Of a stretch of 64,000 nt of DNA, positions 1 to 64,000 are shown in pieces. The notes below the pieces were generated by a model. That model saw nothing but the letters and a program-made list of their open reading frames with translations. It was not told the DNA's origin and did no database searches. The translations under genes were made by a program, and so were the position numbers. This DNA is from Dysidea avara. Lineage: Eukaryota; Porifera; Demospongiae; Dictyoceratida; Dysideidae. The stretch lies in the NCBI RefSeq assembly GCF_963678975.1, contig NC_089274.1, positions 2,282,001 through 2,346,000 on the forward strand, read 5' to 3'. The first letter of the stretch is position 1. Each line of letters opens with the position of its first letter.

Positions 1-241
1 AGCAAGCAAGAGGATAGAGAATAAAAGCTATGTTCCATCACGTGTTTTATTAGTCTGGTCGGGCGCGCGAAACTAGCGAGCCACCTCTATACCTCTTCTG
101 GTGGGCGCGTTCGCAAGTAGTGAGGGCGGGCGCCATCAGACTAGGAGTTAGTTACCAATACCAGGCCAATACACAAGAGTAGTATGTAGTCCCTAGAGTG
201 AACTGTATTACTGATAGACTGACAGCTGAAGAAAACTTACA
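1..241 (+). promoter_or_regulatory. 5' flank of CD225 copy A
   Basis: This stretch lies directly upstream of the first coding exon of CD225 copy A. It is more GC-rich than the rest of the window at about 60-130, with several CG dinucleotides, as expected of a promoter or 5' UTR. I see no convincing TATA box or named factor site. The role is inferred from position only. Confidence 0.3.
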
Positions 242-499
242 ATGTTGAAGTCCGTTCACACTGAAAATTCTCCTCCGCCATACACTCCCCAATCCTCAAC
301 TTACAGTCCAGTAATCAAGTACGGGACGATCGACCAGCCTCCAGCTTGTGAGTTTATCATGATAACTTAATCATAATATAGTAGGCCTACTTAATCTTGC
401 TGTTATTGTGTTAATAGTGTAAGTTTTACATGCCAGACGTTATTAATGCATGCATCCTACGAATAACAAACAAGATAAACACCATTTACTTACCACATT

Positions 500-1500
500 G
501 ACAGCTCTACAATCCGAGAAGTCACTCATGCTAAATATCTAGGCAATGGCGGATCCAGGATGGGGCATTTGGGGCAAATGCCCCCCCCGCCCTTCAAGAA
601 ATTGCATACAAGATCGAGATACTCTAATAGAGCAGTCAATTACTCTAATAAAGCAGTCACAATGTTCATGAGGCAGTGTAGCTTACCTATGAAGCTATAA
701 ATAGGATTTTATTTTACATAACAGACGTGATATAGTTGGTAAGGATAACTAGCTATTATTGTCGTGACCTTTTTTTTTTTTTTTTTTTTTGGTCTTCAAC
801 TGGTTTTCAGCAATTTTTTTTGGTTTTCAACTGTTTTTCAGAAAGGTCCCCCCCCCCCCCCCCCCCATCTTTCCAAACTCTGGATCCACCCCTGCTAGGT
901 GTAGTCATTGATCAACATCTTAACTGGAACGAACTCACAAAACAAGCTGCTAGTAAAGCCACCAGAATTAATGTATTCCTACATCGTAATCTTTATCAAT
1001 GCCCTCCCACAATTAAATGTAATATTTATAAAGCAATGGTTCACCCTATTATGGGGTATGCTTCCTCAGTCTGGGACCCACACACATGTGTTAACATTAA
1101 TCAAATAGAAGCTGTATAGAGATCTGCCACAAGAATGTGCTATAAAGACTTTTCTAGATTCTCCAGTGTTTCCACAATGTTAACTGATCTTAATCTACCC
1201 ACCCTGCAGAGCAGAAGGAAAAAATTGAAATTACAAATGCTGTATAAAATCATTCATCGTTTAACTGATATTCCAGATGATTCGTTCCCTCCTTTTTACG
1301 AAGTGGCTATTTTAATCAACTAAATACTAGAATGGACAGTTTTAAATTTTCCTTCTTCCCTTCAGTGATTTAACTATGGAATAATCTACCCCAGCACATT
1401 GTTAGCTAACGCTCCCACATACACTGAGTTTTGTAATGATTTGGACACTTTTATAATTACACCTGTACATTATACATGATTCCTGCACAGTACACAATAT
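500..1500 (+). mobile_element. Degraded non-LTR retrotransposon 3' end (LINE)
   Basis: Translation gives the C-terminal end of a LINE reverse transcriptase: VTHAKYLG just before 543, continuing at 895 as LGVVIDQHLNWN, then YASSVWDPHT and a tail containing LWNNLPQ. Stops interrupt it (TAG at 1117-1119 and others), so it is dead. A MITE at 544-894 sits between the two halves. An (AAT)n-like tail near 1499-1516 may be the original 3' end. It lies in intron 1 of CD225 copy A. Confidence 0.75.
544..894. mobile_element. CTAGG-flanked MITE inside the LINE (copy 1)
   Basis: The ends are CAATGGCGGATCCAG on the left and CTGGATCCACCCCTG on the right, which are inverted repeats of each other. CTAGG stands on both sides (539-543 and 895-899). 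The interrupted LINE reads continuously if one CTAGG is kept, which identifies CTAGG as the target duplication. The inside has poly-T and poly-C runs and two copies of the ATACTCTAATAG motif. No transposase is present. A second copy with the same flanks lies at 34082-34564. Confidence 0.7.
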
Positions 1501-1615
1501 AATAATAATAATAAAATCATGAGGCACTGTAGTCTCGCGCTGCCCGCCCTTCATGACCCTTACGTAATATTAAGCTCAAAAGCATCCAGACTTCCTACTG
1601 TAGCTGTTGGTCTTT

Positions 1616-1778
1616 CTCTTCGACTTTAGGGCACACGTCTAGTATAGTTACTGCATGGGAGTAGTCGACTTTAAGGGACGTGTCTAGTAGCTAGCTAGTT
1701 ACCACGAGTAGTCGACTTTAGGAGACACGTCTAGTAGTTTCCACGGGATTCCGGGTTCGAAACCCCATCGGCATTACA
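1616..1778 (+). repeat. Three ~46-nt tandem units followed by a tRNA-like B box
   Basis: The words TCGACTTTAGG and CACGTCTAGTA recur three times at about 46-nt spacing. They are followed by GGGTTCGAAACCCC, which looks like a tRNA T-loop/B box, and then a T-rich run that could stop RNA polymerase III. I could not fold a full tRNA: the acceptor stem has no 5' partner. A tRNA-derived SINE fragment is the best guess. Confidence 0.35.
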
Positions 1779-1779
1779 C

Positions 1780-4700
1780 TTTTTTTTGTTTGTTTATGTC
1801 ACCTTTTTGGTTACCTTGTTTGTCTAAGTTTTATATAGGGATATGAAATAAGGTGAAAAGAGTGATACCCTATAGCTACGAAGGGCGGCGCGAGACTATT
1901 TGATAGTTCGAATTTCATTTCATTTTTATTTTATTGCTAATGCAGACACAAATGATGAACTATATTATATTATTTTATTTTATTCTGAATTTTATTCGAG
2001 TGTCAAATTATGAATTAGCTATGTTGTAAAAAACAAAACACTGATAAAAGAGCTGTAGTCTAGACAAGAAAATATAAGTGCAAATTTAATTTCTACATAT
2101 TAAGGCTATCATTATTAAATTCCTTGCTTTTAGTCACCACCCGCATCGATTTTTAGGTAGCTGCACCAAATTTAAATTATTCGATTATAGATCACGTGAC
2201 AATATTTCATGATAGAAGGAGGGCACAGAGTGACCAAGCTTTAAGGTAAATGCATTACCTGTACATATAAACATAGCAGAAGGGTGGAAGACCTCCACTC
2301 TTGTTCAGCTAGGTGCATGGGTGTACAGTCCTGGCAGCCTTCAAGATCGAGATACTCTAATAGAACAGTCAGAGACTGAAATAATAAGAGTCCAGTGTAT
2401 AATTAATAATCAATAATCACCTCCCACCCACATCAGTTTTTGTTCCATTGGGTGATGGGAAACAAGCAATAGTATAATGATGGCCTAACAACAAACCATT
2501 GAAAAATTGCAGGTCATTATTTTTCTGGATCATCTGGCCACTTCATATTCGGATGTGACCTCATGTATGAATTAAATTATTAGTATGACAATGTGGAAGT
2601 AAATTCCTGTAGCAACCCAGCTTCTTTCATGAGCCATGCTTACTTACTGAGATTGCCAATGTGTTACCGTCTGTAGGGATATACGGAGCTGTAGCTACCC
2701 ATTATTCAATAAGTGTAGATATATGCACAAAGCCATGTCTGTTGCTGTCTGCAGACTTACATGGAGCCATGTCTACTAGTTATAATATATTTAATCTTGT
2801 AGCTGGCCAGTTTCTTTTGTGAACCACACTTACTTATCCATATCAAGAAGTTTGTGGACATTTGCTATATTTTTGTTCATGGCAAAAATTCCAGCTGGAA
2901 CAGGCATATCCAACACCTTTCAATTGGAAAAAAACCTAAAAAAATAAATTAATTATTGTGTACTGCCTACCTCGAGTTTGTTTTAAAACTTTCCGGGTGT
3001 TATACATGTAGAGCAACTCTCTGCAAGTACGATGATGCTAGAAGAAGTCCAATTCATTGAAATTTTGGCCTAAACTAACCCAGTGTAACAATTTTTTTCC
3101 CCATACATTTTGATTTGGGAATTTTGCAGGCATGTAATAAAAGATGTAATAGCCCACAACACATGATAGATACCTTAGATTCTGGAAATAGCAATTAAAA
3201 TGAGCTTTAGCAGAAGGAAATTAGAGGAAATTTAAGCTCAGGTTGAAAATCACTTACATTTTCTATAGTGAATTGAATGGCAGATATTTGGTCTGAAGCT
3301 ATTTTGATGTCTCAACACCCATTCACCATCACTACATTATAGTGTTACAAAAGCATTGTGAATTAGTTCTGCAGGTTAGTTTGTGAAAAGTACAGTGTTT
3401 CCGTGATTAAGCACAATAATGCCTGTTCCATGTAGCAAACTTCTTCATATGTGGGAATGTGTGATACTGTCCATAGGCATACGTGGTAACGACAATCTAC
3501 AGATAGTAGTGGCAAAGTTTGCAGGTATGCATGAAGCCGCACCCATGCTGTCTGTAGACTTATGTGGAATCACACCCACTAACTGATCAAACTTACTCGT
3601 GCACAGCTCATTTAGAGGTTTACCTATAACTGCATGCCTACATTCAAGCAGGACAAGGCATAGGCTCCCATAAGCGTGGCTAAGAGTATGAAGACAGGTC
3701 ATGAACTTGGTGGAAAGATATATGAAATCAAAAAGAATTTTGAGATCAGCAGTGGTAAGTTTATGAAGAGAAACCCTAGTGCATCAGGCAGGTAATTCCT
3801 CCATTTATTACATTTGCTGCAAAGTAGCTTGATTTTTTATGGATAAAGAATGAGGTACTGGGCTCACGTTTTGCAGTATTTAAGCAAAAATGGGTGGGTG
3901 GACTATGAGCTCTTCAGTTTTTCCTCATTATATAAACACTTTAGACCCCTTAACATTGTCCTCTGCTGCTACTACTACTAGATGGAAAGGCCCAGAAAAA
4001 TGAGTGCTAGAAAAGAACATGTGTGTAACAAGGGCTGAGTGTCTAAAGGCATTATAAGAGAAAGAGCATGAGAAAAGACAAAGGAGTGAATCCATGATGA
4101 AATCAAGAGAAGTTGATAAAAATAAGTTAACAAAGATGAACTGAAACAAAAAGCAGCAAATAACAAGCTCCATGATGGCTGGAGAAAAGAGAGGAGGAAT
4201 GTTCATAATTATAGTGTTGATAATCTGATTCAGACTGTATACACTAGCAGTTCCATGGTTCCAGCTAGGAAACAACCAAGCGTCATATGTTGCAGGTTGT
4301 AATCTTTCCCCCCAGTATGGCTTTTAAAAGTGTAACATGAGAAGGGACATAGCTCGCAGAGGTCCCTTCCTAGCAGTCAGATGGAGTCAGTTGCAAAGGG
4401 ATCAAGAAATGATGAAATTGGTGGTGACAGGTACTTCATATGTTTTGGTGCATTTGCTGATGATGCAGGTAAAGGTGGGAGTGGCTGAAGTGTCATTGTA
4501 CAAGGAAGATTGTATTGACAATGATGATGTCAGCATTGAGAAGCATGTATTTGTCCAGCAAATTTAGCTATATAATAGTTTTAATGTAGCAAAAATTGCC
4601 CATAAAACTTGCATGAAATTTTGATTGGAACTGCTTTAAATGCTTATATTTACAGCCCTTGAAATTCATGCATTCAGAGCAAAATAAAGTTAAATATACG

Positions 4701-6726
4701 ATAATAACTATCCCATGTGTTGTCAATAGTGAAAATAATCTGACGATTGTGGAAATTATTCTCAAAATTTTCATTGTTATTCTATTCCAAATTTCTTCAA
4801 AGTGTTAACATCATGCTTTCATTATACTCAAAATTGTTCCCAATTTTATAACCTTTTCTTCGCTTTTGTAATCGAAGTGTACTACAAGAAACAGTGAAAA
4901 CTGTTAAACCTAGCTGTATCAATATGTCAGAAAAGCTTTTTGTCAGCAAGATGCTTAGTGACTACTGACTAGCAATAATCTATTTCTTGCACCGATCATT
5001 CTATTAGAGTAAGTGACTGCTCTATTAGAGTATCTTGATCTTTATGCTTATTATGCTCTAAAATTGCATTAAAATGCTTTTATACCGTCAATATTCTCAT
5101 ACTGATTGTAGCATAATTCCTGCATCTGTAACAATAACTGAACAGTAACACTGTCTGCTTCCAATGCCTATATATAACTTAGTGAAAGATGCTAGAAGAT
5201 TTATGTTCAACACAAAGGTCAGAGGTTAGCTATGAGGGTTGTCTGTGTGGATTCATGTGAGTGGCAGGCACAATGCATGTCTGATAAATGAGAGTGTACA
5301 CTAATACTGACAGAATATGATATGAATCCAAGGCCATATAGCCCATTTCACAATTAATTTTGAGTTATAGCTAGAACATCAGACACCAGTAAACCTTGTT
5401 GTCACTGTGGAAAATCCAGCCACAAGGCTACTGAGTCCTATTACAAATGTAATAACTGTAAAAAACACCAGGACATTTAAAATATGTTTAAGCAAGCTTA
5501 AGCCAGCCAGAGAAGCCACCATAGTAGTCAGCTTCTACTGCGGGGGGATAGTAGCAAACCTGTTTGTTGACAATAAAATAGATGAAGAAACTAAGTAGGT
5601 GAAAACAGTCTAATGAACACTAGAGTGTTCACTGTTATCATAGCAACTGATTATTTGAATGTTATGTTCAGTGGTTACACCTATCAGCTATGTGTGGATG
5701 GCCTTGAAGCTACCACATACTCAGGGATGTTTTGAAGGCAATAGCATGATCACATGTAGTCTGGCCATGAGGGTCTGGTCTGTATCACAGCACTTGTGTG
5801 AACTGCAAGAATAGATGCAGTACCAATCAGATTGCAGCAGTTTCTTCTGCATTGACTGTTGATTCTTTGAATTTTACCGTCTAGTTTCAATCATATTCAT
5901 GAGTGAGGCCATGATCTGTAGCAGGATATGGTTATCTGAATCTAATAAAGCAGTTATATTCATAAAAGAGCAAGAGTGCACAGCTGTTAATTACATTCCA
6001 CCTGCACAAGTCCGATGCAGTGTTGATACAGACTATGTTGAATACCACAACTAACAGTGGTAGCTATTGGACATAGTCAGGGTGGGACCACTTTACCAAA
6101 AGTCATGGAACGTAATAATGTAAAATACTTAACTGTTACTCACTACGTACTGGAATAGTAGATGGCCTGTGCAGTGCTTTGCCACAAATCTATGAAATTG
6201 CAAACACTGCTTTATCATGCATTGATTGAACACATTGGTAGCAGCACTTTTTTCATAATGCTCACTGATTTGATCTGAAAACTAGTCATCGAGTATGTCT
6301 AAATCATCTTACACAATCACTTTTGGTAAACTATAACACACGTGCACTTTGCTACAGACTACACAGCACAGCAATTGACAATATTATTGTAAACGTAAGC
6401 TAGCTATAGACCACAGCAAACTACCTAATAACATAATCAGAGTGTAGTATTAATTGTCCTTTACACTATCATTAAAGCTTGATTCTAGTCATTTCACCTT
6501 GATACTGATGCATTAGGATCTTTTAAGGCTTTTCTATGACAAGCAGACTACCACAACATGTACTACATTCTTGAAGTCATATCTTCACTTATGCTGGAGA
6601 ATTCTGTTGTGCCAATTTGTAGTTATATAGATAATACATCCTGTGTCCAAGTTTCATTTCAATTCAAGGAACTATGTGTCTGTGAGGCATATTGAAAAGC
6701 ATAGTATATGTATGGGAACCAATGTT
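1780..6726. other. Intron-1 interior of copy A, no intact gene
   Basis: There is no supported coding exon here. The stretch is AT-rich, with single motif copies at 2352-2371, 4998-5033 (reverse orientation) and 5941-5955. The region 2640-2860 and 3430-3680 repeats short words around GTCTGYAGACTTAYRTGG, also seen near 43080-43260, which suggests an old dispersed repeat. Confidence 0.4.
5400..5480 (+). pseudogene. Retroelement gag-type zinc-knuckle remnant
   Basis: One frame reads CHCGKSSHKATESYYKCNNC, a CCHC-like spacing (C-x2-C-x4-H) followed by a second CxxC. This resembles the nucleocapsid knuckles of LTR-retrotransposon Gag proteins. It runs into stop codons within about 10 residues, and no protease or polymerase region is visible beside it. 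It is a short remnant at best. Confidence 0.35.
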
Positions 6727-7711
6727 TCTTAGTGCTCCAGACATGGCCAATCCTAAATTCTTCATGCCTCTGAACTGGCCTGAAGTAGAAGTACTGACAA
6801 AACAAAATCCTTAGTCCCATCTTTCAAGCAGTTTATTGCGATGACACTTTTACTGGTCAATCAAATTGGTGGTTAGGGACCCGTCGATTTCGCCAGCAAA
6901 ATTTTTGGCATAATGGTTGGGTAAAAGCAATGAGCAAAATGCTGGCATAATAGGTGCAATTTTTGTAAAGTGGACATAAAAATTGTACAAAAGATCGAGA
7001 TACTCTAATAGAACAGTCAGACACGCTAAAATATCAACAATGTATAGCTAATTGTTACAGGAACAACAAGTGACAATCGAGATACCCTAATAAAACAGTC
7101 ACACATGTTAAGCAATATTAGCTGGCTTCTTGCTTTACATGTTAGAAGTAATTTCTGATCGAGATACTCTAATAGAACAGTCACTTTAAGGCGAAACTGT
7201 AGCTTTGCACTTGGAAATATTCAAATAAAAAAGATCAGTGCTGAGCAAAATTTATAATTCTTGAGCAAAATATGGAGCATAATAGGTGAAAAATAAAAGA
7301 ATTGCTGGAAAGAAAAATAGGTAGAAAAAAAAGCAAAATAGACTGGTCCCTATTGGTGGTACACTTACAAGTGCCCCCAAACTTTTTACAAAACAAAATC
7401 ATTGCCATATGCAATGTATGATAAAGTAGAGTAGCAACTGCAAAGTACAAACAGTTCGAACCAATCACGTTTTGTAAATGTAATTGCAGTTGCTGCTCTA
7501 CTTTATCATGTATTGCATATGAAAGGATTTTGCTTTGTAAAAGTTTGGGGGCACTTGTAAGTCTACACCATCAATTTGATTGACCAGCAAAAGTTCTTAG
7601 CTCATCGTCACAACAAACTGCTTGAAAATGGTTCAAGATGGGATGATTTGTCAGTACTTGTTTAGGCCAGTTCACTTTACTTAATTTAGGATTGGCAATA
7701 TCTGGAGCATG
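6727..7711. mobile_element. Large fold-back element with an inner hairpin
   Basis: The left arm at about 6727-6872 and the right arm at about 7571-7711 are inverted copies; CTCCAGACATGGCCAATCCTA on the left pairs with TAGGATTGGCAATATCTGGAG on the right. A second inverted pair lies inside, at 7363-7446 and 7485-7562. Three copies of the ATACTCTAATAG motif lie between. There is no transposase. It may be one fold-back transposon inserted in another. Confidence 0.65.
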
Positions 7712-9910
7712 ATAAGCAATACATCTGTTTATGTGGCCACTACCATTTAACTGTTCACCGAGCTGTCTGACTAGATCAGTTTCTAATATTATTGAGGACC
7801 GTTTTGGCTAAACTGGAGTATGTACTTTGGTTCCCTATATAATATGGGTTAGGTATACCAACGATCTAAGTGTCAGTATAAGCAAAGTCTGTTTGCTTAT
7901 AATTGCTTTCCTTTTGGGGTTTCCTCTGTTTGCTTTGATCAAAATATTCCCAATGTGTTGATTTCCTCAATAACATCTTGGTAGCAGCTGGAGCTCCTGA
8001 AGAACATCATCCATAAGTATAACCAAGCAGTAGTTCTGTCCAGTAGAGATGCCACAACATAGACACGTTTTATGTCATGCTATGCTATGCATATTATGCT
8101 ATGGGCATTTAGCCATGTCATAACATCACAATAATATAACATGAGCCAACAAAACTCTGGTTAGTATTATAATAAATATTTTGATAAATATGAAGGAATA
8201 ACATTCACAGTAGTAGCAAATGTGTAAATCATGTTTCTTTACTTATCATGTGTAATCTGCTAAAATAATGGGCGCTATTGCTCCCAATATGTTAGAGTAA
8301 ATTTTACCAGAATAAATTTTGAGACAAAAGCAAGAAGCAAAATGTTGGCATGATAGGACAAAACATTAGCAAAAAATGAACTTGTACTTGAGAATATAAA
8401 AGAATATATGGCATAAACACACTTTATTTCCAAAGTGATGTACACTACTTCAAATACTCTAATAGAGCAGTCACTAATTGTACATACTCTAACAGATTAG
8501 TCATTACAAAACTTAATGAACACAGTTCAGTTTAGACCTGCATGTATAAATTTAAGTAAAATACAATACTTACTGGTGAAATTCTGCTCATAGTAGGCTA
8601 AAAATGAAAGAATTGCTGGAAAGAAGCAAATTGGATTGATCCCTAGAGTGGAATGCAGCCAAACTTGCATGCAATCATTATGTCACAATATACTCTAGGC
8701 TATACCATGTTGTATTGTGGAATTGTATGAAGTGATAATAAACATGACAATTGTCAACGCTTCTCACTGGTTGTCTGTAAAAGTAGAGAAGCAAGGAACA
8801 CCACGAGTAGCAAAAACAATTTACAGTTTATTCATCGTTACCTTCATGGTTGCTGGAAACATAGAGTACACATCTAGGTAGACATTTATGACATCTAAAA
8901 GCATCTCATTTTCTAGAGAATCTGTCCCTGTGGAATCAAGACGTAGGATTTACTATGCCTTAAGTGATGCCATGATAGTCATGACATAAAATGGCATAAT
9001 ACCATCCAGCTGCTAATGGTATTAATGAATGTGATGTCCAAACTTTTGAAGCTGACAAATTCCAGTGTTGCCATAGTTGCTGGGGGTACGATTCTGTAAT
9101 TGAAAAGAAAAAAATTATCCAGATCCACTCTGTCAAAGATGGTGTGATTGTTCTAGTGGTGATCCTTAAATAATCTGATACAGCATCATACAAAATGTTG
9201 GTAATTAATGTGGTGTAGACATCAAAGTGACATTCATCAACTTTTAAAAAACTGTTACAACTACTATACACTTGAAAAAATTACTCACTTTAGTTGTCAC
9301 CTGTTCCCTATACTGATGTAGGTGTGAGCTGGTCACAGGACAGCCCAACAGAAATATCAGACCACCTGAACAACTGATATTTCAGTTATCTTGTGGGTAT
9401 AGGTGGCAATAAGATTGACTCTGGTAACTGTAGTTTGTAGATATCAATTTGTGCATTAATGTCAATGTTGAAACGTCGAAATTGAATGGGTTAAACATTC
9501 TTCAAGTTCACAAGATGCTTGATGACACATGATCAACCTCCTCTGCTGAATGATTGTATGTATTTTTTGTGAGGCAGAAAGAGTGTCAGGATGTTGTGTC
9601 AGTCATATTCATGTGTTGTTGTAGTTGTTGTAATCAAATTCAAATTCAATCAATTCAATTGCAAATTGATTGCTAAGTGTGTTGAATGAAGGAGTGTGCT
9701 GGTGTGTCTTTATATTATACACAACGCATATTATAACCTGGATATTGGAAATGCAAGTGGTAGCAGTATTGACAGGTGACTGCCACAACTTCTAAGCTGG
9801 AAGCCCCTCTCACACAGCTATGCCACTTGGCTGCTTATATTATTACGGTTGAATGTTTATACAGATCGAGATTATTATCATGATAGTACCATAATCAGCA
9901 TATAAGTTAT

Positions 9911-10022
9911 AGTTAAACCCCACCCCAGGTAGGATATCATTGTTATCAACCTGAGACCGAGGTGAAGCAAAGACTGAGGTGTTGATAACAGATATCCTAC
10001 AAGTGTAGGTGTGGGGTTTAAC
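9911..10022. mobile_element. Short fold-back element
   Basis: The ends AGTTAAACCCCACC and GGTGTGGGGTTTAACT are inverted repeats, and the pairing continues inward (GGATATC...TTATCAAC with GTTGATAA...GATATCC). About 110 nt can form one long hairpin. No coding potential. Confidence 0.65.
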
Positions 10023-10479
10023 TGGCTTCTACCCCGGCCCATGCTTTGAAGCACTTGACTTTATAAACAATGTGACAATTGCTATATTGAGGTGTTGATG
10101 ACATGTTATGACATGTCTTCTATCCCCACACTTTAAAGCATTTTACTTCATAAAGAACTACAATAAGGCATAGATAGTATATTCTACATAGAATATGCTA
10201 TATGAATGAGGTTAGTAAAGTTGTGTATGGTTTCAATTTTGCTGTGCTTGCAATGATATGGCTTCATGTTTCCTTTGATCCAACAGAATGTGTAAATCAG
10301 CTTGTCCTTCATATTTAATGATTCTGGGGTCAGAGTTTAACTTCCGTTTTTGGAGTTTAACTACCATATCCTCCTACTTTGTTTAGTTTGATGCAGGGCT
10401 TCAGTGGGATAGAAGGTGATGACGATGGGGCAGTATTGGTTAGGAAAAATGAAAAAAGTGTTATATATATATATATATC

Positions 10480-10645
10480 CCTACTGTGCATTTCCGTTAT
10501 GGTATTTTGAGCACAGTAGGAATATAACACTTCTTATTGTTTTATTGTGATTATCATGCACTACTCCAGCTTGTTTCAGTACTTTTTATCAATGTGCTAT
10601 GGTCCCTACTCTAGTTGAAAATTCCAAATTTTTTGTGTACTTGAA
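10480..10645. repeat. Dispersed repeat shared with 42845-43000
   Basis: The words CTTCTTATTGTTTTA, CCAGCTTGTTTCAGTAC and AAAATTCCAAATTTTTT occur here and at about 42845-43000 in the same order and spacing. No coding sequence or clear ends were found. The preceding (TA)n run at 10463-10480 may mark an insertion site. Confidence 0.5.
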
Positions 10646-10773
10646 TATTATCATTACCATAGAGCCATAATATGGTACATGTGCTGTTTTCCATATGAAC
10701 CATTTTTATTTAATAAGATTCACTTATGTATTTTAGATCCTACAGTCTCAGGACCTCAAGGAATACATGGCAA

Positions 10774-10995
10774 GTAGTGCATGTATATACTTTAGTACAC
10801 GCATGCTACCCACAGCACGTTCCCACACTAATAACTACATGCACAAAAGGGAGATTGAGATAGGTACCAACTCACTTAAACTTTATTTACACTCCTTTTT
10901 TACTGCCACTACTAAAATATTGAACAGCCTTCCAGCTATTGTAATTGAAGCACAAAATACAGTTGACTACTATTTTGTATCAACCCAGCTATAGG
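10774..10995 (+). mobile_element. LINE 3' fragment abutting exon 2 of copy A
   Basis: The frame contains a typical LINE tail: paired basic and aromatic residues, then LHSFFTATTKILNSLPAIVI, which matches the usual FFP..I..WN.LP ending. It starts within a few bases of the end of CD225 copy-A exon 2, where similarity to the other copies stops. The insertion may have replaced the original donor site. Confidence 0.6.
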
Positions 10996-12351
10996 CTGGA
11001 ATGTTGTACACTTTCTTTTTTATGTGTATCTGTGCTAATGTACTTCCTAATGGAGGTCTGCACAGTATCAATAATAAACAAATGTGTCCTTGACATCCCA
11101 ACTTTGACAAATCGTAGACACATATCTATGGTTATGCAAGTGAAAGAAATATTCCTAATGCAGCAGTAATAATTAACAATACATCAGGACCAGAATCCTT
11201 TAAAGATCACAATTTTAATACCTATAGATTCTGGTGGGGTACCCCCAAAAGGATTCAAGTACAACCAATTTCCTTATTACATTAAGGTTGCTACATATGC
11301 TCTCCACAAACTATCTCCATGCTTTACACTATACTGGCAATGGAGCAAATATAGCCACATTCAAATTCAAAGCTATTTGTAAGCATATTGATACAATTAT
11401 TATTGTATACTATTTTACGTATAGATTGCCAAAATTCTTATAATATACTTAAGTATCTGATGTCATTGTACCAGCCAACTCACTGTGGCTGTTATGATGC
11501 AATACTTGTTGACAGATATAAGAGGACTTCCTTAACATGCATTTATATGGCTACAATCCACAAACAAATTGGCATCAGACAGGTACAATATGAAAGGCAA
11601 GGCCAGTGCCTAGTAGTAGACACTTCTCAAAATAATTAGGGTTAGGGTTGTAATTGCAGACACTTGCAGTCCATCATTCAAAGCAAGAGATCGTAAACTG
11701 GGGAATGCTTTTGCTCTACATAATATGCAACCCCCACAGCTATACAGAATGTAATGCAAAAAACCACACATTATTTCTTCATCCTATTGATTACCTTCAA
11801 AAAAGCATATTCCCTCTTAGTGAACAATTGTCGAGTGATTCCTACTCATTTTAACGTTGACAATCATAGGCATTAATGCTGCTATACTATAATGTCCACA
11901 CATGAACTCTAAAGGGTGGTAAATCATATTGTGAGTATGTGAGTTTCATCACATTAACACCCTTTATATGTGTAAGAATAAACTTCTGAATTTTCCATGG
12001 GATTCTGGAAGTTGGGCACTTTACCAGTTAAACAGTCTGGCCTGGAGCTTGCAATATGGAATGCCTTCCGTGCACTGTAGAGATCAAACGGAAGCATGTA
12101 TAAGCTTGCAATTAGAGTATAGTCAGACTGCCTCATTTTAGTATGTCCGTACATGCAGGGACTAGTGAGTAACTACCATGATGAATAGTCAGACAGATGG
12201 ACAGCTTTTCAGCTTTATAAAACACAATACTCACGCATAGTGTGAACCATTTAAATTTGATATCACTGTAGGCCTCATAGTGCCAAAGACGTGTTTACAT
12301 AAATACGTATGTTGTACATCTGAGACATGTAAAATTATAACAATGTACTGG

Positions 12352-12388
12352 CATAGATTATTAACGTGTGTGGGATTAATAATCTATG
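12352..12388. repeat. Perfect 13-bp stem hairpin
   Basis: CATAGATTATTAA and TTAATAATCTATG are perfect inverted copies separated by 11 nt. It lies in intron 2 of CD225 copy A and is part of a region without coding signal. Confidence 0.6.
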
Positions 12389-15300
12389 GTACTGGTGTCT
12401 TAGGTGGTTAATTTTATTTGTCATCAAGGACGAATGCATGGATTAATTGCTGTTATACAATTGGTACATGTTACAGTATGTCCATGCAGTCATTCGAAGT
12501 TTTACTGGGAGATCAAGCAAGTTTTGTTAGCTTTAAAATCTGTAGTGGTTTTGTATGCGTGCAACTTATTGTGCTACTTGTGACTTTCAGTACATACATT
12601 TATGATACTCTGAACAGGTGCAGTATTAGTCATACTTTTTGATTGAGCAACACTTTGTAGCACTGGGGGAACCTGTCATGTGTTTCAAAGTGATTCGATT
12701 AATTTGCAGCTGCCTATACCATTGCAATTGTTATTTCATCTTTATTTAACATAGAATTAGTGATTGCTGCTATTGCTTTGTGTACTTATTATCTCTGAAC
12801 TTCATGATTATGATTATATACTATAAATAATATATATACAGAGAAATCATAATGATTACATATGTTCCTATGGTGTAGCTACATACTTTTATTTAATGTT
12901 TTTAACTTACCTTGAATAAATGTGTCTGTCTCTCAAGATTATTCACCAGCCAGTATGCAGAGGTGTAATAGTTGAGGATTGTGAACCCAACAACTACCTT
13001 AGCTTTTCTATTATTAACCTCCTGTTCTGTTGGACATGCTTTTTGGGACTGATAGCACTAAAATATTCACAGCAGGTTAGTACAACAGGGTCTTATCAAT
13101 ATGTACACCCTAAAATAAGCAGTAAACCACATGGTAATTTCATTGTGTGAGCATTGTGTCATTCAAATAAATAAGTTCAAGTGCTGTACTTAGTACTAAG
13201 TGTAGTGATTGAGTGCACAAGTTTCATCTCAAGTCGACTTGTTCTTGGTATACTCCTTATTTCATTAATCAACTTTTGTGGTGTATAGAAAAGTCATTAT
13301 CTGCAGGCCAGTATTCAAGTCCCACACCACATTTGCCAACCAGTGACATAACACTGACTGACCTGCCATTAGCCTAAACTTATGCATGTGTATATATGTG
13401 ACCGGATTTCACATAACCAGGCTTCCACACACACAAAATCAAACTTATGTTTTTACCAGAAATGGATTGCTGGTCTAATACACTATCATATTCCACACTG
13501 TGCTTCCTTCAGGACTGGCAAGTCTGGTTTCTGTAGCAGCTTTCTTCCGACCCTGTCAAAGCCACGAGTGGGAGATTGGTGCCATTAAATGGCCATGGCT
13601 TTGTGATAAATGTGTGTAGTGAGCTGGGACTTCACAGAGAGCTTGCCAATAGTGTTCTCAGTCAATTTGGAGTGATTTGAGGGCTATGGAGGGCCAAGGA
13701 GAGCCCAAACTTGGCCTCTGGATTCTATTTGTCTTCTTATTTCATTTTATACTCCTATATTAAGCCCACCCACCACCCCCCACCCTCTCACCCTATTACT
13801 ACCACCTGTGATATTTTTACCCGCTCGAAGAAAGCTGCCCAAAACAGGGCAAATTTTGGGTATCAGAAGTTCATACACCCACTCAGTGATAGCTAGTAAA
13901 TAGATGAATAATTGGTGCAAATTTTGTTTGCACAGCTGTAGGCACTGGGAGGTTACTACACAATGATAACTTAAAATCGCCATATCTCCTAACAAAGCTT
14001 TGTGCGTCGAAGCCTGGTTTTGTCAAATTCAGTCACATAATATGTACATACCATGATTGTAAGCTCATACAGGCACCATGCATGTGCTTATATAGCCCTA
14101 AATCAGGACATCTCAAGTTAACTCCAAAATGTCCTATACACTTTATAATACAAGTGTATAAACCATTTGTGTTACACATTATGCTGCTGGCAGGATTGCA
14201 CAAGCATGGGCTGCATCAAATGCTACAAAATGGTTGAACATGTTTTCATTTATTATTGGAACATTCTTAAACATTGTTGCCATAGTAATCATTGTCACTT
14301 TACTTGTTATTTATGTTAATGATGATAATGACTATGCCTACAGCCAAGATGACTACTGAGAAAATATTGACACAGTGTTAATACACATAAACCTTTATTA
14401 TTATATTATGTTTTATCCTTGTACATAGTGATTTTGATATTGTATGTACGTATAAAGCACGGCATGATACATATAATTATGTATGTAACTTTGTAACGTG
14501 CATGACAGAATTCATATAATATTATAGAGTTCATTAGGAATTATTTACAGGTTCTACTGGAACTGTATTTGCAGTATGCATGTATAATCTATGTGCATGT
14601 TTGTGCAATTAATTTGATTTAATTTAATTGCTTTACAGAATTGTAATTCTGAGAGTGACTGATAGCCTTAAATCGTAACTACACTAATTATAGTTACAAG
14701 TATATAATTATTATTGTTAGATGCAGGAGTCTTGGAGCAACAGGCACAGGGACAAAGATAGGGCCACCTCTAGCATGGGGTCAAAAAATTGGCCTCAATA
14801 ATGAAGTGGCCTTATTACTGAGGCCATTCGAAGTGCATCTTAGTTGTGATTAAGACCTACTGGAGATGGTCTTAGCCTCTAAGTGATGTTATACTGTACT
14901 TACAGAGCTGTAGTCTGGGCCCAGGAATCAGTAATTTAAATATCAAGATCGAAATACTCTAATAGAACAGTCAGTTACTCTAATAAAGCAATCACATTAC
15001 TCAGAGCAAATTATGCAGTTATAAATAATGATTTTTATCTACTGCATTAATAAATATAATATATAGTTGGTGGAGGGCTGCTATATTGTGAGCAGGAAGT
15101 TACCTTTTTTATTTTGCTCTTGTGCCCTACCAAGCCAGATTGTCATGTAGCTAGGCCCTGGCATCACTAAAAGTCTGGCTACATCCCTGTGTATTTTGTG
15201 TATATGTGCCCATGGGTGTAATGCTGTATGTGTGCATACTTAGGTTGTCAACCTACAGTATACCCATGTAAAATGTACATATATACTGGTACAGGTAGCT

Positions 15301-15439
15301 AAATATACTCACTAGTGATTATCACATAATTTCTTTAGATTGTTTCGTTTGATTTGAGCAAAACAAAACTGACTTGTGAGACACTTAGCTATTATAGCAT
15401 AGAATATGTGCATGATGATGCACCATTGTGATATTATGT

Positions 15440-16600
15440 GATCCTATATACACAGGGATGCTAAGCAGGTTGTACATGCCTCTCTGGAACAATTTTTTCC
15501 CAGAGATGACTGGCACCCCTTGCCCAGCACTAGATGGTAAAGTGCTGGACAAAAGGATTGAACTAATGTGAAGAAGCACTTGACCTTCAGGTCAAGTTCC
15601 CCAATCGCCACTGGGCTGCCACAAGTTCCACGCATTGAGCAGGTGATAGCTGACCCTAAAAAAGAAAAGTTAATAGAGCACTGTAGCTGCAGCCAAGACA
15701 TCACCAAACTATATGGCTGTTCCTTCTTTACAGAAAGCAGAGAAACACGTCTCTTGTAAACATGTACAGTAGCATAATTCCTATTCACCCCGAAGGTAGT
15801 ATAAACACCAAAGAAGTGAATGGGCCCATTTTCAATTCACGAACGTATTGCTTGTATTGCAGTTTCTCCTGCTGTAAAGAGAAGAAATAGCAGTGTTGCA
15901 GGAGCTGGAACTTGAATTAAACACTTTTACGTCAAACCAAAAAAAAACTTTTCTGTCAACCACCCCAAAATTCCCCAGCACTAACATCTAAATGAGCCTC
16001 ATGCATCCTCAACATTAGCAGTTGCATACTCAAGGTTCAGAACAGGTGAAGTCTCTAAGTTCATTATGTCTAGGGAATCCCCCAGACAAGCTATTCATAA
16101 CATGGTCAACAGTAAATACATGGCCACAGACACATTTGGATGGGGGATCCAAAGGCAACCAACCAAACTTAAAATCCCTGGCCCCTTATATAGAGCAAAC
16201 CCATGTTCCTCAATTGGGAGAACAGATAGCCAAGAAGAAGCTAAGCTTAAGCCCCCACTTTCTCACTGCATGGATAAGGTTAAAATTTGTTGAAGATTAG
16301 CATAGCAGGTAATAAAGGAGGTTAAGGATACTGGCAGCTGTTGTCTCACAGCAAAGATATCAACCGTAGCCTGATTTTGGTCAACATGCAAAAACAGTTA
16401 CATTAAAGTTGGTCTGCTGTTGAATAACCTGAGTGATCAAAGCAGAAGTGAGTGCTACAGAAGCATTGAATTTATAACTGGCAACTGCTGATGGATCAGC
16501 CAAACCAAGTATTCCCCAGTATTCGCACAAGAAGAGCAAACAACTTCCTTTTTAGCTCAGGGACTCGTTGTTACTTTCTGTATGATTTACTTAAGCCTTG
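15440..16600 (-). pseudogene. Degraded retroelement, reverse-transcriptase C-terminal region
   Basis: Minus-strand frames, broken by several stops and shifts, read PSKCVCGHVFTVDHVMNSLS then GGFPRHNELRDFT. This is the Cys/His-containing tail found after the polymerase domain in many invertebrate retroelements. Further along are LDVSAGEFWGG, DVKVFN, YKRRVSLLSVKK and LGSAITC, in the order expected of the same tail. The polymerase core itself is not visible. The copy is inactive. Confidence 0.6.
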
Positions 16601-16779
16601 TGAAGCTATACAATCACTGGTGTATTTAGTCTGGCAGTTACTAGATGATTCATCATAGTATAGGTATTTTCATGCATAAAAGCACATGCAGTATTATTAT
16701 TATATTATTACTGTGCAGACCTCTGAAAAGAGTATGATGCACAGATCACAAACAAACAAACAAACAAATTACAAATAGC

Positions 16780-17330
16780 TTAATCAATATTAATAATTGT
16801 TGCTAGACCAGCTAGTCTTTGCTTAAATTGATCAATGTCCTTAGAGTCAATCATGTATTGGGGTAGAGAATTCCAGAGTTTGATAGTGGAGGGAAAGAAG
16901 GCCTAGGAATATAGATAAGGATCAATTCTTGTCATTGGTTGTATAAATCTCTTGCTATGGCTTCTTGTATCATGTAACATTGGTACAGGTGTTAGGTAAG
17001 AATTTGCTGAGATGTCATTGAGGTGATTAGTGATCTTAAACATCATAATAGCTTTCTGTTCTTCTCTACATTCAGCAAGGGTCAGCCATGCAATTAAGGT
17101 TTATTAGCATTTGTGTATAACACTGGCATAATGGGAGAAGTTATTCATCACAAATCTTGCTGACTTCTTTCTATCATATTGATATCCTTTTGTGTGCGTG
17201 TGTGGTGACCAAATAATGGCTACATAATCTAATATAGGCTTTACCATCACTTTGTAACAATTACTTTTAATTTCAAGTGGGCAGTTATGCAAATTTCATT
17301 GCAGAAATCCTAGTAGGCAACATGAGGCAG
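16780..17330 (-). mobile_element. LINE fragment, minus strand
   Basis: A minus-strand frame carries KVMVKPILDYVAIIWSPHT, the same reverse-transcriptase tail block as the LINE at 900-1120 (YKAMVHPIMGYASSVWDPHT). It continues with a degraded SARFVMNNFSHYASV block. Stops interrupt it. An (AAAC)n run lies just beyond its 3' side. Confidence 0.65.
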
Positions 17331-17747
17331 AATACTGGCAATTATATTCAGCCATTGGACCCGATAGTGTACCTTCTCAAGCATGTACTGCTCAACAAAT
17401 GATAATAGCATGCAGCACCTATAAATGACGCTTATATAATTGTACCCTCCACATTATTTTTGTAATTTCTTCTTTTTGTCTTTCCTGTAGCTAGACTCTA
17501 ATTCCATTTTTCACTGTAATGTTAAGTTGTATTTTTACTATGTCATGCTCCTCACGGTGGTTCTCTATGTGTTCCATTATGTGGTCGCATGTATGCTTTC
17601 CGATGTCTCACGTCCTTTCATTACTCTGTGAAATGACATAATATATAATTATGCAATTGGCGCACGTGACGGATGATATAATAAGGTGGTCGTCAAAATC
17701 GAGTAGCTATAGTCTGTATAGTTGATTGATAACAAGCGATAGTAGAG

Positions 17748-20259
17748 ATGTCAAACTCCGCTGATACTGGAACCTCTCCTCCATCATACATTCATCAATC
17801 TTCGACTTATCAACCAGTAACCACGTATGGTACTACCGACCAGTCTTCGCGTGAGTATATACTTAACCAGCCTCCAGCCGGCAGCTACTGGGGGAGTCTA
17901 TAGACTATAGCTATAGCTATATAGCAAGCTGTCTGTGATAACTAAAAACCAACCTCGAAACTAACTGGCTAAATAAATTGATTTGTGAAATAATTGTGTA
18001 GCTTTCGTGTGCTGTGCTGTGCGTATGAGCATCAGAAAATAATAATGTCTTAGACAATTTATCATGTGTTCTTTTATTATTATTTTATAATTACTACTTT
18101 TGGCTGTAGGAACAAGCCTACAGACCTTTAGTACACCATGTGTATTGTCAATTCTTGTATCTGTGTGTGTACCTAAGCTTATGATTGTATGTGTGTACTA
18201 GCTATAAAGCATTAATAAATAAATTTTAAAAAAAATAATGTATGCTGAAAGAAATGACAACCACGATGCATCGACCGAATTAAGTAATGATTAATAGGGA
18301 CAGTGGGGGGCATTCGTATTTTAATTGTCAGAGGTGAAATTCTTGCCGGGATATTTATGAAAGACAAATAACTGCGAAAGCATCATGATTTGCCAAAGAT
18401 GTTTTCATTAATCAAGAACGAAACTGAGTTAGGCGGTGCTCTTTGTTGCAGTGGGCAGGGAATTCGGCACGTTTATTTTTGAAAAAAATTAGCCTTGGAG
18501 TGTTCAAAGCCAGGCGTGTGCTTGAATACATATGAACGAAACATGGCGCAAAGATCAGTCAAAAATGGTTGGAAAAAATTGGCAGCAGATACAATCAGGC
18601 TAATATCACTGAATTACAACGTGCATGGCAAGCATGCATGAGTCATTACTAATTAAAATCAGCATCATTGCAGCCATTTCTTAGCTGCCGCCATCTTAAT
18701 TTTGCAAGAACCTTTAGCTAGCTAACCCAGAATTTTCTACAGTTCAGACCATGCATGCAGTCACCTCAACCATACTTCATGGAAAATAAGTACACTAACT
18801 TTGATACATAACCTGAAGCATATTATGATATTACTGAAATGACCATGCGTATTTGTAAATTGATATTCATATAAGTACTGGCCATGCACCATGCACTTTA
18901 AACCTTCAGAGTAGCTACATACATACATATAGCCTTTATGACAATATATGTGCATTTTATATATAGATCTCCAGACTCCTGTAAACTCAGAACCTCAAGG
19001 AACACATGCCATCACAGTAAGTGTTATACCAACCTTGTATAGATTACATGTGTGGTCATGTAAGTGTGTATTTGTGGTTAGTCAGCCAACATCCTGTGAT
19101 CTTAATGCAGATCTTATCAGGAATGATCCCTGTGGGTAAGAGTATAGCCACAGGCTAAAAAAAATTGATTTCACTAATAAATATTAATATAATTTTTTTA
19201 CACCTGAAACCATATTTAATACACACATTGGTGTAGTGTTTTTGGCAGTGCTCTCATATATAGGGGTTCGGGTAGTTGGCTACAGACAATACTTCCTGAT
19301 CACATTTATTACAAATTATTCCCTGCGCTGTATCTTTCATTATCCTCCCCCACATTTATGTGGTCGATGAATATTTTATTAATTTATAGATGGATTCTAT
19401 TTAAGTCTCCTCCAGAAAGTACTACCAAAGAGCTATTTTGGTGCATAAGTGTTGTAAGAAGATGGCTACACACTGCATGGATGACTAACAATTTTTTATC
19501 CTTAACTTGTCAAGTTTGCTTTTTGGAGATGGTCTTTTGTAGGCATGTATATAAAATCTTGTGCATCACTCTGGCAAGCAGCCAATGACAGGAGTGGTGG
19601 CATAATCAGCAATCTTTAGTCTAGTGGGAATGTTCTTCATGGGTTTACAGAACACTCTCAGAAGAACACTTGTATATTATATAGACAGCATATGGACTGT
19701 ACTCAATTTTATATACTATATCCAGGTACTTCACCAGCCAGTTCATGGAGCTAAAGTTGTTGTGGGGCTCAAACCTGACAACTACATGGCATTTTCTCTC
19801 ATTAGCTTCCTCTGCTGTTGTCATTGTATTGGACTAGCAGCATTGATATATTCACTGCAGGTTAGTACAATGAACTACTCAAATAGAATATCCCTAAATG
19901 TAAGCACTTGATCATCAGAACGGTTTTCATAATTATTATGTTCTTTTGTGCATGTATATAGCTAGCTATACATCAACCTTAGAATGCATGGTGCTTTATA
20001 GTATAAGAGAAATGTCCAAAATAAGATACTGATACATAACTTGTTATGTAGTAATTTCTCACTACAGGTTGATTCGCATTATGCTGCTGGTCGGATCTTA
20101 GAAGCACAGGCTGCATCATCTACTGCCTTGAAGTTGAATAAGGCAGCCATAACCATTGGAATAGTACTTTACATTCTCTATATTTCAGCATCTGTTGCGA
20201 CAGTAATTATCAACAACAACAATGATGATGATAACAATAACTACGATTATGATTACTGA
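17748..20259 (+). CDS. CD225/dispanin (IFITM-like) membrane protein, copy B
   Basis: Four exons: 17748-17850, 18967-19016, 19726-19860 and 20068-20259. All have GT-AG borders and compatible phases (1, 0, 0), giving 159 residues. The first exons encode a Ser/Thr/Pro/Tyr-rich cytosolic tail starting MSNSADTGTSPPSY. Exon 3 gives VLHQPV...PDNYMAFSLISFLCCCHCIG, the first membrane segment of CD225 with a Cys cluster that could be palmitoylated. Exon 4 gives DSHYAAGRILEAQAASSTAL, matching the conserved loop, then a second membrane segment and an Asn/Asp/Tyr-rich end. CD225 proteins are short two-pass membrane proteins; vertebrate IFITMs restrict virus entry, other dispanins do different jobs. The intron inside CD225, after the first membrane segment, is as I recall it in vertebrate IFITM genes. 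The family call is firm; a defence role is inference. Confidence 0.85.
18282..18428 (+). pseudogene. 18S rRNA fragment
   Basis: The words AATGATTAATAGGGACAGT, TGTCAGAGGTGAAATTCTTG, AACTGCGAAAGCAT and TTTTCATTAATCAAGAACGA appear in order. They match the highly conserved central part of eukaryotic small-subunit rRNA. Small insertions and substitutions interrupt it, and both sides are unrelated sequence. It is a pseudogene piece of about 150 nt in intron 1 of CD225 copy B. Confidence 0.85.
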
Positions 20260-20429
20260 CAATTAAAGGAGTGGATTTCTAGCAGATTGTAGTCCTAACT
20301 TTTATACTACAATTATATTATCTTAGACTGTATATAATTGAGACATGATTTATGGCACATGCAAATTTATCTAGCTATTTGGAATCAAGAAAAATAATAA
20401 TATTATTATGCATGTAAATTAAGTGCTAA

Positions 20430-20435
20430 AATAAA
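20430..20435 (+). terminator. Candidate poly(A) signal of CD225 copy B
   Basis: AATAAA lies about 170 nt after the TGA stop of copy B. It is the first canonical signal downstream. No transcript evidence. Confidence 0.4.
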
Positions 20436-22370
20436 TGCATTTAAGAGTTCCTTAGTTGACTCTATCTCATTCACCTGTTGCCATCAAAATTAAATATTCA
20501 TGTTGTATCAGTTCTGTCTAAGCTTGCATGCTAAGTCAGTTCATTATTTAGAAGTGGTGTAAATCGGTGCTATATTGATTCAAAATTTAAATCACTGAAC
20601 TTATCATAATTTGGTACCAGAGCTTATATGCATGATAACAGTCAGACAGTGCACAAATTCCTGACCAATTGCCCATTTCCGATAACTACCAGTTGGTTAC
20701 TAAGAGATGCTACATTCTTGGAAACCAAGGAGGGAACATAAATCTGTTGTACTGAAACCCCACAAAGTAGCCATATAGTGAGTACGTGGACAATCAGTTA
20801 TAACTGATAATACTTCTTGAATCGTGGTTCTTCCTAGGATTGGCATTGATACAAGACCTCACTTCATAATTATTGTACTGTATACTATTGTTTGGTTTCC
20901 CAAATATCCTTTAACCATATACATACAATTACACTTTTTGCTTTAAATCTTCATAGCTAACTCTTGTATACAGTTAGTATATAGCTAACATCACATTTTA
21001 TTAGCAACACTTCTCTACACAATTATTCACTAGTGGTATCAATGGGATGGTCATTGAATAATCTATAATTAGATTTATGATGCAGCAGAATAGGTAAATC
21101 AATGTGCATGATTATTATAACAGATGCACTCTGTTTATTTAGAATTTGCCGGATAGCTACACCATTTAGGCCACTCCAAATATATATATTGGGGGAGGGG
21201 GATATCTGCTCCATAGCCAATCGATCATTTTCTGTATACTGTACAGCCTCATTTGTTTCAGTGGTGTCAGCTCACGTGAGATCGGTGTGCTATTGAGTCA
21301 GCACAAATTTACACTTTTGTAATACCTGCATGTTGCTTAAAATTATACAAGGTCAAGTATGCTTTTATGCAGTTTGCTATGGCTGTCACAGGAAAGACAA
21401 AGCAGTCAATCTTATAGAAATGGACCACCCATGCACCTGCATGAAAATTTTGTATGAGTGCAGGATGGGAAACAGAGAATGTGGCCTCAAACAGAATATA
21501 ATTCAGGGCCAAAGATCATACAATGAAAATACTGTCATGAAATGGATGTGGGAAACTATAAGAATAGCTACTAACAATGATTTGCCATAATAGATCCTTA
21601 TAAAGAATTTTTTTATTTCTAGAGTGTGCTTAATGGTTACTGACAAAACTGTATGTTGTAAATGAAGCTGTTTCTGTTCATCTGAAAATTAATAAATATT
21701 ATATATCTCAGTAAGAACATGTAAACCATTGGTGATAAACCAACAGTTAAAGCATTACAGTTGACAGTGTTAGCTATATCTGTCTATATTGTAACCACAG
21801 TGATGATGGGTACTATGAAAAGGATTAAAATCACTGCCACATATACAGTGAACAGTTCATATCTCGATCACTTACTGAGCTCTGACTAAAAAGTTCAAAA
21901 ATTACCCTAGCATCTTAAGCATACTTGATAGGTACCTTTTAGTTACCTATATTGTGCTACTTTTAAAGACTTCAGTTGCATTTCCAAAAGCCTATAGCTA
22001 GATTTAACAGTACATGGGAAACACCATGGGAAGTGATCATGTAAAGAAGACATCTGAAATTTGTGTACTGTCGGTATCAAAATGGCTTATGATAATAATT
22101 TCTGGCAAACTTGCAGTTGGTTGGACAAACATGTAGTTGACTTGACAAACCAGTACACACTGTATAGACAAAAATACACTGCATTTTGCTGGTTGTGCTG
22201 TCTAGTAGCCTGAGTGATGTTTGTCACGGCCACAAAACTGCTCATCAATGCTTAAAATTTCCTTTATTGCTGTAATGGAATGGTTAAGTAGTATCTGTGC
22301 TTGTGTGGCTAAGTTACACAACTACCTTTCAGAATTGAGGCAAGACATCTTATACAAATACAAATATAAG

Positions 22371-23081
22371 TAGGGATGGGCGGTATCTCAGTTATATCGT
22401 AAAACTGCGATATTCTGATGTAACGATACCAGTATCGTCAAAATTTCTTGGAAACGATATTATCGCGATCTCGTGATTACCGCGGTATTCTCCAATAATA
22501 TCCATATTAGTTAACTATGGTGCTGCTGTTTTAACTCCAGGAAAGGGAAGGATCAGGACTATACATCGAGATACTCTAATAGAGCAGTCACCTATATACT
22601 CTAATAGAGCAGTCAAGTAACTCTAATAGTACATTCATGCGAATATGAAAGTAGCTACTAAAGGGACTTTATTATTTAGAATTTTATTGAGGAAAGAATA
22701 TTTCTGTACATTGTATATAGCATTATAATAAAATGTGCATGGGTGATGCAAAACTGAGATGAACTTTTATTGCTATAGTTAGCAGTGTTTTGGGAATCTG
22801 TAGAACTCCTGAATTTATGTCATGCACTTGGGTGTACAAGACACATCCTCACTATGCTTAATTGTATGTCTACCTGATGTCTATATCTCCCTGCATAGTT
22901 CAATGAATGGTACATGCCATGTATAGGCATGTACATGTAATTTTGCACATCCATTCATGTTATATCACTTGTGTAGGTAGGTGTAGTTTCATAGTAGAGC
23001 ATCTGTCAAAATATGAAAAAATATCGTGATATTTTCCCCATGATATATCGTGATACTAAATTTCAATACCGCCCAGCCCTA
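22371..23081. mobile_element. hAT-like non-autonomous element, 0.7 kb
   Basis: The ends TAGGGATGGGCGGTAT and ATACCGCCCAGCCCTA are inverted repeats of the kind seen on hAT MITEs. Inside there are repeated ATATCG and CGATAT words and three ATACTCTAATAG motif copies. The flanks AATATAAG and CTTGTAAG agree at 5 of 8 positions, so an 8-bp target duplication is only weakly preserved. No transposase. Confidence 0.7.
22568..22630 (+). repeat. Cluster of the dispersed motif ATACTCTAATAGARCAGTCA
   Basis: Three copies stand here. Other loci: 620-659, 2352-2371, 4998-5033 (reverse), 5941-5955, 6999-7019, 7076-7101, 7157-7183, 8453-8503, 14953-14995, 23284-23333, 32063-32105, 32686-32755, 42092-42135 (reverse) and 45393-45455. 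The core CTCTAATAGAG is an odd palindrome with central A. Copies often come in pairs 0-30 nt apart and are often preceded by GATCGAG. Several lie inside unrelated transposons. Confidence 0.8.
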
Positions 23082-24367
23082 CTTGTAAGCATGCAGGTCA
23101 CAGAAACTTAATGTTAAGTTGTTGTTTTTAGTTTGGATCACAAGGTGAATAGCACTGGCATCCATGTCATATCAGTATCAACACTAAAGTTTGTATAGCT
23201 ATATAGTGTTGTCAGTGGTGAATCGAAGAGGGGGGAGTTGGGGCATGTGCTTCCCCTCCCCCCAAAAAGTTATACAAAATTAAGATACTCTAATAGAGCA
23301 GTCAGATCAGACAAATACTCTAATAGAACAGTCACCACACATAACACTATGAGAATCCTCCATAATTGCTGAGTATGAAAACTAAAATCTCCAGCACTAT
23401 ATTTCATGCATGGACATACTTTGCCTACTAAGAATGTTTTTGTAAATACATGATTGCATACGGTCTTGAGTATGCCTTCTGTAGGCTCATACGTATATAA
23501 CATAGCTAGCTGAACTACTCATGACTATCACTTATCCCTATCCATAAAACTCTTGATAGCCCACTTACAGCAGAAAGCAGAATAATTTAGACATTATTTT
23601 GTGCATAAAACCAAAATTTTCAGTCTGAAACATATGTAGCTTCTGGGGACTGTGCCCCCGAGATCCTACTACCCTGGTGCACTCCTCTTGCCAAAGCCTA
23701 GATCCACTCCTAGTTGTGGTATCTTTAAATTTCAAGTATAGATATGTCTCCCTTTGCGAGCCATTGCACAATTGTAAATGCAAAATAACAAATTTTATAA
23801 AAGAGAAGGAATTAATTTATGGTATGGGATTTTTCTATCAGGGGAGGAAACGCACAGACATTGAAGGGAGTCTTGTGTGGTAGACTAGAGTCCACTGTTC
23901 TCCATTCCAAGAGTAGCTCTTCCATCCCAAGACTAGCTTTGGGTGTGATAGTGCAGGGTTTCATTAGGATTGTTAGGATGACCTTAGAAATCCCTGTGGA
24001 TTTGAAGTTGGGAACCGCTGGGTATTTCGCCCCCAAGCATCATGCAATCGGTAGCCACAATTTGTAGCTGATCACCTATTTAATATCGTACAGGAGAACC
24101 ATGGAAGATGATTGAACCCTGCACACCTACCAAAACAACCACCATCGCGGTTGACAAGTGAACAACATCAGCTTGAAACAAATGGCTGATTGTTCGTGGT
24201 TCTATTATTTAATGACTAACATTAAACACAGAATAAAGAAAATATATTATGTACATATAAAATTACTGAAACTACTTTAAAAGTCAATAAAATACATACA
24301 ATTATATATAAATAAATGTGATTTTCCAGTATATTGCAGTATCCTTATCGTGTTTTGTGTGCTTATA

Positions 24368-24373
24368 TTTATT
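24368..24373 (-). terminator. Poly(A) signal of the NLR gene
   Basis: Read on the minus strand this is AATAAA, about 8 nt after the TAA stop at 24381-24383. Its position fits the end of the LRR-encoding exon. Confidence 0.5.
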
Positions 24374-24380
24374 TAGTGCT

Positions 24381-27300
24381 TTAACTTTGACAGTATGTCA
24401 GGAAAATTGCAATCAACCACAATGAGATATACACTGGCCAAACTATCCAAGCGCGATCTCTTGGTATTAGCAATATTAATGTTGCTAGCATTGGCAAAAT
24501 TAATATTCCTGGCAAAATTAATATTGCAATTAATACTGCAAATGATATTGCTATCATTGGCAATACTAATATTTCTAGTATTTTACACAATATTGACCAT
24601 ATCAATATTCCTGGCAATAATAGTATTGTTAGCAAGAGATCACAACAGTTGTAGCTATTTGCTAGTGTGCTGGGTTCTGGATAAACTAATAGTGGAGGTA
24701 GTGTAGATCTTCTAATAGACCTCATAGTATTAGCAGATACTTTGTTATGTGAAAGGTCCAGTTGTTGCATTGATGAGTCTGGTGTATAATTTATACCCAT
24801 CCAGATAGCTCTAGCTCCATCATCAGATATATGGTTATGTGAAATGTCAAGTACTTTTATTGTCATGTTTCCTTCCATGGCTTTTCCAATTTCCATGGCT
24901 CCAACATCAGTAATTTTATTTGCTGAAATGTTAAGACTGCTTAGTGTTCTGTTGCTTTCTAGACTTTTACTGATAGTTACAGCTCCATCATCAGATATAC
25001 GGTTATTTGAAATATCAAGGATCTGTAATGCTGTATTTGATTCAATGGCTTCTGCTAATCTCACTGCTCCATTGCTAGTTATCTTATTATCTGACAAGTT
25101 CAGGTTGTTGAGTGCTTTATTCTTCTTTAAACACTCACTTAGAGCCATAGCTCCATCATCACATATTCTATTACGTGAAATGTCAAGTGATTGTAAAGCA
25201 AAATTTGTCTGAATTGCTTTTCCAATTATAGTTGCTTCACTCTTGGTTAACATATTTTCTGATATATTCAGACTCTGCAGTACGTTGTTATTTTCTATAC
25301 ATTTACTTATACATCTAGCTCCCTCAGCAGATATGCAATTGCATGAAAGATTTAGTGTTTGTGTTGTGGTATTGTTTTCTAAAAAAGCTGATATGAGGAT
25401 TATCCCAGTGTCCCCATAGTGTTTATTAGATAGATCATATGACTTTAGTGTGGCATCAAGAACAAGGTGATTATTATTCCATGATACACTCAGATATTGT
25501 AAAGTTTTGTCTTTTTGGAGGCACTCAGTGATAGCCAATGCACCATCATCAGAAAAATTATTACATGAAATATCAATTTTATGCAGGATTGAATTTGCTT
25601 TAATACCATCTGCAATCACTTTAACCCCAGTATTAGTTATTTTATTATTGGACAGGTTAAGGGTATGAAGAGTGTTGTTTTTCTTAAGATACTCACTGAT
25701 GGCTATAGCTCCATCATCAGATATGTTGTTGTATGAAACATCAAGTGTTTGCAATGCCAAGTTTGTTTCAAGTGCTTTTCCAATTACTTTAGCTCCAACA
25801 CTAGTTATGTTGTTGTTTGACATAAAGAGATTTTGAAGTGTACTAGAGTTCTTTACACATGTGCTTAATGACAAAATTCCATCATCAGATATGTCATTAC
25901 ATGCAAGGTTCAATGTCTGTATTGTAGCATTGTTTTCAACAAAAGCTGATATAAAAATTGCTCCAGTATCCCCACAGTGCCTACTGGATATATAACATGA
26001 CTTTACCGTAGCATCAAGAACAAGGTGACTGTTATCCCATGATATGCTCAGCTGTTGAAAAGTATTACTCTTATTGAGGCACATAATGATAGCCAGCACA
26101 CCATCATCAGAATCTTTATCATATGAAATATCAAGGCGCCGAACTTTTGTAGTTTCTTTAATGGCACTAGCAATCTCTTTAAACCCCATACTAGTTATTT
26201 TATTGCCCATCAGATTTAAACTTTGAAGTACACTCGTACTCTTAAGATACTGACATATAGCTACAACTCCATTATGAGATATGTCGTTATATGCAAGATT
26301 CAACGTTTGTATTGTAGTATTGTTTATTAAAAAGGCTGATATGAGAACTGCTCCAGTGTTCCCATATTGTTTATTTGACGCATTTATCGACTTCACTGTT
26401 GCATCAAGAATAAGGTGATTGTTATTCCATGATATACTCAGTTGTTGTAAAGTCCTGTACTTCTTGAGACACTCTGAGACAGCCAATATACCACCATCAG
26501 AAACTTTATTGTATGAAATATCAAGTATTTGTAGAATTGAATTTGCTTTGATGCCATCTGCAATTTTCTTAACCCCAATATTAGTTATTTTATTATTGGA
26601 TAGGTTAAGGTTCTCAAGAGTGTTGGTTTTCTTAAGATACTCACTGATAGCTATAGCTCCATCATCAGATATGTTGTTGTGTGAAACGTCAAGTGTTTGC
26701 AATACCAAATTTGTTTTTAAGATAGCTCCCACATTTTTAATTTTGTTGTTTGATAGGTTGATACTCCGAAGTTTAACTGTATTGTTAAAGTACTCACTTA
26801 TAGCTTTAGCTCCATTATCTGAAATGTTATTACATTCAAGATTCAAGATTTCTATCATGGTGTTGTTTTCTAAAAAACCTGATATGAGAATTGCTCCAGT
26901 GTCTCCATAATGTTTATTGGATAGATCGTATGACTTTAGTGTAGCATCAAGAATGAGGTGATTGATACTCCATGATATGCTCAGGTGCTGTAAAGTATTG
27001 TCCTTCTGGAGAGACTCAGCGATAGCTAGTGCAGCATCATCAGAAAAAATATTACACGAAATATCAATTTTTTGTAGAGTTGTGTTTGTTTTGATGGCTT
27101 TAGCAATTCTTTTAGCTCCAACACTGGTTATTTTATTGCCTGCTATATTAAAAACTTTAAGTGTACTTGTGTTCTCAAGACACTTACTGATAAACACAGC
27201 TCCATCGTCTGTTATGCTATTACATGCAAGATTCAATGTTTGTATTGTAGAATGGTTTTCTAAAAAAGCTGATATAAGAATTGCTCCAGTGTCCCCATAG

Positions 27301-27573
27301 TGTTTATTGGAGAGATCATAATGTTTTATTGTACCATCAAGAACAAGGTGTTTACTGTTCCATGATATGCTCAGGTGTTGTAAAGTACTGTTATTTTTTA
27401 GATACTCACTTATTGCCAGTGCACCATCATCAGAACATTCATTATATGAAACATCAAGTCTTTGTAGAGTTGAGTTTGTTTTAATGGCAATAAGACATTC
27501 ACTGATGGCTATAATTCCATCATCAAATATGCTGTTGCCTGAAATGTCAAGTATTTGCAACATTGCATTAATT
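24381..27573 (-). CDS. NLR gene, 3' part: LRR array plus hydrophobic C-terminus
   Basis: This open frame of over 1060 codons continues the LRR region of the NACHT gene beyond an inserted MITE. The repeats are the ribonuclease-inhibitor type of about 28 residues: LxxLxLSxNxIxDxGAxAIxxxLxxN. A distinct module, LSISWNNNHLxLDAT...NKHYGDTGAILIS, recurs five times at alternating distances of about 130 and 181-186 residues. NLR LRRs usually sense ligand or hold the NACHT domain inactive. The last 85 or so residues are unusual: LLLTILLLPGILIWSIL, further LPGILILPMLATLILL-like runs and WPVYISLWLIAIFL, which could form three or four membrane segments. I know no NLR family with such a tail, and the coding DNA there is repetitive, so a slipped or low-complexity origin is possible. 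With the MITE in place this part has no start codon of its own in a good context. Confidence 0.75.
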
Positions 27574-27822
27574 GTGACCGGGCCTGCGAAAACAGGGCAT
27601 GTGGGCACAAACTACACCCCATCACTCTACAGGTCATATCTCAGTATTGGAAATGTATATTTCCATTCTGTAACTTGCTTCATGATGCCAATTAAATGCT
27701 TACGTAGAGCTGAAAATTGCAATGCCATAGCATAATGGTACAAAATGTTATGAGTGATGAAAGTGTGAAAAATTAGGCAAAAATCATGTGCCCACATGCC
27801 CTATTATCGCAGGCCCGGTCAC
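27574..27822. mobile_element. MITE inserted in the NLR coding exon
   Basis: The ends are inverted repeats of about 36 nt beginning GTGACCGGGCCTGCGA and differing at only a few positions. AATT flanks both sides (27570-27573 and 27823-27826). If the element and one AATT are removed, the LRR frame on both sides joins in phase and the repeat pattern continues, which is strong evidence for the exact insertion point. In the present state the upstream frame meets a TGA 39 nt into the element. A decayed relative lies at 54329-54563. Confidence 0.85.
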
Positions 27823-30800
27823 AATTGGTATAACTACTCCAAGCTCTTTTACTCTGACACAAGTTACTTTATTACCTGATATGTTAAGATTTTGAAGAGC
27901 ATCATTGGTTTTGAGACACTCTCTGATAGCTAAAGCTCCACTATTAGATATGTTGTTGTGTGAAATGTCAAGATGTTTAAGTGTGTTGTTGTTCTTAAGA
28001 GAGTTGCTGATATCTGAAACTCCATCATCGGATATGTTGTTATGTGATAGATCAAGACTTTGAAGTGCATTGTTGTCTTTTAGATACTCACTAATAACCA
28101 TTGCTCCATCATCAGATATATCACTACTTGAAAATTTCAGTGTTTTTACTGTAGTGTTGTTTTGCAAAAAAGCAATTATAAGAACTACTCCAGCATCTCC
28201 ATAGTGTTTATTGGACATATTCCATGCCAAAACAGCAGCATTAAGAAGTAGGTAACAATCATTTGACCATGATATTTTAAGCATTTGCAATGATTTATTC
28301 TTCTTGAGATGCTCACTAAAAGCTAACACTCCAACTTCAGATATGTCATTACCTGAAACATCCAACCTATGTAAATTTTCACTAGTTTGAAATGAATCTG
28401 CAATGACATTTAATCCGTCATCGGATATATTATTTTTTGACACATTAATCTCCTTCAAAAAACAATTATTTGTAATACAATCACTTAAGTATTTGGCACC
28501 AATATCAGTTATGTTGTTTTGTGACAAGTCCAGATGAACTACAGTTTTATTATTGTACAAAACACCTGCAATAATTTGCACTGTACCATCTCTAATATTA
28601 AGTCCAGATAATTTTAGTCCTTTATGTTTTGTGTTGATCAACTTACTGCCCTTATTCCACGATATGGTTATATATTGAAGTGTAGTGTTGTGTTTTAATG
28701 ATTCACTTATAGCAATTGCTCCATCAGTAAATATATCATTATTTGAAATGTCAAGTTCCTTTAAAGTGGTGTTGTGAAGTAAACCCTTAGCTATTTTCTT
28801 GGCTGCGTTATCATTAAAAGCATTACCAGATATATCTAGTGATTCAATTGTATTGTTATTATGGAGAACAGTTACTATCTCATCAATATCCACTCCTCGA
28901 AGTGAAGACCAATCCAACTTTCTAAGATGCTTTGGTTTAAATATGGAAAGGTAAACATTCCACAAAAGAACAGAATCATTTCCAAACAAATCAACACTTT
29001 TTATGTTTGATGCCTTTTCAGGATATGTAGAAAAATATTGTTGTAATATCCCCATACCAATATCACCAATATGGCAGTCTCGGAGGTTTATACTAAGTAC
29101 TTGTACATCATATTTGGAAATGTATGACAGCAGTGATGAAATGTTATGCGGATGTAATTTACTAATGCCATGAAAACTAATTTCTCCATTTTGAAACAGA
29201 CAAGATATCTCTTTGAGAACTAACTTACTTTTTGCCTCTATGAAACACTGAACCATATGGAGGCATTTTATTTTATTGGATTTAATATCCCTTGAAAAAG
29301 TCAGCATATCCCCTTTAAGTTTACATAAAAATTTATCAAATACTTTTGAAGATACTCCATTAATTCCAGCATACATCATCCACATAAAATTATATTTGCC
29401 TTCCCAAAATGTTTCTCCTACAAGTGATATTTTTTGCTTTTCTGATAAGTAGATACTAACATAAAAAGCAGCCAGATATTCTTGCATAGTAAAATGTAAA
29501 AAATTGAATGAAGCAGTTTTTCCAGCTCCTCCTCCTGGAGAAAAATGTTGCACAGCTTGCAACAACCCAAAACCATTTAGAACTCCTGGAATACTATCAA
29601 TTTGAGAAATGTGGGTTTTTATTTCATTGTATGTAAATACTAATTGATTATTCTTTAATCCCACAAAAGCTAATTTTGACAAATTACAAACAACACCATA
29701 GACATTAGGATCTGTAGGCAGATTTTTTAAGGTTTTAATTTCAGTATTTACACCAGATGGAACTAAATCATGTTTAGCCATGTTACGATATATTGTATGA
29801 AGTATAAAAGACTCATTCATTTCTGTGAGAGTTTCAAACAATATGTTGTGTTCTTTAAACAAGTAGAGAAGTACTGCTAAATGAAGAGGAACATACACCA
29901 AACTATTGATGATGGGGTGGCACTTGAGATACACTTTTAATTGTTCTTGTTTATCAGGCATTTCTTTGAGTGATTCCATGATATATTTCTCACGTTCCTC
30001 TTGAGCAAACCCAAGAATTTCAATTCTTCGGTCAACCATGTCATGTAAGTGCATAGTAGCAGTTGGTCGTGAAGTGACTACCACTATGGAATTGGGAAAG
30101 ATTTTACCTTTTATCAGATCAGCAATAAATGATTTTTTACGCAAAAGTTCAGGATATTCATCATAACCATCCAGTATCACACATATCCGCAATTCTTTTA
30201 AACATGCAATTAGTTCAGTCTGTTTGTGTTTAAGCTTTAGGTCATCACACATGTATCTCGTTATATATTGAGCTAACTGGGCCTCAGATTCAATTTCTTT
30301 TAACACAGGATCCCGGAGAAACAACAAAATTAGAATAGATACATTTTCCAACAATTCTCCTTTTGCCCAAAGATAAGATATTTCTTTTGCCAAAACAGTT
30401 TTTCCTATTCCAGGTGCACCTTCAATTAGTATATATTTTGGTGTTTTATCTACTTCATAATTAGTACCAGAATCCTCCAAGTCATTATGATAAGCTGCAA
30501 ATATTTCATTAATATTCTTAGTAACCCGGGTATATGAATGTGAATTTTTAATTAATTTGGATTGTGAAGATGCTAACATGTCTGCAGTAGTAGTGCCATC
30601 TTTGTAACGACTAGTTATCTCAATCAACTCTTGTTGCGTTCGCCTGCCTCTATAGTGTACTAAAGCAACATTAACAATAGTTCTCGGTTGCTTAGGTGGC
30701 CACTCATCTTCTTCATTTCTATCCCTTTTTTCAGTATAATCCTTACATAGCATGTCTACTACCTGTTCAGAAATATCTGCAGTGCTTTGGCTCACACTAT

Positions 30801-30824
30801 CCAATCCCTTATATGATATGGCTT
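27784..30824 (-). CDS. NLR gene, 5' part of the long exon: NACHT NTPase and LRRs
   Basis: The frame opens at a good acceptor (TTTTGTTATCAG before 30824) and runs about 1010 codons. No ATG stands at its start, so it needs the upstream exon; the phase fits the DEATH exon at 33304-33576. Order: a linker (about 1-130) with a basic ALVHYRGRRTQQEL stretch; NACHT with Walker A GAPGIGKT near residue 140; Walker B VILDGYDE near 220; a TSRPTAT sensor-1-like element; helical NACHT-associated region; LRRs from about 590 to the end. NACHT domains oligomerise on nucleotide exchange, and NLRs act as intracellular sensors. DEATH-NACHT-LRR layouts are known from sponges. The frame ends in the MITE at a TGA (27784-27786), so unless the MITE is spliced or skipped the protein is cut before the remaining LRRs. 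Confidence 0.88.
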
Positions 30825-32769
30825 CTGATAACAAAAGAGAAGTAGTTATTGAAAATATAGACTGTCACTTACAACTGCAACTATCATAAATTACAAAAGT
30901 TTCAAGTGACTTAAGTTTGAATTGCTAAAATTCACCGTACTTTTATTTCAGTTTAACTGTATGTTCAAATTTAAAATACTTGGGCCAGTTTCAGGTGTAA
31001 AACACATGGTGAGGTAAGCGATGTCTATCCTGAATTACCTAGCTTCAAGCCACTGATGATTGACTACTATATAGAGGGCCTGTTGAATCAGGAAGGCAGA
31101 AGTGCTCATTTAACTATTGCTTCTACCAACGCTTTGATTTGTTTCATGATGGAGAAAATGGCTGCTGGCAATTTAAGAGGACCTTAATCTGCAGTTAACT
31201 CCAGCACTGCCATGCATAGGTAGTAACGGCAGTGTGTGAGTTAAAAGGGAAAGCAAAAGGTTGTTCTACAATGTGAGCTGATGTGGTTCAACACTGCATG
31301 GGTTGTTCATTGTCCAAGTTCTTATAACTTCACAGTTATTTAGGTACAAAATAAAGTGCATGTTTTAATGGTTAGATTTCACAAAACTTTGAATCTCAAA
31401 CTACAACACTATAGACTATCACAAAAGCCATTTAATAGGTAAAAACAATTTGACCACCCAAAAAGAATTTATTTGGTGCATTAGCTGTGCAAATGGGCAT
31501 TGTACGGCTTTATATAATCAGTTCAGTGCCACCTTCATGGGGTATCATGTATAATATATCCCATGAAAGTTCCTTAATAAGGAGTAACACCTAATCACAA
31601 GACATGTATACACTGTAGTGTGTTGTGTGGCTCAAGAAGCTGGCGCACACCACACCGTGACTTTATTGATAGGAAGAAAGAAAACATTATTTCATGCATA
31701 CATAGCTCTGTGATCCCTTACCAAAATGAAACAAATTATATGGTGGAGTTGCCCACTTAGTACACATACCAAGCTTGAAGGAACCCCCAAAGCCATTCCT
31801 AAGATACAAGCAACCAAGGTTTCAGGTTTTTTCATCCTTATTTCTTCTTATCCTTCTCCTTCATTTTGCATTCTTTGCAAAAATCACTATAATACACAAA
31901 AAAAAATCAATTTGTAGATAGATTAACTGTCTGGAAATCTTATCTTGTCAGGGAAACCAGCCTTCCCTGATATGTCAGGGAAACTAACCATCCGCAAACT
32001 ATGAAGCTTAACACTCTTGGATAGAAAAGTTAGTGGAAACTGAGATGTCCTTGGATGAACACCAATAGAACAGTCATTTTTGCAGTGAAATGCTCTAATA
32101 GTAAACTTTATGGGTTGTTTTTTTTTCATTTATTTTTTTACCATTAGATGTTGCTTGTGCTTGGACACAGCAATGTCAAACTGTAGGAAGATAGTTAGAA
32201 TATTTTCACATCACTACAAACTAGATACGCTTACTACACACAATAACTTCTATGCCTTGCAAACTTTCACATTGTATAGGGGTGTAGGGAGGGGAGTTCA
32301 GGTAAAATTTAGACTTAAATTTAGCACTTTACTGACTAAATATTTCAGATATTAGAACAAACCATAATCTAGGAATCAAACAGTGGAAAGTATAGTTTCC
32401 AACATGTTGGAGACTTTAGATGGTTTGAAAAAAATGAGGCAAATAGCATGGAAATATAACATGAAACCAAACGTGTGTGTAACAAATGCACAATCGAATT
32501 TTGTGAATAAAAAACCATTAGTTGTCATGCCTACCAGGCAAAATGTTTAGGGAAATGAGCTGAAAATAAGTGTGCAGATGGATTAATCATCATAGAATTG
32601 CCTTTCAAAGATATAGAAGAATAAGATTAAAAGCCACTGAGTTGTAATGCAAAAACCAACTATGTGTAGCAAGTACATGATCAAGATATTCTAATAGTAC
32701 AGTTACCCTATTAGAGCATTCAACTACATTATAAGTCACTCTATTAGAATGTTCGAGTTGCCCACCCCG

Positions 32770-33150
32770 TAGTGAGTGCAGCTATATTACAAGTCACCCT
32801 GTAAAGAGTTCAGTTAATCATCCTGTGAAGAGTTCAGCTACAGAGCAAGTCACCCATAGAGAGTATACAGCTATACAAGTCACTCTGTAGAGAGTTCAGC
32901 TACATTACAAGTCACTGTGTTGACAGTGTAGCTATGTGATAATTCACCCTGTACAGAGTTCAGCCACAAACAAGTCATCCTATATGGAGTTACAGTGTAA
33001 GATACAAACAAGTCATCCTGTATGGAGTTACAGTGTAACCTACAAACAAGTCACCCTGTAAAGTGTTCAGCTACATAACAAGTCATCCTGTAGAGAGTTC
33101 AGCTATAATAAGAAGCCACCATGTAAGCTACGTTACAAGTCACCTTGTTG
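32770..33150. repeat. Degenerate minisatellite, ~36-40 nt unit
   Basis: About ten diverged units built on ACAAGTCACCCTGTAGAG and AGTTCAGCTACA follow one another. It lies in the intron between the DEATH exon and the NACHT exon, next to ATACTCTAATAG motif copies at 32686-32755. Confidence 0.7.
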
Positions 33151-33303
33151 TACTAAGTTTTATTGTGCTACTATAGACACTACCAAATTTTCATACTGTA
33201 ATGTAATGTTTAATGCTCATTAGCTATTTGGCTGACTTAATTGTACATCCAAGTAAATAAACCTGAACTTGGTCAAGAGGCTTACAGTACACAGAAGTCT
33301 TAC

Positions 33304-33576
33304 CATCTACTTTATCAACTGGACCAAGACCATGATTCTGCCTGTTCACATTAGTAATAGCAACCTCCAGTATTTTCCATGTAGGATTATGAGTTGATTT
33401 CAACCAGTGGTAAAGTACATCTTGAAAACAATCTACAGCTTGCTGGGGATAATCTTTTGCAATAATGCGAAGTGTGTGAAGTTCCAAGCCCAACTCTATC
33501 CCAATATCTTTCCAGTCAGCAGCATATATGTTGGTAACATATCTGTTGAGGTCTCTCATTGTTGGAGTATCATCCT
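33304..33576 (-). CDS. NLR gene, DEATH-domain exon
   Basis: The exon is bounded by a CTGTAG acceptor and a G|GTAAGA donor, and ends in phase 1; the NACHT exon begins with two bases that complete the codon (GAA, Glu). It encodes a DEATH fold: DWKDIGIELGLELHTLRII, then FQDVLYHWLKSTHNPTWKIL and EVAITNVN, with the Trp, Leu-Gly and WL...TW positions typical of the family. DEATH domains recruit partners with like domains, so this would be the signalling end of the receptor. The first ATG inside is at 33557-33559, but the exon is open upstream of it to the acceptor, which suggests an earlier exon carries the real start. Confidence 0.8.
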
Positions 33577-33779
33577 CTACAGGTCACATGTGATAACTAA
33601 TCAATGCATATATTACAATAGTGTGTTATTTGACCAGAGGGGCTAGTACAAGTGTGTTAGCAAGTGTAGCTAAATAATGCAATTAGTACGCATACATAGC
33701 TCAATGTTTCCTATGCTGAAATAATGTTTTACGGTAGAATGATTGGACAAAATATTTGCATGGGGAGTTTGTGAAACAT

Positions 33780-33802
33780 GATTGATTGATTGATTGATTG
33801 AT
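33780..33802. repeat. (ATTG)n microsatellite
   Basis: A simple run of about five and a half ATTG units between the DEATH exon and the upstream candidate exon. Confidence 0.8.
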
Positions 33803-34081
33803 AGATTTTTGTTTAATCTCACAGTAGTCGGCAAAAGTCATTTTTCCCTACCAGAGCACACACACACAATAAACACAGTATAAAACACAACCACATGTTA
33901 TACATAGAATAATATAAATTAACTATACTACACAAGCTTATTTAAGTAAAAGTGGAAAAGGAATAACGGAATAAACACTTTGAAAATTTAAAAAGGGGAA
34001 TAGGGATTTCCAAAAAGGTAACAAAACAAGAAGGGATATTTGGGGTAGTAAGTAAATTTGTATGAAGAAGTAGTTACTAGG

Positions 34082-34564
34082 CAGGGGCGGATCCAGGACC
34101 TGGCAAGGGGAGGGGAGGGGCACAAACAGGCAAGTTGTAGGTGGTTAGGGGGGGCCAGATCCTCTTGTTAGTTGCTGCATTTTTGAAGCAGCAAATAATA
34201 CACCTCTTAATTAGTAGTATCTCATTGTTGATTTTTACCACTTTGGCCTTTGCAGATGGTTGTGAAGTCTTTAAAGTTGTCTGAATGTCTTAAACAACAG
34301 CAACACGATAATTATTTTAGAGGCACATAGTACGCACGAAGGTGCTGGATGACAATTTCATAACTAGTTTGACTTTGGTTCACTTTTAGTTTCAGGTGAA
34401 TTCGTAATAAATACTAGTAAAATGTGCATATTTTTGTGAGTTTTATAAGCTGATCTTGACGTGGCACAAAGTTTAGTATTTTAATCAGAAGTATAGCTCC
34501 TCCACAAGGTTAGGGGGGGGGGGGGGGCATTTGCACCAAATTCCCCATCCTGGATATGCCATTG
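34082..34564. mobile_element. CTAGG-flanked MITE (copy 2)
   Basis: The ends CAGGGGCGGATCCAGGA and TCCTGGATATGCCATTG are inverted repeats related to the ends of the element at 544-894. CTAGG stands at 34077-34081 and 34565-34569. A long G run near 34512-34527 parallels the C run of copy 1. No transposase. Confidence 0.65.
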
Positions 34565-34755
34565 CTAGGTGGTTCTGGAAAGAGTGTTCTAATGTATGAT
34601 TCATTAATTCCACAGATTTTTCTAAAATGTGTATGATTTACATTTAATCCACCATTTTACGTGCACCTTTAATGTATAATGTATACATTTAATCTGCAAC
34701 ATAAACATATATGTATGATTCACATTGTATATCTACAACTCTATCATGTACTTAC

Positions 34756-34930
34756 TAAGTACAAGGAGTTCACGAAAGAATATTGTCATCAATTTGTCTC
34801 CAACACTGACTTTTAATAAAGAGTTACCTCTAAAATGGAATAGTTTTGCTTGATCACACCTATAAGCCTTTCCATATAAATTCTCACAACAGTTAGCTAG
34901 TACTTTACAGTTGGTAACAAAGATACATAC
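34756..34930 (-). CDS. Candidate upstream exon of the NLR gene
   Basis: A minus-strand open stretch reads VTNCKVLANCC...GKAYRCDQAKLFHF...LKVSVGDKLMTIFFRELLVL and ends at a strong A|GTAAGT donor in phase 1. That phase matches the two leading bases of the DEATH exon, so joining them keeps the frame. I do not recognise the domain. No ATG or strong acceptor was found on its 5' side, so both its start and its membership in the gene remain open. Confidence 0.35.
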
Positions 34931-34969
34931 TTGATTCACATAAATCCAGATCCAGGTAAGGATCTATAT

Positions 34970-37900
34970 AATTATAGTGCACCCAACCTTCCCCAACTTT
35001 CCTACATATCTCTTCTTGGCTTATTTTGTAATGGTTTGTGCATATTCGCTCAGTTGACAAGGTTTAAGAGATGCCTCACACTCAGTTCTGTACATCATTG
35101 TAGCCACTGCAATAAGCCATAGCCAAGGTTGCACACGCAGGACAGAACATGAGAGCTGGACAGAACAGGCAAGTCAAGGTGGCAAGCGGATTCTGATTCT
35201 GGATTGAGAGACAGATGGTTGTAGCATTTTAAAAGCTCTTTTTCTTCTGAAGACCTTGAGATTTAGCTTAAAACGTTCACCATACCACAGTTATTGTTTA
35301 TACAATTTTTATTTATGAATGACATAATAATTGATGTCATACACAATAACATAAAACTGATTATACAGTGTACATAGCCTATACTGCACATGGTTGACTA
35401 ATTTTCTACAAAGGTAGCTTGCAGAATTAACAGTTACATATGTCTAGACAACACACTGCTCACTATTTTTAATCTCATCAATCACTGCTGCATCCTGTAC
35501 CAAAATGGTTTCTGGAAAATAAAGCACATGTATGTATGTATGTACATAGAAATGTTAAAAATTACAAAATGAACATCTTGACTTATGGATTACTTACCTG
35601 TGTGTAAATAATGCAAGATAAACCTACACCTGCAGCTATATACTAGGGAGTATTTAATTCCTATATACCTCAATCATATAGATTATTGCCATGACTGAAG
35701 TGGGAACTAGATGTCCACTTGTACAGCTTGTTCATTACTATGCATTCTGCTTGAATTAATTTAATGCATGTGCTTGTTTACTTTATTGTATGACCTTGTA
35801 TACTGCATCAACAGAAAGAACAACACTAAACATATCAAAAACTAATTTCGCATCTCCCTACTATCAAGTACTGAAAAGTAATGTGGCTGTTTCACTTCAT
35901 TTTCAGTTATTTTCTGCCTGTTACACAGCATAACCATCAAAGAACAGTACAAGAGAAATAGCTTTGCAATCAATCCAGGCACTAAAGAAATTACAACAAT
36001 TCCCATCATAAATGTGCAAGGCCATGATGCATGCATTATAGATGGCTGCTGCAGTAGGTGAGAAAGCACGTCTTGGGCCAGAAAAAATGCTAATATATAT
36101 CGTATTAATATGTGTAGCTAGGTGTTATCTGTTCAAGAGCTCACAGTGAGGAAGCATACAATTTTTGACATGATTGTCACGGTGGATATAATTCCAAATT
36201 GATGATGGCTTTGGACGATGGCAAAGAAATGGTAATGTATTTGGTTCATTACATTTTGTTTCGGTATCATGTCACTTTAGATTAGTTGTGTCATAGCATT
36301 AGTGATGCTTTACAATTTACCCATCTCATGAAGAAGAAGTTTGGGGGTTGTTTGCAGCATCTACCACTTTCAGTGCGACTGCAGAATATTTATGTGATGA
36401 ATCCATTAAATCTTCTGTTACATCTACAACATACACAACTACAACAATGACTAAAAGTACATACACATAATACAACACATGATAATACAAAGAAAACAAA
36501 CAAAAACAAAAACAATTAGCAAACAAAAAACATATATACAAGGAAGAAATTAATAACAATAACAATTGTGCAGATATAGACAGTCTTGGAAGCATTCTCG
36601 GAGGAAACTTCTACGTTTGGTGTGCTACTGTGCATCCATTCAGATCATGGCAGTGAAAATATATGTGTCTGAGGGCAACATGACTCCCATGCAGTGTACC
36701 TAGATGGTTTACCGGCCACTGAGTGTAGTGCCATGCCTTAATTACCAACTAGACTACAAGATTTAATGCCAGAGGAGACAGGCCTTGTAGAGATTCGATC
36801 CAGCAAATTAGATTTATGGCGCGGTGTCAGCAGGTTATCAGTATGCTTAATGCTGGAACTGGTTGTACAGATGTTGAAAACAATTTTATGAGCAAAGTAT
36901 ATATACTAAACGCAAGGGAGGTAATCATTCAAACTTGCAAGCTGGATGACATCAATATTTCAATGTCTTTGTATTCAGCACTGTCAGTTATACCAATGAA
37001 CTGAAATATTTCATTAGTATGCACACATCTGTTTGTTTGTTTATAGTAGGACTCCACCTGAATTTTTATTGCTTCAGTTTTGTAACCACTTGATGATTGC
37101 ATTTGTGTTGTACAGCCATATGTTTCATCTGTACCATACATCATTTTATTTTTCTTGTTGCATCATCATTAGTTTTGTGTTCTTATGTGTATAAATGTCA
37201 TTCTAAGAGTTGTTCTCCTACAGTGGCAAATGCTTATTACAGGAAAACTATAGCCTCTTCTTTGGTATGACTATTCGACTGCTGTGAGTATAATTAACAA
37301 TCAAAACCAATTAACAATCTACCCTTAACAAATGTGAAAAAGCAAGAAAATCCATCATTGATTCCAGCATGGATGATTAAGTGGTTGCCATCTATGTGTC
37401 TTGCTTTCTTTTTTTCAGCAATTTTCTCAAAATCCATGTGAATAGCTGCATGAAGACCTTACCTGCTGTCTCAACACCTCTGTTCATAAGTACACCGTCC
37501 TTTCCCAACAACCTCTTCAGCATTAGGGTTAGCACACTTGATGTTGCAAAGTACTTCATCAAGCTGTGGCTCTGTGATATCTGTGAAGACATCTGAGTCC
37601 TCCTCCAATCTAGGATATAGTGTACTACCGACAAAAAATCTCAAGAATGGTAGTACTTAGTGTTTTCAGAAAACACTTAGCCTATATATGAACTAATATA
37701 TCTAAGCTCAACTGAACCTACAATATAGCTAAAACTTTAAGCAGCTCAATATATAGGATCATGAGTGAACTGCCTCAGAATAAAAAAGCATTTGTGGTCA
37801 GGGCTATTATCCTGATATAATACGAACCACAGGCTGTCCTGGGTCAGTACAATATATGTATAGTGACTGATTTCCCTTGATCTGCAGTGTCAAAGTGGCA

Positions 37901-39614
37901 TATGTAGTGTAACCAATCGACCACTATCCAATTATAATTTCATGAAGCCAACATCATTCAATGCACATTCAATGTGTGGCAAAGCTTATTAGTTTAACAT
38001 TGAACACTTCAAGTACAAGTAGAATCTGTGCCTATACTTTCGTTTCATTTCATCTGTATATGTGTATTTTAACTCAACCACAACAAATTATTCAATAGCT
38101 TTATGTCCGTGACCACGTAACCCTTGGTTTTCCCTTTGTAACTACATTTATGGAGTAGACTAGTAATGCATACTATAAGACTCCACAATCATCAAGTTTA
38201 ATATAATTTATGGTATTGTCTATCACAACAGCATGATAACAATTCATTGTACACTTTTCATGAATACGGAACACAAAGAAGCAAAGAAGACTTGTGAACC
38301 ACAGTGCCATTGCTTGTTACAACCTTTGTCTCCATGTGATTTCAGGTTCGTTATAGTGTACTGCCATCTAGGTTGTCCTTTACCTTATTTGGATATGCTG
38401 GAGTTCACACATATTCCTGAGGGCCTGCTTCACTTCTAGGAATTCTTTCTAGAGATCTTCTCACCACCTATCCTTATCATAGTAAATATCCAGATAGCTC
38501 CTCATAATTCCAGTACTCAACTTTAGATACACCTGTGGTCGACATCAGATACCGGTTGACATTCGATCGTTTCTGCTACTTTTCTTATTTATAGTTAATA
38601 ATGAGCTACCTGCCGGGCCACTATGTGAACTTGATCTGAAACTTTAAATAAGTGGCCTTACCACATAGGCAATGTATTTGCAGTGTTTTCAAATTCATTT
38701 TACCATCTGGATTTCCATCTCAGTTGCCCCGTTTGTTGTGACCTTTCTGTCAGAAACAGCATCCAGTTCCTCTGCTGCTTCTCAGGCCATGGTGGCTGCT
38801 GCTACACAGTCATTATTTCAACAATATGAACAGTCAAGGTGGGGATTTCTTTTCTCTAGTTTGTCGAATTTAGTCTCCATTTGCCCTATCCGGCAACTGC
38901 ATGCTCTGTTGCTGATTGTACCACTGTGACAATTAAGAATGGTCTACATCTAGGCATCAGCTATTACGTTAGTCTCTGAGCTTATGGTGATACAATTCTA
39001 GGATGATCCTCTGATGTTATACTCTTTGTTCAGAGGATGACTTGGAATTGGTCAAGTTAAGTATAATGGTATCAGAGACTGACAGTTCAGTGTAGCTTAA
39101 GTATTTGTAGCTTTGTTGTATAGATTAGTTTAATTTTGCTTTTGTAGCTATTGTGTCCTTTGCAATTCATGATTACCAGCTACGTTTAAAAATATAAATT
39201 CTAGCTATATACTGCTGACGGAACAATATTATTGTAATTACTACAGTCTGCAGACCATGATCACCGGTTCAGTTAGCTGTACAGATCATACATATTATAT
39301 ACTACGTAGTATAATGATTAATATCTATGTAGTCTACAGACTCACCACTATGATCATGGCATGCGAGATCATGATTTCCTTCAGCCATCGCTTACTGTAA
39401 CCGCCAGACAATTTTGCTAAGTTGAGGCAAGAATCTATTTATTTAAAAGCCACAAAGGAGGACAAGGACAAAAAAAAGTTTACTGAAATTTGAGTTTTGC
39501 CGAAAACCTGTATTCTTGTAAATAAGCGCATGCGACCAATCCCAGTACCAAGCGAGACCCGGTATCCGGGTATCAAGATCTAACCGATTGTGGCAGAGAT
39601 CGATATATCTAGAG
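34970..39614. other. Region between the NLR and CD225 copy C
   Basis: No intact gene. About 36600-37000 (+) has frames with IHSDHGSEN followed by broken sequence, resembling the DDE integrase word of a transposon, but stops interrupt it and I could not place the rest. A hydrophobic stretch on the minus strand at 36400-36595 is partly simple repeat. An open frame at 38672-38929 (+) has an Ala/Ser-rich stretch without a known domain. Confidence 0.35.
35650..36070. repeat. Dispersed repeat family X, copy 1
   Basis: Words such as CCATGACTGAA, ATACTGCAT, ATTTCGCATCT, CATTTTCAG, CTGTTACACA, ATCAATCCA and CAAAGAA recur in the same order here, at 41590-42060 and at 50590-51110. The copies are diverged. 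No protein was recognised. Confidence 0.5.
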
Positions 39615-42600
39615 ATGTCAAATTATAGAGAAGTCACTTACTCATCATACCCTTCACCATCCTCATCGTATCAACCGATAGGCGACTATGGCGGGACTTC
39701 TGCCAGTTGTGAGTATACTTTAATAATACTGCACCTTACCTATCAGTGTATTGCCCCACTATTCCCCAGCATAATATGGATTTGACACACCCGAATATCA
39801 AATTCCCGTAAACCCATCCTCACCAAGGAATTGACGTTATATAGAAAGTAGTAACACAAAGTACTTGGACACTTAAATATTAATGAATGGTTGTCAAGTA
39901 CGTACCCTAGGGTGAGGCAGCAATTTACGTTCGTGCCAATTCTCCCTGTAAAGCCCTACCTATGCCTGGGGAGCAATATATTGATAGGTGCATAGTAGAC
40001 CACTTGCACTGGAAATGATTAAGTGGGCATGTACTAAGCAACTTTTGCTATGCAGCGTAAAATTTGTGTGGAAGCTATGTGAATGGATACTGGATATTAC
40101 ATATCCTGGCAGTATCTATTTTTTGAGTCACTGACCTGATACATGCAGAATACCTGTTATAAGCACATGGCAGTTTCCGGAGTATCATGTGCACTTATAT
40201 TCTCGTGCAAGTGGTCTATATTGTGTGGGGCTATTTGAGGGGTGGGGCACCAAACAGTAGTTTTGGGTACCATGAAACAGGAAATTTTGATGACAAGAAA
40301 AGTTGATGAATCCACACTTCATCAGCTTTGATGAATTAAATCTCAAGATCTAAATTTTTGTAAGGCAATTATGGATGAAGTTGATGAATTTATGTAATTC
40401 GTCAGATTTGTCAACATTTTCCTTTCATTAAAATTTCCTGTCATACAGTACGTGGATAAGCAGCTTAGGCCACTCCAAATAATTCTCTTGTTTCCTGTCC
40501 TCCACCCAGGCATATTTTACATGTGGACGGAGCAGCCAATTTAAATATTACAGGTAACCATTAAAGGGGCAATGCATCGTGAATTGTTATACGTGAAGCC
40601 GTTCAAGTTTATGATGTGATCATAAACAAATCGCGAATTGTTATGGATCACGTGTGTCATTAAAGTGGCAGTCTTTTATATATCTGTCCTTGTATGATTG
40701 TAAGCCAGGTGAGCTAGCTTAGAATGTCCCCTGGGCTGTCTAACATTGTAACAAAGCCGATACATGATGGTAGAAGGCGTTATTATCTTGTTTGAGATGA
40801 AGCACTTCGTTTTATTGATTTATTGTACACAAAATAATCACGTGTTTCTGCAATCTTGAATGGCTTCACAACAAAACAAATTCACGACACATTGCCCCTT
40901 TAAGTTAGGAGTAAACCCACAGCTTTGAGAGATTTCTATCAATAATGCATTCTTCTGAGCATTATTGAGCTAGGAAAGTTCCGAGAGATTTCTTCAGATT
41001 TGTTACTGGTATACGGTACCACTCAAACGTAACGTCATCTCGCGAGCGATTAAAAACTTGCTAATTAAAGGCGTGACACCCATTTCGCTCATGAATATTC
41101 ATCCCAAACAAAACAGGATGAATACTTGCGAGTGAAATGGGTGCCATGCCCTTTAATTAGCAAGTTTTTTAATCACTCACACTCTTGTGAGACAATGTTA
41201 CATTTAAGCGGTACTGTAGTTGTAGTTCTGGACCCCTGGTTGACTTGGCTACTATGTGTAGAAAAAGTGCTGATTTGGAGAAGTAACCACTGGCAGATGC
41301 ATATGTAGTTCACAAAATTGTAAAATGTTGGAAAGACCCAGCAATTTCTGAGAAAGCTTTTTGATATTTTATTAAGAATTTTTTTTACAATATTATTATT
41401 TTAATTTACCTTTACTTGGGTTGATGGTTGTTCTATTAATAGTCAACAATGGTGAGCAGTAAAGAAATCAAGCCTGTAGCATTACCCCATAGTTGACTGG
41501 CTGAAGGCATCGGCTAGTGAGTTAAGGCTGGTATTCGTGCACAAACTAGACCTTACATGAGTCTTGACAGGACAAGAAATTAAATGTCCACTATATAAAG
41601 CAGACAACTTCCCTTGTTTCATTTCTATACTCAAATTTCAATTTTTCCTTGTACTTGTTTGATACTTTTTGGTAACATGGTGAATGGTGAACCCATGCAT
41701 ACTGCATCAAAGGATGGAATGGTGCCAGAAATATCATAAAACAAAATTTCGCATCTGGACATACTCCCCAAATATTAATTACTGAAAACAAAGTGCCTAT
41801 TCTGCTTCATTTTCAGCTATGTTCTGTCTGTTACACAATACAACAAACAAAGAATAATACAAGAAATGCATCTGTAATCAACCCATTTACTATGGAAAGT
41901 ACGGACGGCTTCTGTTATAAATGTGGTAGTCAGCACAAGGAAGTCATTATGCAGTACCAGAAAATTAACATCTGTGTAGTAGCGGAGAAAAAAATGAGAC
42001 ACAAAGTAGGACAAAGGTAACTCCAAGGTGCTGCAGTAGACAAAAAGGCACTGATGTAGAGTTTTAGTGACACTGATGCAAAATCACCTTCTGACTGTTC
42101 TATTAGAGTACCTGACTGCTTTATTAGGGTATCTTGATGCTGTGATTTCTTCTAGCTATACTGCTTTTCATTTGGTGTAAATATAGCTAATCCAATTATT
42201 GCCATATATCTACTGCATGCTTGTGCATATGCGTAGCAATTCTGCCAAAAGTAAACCAGAAAGCCATTTTCTTGTAAATAAGTATACATGGTACAAGGGT
42301 AAAGGTAATGAGTACAAAGGGAATCACTTGAAATCACTGCCAATTTGCTGGGGTCTCTCTTAAGGTAAGCTGAATAACTTCCCAATCACTGAAACTCAAC
42401 TCCACTTCAGTAACCTCAAAATAAGCATTTTACTGTACCATAATCTTGTAAAGTCCATACCATTATGTTCAAATTTGATTATGCAAGAGCTCATTTTGCA
42501 CGGTATATATACATACATATATATCACATTACCTATTTGTTTTCATCACCATTGTTAGGGTCCGCAAACCCAAAAATTGATATCTTCAAATCAACTTGTA

Positions 42601-45600
42601 AACACGATTTATAGTCTAGAGATTATCAGGCCATTTGATCTACTATTGACTGATCACTAGACCACATCACCATTCTTGCCAAATACATTACTATAGCATA
42701 TCTGGTACGACGAATATAAGTGGTGGCAAATGCATTAAGGGATCAAAAAGTAAAGGTAGCTGATGATAAGGAATTCTAATTCACCTAACCATATGCACAA
42801 TCACAGAGTTCTTTCTGGTAGATTACATATTACACAAGTATATGCACAGTAGGGATATTCACTTCTTATTGTTTTACAGTATTTGGACATTACATACTAC
42901 TCCGATCCAGCTTGTTTCAGTACTTTTTATTGCAGCATTATACACTGTCCCTAATCTAATTTAAAATTCCAAATTTTTTCTTATACTTGTTTGTGAAGTT
43001 TTTTTGCAAGCTCATGACCACTAAATATCTGCTGAGTTACTCACAGCACTAATATACTAGATTATGACTCATACAATAACAACTGATCAGTGGGCACATG
43101 GCTCTACATAAGCCTGCAGACAATAATGGACGTGGATTCGTACATACCTACAGACTGATGAATGGGCGTGGCTACCATATGTCTACAGACAGTAATTTAC
43201 GTAAGTGGGCGTGGCTCACGAAAGAAGCAGAGCTACCCTATGACATGTAGTAACACGTCCACATTTAATTTAGCACGTGGGGTCAGACCTGAATAATCTG
43301 TAAAGCAGGACCTCAGCTGGATGACCCGACTCGGTTTAACTTTGTCACTAAATAAACTATATTTATTGACTTACACATTGCTATATAGTTCGCCGTGAGT
43401 TGCTCTCTCTGATCGATATCAACAGCGAGTCACGTACGCGTGTGTTTTTGGTGCATCCGGCGACCACGTGTATTTGAATAGTTTGATGCAATATACACTG
43501 GTATGGAAGCCATACTGTAGTCTATTAACACTCAGCGGTAGAACCTTGACTGATGATCATGGTAAAGAAGGATAAAAGATAAGACAGTAGCGCAAGCATT
43601 GTATGCGTATCAATATACCAAAGGTTTTCTTAAGCAAACTAGAAACGTTTCTGCGAAAAAATTAGGGCTGTAGCTGTAGCCACGCTTGACTGAAGGCGTC
43701 AGGCAGGCAGGCAGGTAGGCAGGCAGTAGAAGATTTTTTTTTCTAAATTCTGTAGCAACTTGACGCAAACGTTTCGGGTCGATCTGAAGACACTTTTGGG
43801 CTTGGTTTTACCCAACCAATACTGTCATATCGTTGTGAGGAAAAATTGCAGCAGGTTTTTGGGTTATATTATATCACGAATCACCCCCACACCTTCGATG
43901 CCCCTAATATACAGTACTATCGTACTGTATGATAATGCATCATATTATACCCTACCATGTGTTATGTTTAGCAAGATTATAAGTGCACCAGCACGCTAAA
44001 TGTAAATAGTGTTGCCTCTTGTGCTGTCCATTAACAGGTGCAATTACTGATTAGTTAAATATTCCATAACATATGCAGTAATAACTTGACAAATGCATGT
44101 CTATGGGAACTTTTTGTAGAGTCAGCTTCTATGGAATGTGCATTCAGAAGTCTTATTGATGACAGATAGAAGTACTTATCCATCGGCATTACTCCATAAT
44201 TCAATAAAATATTTCATTGTCTTGATAGCGAACTGCATAATAGTTTATGTGTCTTCATACATTAGATATAACACAGAGGTGAATTGGTGCCAACATGGAG
44301 ATGAATAAAAGTGTGCTGATATAGGTTTTTGGTATGTACTGATATCCGATATTGATGCCACCAAAAGAAGCTGATAGTTGATTCGATATTTGCATTATAG
44401 ACAAAAGTCATAGATAATCTATGCAAAAGTGTACATTATCTACTCTACAACAACATGTGGATATATTCATTGCTCACTCTATGCCTGTGGTAGTAGTGGC
44501 TTGGGTTTCTATTGTGCAATCCAGACAATTAGGCACCCACAAACATTTTAATGTATACTCCTATGAAGCCTTAAACGGATATTTCTGCATTTGCATAAGA
44601 GCAGACACAGCTGAGACAATCAGTTTGCTGAACCTTTTAGAATGCGAGAAATCCAGAAATAATGGAAACCACTGAAATAAGGGGTTGTTTTAATGCTGAC
44701 AGTATAAACAGATTAGAGTACTGGGCAGGAAAGAGAGGGTTTGTTTGGAGTAGCTATAGGTTCTGCAACATGAAAAATCAGTATCCTCCAATCAGCTACT
44801 TCATGTGATAAACTAAGTGTAATTCAGTGCGGCAACTTTGTCATCACCACATAGCACTATACCATTCACAAACACACATGACACCCATAACAGTTTAGCA
44901 CCTTCCTTAACTTCTTTGTCCGATTTGCAATAAAATTTTGTAGATGCCAAGAAAACTCCTTTTATCAAGCCCCCATACATGCATATGAAACTTCAATTAC
45001 TGCTCACAATAAATGACTTTACTTTTTATGTAGTTTCACAACCTCAAAGAACACATGCCAAAGCCAAAGTAAGTAACTATATGTGTAATCCCTATAGATG
45101 TTGATATGTATTGTGTACCATATAGCTGTAGCAGCAGATGTGGCATGAAAAGCTTAGAATGGCTCATTTCATCCATATTAAAATAATGAAGTATTTTTGT
45201 TGAATAGGTTTAATTGTGCCAATTATGGCAGCACATAAGAGGTTATGCTGCCAAAATAATAAAACAACTTTCAAAGAGTGTAATTGCATCCCAAAAAGAA
45301 ACCAAACAATGAATACACTAATTTAATAAAAATTATTGATTTAAATGTTTTTTGATTGACATTTACAGGAATAATATTGAGGTGTTCTAAGAAAGGAATC
45401 ATTTACTCTAATACAACAGTCAAGATGTACTGGTACACTCTAATAAAACAGTCATCTACTGAGCATGGTCTTCATTTTGAATACATAATTTTGAACGTAA
45501 TAGTCTTGACTTTAGCATTGCTTAAAAGCATAACAGAATACATAATTGGCTGAAGCCTACTAATCTTATCACACCTGTGATAGGATTCATTACAATTATT

Positions 45601-47902
45601 TAAGTTTTGTGATTATCTATAGATAATACTCTCTTTGGAAACTTCATACTTTACTTATAAAGTAGGCGGTAGAGTTTTTAACTAGACATGCCCTGATGGC
45701 AGCAAGCTACATGAGTGCATCTATAGCTATTTTTCCAGAAAAACATGTGTGTATTGTGTGTATTGACTCTGTCTGTGTATTTACTTCCTGAAAAACAATT
45801 TGACTAACTTATCACAATATGCAAAAGGGGGTGTTACACAAAATGATTTAGCATTATTCATCAGGTAGATGTGAAATTTCTCACCATCCATAGCTCTAAT
45901 AACGCCATGCAGATCAATGTATATTTATTTTTAGCTGTATTATGTATTAATGGTCTGAGCTGGAATATTACAAGTTGATTACCATTATAAACAGATAACT
46001 TTGAATGTCTCAATATACAGTAAAGATTGTGCTTCTAATGTGTTCTTGGGTTGCTTTTGTAAGCCAAAATTTGTCATGACAGATTACTGTTTACAGTTGA
46101 TTCTATATTGTTATCTACACAAAACAGCCAAGCTGTGAATAAAGGGTGCATCCTGCAAAAGCCTGAGTGAAAAAAGTTGTGAAATCAAAGATGGTGACCA
46201 AGAAATGTAACAATGGCTGATTAATATTATCACTAACATTATTACAGCCATTTCTTATATAGTCACCACCTTTGTTTCCCAACTTTTTTCAGACTGCATC
46301 CTTCTTTCATATGTTCCTGTGGGCTTGTATACTTTATATAAGCACCTCCAAAGTCAGCATTGGCTGGCTTTGGGATTTGTTTAAACATATTTTTTTTCTG
46401 ATTTAAACCTGGCCTGCTACTTTTTTTTGTGCACTTTTATCCCTTATGTTCTATTAAAAGTATCTCAACTCTACAATTTTGCTCTTATTTGGTTTTTGCT
46501 TTGTAATTCTGTAGATATAAACATCAAAAGGCACTTCTATGATCTTTGCCTATGCACACACCAATTTTTAAGTTATTCCATGCATACTCTGTTTATGTGC
46601 TCTTTCTCTGCATCAAAAATTTTAAGGCAATTGAGGTACATGTTTGCGTTTTATAACAAAGTGTGCTAAATGAAGCAAAATCTTAGATGAAAAAGAACAA
46701 AACTCATATCTCAGAATGGCTGGAGTAAATTCAAAGTTTGGTATTTGGCCTGCCCTACTTGGTAGACAGGAATAATGCAAAAACTGTATGCTTTAGACGG
46801 AGCTATGCATGCATGGAAATCATGTTTTCTTTCTGCCTGTCAATATATGCACTGTGTGATCTGCTGGTTTTCCTGATCACACGATGCACTACCATGGCTT
46901 AATATTCAGTACTTTTCATAAAATACTAAAACCGTTGTTTTGCTATTTGCTTACAGTTCAAGATTTTTAGGGGATTCATCAATTTAGTATCTTAACAAAA
47001 TATTTCTTCTATGAATTGAAATGTTCTACTGAGTGTAGTACACATGTTCTACCGAGTGTAGTACACATGATCTACCGAGTGTAGTACACATGATCTACCG
47101 AGTGTAGTACACATGATCTACTGAGTGTAGTACACATGACTTGCATATTACATTTTGATGACAATCTAAATTTGCTCACAACTAAGTTTATTTTGCATAT
47201 ATGCATGTTTTTCTTTCTGTGTAGATTGTTCATCACCCAGCTACAGTTGTTCCAGCATTTAAGCCAAAGAACTTCCTTACATTTTCTCTCATCAACATTT
47301 TCTTCTGTTGTATTGCTTTTGGGATAGCAGCACTGATATTTTCACTACGGGTTAGTGTGGTAAATTAAGTATTTAAAAGGGACATCTGTGTGCTTTCATA
47401 TACAACAAACAGTATGGTCTCATTTACAAAGCTGTATTTGAACTCAGCACATCTTATGTATAATATAGGGAATGTTTAGATGACCCTATACATCCAGGAT
47501 CTTCAGCTTTTGTTTCTTTACAAATATGATAACAGCTCTAAATGTAAATTGTATAATATGTTATTAAGTACTGGTTTAATGGAGGCTGTGTGGCTGCTCA
47601 AGTCACTACCTGGTGTATTCAATATAGCGTTTTAGTGTTACTCTCTGCTTCACATGGTTTAGCCTTCTTGTAGCTAGTCCCTAGTAGGGTAGTGAATAAT
47701 TTTTCATCATGACTGTCTTATCTTACAGGTTGATTCATATTATGCTGCTGGCAGGATCACAGAAGCTTGGGCTGCATCAAATATTGCCAGGAAGTTGAAC
47801 ATGTTAGGACTTATCATTGGGATAGTCTTCTATGTTGTTGCTAGCATTTTAGTTGTTGTATTACTCACTATTGATGACCATGATGAAGTTAATGACAATT
47901 AA
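39615..47902 (+). CDS. CD225/dispanin (IFITM-like) membrane protein, copy C
   Basis: Four exons: 39615-39708, 45034-45068, 47225-47350 and 47729-47902. Phases (1, 0, 0) are the same as in copy B, giving 142 residues. Exon 1 encodes a short tail starting MSNYREVTYSSYPSPSSSYQ. Exon 3 encodes IVHHPA...PKNFLTFSLINIFFCCIAFG, the first CD225 membrane segment with a Cys pair. Exon 4 encodes DSYYAAGRITEAWAASNIAR, the conserved loop, then a second membrane segment and an acidic end. The first intron is 5.3 kb and holds fold-back and family X repeats. A 23-nt tandem repeat precedes exon 3. All splice sites are canonical, so the gene looks functional. An antiviral or trafficking role is only inferred from the family. 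Confidence 0.83.
41012..41218. mobile_element. Fold-back MITE
   Basis: The two halves are inverted copies. AACTTGCTAATTAAAG, CACCCATTTCGCTC and GAATATTCATCC on the left pair with GGATGAATACTTG, GAGTGAAATGGGTG and CTTTAATTAGCAAGTT on the right, and the ends ACGGTACC and GCGGTACTGT also pair. It lies in intron 1 of CD225 copy C. Confidence 0.75.
41590..42060. repeat. Dispersed repeat family X, copy 2
   Basis: It shares the ordered words of family X with 35650-36070 and 50590-51110. A reverse pair of ATACTCTAATAG motifs lies just beyond its right side (42092-42135). Confidence 0.5.
42845..43000. repeat. Dispersed repeat, second copy of 10480-10645
   Basis: CACTTCTTATTGTTTTA, CCAGCTTGTTTCAGTAC and AAAATTCCAAATTTTTT match the copy in intron 1 of CD225 A in order and spacing. 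Confidence 0.5.
43560..43945. repeat. Dispersed repeat shared with 51050-51375
   Basis: Common words in order are GGGCTTGG, AACCAATACTG, CCTAATATACAGTACTAT and TGTATGATAAT. A (GGCA)n run sits at about 43705-43727. In the other copy it directly follows family X, so it is probably the other half of the same element. Confidence 0.5.
47023..47139. repeat. 23-nt tandem repeat, five units
   Basis: The unit GAGTGTAGTACACATG plus RTCTACY is repeated five times with few differences. It lies about 85 nt upstream of exon 3 of CD225 copy C. Each unit contains the partial palindrome TGTAGTACACA. Confidence 0.85.
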
Positions 47903-48169
47903 AAACTTATTTGTCACAACTTATTTGTAACAAACAATTTTGTTGCTCAATTGTAACTATGTACTTGCAGCTCTTTCTACTGTTCCTTATATGCGATGCA
48001 TAATACAATTGTACACATAAACCTTGCTGAACTATTAACATTGCATATCCATTCTACATGTAGGGTTTACTGTTACATTCCTATTATGCAGTTAGTAAAC
48101 TTCATAACTGCATGTATATCCATTTACGCGAAATTATAACATTGTTCACCTATACTCTTATCCCACTGG

Positions 48170-48388
48170 AGACTGTACCAGGTGAATGAAAGGTGTGGAC
48201 ACCCAAAGTCCCGCACCTACTGTGTGATACATGATATGGTTGGCACTTCCTTCCCTGACCAATTAACACCACAACCAGGTAGACTAGAGAAATGTAAGTA
48301 AAGTCTCAAGGAAACAACAGCAACAGGGCATCAGACCTGAAACCTTTCCATTGCCAGGTTGGTGCTTTAGCCACTTCACTATGCTGCC
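48170..48388 (-). mobile_element. tRNA-derived SINE
   Basis: On the minus strand the head starts GGCAGCATAGTGAAGTGGCT, an A-box-like word. About 40 nt on comes GGTTTCAGGTCTGATGCC, a B-box-like word, so the spacing is that of a tRNA. A non-tRNA body follows. This is the usual shape of a tRNA-derived SINE. A (CA)n run lies upstream at about 48404-48421. Confidence 0.6.
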
Positions 48389-48421
48389 TGTCTCTCTCAC
48401 CACACATACACACACACACAC

Positions 48422-49263
48422 ATGAGCCATCCAGTGGATAATGCTCTAGCTGAAGAATTCACATTAGATCAGCGGTGACCATGTCAAGGACGAGTAGTTA
48501 TACATTTGTGTCAAGCTATATCCTGGCTTCTTCTAAAAGACCTTTGGCAGGTCTGACAGTGTAAAGAGTGAGGTTCAGAATGTAGTACACTAAGCTAACA
48601 AATTCTCCACTCCTAAATTAATTAATTGCTTCCATAAATCCCGATCTTAAACTTGGTGGTACCATAAAGTCATTGATTGAAAAGTTCTTAAGTCCTGTCT
48701 AACTTTATCTCGCCGCTGTAGTTTCACACCATGAGCTGGTCATGCCATCCAAACAGAATCCTCTTTGGTATGCGGTCAGGTATCATGTTCCAATCATATA
48801 AGTTTACTCAAACTTAACAGAACACACCCTATACATACACATTAAATATAGCTAAAATGCACAGATATTATTTTGTGTTCTACCTGTATACACCGCAATC
48901 TCTCTACATTTCTTTGTAAATGCTAGCTAACTGCACATTCTAAAGAAAAATGCTTTCAGAAATTTTCCCTTACATAAGGTAGTATGCAATGAATTGAACT
49001 TCTCATCGTTGTACTCACAGTAATAAAATGTAGCTAATGGGAAATACTTGTAGCAATCCAACCATAACTTGGGATTTACTCTTGACAATATTATGGAATT
49101 GGCAAACTGTACAACTGGCTATGGCAATTAACTGAGAACAGATCACACATTTCTACTGCAAAGTGAAGATAAAAGTTTTTCTCCACTTTTATATCATAAC
49201 TCTGTATTTGATGTTGTTATAATATTAAAGGTATAAAAAGTGTGCAACTTTTATATATACATA
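48422..49263. other. Gap between CD225 copy C and trpC
   Basis: No coding or repeat feature was recognised in this stretch. It includes the 3' UTR side of the minus-strand trpC gene. Confidence 0.4.
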
Positions 49264-50196
49264 TTAGGAGTTTACTTGCAATTTATTACCAGTAAATGCT
49301 TTCAATAACTCTTTAACTCTTTCATATCCACTAGCTGCAGTAGCAACTGAATCAGGGTTAGTGCCAGTTTCTGACGCTACTACAAGCAATTCACCTATTA
49401 ACACAGCCTGAAAACCAGCATCACGGAGTTCCCACACATCAGTAACCTCTTTGATTCCTGATTCAGCTACAGCAATAACTCCTTCTGGTATTAATGGTCT
49501 TAACCTCTTTGAGGTTTCAAGGGTGACTTTAAACGTACGTAAATCTCGGTTATTAATCCCAATAATTTCAGCACCAGCATCAATGGCAATTTTAAGTTCC
49601 TCTTCATCATGTACCTCTACAAGAGCATCCAACCCAACTGCATGCGTAACTTCAATGAACTCTTTAGTCCGTTCACGAAGAACTGCAGCAATCAGTAAAA
49701 CAGCAGATGCTCCACACACTGCTGCTTCAGCAATCTGAAACAGATCGATGATGAACTCCTTCCTCAATACTGGGCATGGACCAGGAGAATTCCCTAGGTA
49801 TTGTTTTTGTGAATCAACAACTTGCACTAAATCATTAATGCTACAACCAAAGCCTACTTCATCAGTGAGGACAGAAATGGCAGCAGCCCCACCCTCATTA
49901 TACACTTTTGACAGCTGACCAGGGTCACGAATGTGTCCAATGTGACCTTTACTAGGGGATCTTCTTTTGATCTCAGCTATCACTGAAATAACACCTTTTG
50001 GCTTATTTATAGCATTATAAAAATTTCGTGAACGCTTTATTTGGTTTCCATCCAATGCACATTTGGCCCTGGCCACAACCTGCGCAGCAGGATGACTTCT
50101 CCCGGTAGTTTCTGGCGTTTCTTTCTTTAAATTATCGACCTCTGTTCTTTTCCTCTCTACAATCACTTCCAAAATATTTGGAATATTATCAACCAT
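49264..50196 (-). CDS. trpC: Indole-3-glycerol phosphate synthase, intronless
   Basis: A single 310-codon frame from an ATG (50194-50196) to TAA. The enzyme closes carboxyphenylamino-deoxyribulose phosphate to indole-3-glycerol phosphate in tryptophan synthesis. The (beta/alpha)8 signature residues are all present: VIAEIKRRSPSKG (Glu75, Lys77), VLRKEF (Lys146), ALVEVHDEEEL (Glu194), IGINNRDL (Asn215) and VAESGI (Glu245, Ser246), in the spacing of the family. So the active site looks intact. The last phosphate-loop motif reads LIGELL where a Ser or Ala is usual after the first variable position. The length is slightly above bacterial single-domain TrpC because of about 50 extra N-terminal residues. 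No fused TrpG or TrpF is present, unlike fungal enzymes. Animals are normally tryptophan auxotrophs, so this is probably a transferred gene. Intron-rich animal genes and animal repeats on both sides argue against symbiont contamination. Confidence 0.93.
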   Translation of the reverse strand: MVDNIPNILEVIVERKRTEVDNLKKETPETTGRSHPAAQVVARAKCALDGNQIKRSRNFYNAINKPKGVISVIAEIKRRSPSKGHIGHIRDPGQLSKVYNEGGAAAISVLTDEVGFGCSINDLVQVVDSQKQYLGNSPGPCPVLRKEFIIDLFQIAEAAVCGASAVLLIAAVLRERTKEFIEVTHAVGLDALVEVHDEEELKIAIDAGAEIIGINNRDLRTFKVTLETSKRLRPLIPEGVIAVAESGIKEVTDVWELRDAGFQAVLIGELLVVASETGTNPDSVATAASGYERVKELLKAFTGNKLQVNS

Positions 50197-50242
50197 AGTG
50201 CTAGGAAATAGCTAACAGTATGTTTTAATTAGCGCGCATTAA

Positions 50243-50250
50243 TGACGTCA
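50243..50250. promoter_or_regulatory. CRE-like palindrome upstream of trpC
   Basis: TGACGTCA, the CREB/ATF consensus, stands 47 nt upstream of the trpC ATG. An 8-nt site can occur by chance, but the position suits a promoter element of the minus-strand gene. Confidence 0.35.
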
Positions 50251-50589
50251 TTTAAAAAGTAAATTGCACAATCAAAATTGGATATCAGGAAGAATTCATT
50301 CAGACAAGTCATTAATTGATGGCATAATTTACTCTGGGGATACTGCAATCGAGCAATTATTCTATTAACTCCTCCAAAGGAAGTTAGCCATTACCACTAA
50401 AATTATGATGCATGCAATAATCTATTTTTGTTCCAGAATATAATCAGTATAATGCAACATGCTCTATGTACAGGACACATGTGTGAAATACAATACACAT
50501 ATATACAAGTCCAATTAGGGAATTTTAAGTTTGATTGTAGATCAAAAGAAATGAAAGCAGTGAAACAAGGGAGGTTGCCTATACCTGAA

Positions 50590-51375
50590 AATCTACTAGT
50601 GGACATTTAATCCCTACTTCATGGTCTATACCCATGACTGAATTAGGAATTAAACATCCACTAGTAAACTGTCAGGTGTAAGTGATCCCCCTTATATTTC
50701 ACTACTTCCCTAATTGAACTTAAAATTCCTTGTACTGTTTGTTTACTTCTTTGCAACATTATGACTGGTGAACCCACTCGTACTGCATTAGAAGGATAGC
50801 TCCAGGCTTATTGTTTTCATCTAAGTAACTATTACTTATACTGAAATAGCGAAGTGGCCATGACGCTTATTTTCAGCTACGTTCAGCCCGTTACAAACAA
50901 AGAACACTACATGTACATCTGCAATCAATCCAACAACTTGGGACGATTCCTATTATATACAAACATAGGGAATCCATCACTGCAAATTAACATTAGCAAA
51001 GATGAATGGAACACAAAGGAGGACACAGGTGTATAAATTCATACAGCATACTGCGGTATGCCAAAAGGCTCCTGTCAGGCTGAAGTGACATTGAACAGTG
51101 AAAAAATCTAGCCTTAACTGTTATGCTTGTCTGAAGGTAGTCAGTCAGTAAAAAAATCCACTAAATACATTTATTCGTTGTAACCTATTGGAAGCATTTC
51201 AGGTCATACAAGGCACTTCTGGGCTTGGCTATACCTAACCAATACTGCAAAGGTGCCATGAAGGTAACGTGGGGCTGGTTTAAGGGTGACATTTTTGGTT
51301 ACAGGTTACAAAAGCCCAAACCTTCATGATCCCTAATATACAGTACTATTGTATTGTATGATAATTTGTATGCAC
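50590..51375. repeat. Dispersed repeat family X, longest copy (3)
   Basis: The left part (50590-51110) matches 35650-36070 and 41590-42060. The right part (51050-51375) matches 43560-43945. This suggests an original element of about 0.8 kb. No inverted ends or protein were found. Confidence 0.5.
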
Positions 51376-51616
51376 ATGACCAAATTGATTTATTAGTGGC
51401 TTAAAAAGAAAGCACATATATTGCTTTGAGGCATACATGAAGAACTATCCAATGAACCCACTGTATATTGAGAATATCAAGGGTCACTTGAAAGGACATA
51501 CAGGAGCTCTCCTTTAACAATGCTGTGCTCACCCCTGAATTAATAATTATCTGAGATAATGTAGTGCAGTGTTAATTACTTTAAGTGTTTGTTGCTCATG
51601 GTATATTCCAATATAG

Positions 51617-51787
51617 GTTGATGTGGAACAAGTAAGCAACGACTTGCCAGCTTCATCCTTGGCATCTGTATTAGCAAAGAAATTAAGTATTACTGGAATC
51701 ATATTCCCTTTAATCTTCGTTGTACCAGCACTGGTAGTTACTGTAATTCTTTTTGAGACTCCATGTTTTATTGTACAACAGCAATAG
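51617..51787 (+). pseudogene. Orphan last exon of a CD225/dispanin gene
   Basis: An ATATAG acceptor is followed by GTTGAT, as in copies B and C, then a phase-0 frame of 56 codons ending in TAG. It reads VDVEQVSNDLPASSLASVLA, then a hydrophobic segment (SITGIIFPLIFVVPALVVTV). The glycine-rich loop YAAGR is lost. No matching exon 3 was found upstream, so it is either a remnant of a fourth copy or an alternative last exon for copy C, whose exon 3 has a compatible phase. The trpC gene lies in between on the other strand. Confidence 0.5.
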
Positions 51788-51831
51788 AAAGTAATCAAAC
51801 ATTACACATATACATAATACTCTGTATACTA

Positions 51832-52023
51832 CAGTGGAACCTCTCTACTACAGACATCCAGAATTGTTGGCCACTTTTTGTTGTGATACATCAGAGGTTT
51901 TCTTGTTTCAGAGGTAAAAAATGTATTAACCAGACCTGTTGGGACCAAAATGTTTGTCCTTATTATGGAGGTTTTTTCTATTATATCCCTAATTCGGGGA
52001 GTTTGTTAAGAGAGGTTCCACTG
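51832..52023. mobile_element. pogo/Tc1-like MITE with TA duplication
   Basis: CAGTGGAACCTCTCT at the left end and AGAGAGGTTCCACTG at the right end are perfect inverted repeats, each flanked by TA. The 192-bp body is non-coding. This end sequence is typical of pogo/Tigger-type elements. Confidence 0.85.
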
Positions 52024-52159
52024 TATGCATAGTTTCATCCAATGCAATTGATTTTAATAAGCAATAATGACTAACTTTCCAGACAGCCACGTGGATCAAA
52101 CATTTTCACAATATTTTCTGTTACATACAAATAATGCTATGACTAAAGAATTACATTTA

Positions 52160-55100
52160 TCATTGTGGAGAAGTTTCTTGTGCTACAAATATGGGATATA
52201 TTTGTTCCACCTCAGTCCATGTGGTCCGACCATTCAACAAGTCTGCAACCAATGGAGGAACTTCTTCAATCTATTATAGAAAAAATATATATATATATTT
52301 ATTTTTGTGAAAAGTGTAGTTCTTACTTTCACTCTGACTTGACGGGTTGTGTCCCTTTCACGTAAAGTGACACTGTTAGAAGTGACAGTATCAAAGTCTA
52401 TAGTGATACCAAACGGGATGGCTATCTCATCTGTTCTAGCATAACGACGACCAATTGAACCACTGCTGTCATCCACCTTGTGTATGACACCATTTTGTGT
52501 TAGCTTTGCAGCTGTGTAAACCATTAGAAATATACACACACATACAAACTTCACATATTAACACACAAAAAACAACCCACAATTCAAAACAACACGTATG
52601 TAACAAAGATAAGTATACCAATAGTAAGATGAATGATTGGATTGATTACTGATATGGCAATGTCTACCAAATCAATAATTAGCACAATCATACCAAGAAC
52701 CAAAATTGCTACCAATGGTTTGCATGGCAAGTATAAATTGCATCTTCATCAGATCAGTTTAATGATGGGTTAGGGGATATAAACAGCACCACTGGATAAA
52801 ATAAGACTTGTCATCTCAATAATTTATCATCACAATGCAGAATAATTTGAGCATGCATTAAAATGTTTGTGGTTGTCTGGGTGTGTAAAAGAGGCCAGTA
52901 CACTCGTGTACCACTCTGCGTGGGTGCCGCGAGTGCTATAATTTGTATATAGCACTGCTGCACTAACCGCAGCGAGTGCATTATAACTTATAATGCACTG
53001 ACCGCAGTGCAATATATTTTATATTGCACTGGCTGGGGTTTTGTGCTACATTGCACAAGTACAGCTGCTACAACACCTCACCAATAGGTGGCAAGACGCT
53101 ACACAGTTTACTCGAATTCTTATATAGCCTAACATGCGAAATTCGATTGTGGGGCCATACGGGAACGTCACTACTACATTATACATGTGATCTAAAAGCA
53201 GCCAATGGCGATCACAGAGGCAAACACGGTAGGTAAAACTCTATTTACATATATATAAACGTAGTTACATACCTCACTAGTTTGATCAAAGCTACCACCT
53301 TAACAAATCACTTTTTTAAATAATATTATCCTAATTAATACTCGGCATAACAATCGATTGTGGCGTTGCCATGTGATTGTATGGTCAAGGCCATGCTTGA
53401 TACGTAATAATGTCGTTAGTTTTAGAGTGCCACATATTGGCATTCTACCGTATAAAAGAAATGTAGCTGCAGTGTAGGATCTTTCCACCTATTAGGTGAG
53501 TGGTACATAACAGTTATACAACATGCACTTGTGCTCTGCCTGTATAAACACACTCTCCTTTGGGCCTAACGGTCCTCAGGCTCCTGCGTTTATATCAGGC
53601 AGAGCACTCGTGCCCGTTGTATAGCTATATAATGTACTCTTTATGGTATAAAGCTACCAGATAGGTATAACCAGTATCAGCTCTTTAAGGTACAGATAAA
53701 TCGTATATAACTGAAAAATCCTTCTCTTCCTAGCATATGCAATGGTATTACAACTTGATGATGGCCACTCTGCATGCACTACAAAGCAATACAGCCGCAA
53801 AAATTCCTTTACAAACATTATGCTACTATACAAGGTACTACTTACAGATTGTTTTCACAAATGGATCAAACTTCTCGTTGCTACTCAAAGGGAGCACAGA
53901 GCAGCCTGTGGGAGCCACAATTGCCGGTAGTGACAACCACTAATAGTGATCATGTGAACAAGACAACATGACAAAATCACACTTTACCCCACGATTCTCA
54001 TCACCCTCTCGGACATGATAGTTGTGTTCCAGTACACTGTACATGATACGACCAATACCAAAACTTGGTTCAATCACTGATGGCAACACATCCTCAACTA
54101 TGGAATATATGCATCAGTGAGTGAGTTATCAACTAAATTGTAGTGGAACATCTTCCAAACATCTGTTTAGCAAACAATATTTTCTAAAATAAAAGTTATG
54201 GTAGTCTGATTGTATCAGCCTAAGCTAAAATTCTATTATTGGAGTGTCTTTCACTAGAGGTGCCACAGAAGAGAATAAATTTCTTAGTTAACTAGCTGCT
54301 ATAATTCCTTGTTATAATAATGACATACATGATCAGGTCAGCAAAATAAGGCACGTCAGCACATAAAATTTGCCTACTTTTTGCAAACTACCATGAATCA
54401 TTACTTAGTATGCCTTTATATGCTATGGCTACACAATTTTCAGCACATATTAAACATTTAATTGTCAAGTTAAAGAATGGAAATATTCTCTTCTAGTACT
54501 AAGTTATGGCCTGTTGTGTGATATGTAGTTTGTGCCCACAAGCTGTTTTCATTGGCCCGGTCATATATTTTCAACACACTTATTACCGTGTATCTTTTCT
54601 TCAAAACGTTTTATGTTAACCATATTTGGTAAGATAGTGACTGATTCATCAGGTGACACCTGTACCTCGAAAGTCCTAGAGATAGAAAATAATGTAGTTA
54701 GGGAGTAGTAGAACTGTATACATCAATCAGCACACTGCAACCACATACCCATCCTTCTTTAAAGCAGCATCTAATTCCTCAACTTCATCATTGCTCATCT
54801 CACTCAGTTTCTGCATCACAATTTTGCTCTTTGCTCGAAATGCCTTCCCAATCACACTCTTGTCAGAAACAGCTTGTACCCTCTGTACTGTACGCTACAC
54901 CCACCAGTTAAGAAACAACCACCTGGTATGGATAGTAGTACTCCCTAAAGATTACCAACTATAATCCAGTGGTGCACTTACTGTGTGCTATATTATTATT
55001 ATCTAGTTTTGGAAATCACTCTTCCCTGCCTGAGAAAACATACCAACTTATAAGCACTCACTAAGCGATACGCATAAATAACGTGCATGCACAAACACAC

Positions 55101-58100
55101 ATACAGTTTATAATACCCTGTATAGTTAAACAGTTGTTTGTCTTAAACATAATTGAATACCCATCTAATAGTGACATCTTAGGGATAACATTAAACTGCA
55201 GGCAGGGATGGCCAGTATATAGCTCCTGATTCTGTCAATAATAATGCATGTGTAAATGAAATAATAAGGATACAGGCTCTGTAAGGGTCTCCTGAGCATA
55301 CAGGTTAGCTCCACTGTGTTTCATGTGGCAATTTAGATCATAGCATGAGCGATCAGCACATCCCACACATTCAACCCAACCCTGCAAAAGGGGTGGAGCT
55401 ACAGTACATAACTTACAGGGCTACACTACAGCACGTACATAAGAGGTGTGGCACTCTGCATCCCAACAGTCACAAGCGTAGTGAGCCATCTCAGTATCAA
55501 GATGTTGTCTAAACCGAAGCTTCTTTTCATCTACACCAATCTTCTTTAAGAACAGAAAAATCCTTCCTAAATAATAGCCCACTGTCTCATTAGCTATTAA
55601 TCCCTGAAAGAACAACTGTAACAAAAGCTACAGTAAATGACCAACTAACCTGCTTAACAGCATCTCCTAGGCTCAATGGTGCTGCTGGTTCTCCTGACAT
55701 TTGATTTCCAGATGAGAACAATGTTACAACTAGCTGAGATACTGATGAAAATTTGTTGTGATTTTGTTTCTTGTTGGGATGTACAAAATATTCAATTTCT
55801 GCCATCATGAATTCCCTACAGTGAAAGTTGACATGACGTCAGGAGATATACAGCCCCACCCACCTAACTCTGAGGAGCCCTGCTCTCGGAGAGACTTCAT
55901 TACGAAATGCATGTCCTATCTGAGCTGCACCAAATGGAAGACGACCATTGTTGAATTCTAGTAGCCGTTTGAAGTTGACAAAGATACCCTGTGATGTCTC
56001 AGGGCGAAGAAATCTGTCCAACAAACAATAAATCGAGAACGTAACTTTTGTGTATTGTAATGCACACTAGACTACACATTGCACACCCATGCATGCATGT
56101 ACACACAATACATACTGTGATGACAGTTTCTATGCTATCACAACAAACACAAGCAACTCACGCTGGTATACCATGATCAGGGCCAATATCAGTACCAAAC
56201 ATCAGATTAAATGGCTGAGGAGGAGACACCTCGTTCTTATTGATTGGTGACACCACCTTGTATTTAGCAATCACTTCACCCAGCTCTTCTACAGAGTATG
56301 ATTCAACCTATAGACCACACACACACACACACTGCATTTATTACACATCTAGTATGGCATTCTTTAGTTAAGATATGTACACCACTATTCAGTGGATAGG
56401 ACTACTGTACTGACATTTGAGATTTTACACATGCTGTGATTGGATATATTGAGTCTCACTAGTTGACGACCTTCAGGGAGCTTGCAGCCTGCTCCTAAAA
56501 TGATGAATGTGAGTAATACATCTTGCAGTATTTTGGGTAATTGGTAAAAGTGACTGTTTTTAATGCACTAAGTATAGGGAGTTCAAATTTGGTCCATGTC
56601 CAAGTGCAAACCATCAGGTCAAAAGTTGGAACAAAGTGTCACAACCAATGCACCATAATTTACTGATCTTGTATATGGACAGTGTTGGCTACCTGAAAAA
56701 TAATACAACCACACAAGAGTTGTTACTACGTATTCAATTCAATATACTGGATTGACTATTTTGAATTGTATGCATGCTATGGTTGGATTCACTTAGTGCC
56801 TTTAGGGAACCTGCAGTATGCTACTGAATGATGAATATGAGTAGTGGAATAAGAGAATACTCTCTTCTAAGGATTTCATTATTATTTATGCATTATGCTA
56901 TATATGTAGTACTACTCTCCTTACCGCTGTGCTGCTGGTAACATGATAGCGATGCCCAACAAGAGGGTTGTGGATAAAGTGGTGAGCATGTACACTCATT
57001 GACAAGTTAATAATCATTTACCATCTCTAACACATTTCCAGCAGCACAATGGCAAGGAGTGCATAACAGCTCATTATAAAATCCTTTGAAGGAAGTTTTC
57101 ACTTTAATATTTAATATTCCACTAGGTTCCTTCATGATAACACTTCGGGTGTCCTTGCATATGTAGAATGAATTATGTACAGACTGTAACTTGGGTAGGA
57201 TAATAAACAACATAGATTGATATGCATATGTGTATGTGACCAATGGTCTATTATTTCCATACTTTTCTCAGTACTGTGTTATACTCTTCTTTCTTTTCAC
57301 TTGGACACTTTGGGTCTGCCAACAACTGCTCAATGTGCTCGACAAGGAGTTTGTCGGCACGGAAACATTCCCCAGTCTTGACATCCTTCACCATGTAGTC
57401 AGCAAACCGATCAACATGACCTGATGCCCTACACAGGAGATCAACCTGTAGTGTCTAAACTGCATGTTACCATAGATACTAAACTAATAACACAGGATTG
57501 GAAGCTCCGTTTCATGCACTGACATTCCGGAAGTAGTTAATTTGGCTGTTGCATCAAACACATTAGTTGCATTGCTACCTTGGTTGCTATGCATTGTTAT
57601 CACAATCACAAGAAGGTCATTGGCGCATATTCCAGGAGCTGTAAGTTCGTCCACATGGCACCAAAATATGTAATTGCTACACTGAGCCACTCTAAAATCA
57701 CTTGGTTTCAACATGATTACAACAAATGTCAGGAGGGTGCTTAGAAATACCCAAACTGGATACATAAATTAAGTGACTACACACTTGGTAATCACTGGAA
57801 TAGCGCTGGAGAAGATGTTGAACTGTACCAATGTGTGGTAACAACCATTTGAAATTGTCTCAAATTAATACAATGTCACTAGCTTTACTGCTATGTCTAT
57901 TATCAAGATAATGATGGGACATCATAATTATGACTAACATAGTTGTTGAGATTTACCTCCCAGCCCCTATTTTCGACCAATCGGAAGCCACAAATGGGCT
58001 ACTTACATATATACATCCTCTCAATGTCCAAGCATCCACATTCAACAACACAATTCAACAAATATTATAGACAAGAGGACAATACCAACCACCCTACATA

Positions 58101-61100
58101 TCTGTACATATTTAGGAGAACCCAAATAAGAAAACACAACAAAACATCAAACAGTTTAAAAGTATTGTACCAATACCAATACTAGTAATGGTATTGGCAG
58201 TATCAGACTTGTAACAGTAAAGCTATACTGTAAATGTCCAATACCAACTTATCTTTGTATGATGTGTTGCTTTTCAAGATGGCGGCATATGTAGCATGTC
58301 AAACAGAGTTGAGCAAGAACTGATGTAAGTCATGAATTCTTTGAAAGAAGCCAGCCACTAGCATTTGTTAGTATGGTAAAAACTAGTGGTGTGCAATATA
58401 TCGAAAAATATCGATATCGCGATAATTTGTCAATATTGTTATCGTATTGATTTCTATACCACTAGTAGATTTCGATATTATCGAAAAGTATCGATAATTA
58501 TCGAAATATCGAAGAATGTTTCAATAAATCATCAGCATTTAGTGTGTGATTGTGCAATCATGCTAGAAATGAAGGTTGGTTCTGTACAATCTAGCCACTT
58601 TAAAAGCTTGTCTACCAGTTTTTCTATTAGTTCTATGCAATAGTTTTGCAGTGTAAATTGTATTTGAAGCATATTTATAAATATCGGCCACCCATGCAAT
58701 TACTCCACCTACACAATTAAAAATTATCAAAAATCGAATTGAAATTTCGATATTTGCCCTATTATCATATCGATATCGTATCGAAATGAAAATCCCGATA
58801 TCACACACCACTAGTAAAAACAGTAGTACAGCTGTAAGCCACAAAATAAGATTCATTGTGAAGAGATGGCACGAAACCAGTAAACTGTACGTTATAAGTT
58901 TTGTATAATTACTGTATATTTGGTATTGAATTGGTACTGAAAAAGTGGTATCGTGCATCACTATTTACAAGATCTCTACTCACTTTAGTACGGGATAAGG
59001 TGTCAACATACTACAAGCAACCTCTAATAGCTGGTCCTCCAACACAAAGTGTGACCGCCATAATGACATTATGTTACCAATCATCGCACAGCCCATGGGA
59101 CCATAGTCGTACAAACCAGCTACACCTGTTGGTGATGTAATATGATAATTGGTTATACAGGTTATTATATGCACCTCCGTATATGGAAAATGATGGGGCA
59201 AAGAAAAATCTTCTTTTGAGGAGGCTTTCAAGTCCTTCACGATCAAACTTAATCTCTTTAGGCAGTAGCTTCTTCTCCTGTAATGAACAGAAAATTATGA
59301 CAACAAAATAAATAGTGACTAGCGTACTACATATATCAAGCAGTACGGCAGTACTGTTTAAGTAGGGATCCCCTTGAAAATGACGTGAGCCGCCTTAAAA
59401 AATCATCCTAGAGACATCTTATGCCACGAAAATCACCTTTACGGAATAATATTAGTCCATCTAACATGAAATACAGCATTACAAACAAGAAAACACTTAC
59501 CGGTGACCAGATATAGAATCTTTAAAAAACCTCCAAAACTTGAAATTTTGTCTCACTCGCTCACTGACCACAGTCGCAAGCCTAGAGCCCAAACAAAGCA
59601 GTACACGGTCACCATTTTAAGCCACAACAACAAACTCACTGGTGGGATGTGCCTTTCAGGGTTCCAACAAGTATATGCCCTGTGCGCCTTGTCCTTCCTT
59701 TTATCTTCAATCAGGTTGGTTGTCTTCTTCTCCAAGCATTGAAACCATACTGAGGCATTAATTTTCCACATCAACACTTTTTTTGTAGACACCACAAAAT
59801 TATTTCAGAAAGTGCTTATGCTGCTGAAAGAGCAGGCACTTATAATTTCAAGTGCTGCATGTGAAATCTATTAAGGCTGCTGAGTTGTCACTTCGACTTT
59901 TGCCAATGCCTGGACTGCAATCGACGAAGAGATTCGTTACTTAATAGATGGACTGATACTTGACAGCTCGTTCCTCTGAACACACTGACTCAGCCAGACG
60001 GCGAGATCAGTGAGTGACTGGATAGTACCCGAGTGAAAATTGTCATTACTTCATCCTGTTAGTCGAGACTAAGCTCTAGACAACTGAAAGGGCCTGTTCG
60101 TTCAAACAACTTCCGGCCCGGGTGAATAGAAAGCGGACCATCATCACTGAGACAGGTCATAGATCTCAGCGCCACTGCTACTACGATCAAAGATAAGCTA
60201 TGCACTCTACTACGGGCCTATGTGCTTCCAATTTTGGCACAGTACATACTTTAATAAGCTGTACAGGAACTTAATAGCTAGTTCACAAGTTACACTGTAA
60301 CTAGCTGTGCTACAACAAAAAACTAAACAAACTAGTATTTTTAAAAAATTGTTAATTTAAAAATGAAGTAGGGATCTATGCAATAAAAAGTAGTGAAACA
60401 AGAGATGAATGATGGTATTACAGCATAGCTCAATGGGAAAGTCCCTACTTTGGAATTGAGCAAAATTATAGCTAACGTGCCAAAGTAGGGACTTTCCCAT
60501 CGAGCTATGCTGTAATACCATCATGCATATGTTTCACTACTGTTTATAGCATAGATCCCTACTTCATGTTTAAATTAACATTTTTTAAAAATACTAGTCA
60601 TCTGCAAGTGTTCTATTTTTTATAGATATTTAAATTCCAAATAGAAAACTTTACATGAGATCGACTTAAAGACATTCAAGTCATATTTACTTACTTATAT
60701 ATTACCCTTAAGACAAAGATTATAAAGATCAATTTTAATCCCTACTTTTAGCTAATTTGATGGTCTCATTTCAAGATGCTACCCAAAAGTAGGCATTAAA
60801 GTGTGTCTCATTTTAGCAAGTAGTTGTCTAATCTTGTTTCCTTACTTTTTATCGCTGGATCATTTCTCATTTCAACTGTAACATCTTTGAGCTTGTTTCC
60901 TTACTTTTTGTAGCGTGTATATTATATCATAGATAATCTATGATTATTATCCACCCCTACTTCCATTTTGAAATTTTCAATTTTTTAAAAATAGCTAGTA
61001 AACAATAACATTAGTTGATTTCAAAGCAATGGGAAAGGCATTCGGTATGCTTTATATGGGTGCCTAACTAGAGATTCAAAAAATTTACCAAGTGCAGTGA

Positions 61101-61598
61101 TCATAACAGTACTACAATGGGTAAACATGGTTTGACTTAGCTATTTTACTACAGTAAAAATTTAGGTTCTCAAGTTACAGCCAATTACTATGGCTGTGCC
61201 ATATTATCTCGCCGAATAGTAATGCAATACAACAAGCTGTATGTGAAGCTTTATAATTATAGCTGCATACAATATTTTGAAAAATACCCCATCTTCCAGC
61301 TTCTTCTTATATTCTTTCAGTTTTGCTACTGCCTCGGTTATCTCGCCTTTCGGTTTCCCCTCTTCTTTTAAGCGCCTCACAACATCTCCCTAGACAATTG
61401 GACATCACTTTTTATAAAGTATAATCAGACATTTACCTGCTCCTTGACGGCAGCTCGTAACGGAGCGAGTGGATTTTCGTTTGTGGCCATAGAACTGAAT
61501 AATCTCAAATGACTAAAAAGAATCGGTCGGCGTGGTGATTTACTACAAAACAACGCTCTACAGTTTTCTCTAAGGCAGCGAAGGATTACAAAAGACAT
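52160..61598 (-). CDS. GARS1: Glycyl-tRNA synthetase, cytosolic and mitochondrial
   Basis: Sixteen coding exons, 5' to 3': 61437-61598, 61288-61389, 59175-59277, 58984-59125, 57263-57428, 56162-56307, 55864-56013, 55650-55815, 55439-55603, 55274-55381, 54749-54894, 54587-54675, 53988-54097, 53846-53939, 52327-52511 and 52160-52270. All are GT-AG with matching phases, giving 714 residues from the first in-frame ATG. The enzyme charges tRNA-Gly. Order: basic Arg/Ser/Phe-rich leader; second ATG at 61490 ([12 protein letters not shown], 678 residues); WHEP helix-turn-helix ([20 protein letters not shown]); class II core with [12 protein letters not shown], motif 2 [17 protein letters not shown] and motif 3 [11 protein letters not shown]; anticodon-binding domain with [19 protein letters not shown]. 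The two starts parallel the human gene, where one mRNA yields mitochondrial and cytosolic forms. An upstream ATG at 61617 opens a 15-codon out-of-frame ORF overlapping the first start. The introns hold several MITEs. Confidence 0.95.
52932..53031. repeat. Three successive perfect hairpins
   Basis: 52932-52956 has 9-bp arms (AGTGCTATA). 52975-52999 has 11-bp arms (AGTGCATTATA) with a 3-nt loop. 53005-53031 has 12-bp arms (CAGTGCAATATA) with a 3-nt loop. The first spacer contains GCTGC/GCAGC and can also pair. All three begin with (C)AGTGC and have TA-rich tops but differ in between. They lie in intron 14 of GARS. Confidence 0.8.
53513..53628. mobile_element. Fold-back element in a GARS intron
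   Basis: TATACAACATGCACTTGTGCTC with CTGCCTGTATAAACAC on the left pairs with GTTTATATCAGGCAG and GAGCACTCGTGCCCGTTGTATA on the right; the loop is about 30 nt. Non-coding. Confidence 0.65.
54329..54563. mobile_element. Decayed relative of the NLR-inserted MITE
   Basis: The right end TTTGTGCCCACAAGCTG...GGCCCGGTCAT and the left end ATGATCAGG...GCACGTCAGCACAT match the ends of the 27574-27822 element with mostly transition changes. Internal words (TGGAAATAT, TACTRAG, GTAGTTTGTGCCCACA) also match. It lies in a GARS intron and is clearly older. Confidence 0.65.
58384..58813. mobile_element. hAT-type MITE with intact 8-bp duplication
   Basis: The ends TAGTGGTGTGC and the CACACCACTA complement are inverted, and GTAAAAAC stands on both sides (58376-58383 and 58814-58821). 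The 430-bp body has many TATCGAT-like words at both ends and no transposase. It lies in GARS intron 4. The perfect 8-bp duplication suggests a young insertion. Confidence 0.85.
60329..60598. mobile_element. Near-perfect fold-back element, ~120-bp arms
   Basis: The arms 60329-60453 and 60480-60598 are inverted copies, from ACTAGTATTTTTAAAAAA at the left end to its complement at the right end, through AAGTAGGGATC and GGTATTACAGCATAGCT. The spacer is 26 nt. Few mismatches remain, so it is recent. It lies in GARS intron 2. Confidence 0.85.
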
Positions 61599-61673
61599 CC
61601 AACAATGCACCAAACATTTAGAACCAACACCACGTTGTGCGAGGTGCGCACTATTAAGAAATAGGTTTTAAAA
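61599..61673. promoter_or_regulatory. Shared promoter of GARS and the CCDC47-like gene
   Basis: Only 75 bp separate the first in-frame ATG of GARS (minus) from the ATG of the CCDC47-like gene (plus). Any 5' UTRs must overlap or be very short, so a bidirectional promoter is the simplest reading. The stretch has a CG-containing patch (CACGTTGTGCGAGGTGCGCA) and no TATA box. Confidence 0.6.
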
Positions 61674-62968
61674 ATGAGGCACTTGTTGCTGTTCTCCGTG
61701 TTGGTGGTTTGGTGTGGTGTGTTCGTGTACTCACATCCTAAGGATGATGACTTCGCTGAGTTTGAAGACGACGAAGAATTTGAAACGGACGTGTTTGAAG
61801 ACGGAGACAGCGAAGACGGTAGACAAATAACATGCTAACTGTTGTTGTGGCGGGATACTCAGCACTTGTTATAAAACACTACAGGAAAATTATAATACAC
61901 TCCAAGCAAATGTACTCCTGCACACAAACTTTAGCTGCAAATCATATGTAGCCTCCTTCAGGTTCCTGGAGAGATAGTTACTAAATATACCCCAAATAAT
62001 GTACCCATTAATGTTGCACCTTGCCTACCCCAGATAGTAAGGATTTGTCATCTGAAGTTGTCCCTAGAAGGCATTGTACTTTAATAGCTGAAGAATATTG
62101 TTCAAAATGTGGTGAATAGGTGGACATAAGCATCCCATGCCTACCTCATCTTATGTGCAACTTTGTATGGTCAGGACCAACAACAAGTATTGATAGCACA
62201 CATGATAACTCTTAAAGTCATGACACTTCAATGTGTCCCTTTGACATCTAATTACTGTGTAGTGATATTGCTTCCAGGATTTGTATTAGCTTGCATCAAT
62301 TAGTCTTAGGTGGGCCATGTTCATGGCCACAAGGACCATTTGCTATTTTCATTTGTCGATTGTCCATCACTTGCTGGAGGGGTAGTAAGGGTAACCCTGA
62401 AACTTTTAAAGAAAACCTCTTTTGAGAGATATTCAGCCCCCCATGCTTGTGATACAGTTATATGGCTGCATGTCTACAGCACACCTGTCTAGTCATGTCT
62501 GAGGTGCAGTTGTATTTCTTATGACTAATGATTTGTATGTACGAAATTCTTTACATGAGTTGTACACAAATGATATAATTGAGACAGTGGCTGGGTTAAG
62601 AAGGTGACTATTGTATAGTGGCACAAATATTTCTCTTGGTCCTGAAGGCTTGAATATTTATTCACCATTGTTGTGTAGTTACCTAGTGAAGTTTGCCAGT
62701 TTGATACACACTTGTAGATGATGTATCAGTAGAAGGAGAGTTCGACGAAGAAGTGGAAGAAGATGACTTTGAAACAGACGAGGACCTAGATGACAGTGGC
62801 GTCATTGAGGAAGATGATGATGTGGAGGTGGAGACTATCGACACTGAAGAGTTTGAGGTAACCATAAGAACGTGTACTAGTGTTGTTACCATGGATACCA
62901 TGATGTTTGTGTAGGACTACACTAGTGGCTCATCAGACGACAGAAAATCAGATATTAAAATCTCTGAG
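61674..62968 (+). CDS. CCDC47: CCDC47-like ER membrane protein, 5' exons only
   Basis: Three exons: 61674-61818, 62718-62857 and 62915-62968, with GT-AG borders and matching phases; the gene continues past the last one. Exon 1 encodes a signal peptide (MRHLLLLFSVLVVWCGVFVYS) followed by DDDFAEFEDDEEFE. Exon 2 is almost wholly Asp/Glu, and exon 3 reads DYTSGSSDDRK. A signal peptide, the DDFAEFED word and a long acidic luminal stretch are what CCDC47 (calumin) has before its membrane segment. CCDC47 binds calcium in the ER lumen and is part of the PAT complex of the multipass translocon. The conserved membrane and C-terminal part was not found in the remaining 1 kb, so the name rests on the N-terminus alone; another acidic ER protein is possible. 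Confidence 0.65.
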
Positions 62969-64000
62969 GTGAGTTGAAGGTTGCCACACATTAAATTGTA
63001 TGCCCCTCTATTATGTGCACTTTGGAACACTTCCAAAGTTTCGTTGCGTACTTTTTGAGATCGTAATGAACTGATTTTTCACACTCGAAAAACCATATGC
63101 AGAGTCATTGGTCCATTCTCAATTTACTCAACCAGTATTTGTATCCAAGCTTCAAAACTTCGGTCCCTCAATATATATTTTTTGCCATGCATTAACCACA
63201 AGTAACTCATTATTATTATTATTATTATTATTGCTGATGCATGGTATGGGTATCCACTAGAAGGAGAATATTGTAGACATGTAATATAACCATATAAGGG
63301 AAAAAATTTCAAAAGGTTAAATTTTTAAAAGCAGTGCTTGATTAGAAGTTGGAAAATTTTTTTTTTAAAACAGATCTTTACCACACTGCCCTTTAGATAA
63401 TAATTTGCAAATTCTGTGTGCTAGTAGCTAACAGTGGTTACATTGATCTCATACAATAAAATTTGCTGCTTTGGTCGTTAATTAAGCTAGCTATATACTG
63501 GTAGATATTGATTAGTCCCATCTGGCTTTGGTAGAATCACATCCATCCCTTCCTCCCTTGTGGCTTGAATATCTATACTTGAACCAACCACTGTGAGTTG
63601 TAATTATGGTCTAAAACTTGAGAGAAAATCATTTAGTAGCCTGAGTGAAAAGTATGATAGCATATAGCTAGACTACCTGTAGAAGGCCTGGAAAAGAGTC
63701 CACTAGTTGTGGCTCAATCTGCAGGCCATTCAGATTCCAGCTATGCAACTTGCGGTGGGCTTCAAGCACTGATATTCACTTTCAAGACTCACAATGTCGT
63801 TCATGCTAGCTACGTATTGAATTTGCTTTCCAGGCTTTCCAGTGGCCCAGTGTCTACAGCTATCAATATAGCTAACTGATTAAGTAGAAAACAAACACCT
63901 GAACTTCGTTCCACATTGATTACTACTTTTAAGGTGTAATGTTGGTCCTTGTATTCATAAAAACATCAAAAATGCAATTGTTATTTAACCTTTCGAAATT
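62969..64000 (+). other. Intron of the CCDC47-like gene
   Basis: After the donor at 62969 no further exon was recognised. The stretch contains an (ATT)n microsatellite at about 63207-63233 and otherwise AT-rich sequence. Confidence 0.5.

What the first reader, a model, noticed from the sequence alone, without database searches (positions are those of the whole stretch)
49264..50196. Intact stand-alone trpC inside an animal genome
The frame keeps all catalytic residues of indole-3-glycerol phosphate synthase and has no intron, while the neighbours have three to fifteen. Animals lack tryptophan synthesis, and fungal TrpC is part of a fusion. A transferred gene kept intact suggests a use, perhaps making indole-glycerol phosphate for indole compounds or exchanging intermediates with symbionts. 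That use is speculation.
Basis: partly seen in the sequence, partly recalled or inferred. Interest (0 to 1): 0.78.

Follow-up and report, generated by a model that had tools for sequence, protein, structure and literature searches.

The report
Lone bacterial-type trpC gene in animal
An animal chromosome carries one intact bacterial-type gene for a single middle step of tryptophan synthesis, apparently an old and still selected gift from bacteria, although the neighbouring steps of the pathway were not found in the genome.

Summary
[quoted passage not shown] It keeps 38 of 38 columns invariant in 40 bacterial IGPS. It lies 2.33 Mb inside a 50.3-Mb contig of a genome with Wnt genes, hence an animal, between CD225 exons and a glycyl-tRNA synthetase exon. 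Codon usage and CpG depletion are host-like, which with the context argues against contamination or recent arrival. It is the only IGPS found; trpB, trpD and trpF were not found, and trpA only on a 1-kb bacterial-looking scrap; trpE did not complete. Best reading: an old bacterial transfer kept as an active IGPS outside a tryptophan pathway, fed by microbes or by host anthranilate (a kynureninase cluster exists). Donor not resolved. No eukaryotic IGPS could be compared, so ancestral origin is unlikely but not excluded. Expression, activity and use are untested. The searches made found no report of an animal IGPS.

The parts
49264..50196 (-). trpC / IGPS open reading frame, 310 aa, single exon
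50243..50250 (.). perfect 8-bp CRE palindrome TGACGTCA (name recalled), 46 bases upstream of the ATG, possible proximal promoter element (one of 2 in the 64-kb window); suggestive only
49282..49287 (-). AATAAA hexamer formed by the codons Asn-Lys near the end of the ORF; possible poly(A) signal with a very short 3' UTR; weak, may be only codons
50490..50738 (.). imperfect foldback (nested inverted repeats, 73-76% complementary) about 300 bases upstream of the gene, MITE-like by appearance
47225..47899 (+). two CD225 (interferon-induced transmembrane / dispanin-like) exons, 47225-47365 and 47696-47899, host gene on one side
55842..56066 (-). glycyl-tRNA synthetase exon, host gene on the other side; further exons up to about 61667 read by eye only

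Best explanation
A bacterial trpC entered this animal lineage long ago and became an ordinary single-exon host gene. Selection has kept it as a working, probably cytosolic IGPS, which closes the indole ring of CdRP (the Amadori product of phosphoribosylanthranilate) to give indole-3-glycerol phosphate. The neighbouring tryptophan enzymes TrpA, TrpB, TrpD and TrpF were not found in the chromosomes, so it most likely does not serve complete tryptophan synthesis. Its substrate most likely comes from tryptophan-making microbes taken up or housed by the animal, or from adducts of host anthranilate (a kynureninase product) with ribose phosphates. Shown: gene, context, host-like composition, conservation, predicted fold, partners not found. 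Inferred: direction and age of transfer, enzyme activity, substrate source, use.
For: Full-length IGPS; predicted fold pLDDT 89.9, pTM 0.89; 38 of 38 columns invariant in 40 bacterial IGPS kept, and 52 of 55 columns at 90% or more; the N terminus aligns with bacterial starts. Placed 2.33 Mb into a 50.26-Mb contig, CD225 and GARS exons on either side, animal genome by Wnt, 27 matches, best 1.2e-49, 0 of 14 prokaryote controls. Codon log-likelihood under NACHT/LRR codon use -1.095, held-out host pieces -0.982 to -1.074, 80 bacterial trpC median -1.85 with 1 of 80 scoring higher; CpG o/e 0.43 against a bacterial median of 1.22, 1 of 80 lower. One IGPS in the genome; trpD 0, trpF 0, trpB 0; trpA only on a 1000-base 54.5%-GC contig with frame breaks. 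The same search does find a split host enzyme: 16 kynureninase stretches, one checked and confirmed.
Against: No expression data, no sister-species copy, so no dN/dS. No eukaryotic IGPS was available for the tree; the window's end branch is long (1.26), no starred clade holds it in the careful tree, and the quick tree warned that its branch and that of L005 are long and meet. trpC lies just outside the range of host pieces in codon score, and low-GC bacterial genes such as L047 score as host-like. Exon-by-exon search could miss a divergent partner gene split into short exons; trpE did not complete. CRE and AATAAA may be chance.
Confidence: 0.62

Rival explanations
1. The transferred gene is kept for a new job other than IGPS catalysis, as PfAMR1, an IGPS-derived protein, is kept in tryptophan-auxotrophic malaria parasites.
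For: trpB, trpD and trpF were not found and trpA only on a bacterial-looking scrap, a situation like that described for Plasmodium; the PfAMR1 precedent is in PMC6380595 (passages).
Against: In PfAMR1 key functional residues are not conserved, whereas the window protein keeps all eight checked and 38 of 38 invariant columns; that points to the original chemistry.
Confidence: 0.15
2. Vertical retention: an ancestral eukaryotic IGPS survived in this lineage after the fused partner domains were lost.
For: TRP3 is described in choanoflagellates (PMC4339202 passages), and InGPS entries not marked as fusions are listed for some algae and alveolates (PMC3942023 passages). No eukaryotic IGPS could be put in the tree here.
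Against: No other Pfam domain in the ORF, so no fused amidotransferase or PRAI; no introns although the CD225 neighbour is split; trpB, trpD and trpF not found; animals examined in print lost the pathway on the stem lineage (passages).
Confidence: 0.12
3. Contamination or misassembly: a symbiont gene joined into the animal scaffold.
For: The assembly does hold bacterial scraps: contig C99 (1000 bases fetched) bears a bacterial-looking trpA.
Against: Animal exons on both sides in one gap-free window; host-like GC3, codon use and CpG depletion; no other bacterial-type gene was noticed in the six-frame reading of the flanks, though that reading was by eye.
Confidence: 0.03
4. A transferred gene with no present use, on its way to decay.
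For: The neighbouring pathway genes searched for were not found and no transcript evidence is at hand.
Against: An open frame of 310 codons with all 38 invariant columns kept and host-like composition is not expected without selection.
Confidence: 0.06

Closest known systems
Bacterial monofunctional IGPS, TrpC (PF00218; PDB 1vc4 and 3qja, recalled as Thermus and M. tuberculosis enzymes)
   Same: Full domain, stand-alone, all eight checked active-site residues, 37-45% identity over the alignment to 40 bacterial members
   Different: Sits in an animal chromosome; extra residues around 31-48, 131-139 and at the C terminus that few of the 40 bacterial relatives share
PfAMR1 and other IGPS-like proteins of apicomplexans (PMC6380595, passages)
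   Same: Orphan IGPS-family protein in a eukaryote that lacks tryptophan synthesis
   Different: PfAMR1 lacks key functional residues and the paper treats it as functionally diverged; the window protein is canonical at every residue checked
Horizontally acquired prokaryotic genes in sponges (Amphimedon, PMC4784904: passages and section 7; Spongilla, PMC10176882: passages)
   Same: Bacterial-type enzyme genes proposed to reside in animal genomes, some with host-like composition
   Different: 'Indole' and 'tryptophan' do not occur in the main texts of these two papers (supplements not seen); here a single step of an anabolic pathway otherwise lost by animals. That this animal is a sponge was not verified
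Shikimate-pathway genes of cnidarians reported as bacterial transfers (mentioned in PMC6040629 and PMC4237138, passages)
   Same: Aromatic-biosynthesis genes regained by an animal from bacteria
   Different: That is an upstream pathway; here one late, isolated step
Choanoflagellate/yeast TRP3 and other eukaryotic IGPS (PMC4339202, PMC3942023, passages)
   Same: Same catalytic domain in eukaryotes
   Different: Several of those are part of fusions or larger pathways; the window gene is a lone domain. Not compared by sequence

Membership tests
Indole-3-glycerol phosphate synthase (EC 4.1.1.48, PF00218) | Full-length IGPS domain above the curated cut-off | tested here: met
   231.2 bits against 27, profile positions 4-247 of 254
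Indole-3-glycerol phosphate synthase (EC 4.1.1.48, PF00218) | Catalytic and substrate-binding residues present | tested here: met
   E75, K77, K146, E194, N215, R217, E245, S246 identical to the aligned residues of 3qja (roles recalled); 38 of 38 invariant columns kept
Indole-3-glycerol phosphate synthase (EC 4.1.1.48, PF00218) | TIM-barrel fold | tested here: met
   Confident model, pLDDT 89.9, pTM 0.89, eight strands alternating with helices; structure comparison could not be run
Indole-3-glycerol phosphate synthase (EC 4.1.1.48, PF00218) | Converts CdRP to indole-3-glycerol phosphate | not testable with these tools
   Needs an assay or complementation of a laboratory E. coli trpC mutant
Horizontally acquired bacterial gene in an animal | Contiguous with genes of clear animal origin | tested here: met
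   CD225 and GARS exons on either side, 50.26-Mb contig, Wnt genes in the genome
Horizontally acquired bacterial gene in an animal | Host-like composition (GC, codon use, CpG) | tested here: met
   codon score just outside the range of the six host pieces
Horizontally acquired bacterial gene in an animal | Introns gained | tested here: not met
   Single exon; not required of every transferred gene
Horizontally acquired bacterial gene in an animal | Closer to bacterial than to eukaryotic homologues in a tree | tested here: inconclusive
   Only bacterial relatives available; placed weakly beside Verrucomicrobiia, Vicinamibacteria, Acidimicrobiaceae and Acidobacteria rows
Horizontally acquired bacterial gene in an animal | Transcribed in animal nuclei | not testable with these tools
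   No RNA data on hand
Tryptophan biosynthesis pathway | Other steps encoded in the same genome | tested here: not met
   trpD 0, trpF 0, trpB 0; trpA only on a bacterial-looking 1000-base contig; trpE not answered
PfAMR1-type IGPS-like proteins | Key catalytic residues lost | tested here: not met
   All residues checked are kept

The most novel reading that the evidence does not exclude
An animal-encoded indole route: kynureninase, here a cluster of copies, releases anthranilate; anthranilate forms the ribulose-phosphate adduct CdRP with host ribose phosphates or through microbial enzymes; the acquired IGPS turns it into indole-3-glycerol phosphate, either as repair of a wasteful adduct or as an entry to indole signals or defences.
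Probability: 0.1. Interest if true: 0.85.

Novelty: new member of a known kind. Interest (0 to 1): 0.55.

Why it matters
Loss of tryptophan synthesis is one of the losses described for the animal stem. A single, catalytically intact late enzyme kept by an animal without the neighbouring steps would be either a metabolic hand-over point with microbes or an unsuspected indole or anthranilate chemistry. It is directly testable with one complementation experiment and RNA data. If a clade-wide survey shows the gene in related species, selection on it can be measured at once.

Tried and rejected
Contamination: rejected on context and composition. Host tryptophan pathway: trpA, trpB, trpD and trpF searched; none found in the chromosomes. 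Donor: a quick tree with 80 bacterial rows and a careful one with 51 give only a weak neighbourhood. For one search, 29 of the 80 were dropped: mostly actinobacterial and Caldilineaceae near-duplicates, and the two short partial rows L016 and L064. Viral collection: 3 loci at 37-40% identity, not informative. Naming the animal by assembly size: one irrelevant paper. A chemistry search on anthranilate-ribose phosphate adducts gave nothing that I could use, so that route is recalled knowledge. Structure comparison with solved folds: never accepted. trpE search: not completed. A 51617-51784 plus-strand stretch that looked CD225-like by eye has no Pfam match. One search's script ended in a parsing error and was replaced.

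The statement that I found no animal IGPS in print rests on searches in an open-access library (in 19, 20 and 44 only the first 20 of 88, 21 and 56 papers were listed), and on passages of PMC4784904, PMC4237138, PMC4339202, PMC6040629, PMC10570526, PMC10176882, PMC7385117 and PMC4878875; other listed papers were not opened, and subscription papers and supplements were not seen. Of the four papers, PMC4878875 was checked for trpC (an ion channel there); PMC7385117 was looked at for other words only ('tryptophan' 0, 'indole' 0); two were not opened.

Full report
Observation. The minus-strand frame 49264-50196 runs from ATG to TAA over 310 codons. It is an indole-3-glycerol phosphate synthase by Pfam (PF00218, 231.2 bits, E 1.5e-68), by NCBIfam (NF001377, 265.3 bits against a cut-off of 260; 14 models matched at the search threshold and this is the only one over its own cut-off) and by solved structures (49 distinct sequences matched at E up to 0.001, best 1vc4 at 7.5e-42; many of the 49 are engineered enzymes such as Kemp eliminases and retro-aldolases). 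AlphaFold2 on an alignment with 40 bacterial relatives gives mean pLDDT 89.9 and pTM 0.89, with eight strands alternating with helices.

Intactness. Of 38 columns invariant in the 40 bacterial rows the window protein keeps 38; of 55 columns at 90% or more it keeps 52, the three departures being A to S at 96, G to C at 118 and D to E at 147. The bacterial rows themselves, left out one at a time, keep a median of 98% of such columns. The eight active-site positions checked on 3qja numbering are identical (their roles are recalled). Identity to the 40 rows is 37-45%. The window protein has extra residues near 31-48, 131-139 and at the C terminus that few relatives share.

Host and context. The window is bases 2,282,001-2,346,000 of contig C3, 50,264,139 bases long, in a 550.8-Mb assembly of 108 contigs. 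The genome holds Wnt genes (27 matched stretches, best 1.2e-49, none in 14 prokaryote controls); Wnt is recalled as an animal hallmark, so this is an animal. On one side lie two CD225 exons (47225-47365 at 35.2 bits and 47696-47899 at 27.5 bits, cut-off 27.1, plus strand). On the other lies a glycyl-tRNA synthetase exon at 55842-56066, minus strand (Pfam tRNA-synt_2b 25.2 bits, below its cut-off of 29.3; glycyl-tRNA synthetase structures at about 4e-22, recalled as human). Further GARS-like exons up to about 61667 were read by eye only; the four of these given to Pfam had no hit. There are no N in the window. Two NACHT/LRR frames of over 1000 codons each (24384-27611 and 27787-30864) show that long intron-free exons occur in host genes here.

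Composition. GC3 is 0.277, in line with 0.25-0.27 in the NACHT/LRR frames, though the GARS-like fragments (with ragged edges) have 0.36-0.46. Under codon use learnt from the NACHT/LRR frames, trpC scores -1.095 per codon; six held-out host pieces score -0.982 to -1.074, trpC drawn from host codons -1.024 (sd 0.029), and 80 bacterial trpC have a median of -1.85, with 1 of 80 above the window gene. So the fit is close but about 2.4 sd short of perfect. CpG o/e is 0.43; window 0.33; trpC drawn from host codons 0.63 (sd 0.10); bacterial median 1.22, 1 of 80 lower. A low-GC bacterial gene (L047) scores as host-like too, so composition alone is not proof; with the context it argues for long residence.

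Signals. A perfect CRE palindrome, TGACGTCA, lies at 50243-50250, 46 bases upstream of the ATG (2 in 64 kb). The local CpG density is not exceptional (3494 of 63940 60-base windows are as dense). An AATAAA hexamer is formed by two codons near the stop. These were seen after the fact and are suggestive only. A foldback repeat, MITE-like, lies at 50490-50738.

Pathway. PF00218 finds one place in the genome, this one. trpD (TIGR01245), trpF (PF00697) and trpB (TIGR00263) give 0 matches, while each rings in 14 of 14 control genomes (trpB over its cut-off in 13). trpA (PF00290) matches three stretches, all on contig C99. The fetched stretch is 1000 bases, 54.5% GC, in broken frames, followed by what looks like an accD start (recalled gene order of alphaproteobacteria); I take it for bacterial debris. 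trpE (PF00425) did not complete. The same exon-by-exon search does find a split host enzyme: kynureninase (TIGR01814) gives 16 stretches in one cluster at C1:61,196,146-61,615,592, seven of them covering profile positions about 187-248, none over the whole-protein cut-off; the family also rings in 6 of 14 controls. One stretch, L091, was checked and matches kynureninase structures at 1e-25. Some stretches contain stops, so not all copies need be intact.

Relatives and tree. A quick tree of 81 rows puts the window gene with L005 (Verrucomicrobiia), L006 (Vicinamibacteria), L010 (Acidimicrobiaceae) and L048 (Acidobacteria) at SH-aLRT 95, with a warning that the long branches of the window gene and L005 meet. 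A careful tree of 52 rows gives the same five at 94/92; no starred set holds the gene and its end branch is 1.26. No close donor and no eukaryotic IGPS is in the set, so the donor and the vertical alternative remain open.

Mechanism. Shown: a complete, canonical IGPS in an animal chromosome, with the steps around it that were searched not found. Inferred: conservation of every invariant column over a long branch means selection for the original chemistry, so the protein most likely converts CdRP to indole-3-glycerol phosphate. Where CdRP comes from is not shown. Tryptophan-making microbes are one source; host anthranilate from kynureninase, joined to ribose phosphate without an enzyme, is another (that such adducts form is recalled chemistry; one search found no usable paper). 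The fate of the product without TrpA/TrpB is unknown.

Comparison with the known. PfAMR1 shows that an orphan IGPS-family protein can be retained by eukaryotes without tryptophan synthesis, but there key functional residues are not conserved and the paper treats it as functionally diverged (PMC6380595, passages). Animals are described as having lost the tryptophan genes on their stem (PMC4339202 and PMC6040629, passages). Bacterial-type genes proposed in sponge genomes are a known kind (PMC4784904, passages and section 7; PMC10176882, passages). I saw no report of an animal IGPS in the searches named in Tried and rejected. The finding is therefore a new member of a known kind, transferred bacterial enzyme genes in animals, with an unusual isolated function.

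Noticed in passing
G000 contig C1:61,196,146-61,615,592 (loci L090-L097): A cluster of kynureninase-like exons, 16 matched stretches with seven copies of one exon region; possible tandem expansion of kynureninase genes, some copies with stops in the matched stretch.
   Followed up: partly
G000 contig C99 (locus L082, 1000 bases): Tiny 54.5%-GC contig with a bacterial-looking trpA in broken frames followed by an accD-like start: bacterial debris left in the assembly.
   Followed up: partly
window 24384-30864, minus strand: Two adjacent intron-free frames of over 1000 codons, NACHT plus leucine-rich repeats and a long leucine-rich-repeat array: NLR-type genes or one large one.
   Followed up: no
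G000 contigs C4, C13, C15: Wnt matches lie in local groups on three contigs, suggesting lineage-specific tandem duplicates.
   Followed up: no
window 50490-50738: Nested imperfect inverted repeats, a foldback or MITE-like element about 300 bases upstream of the trpC start.
   Followed up: no
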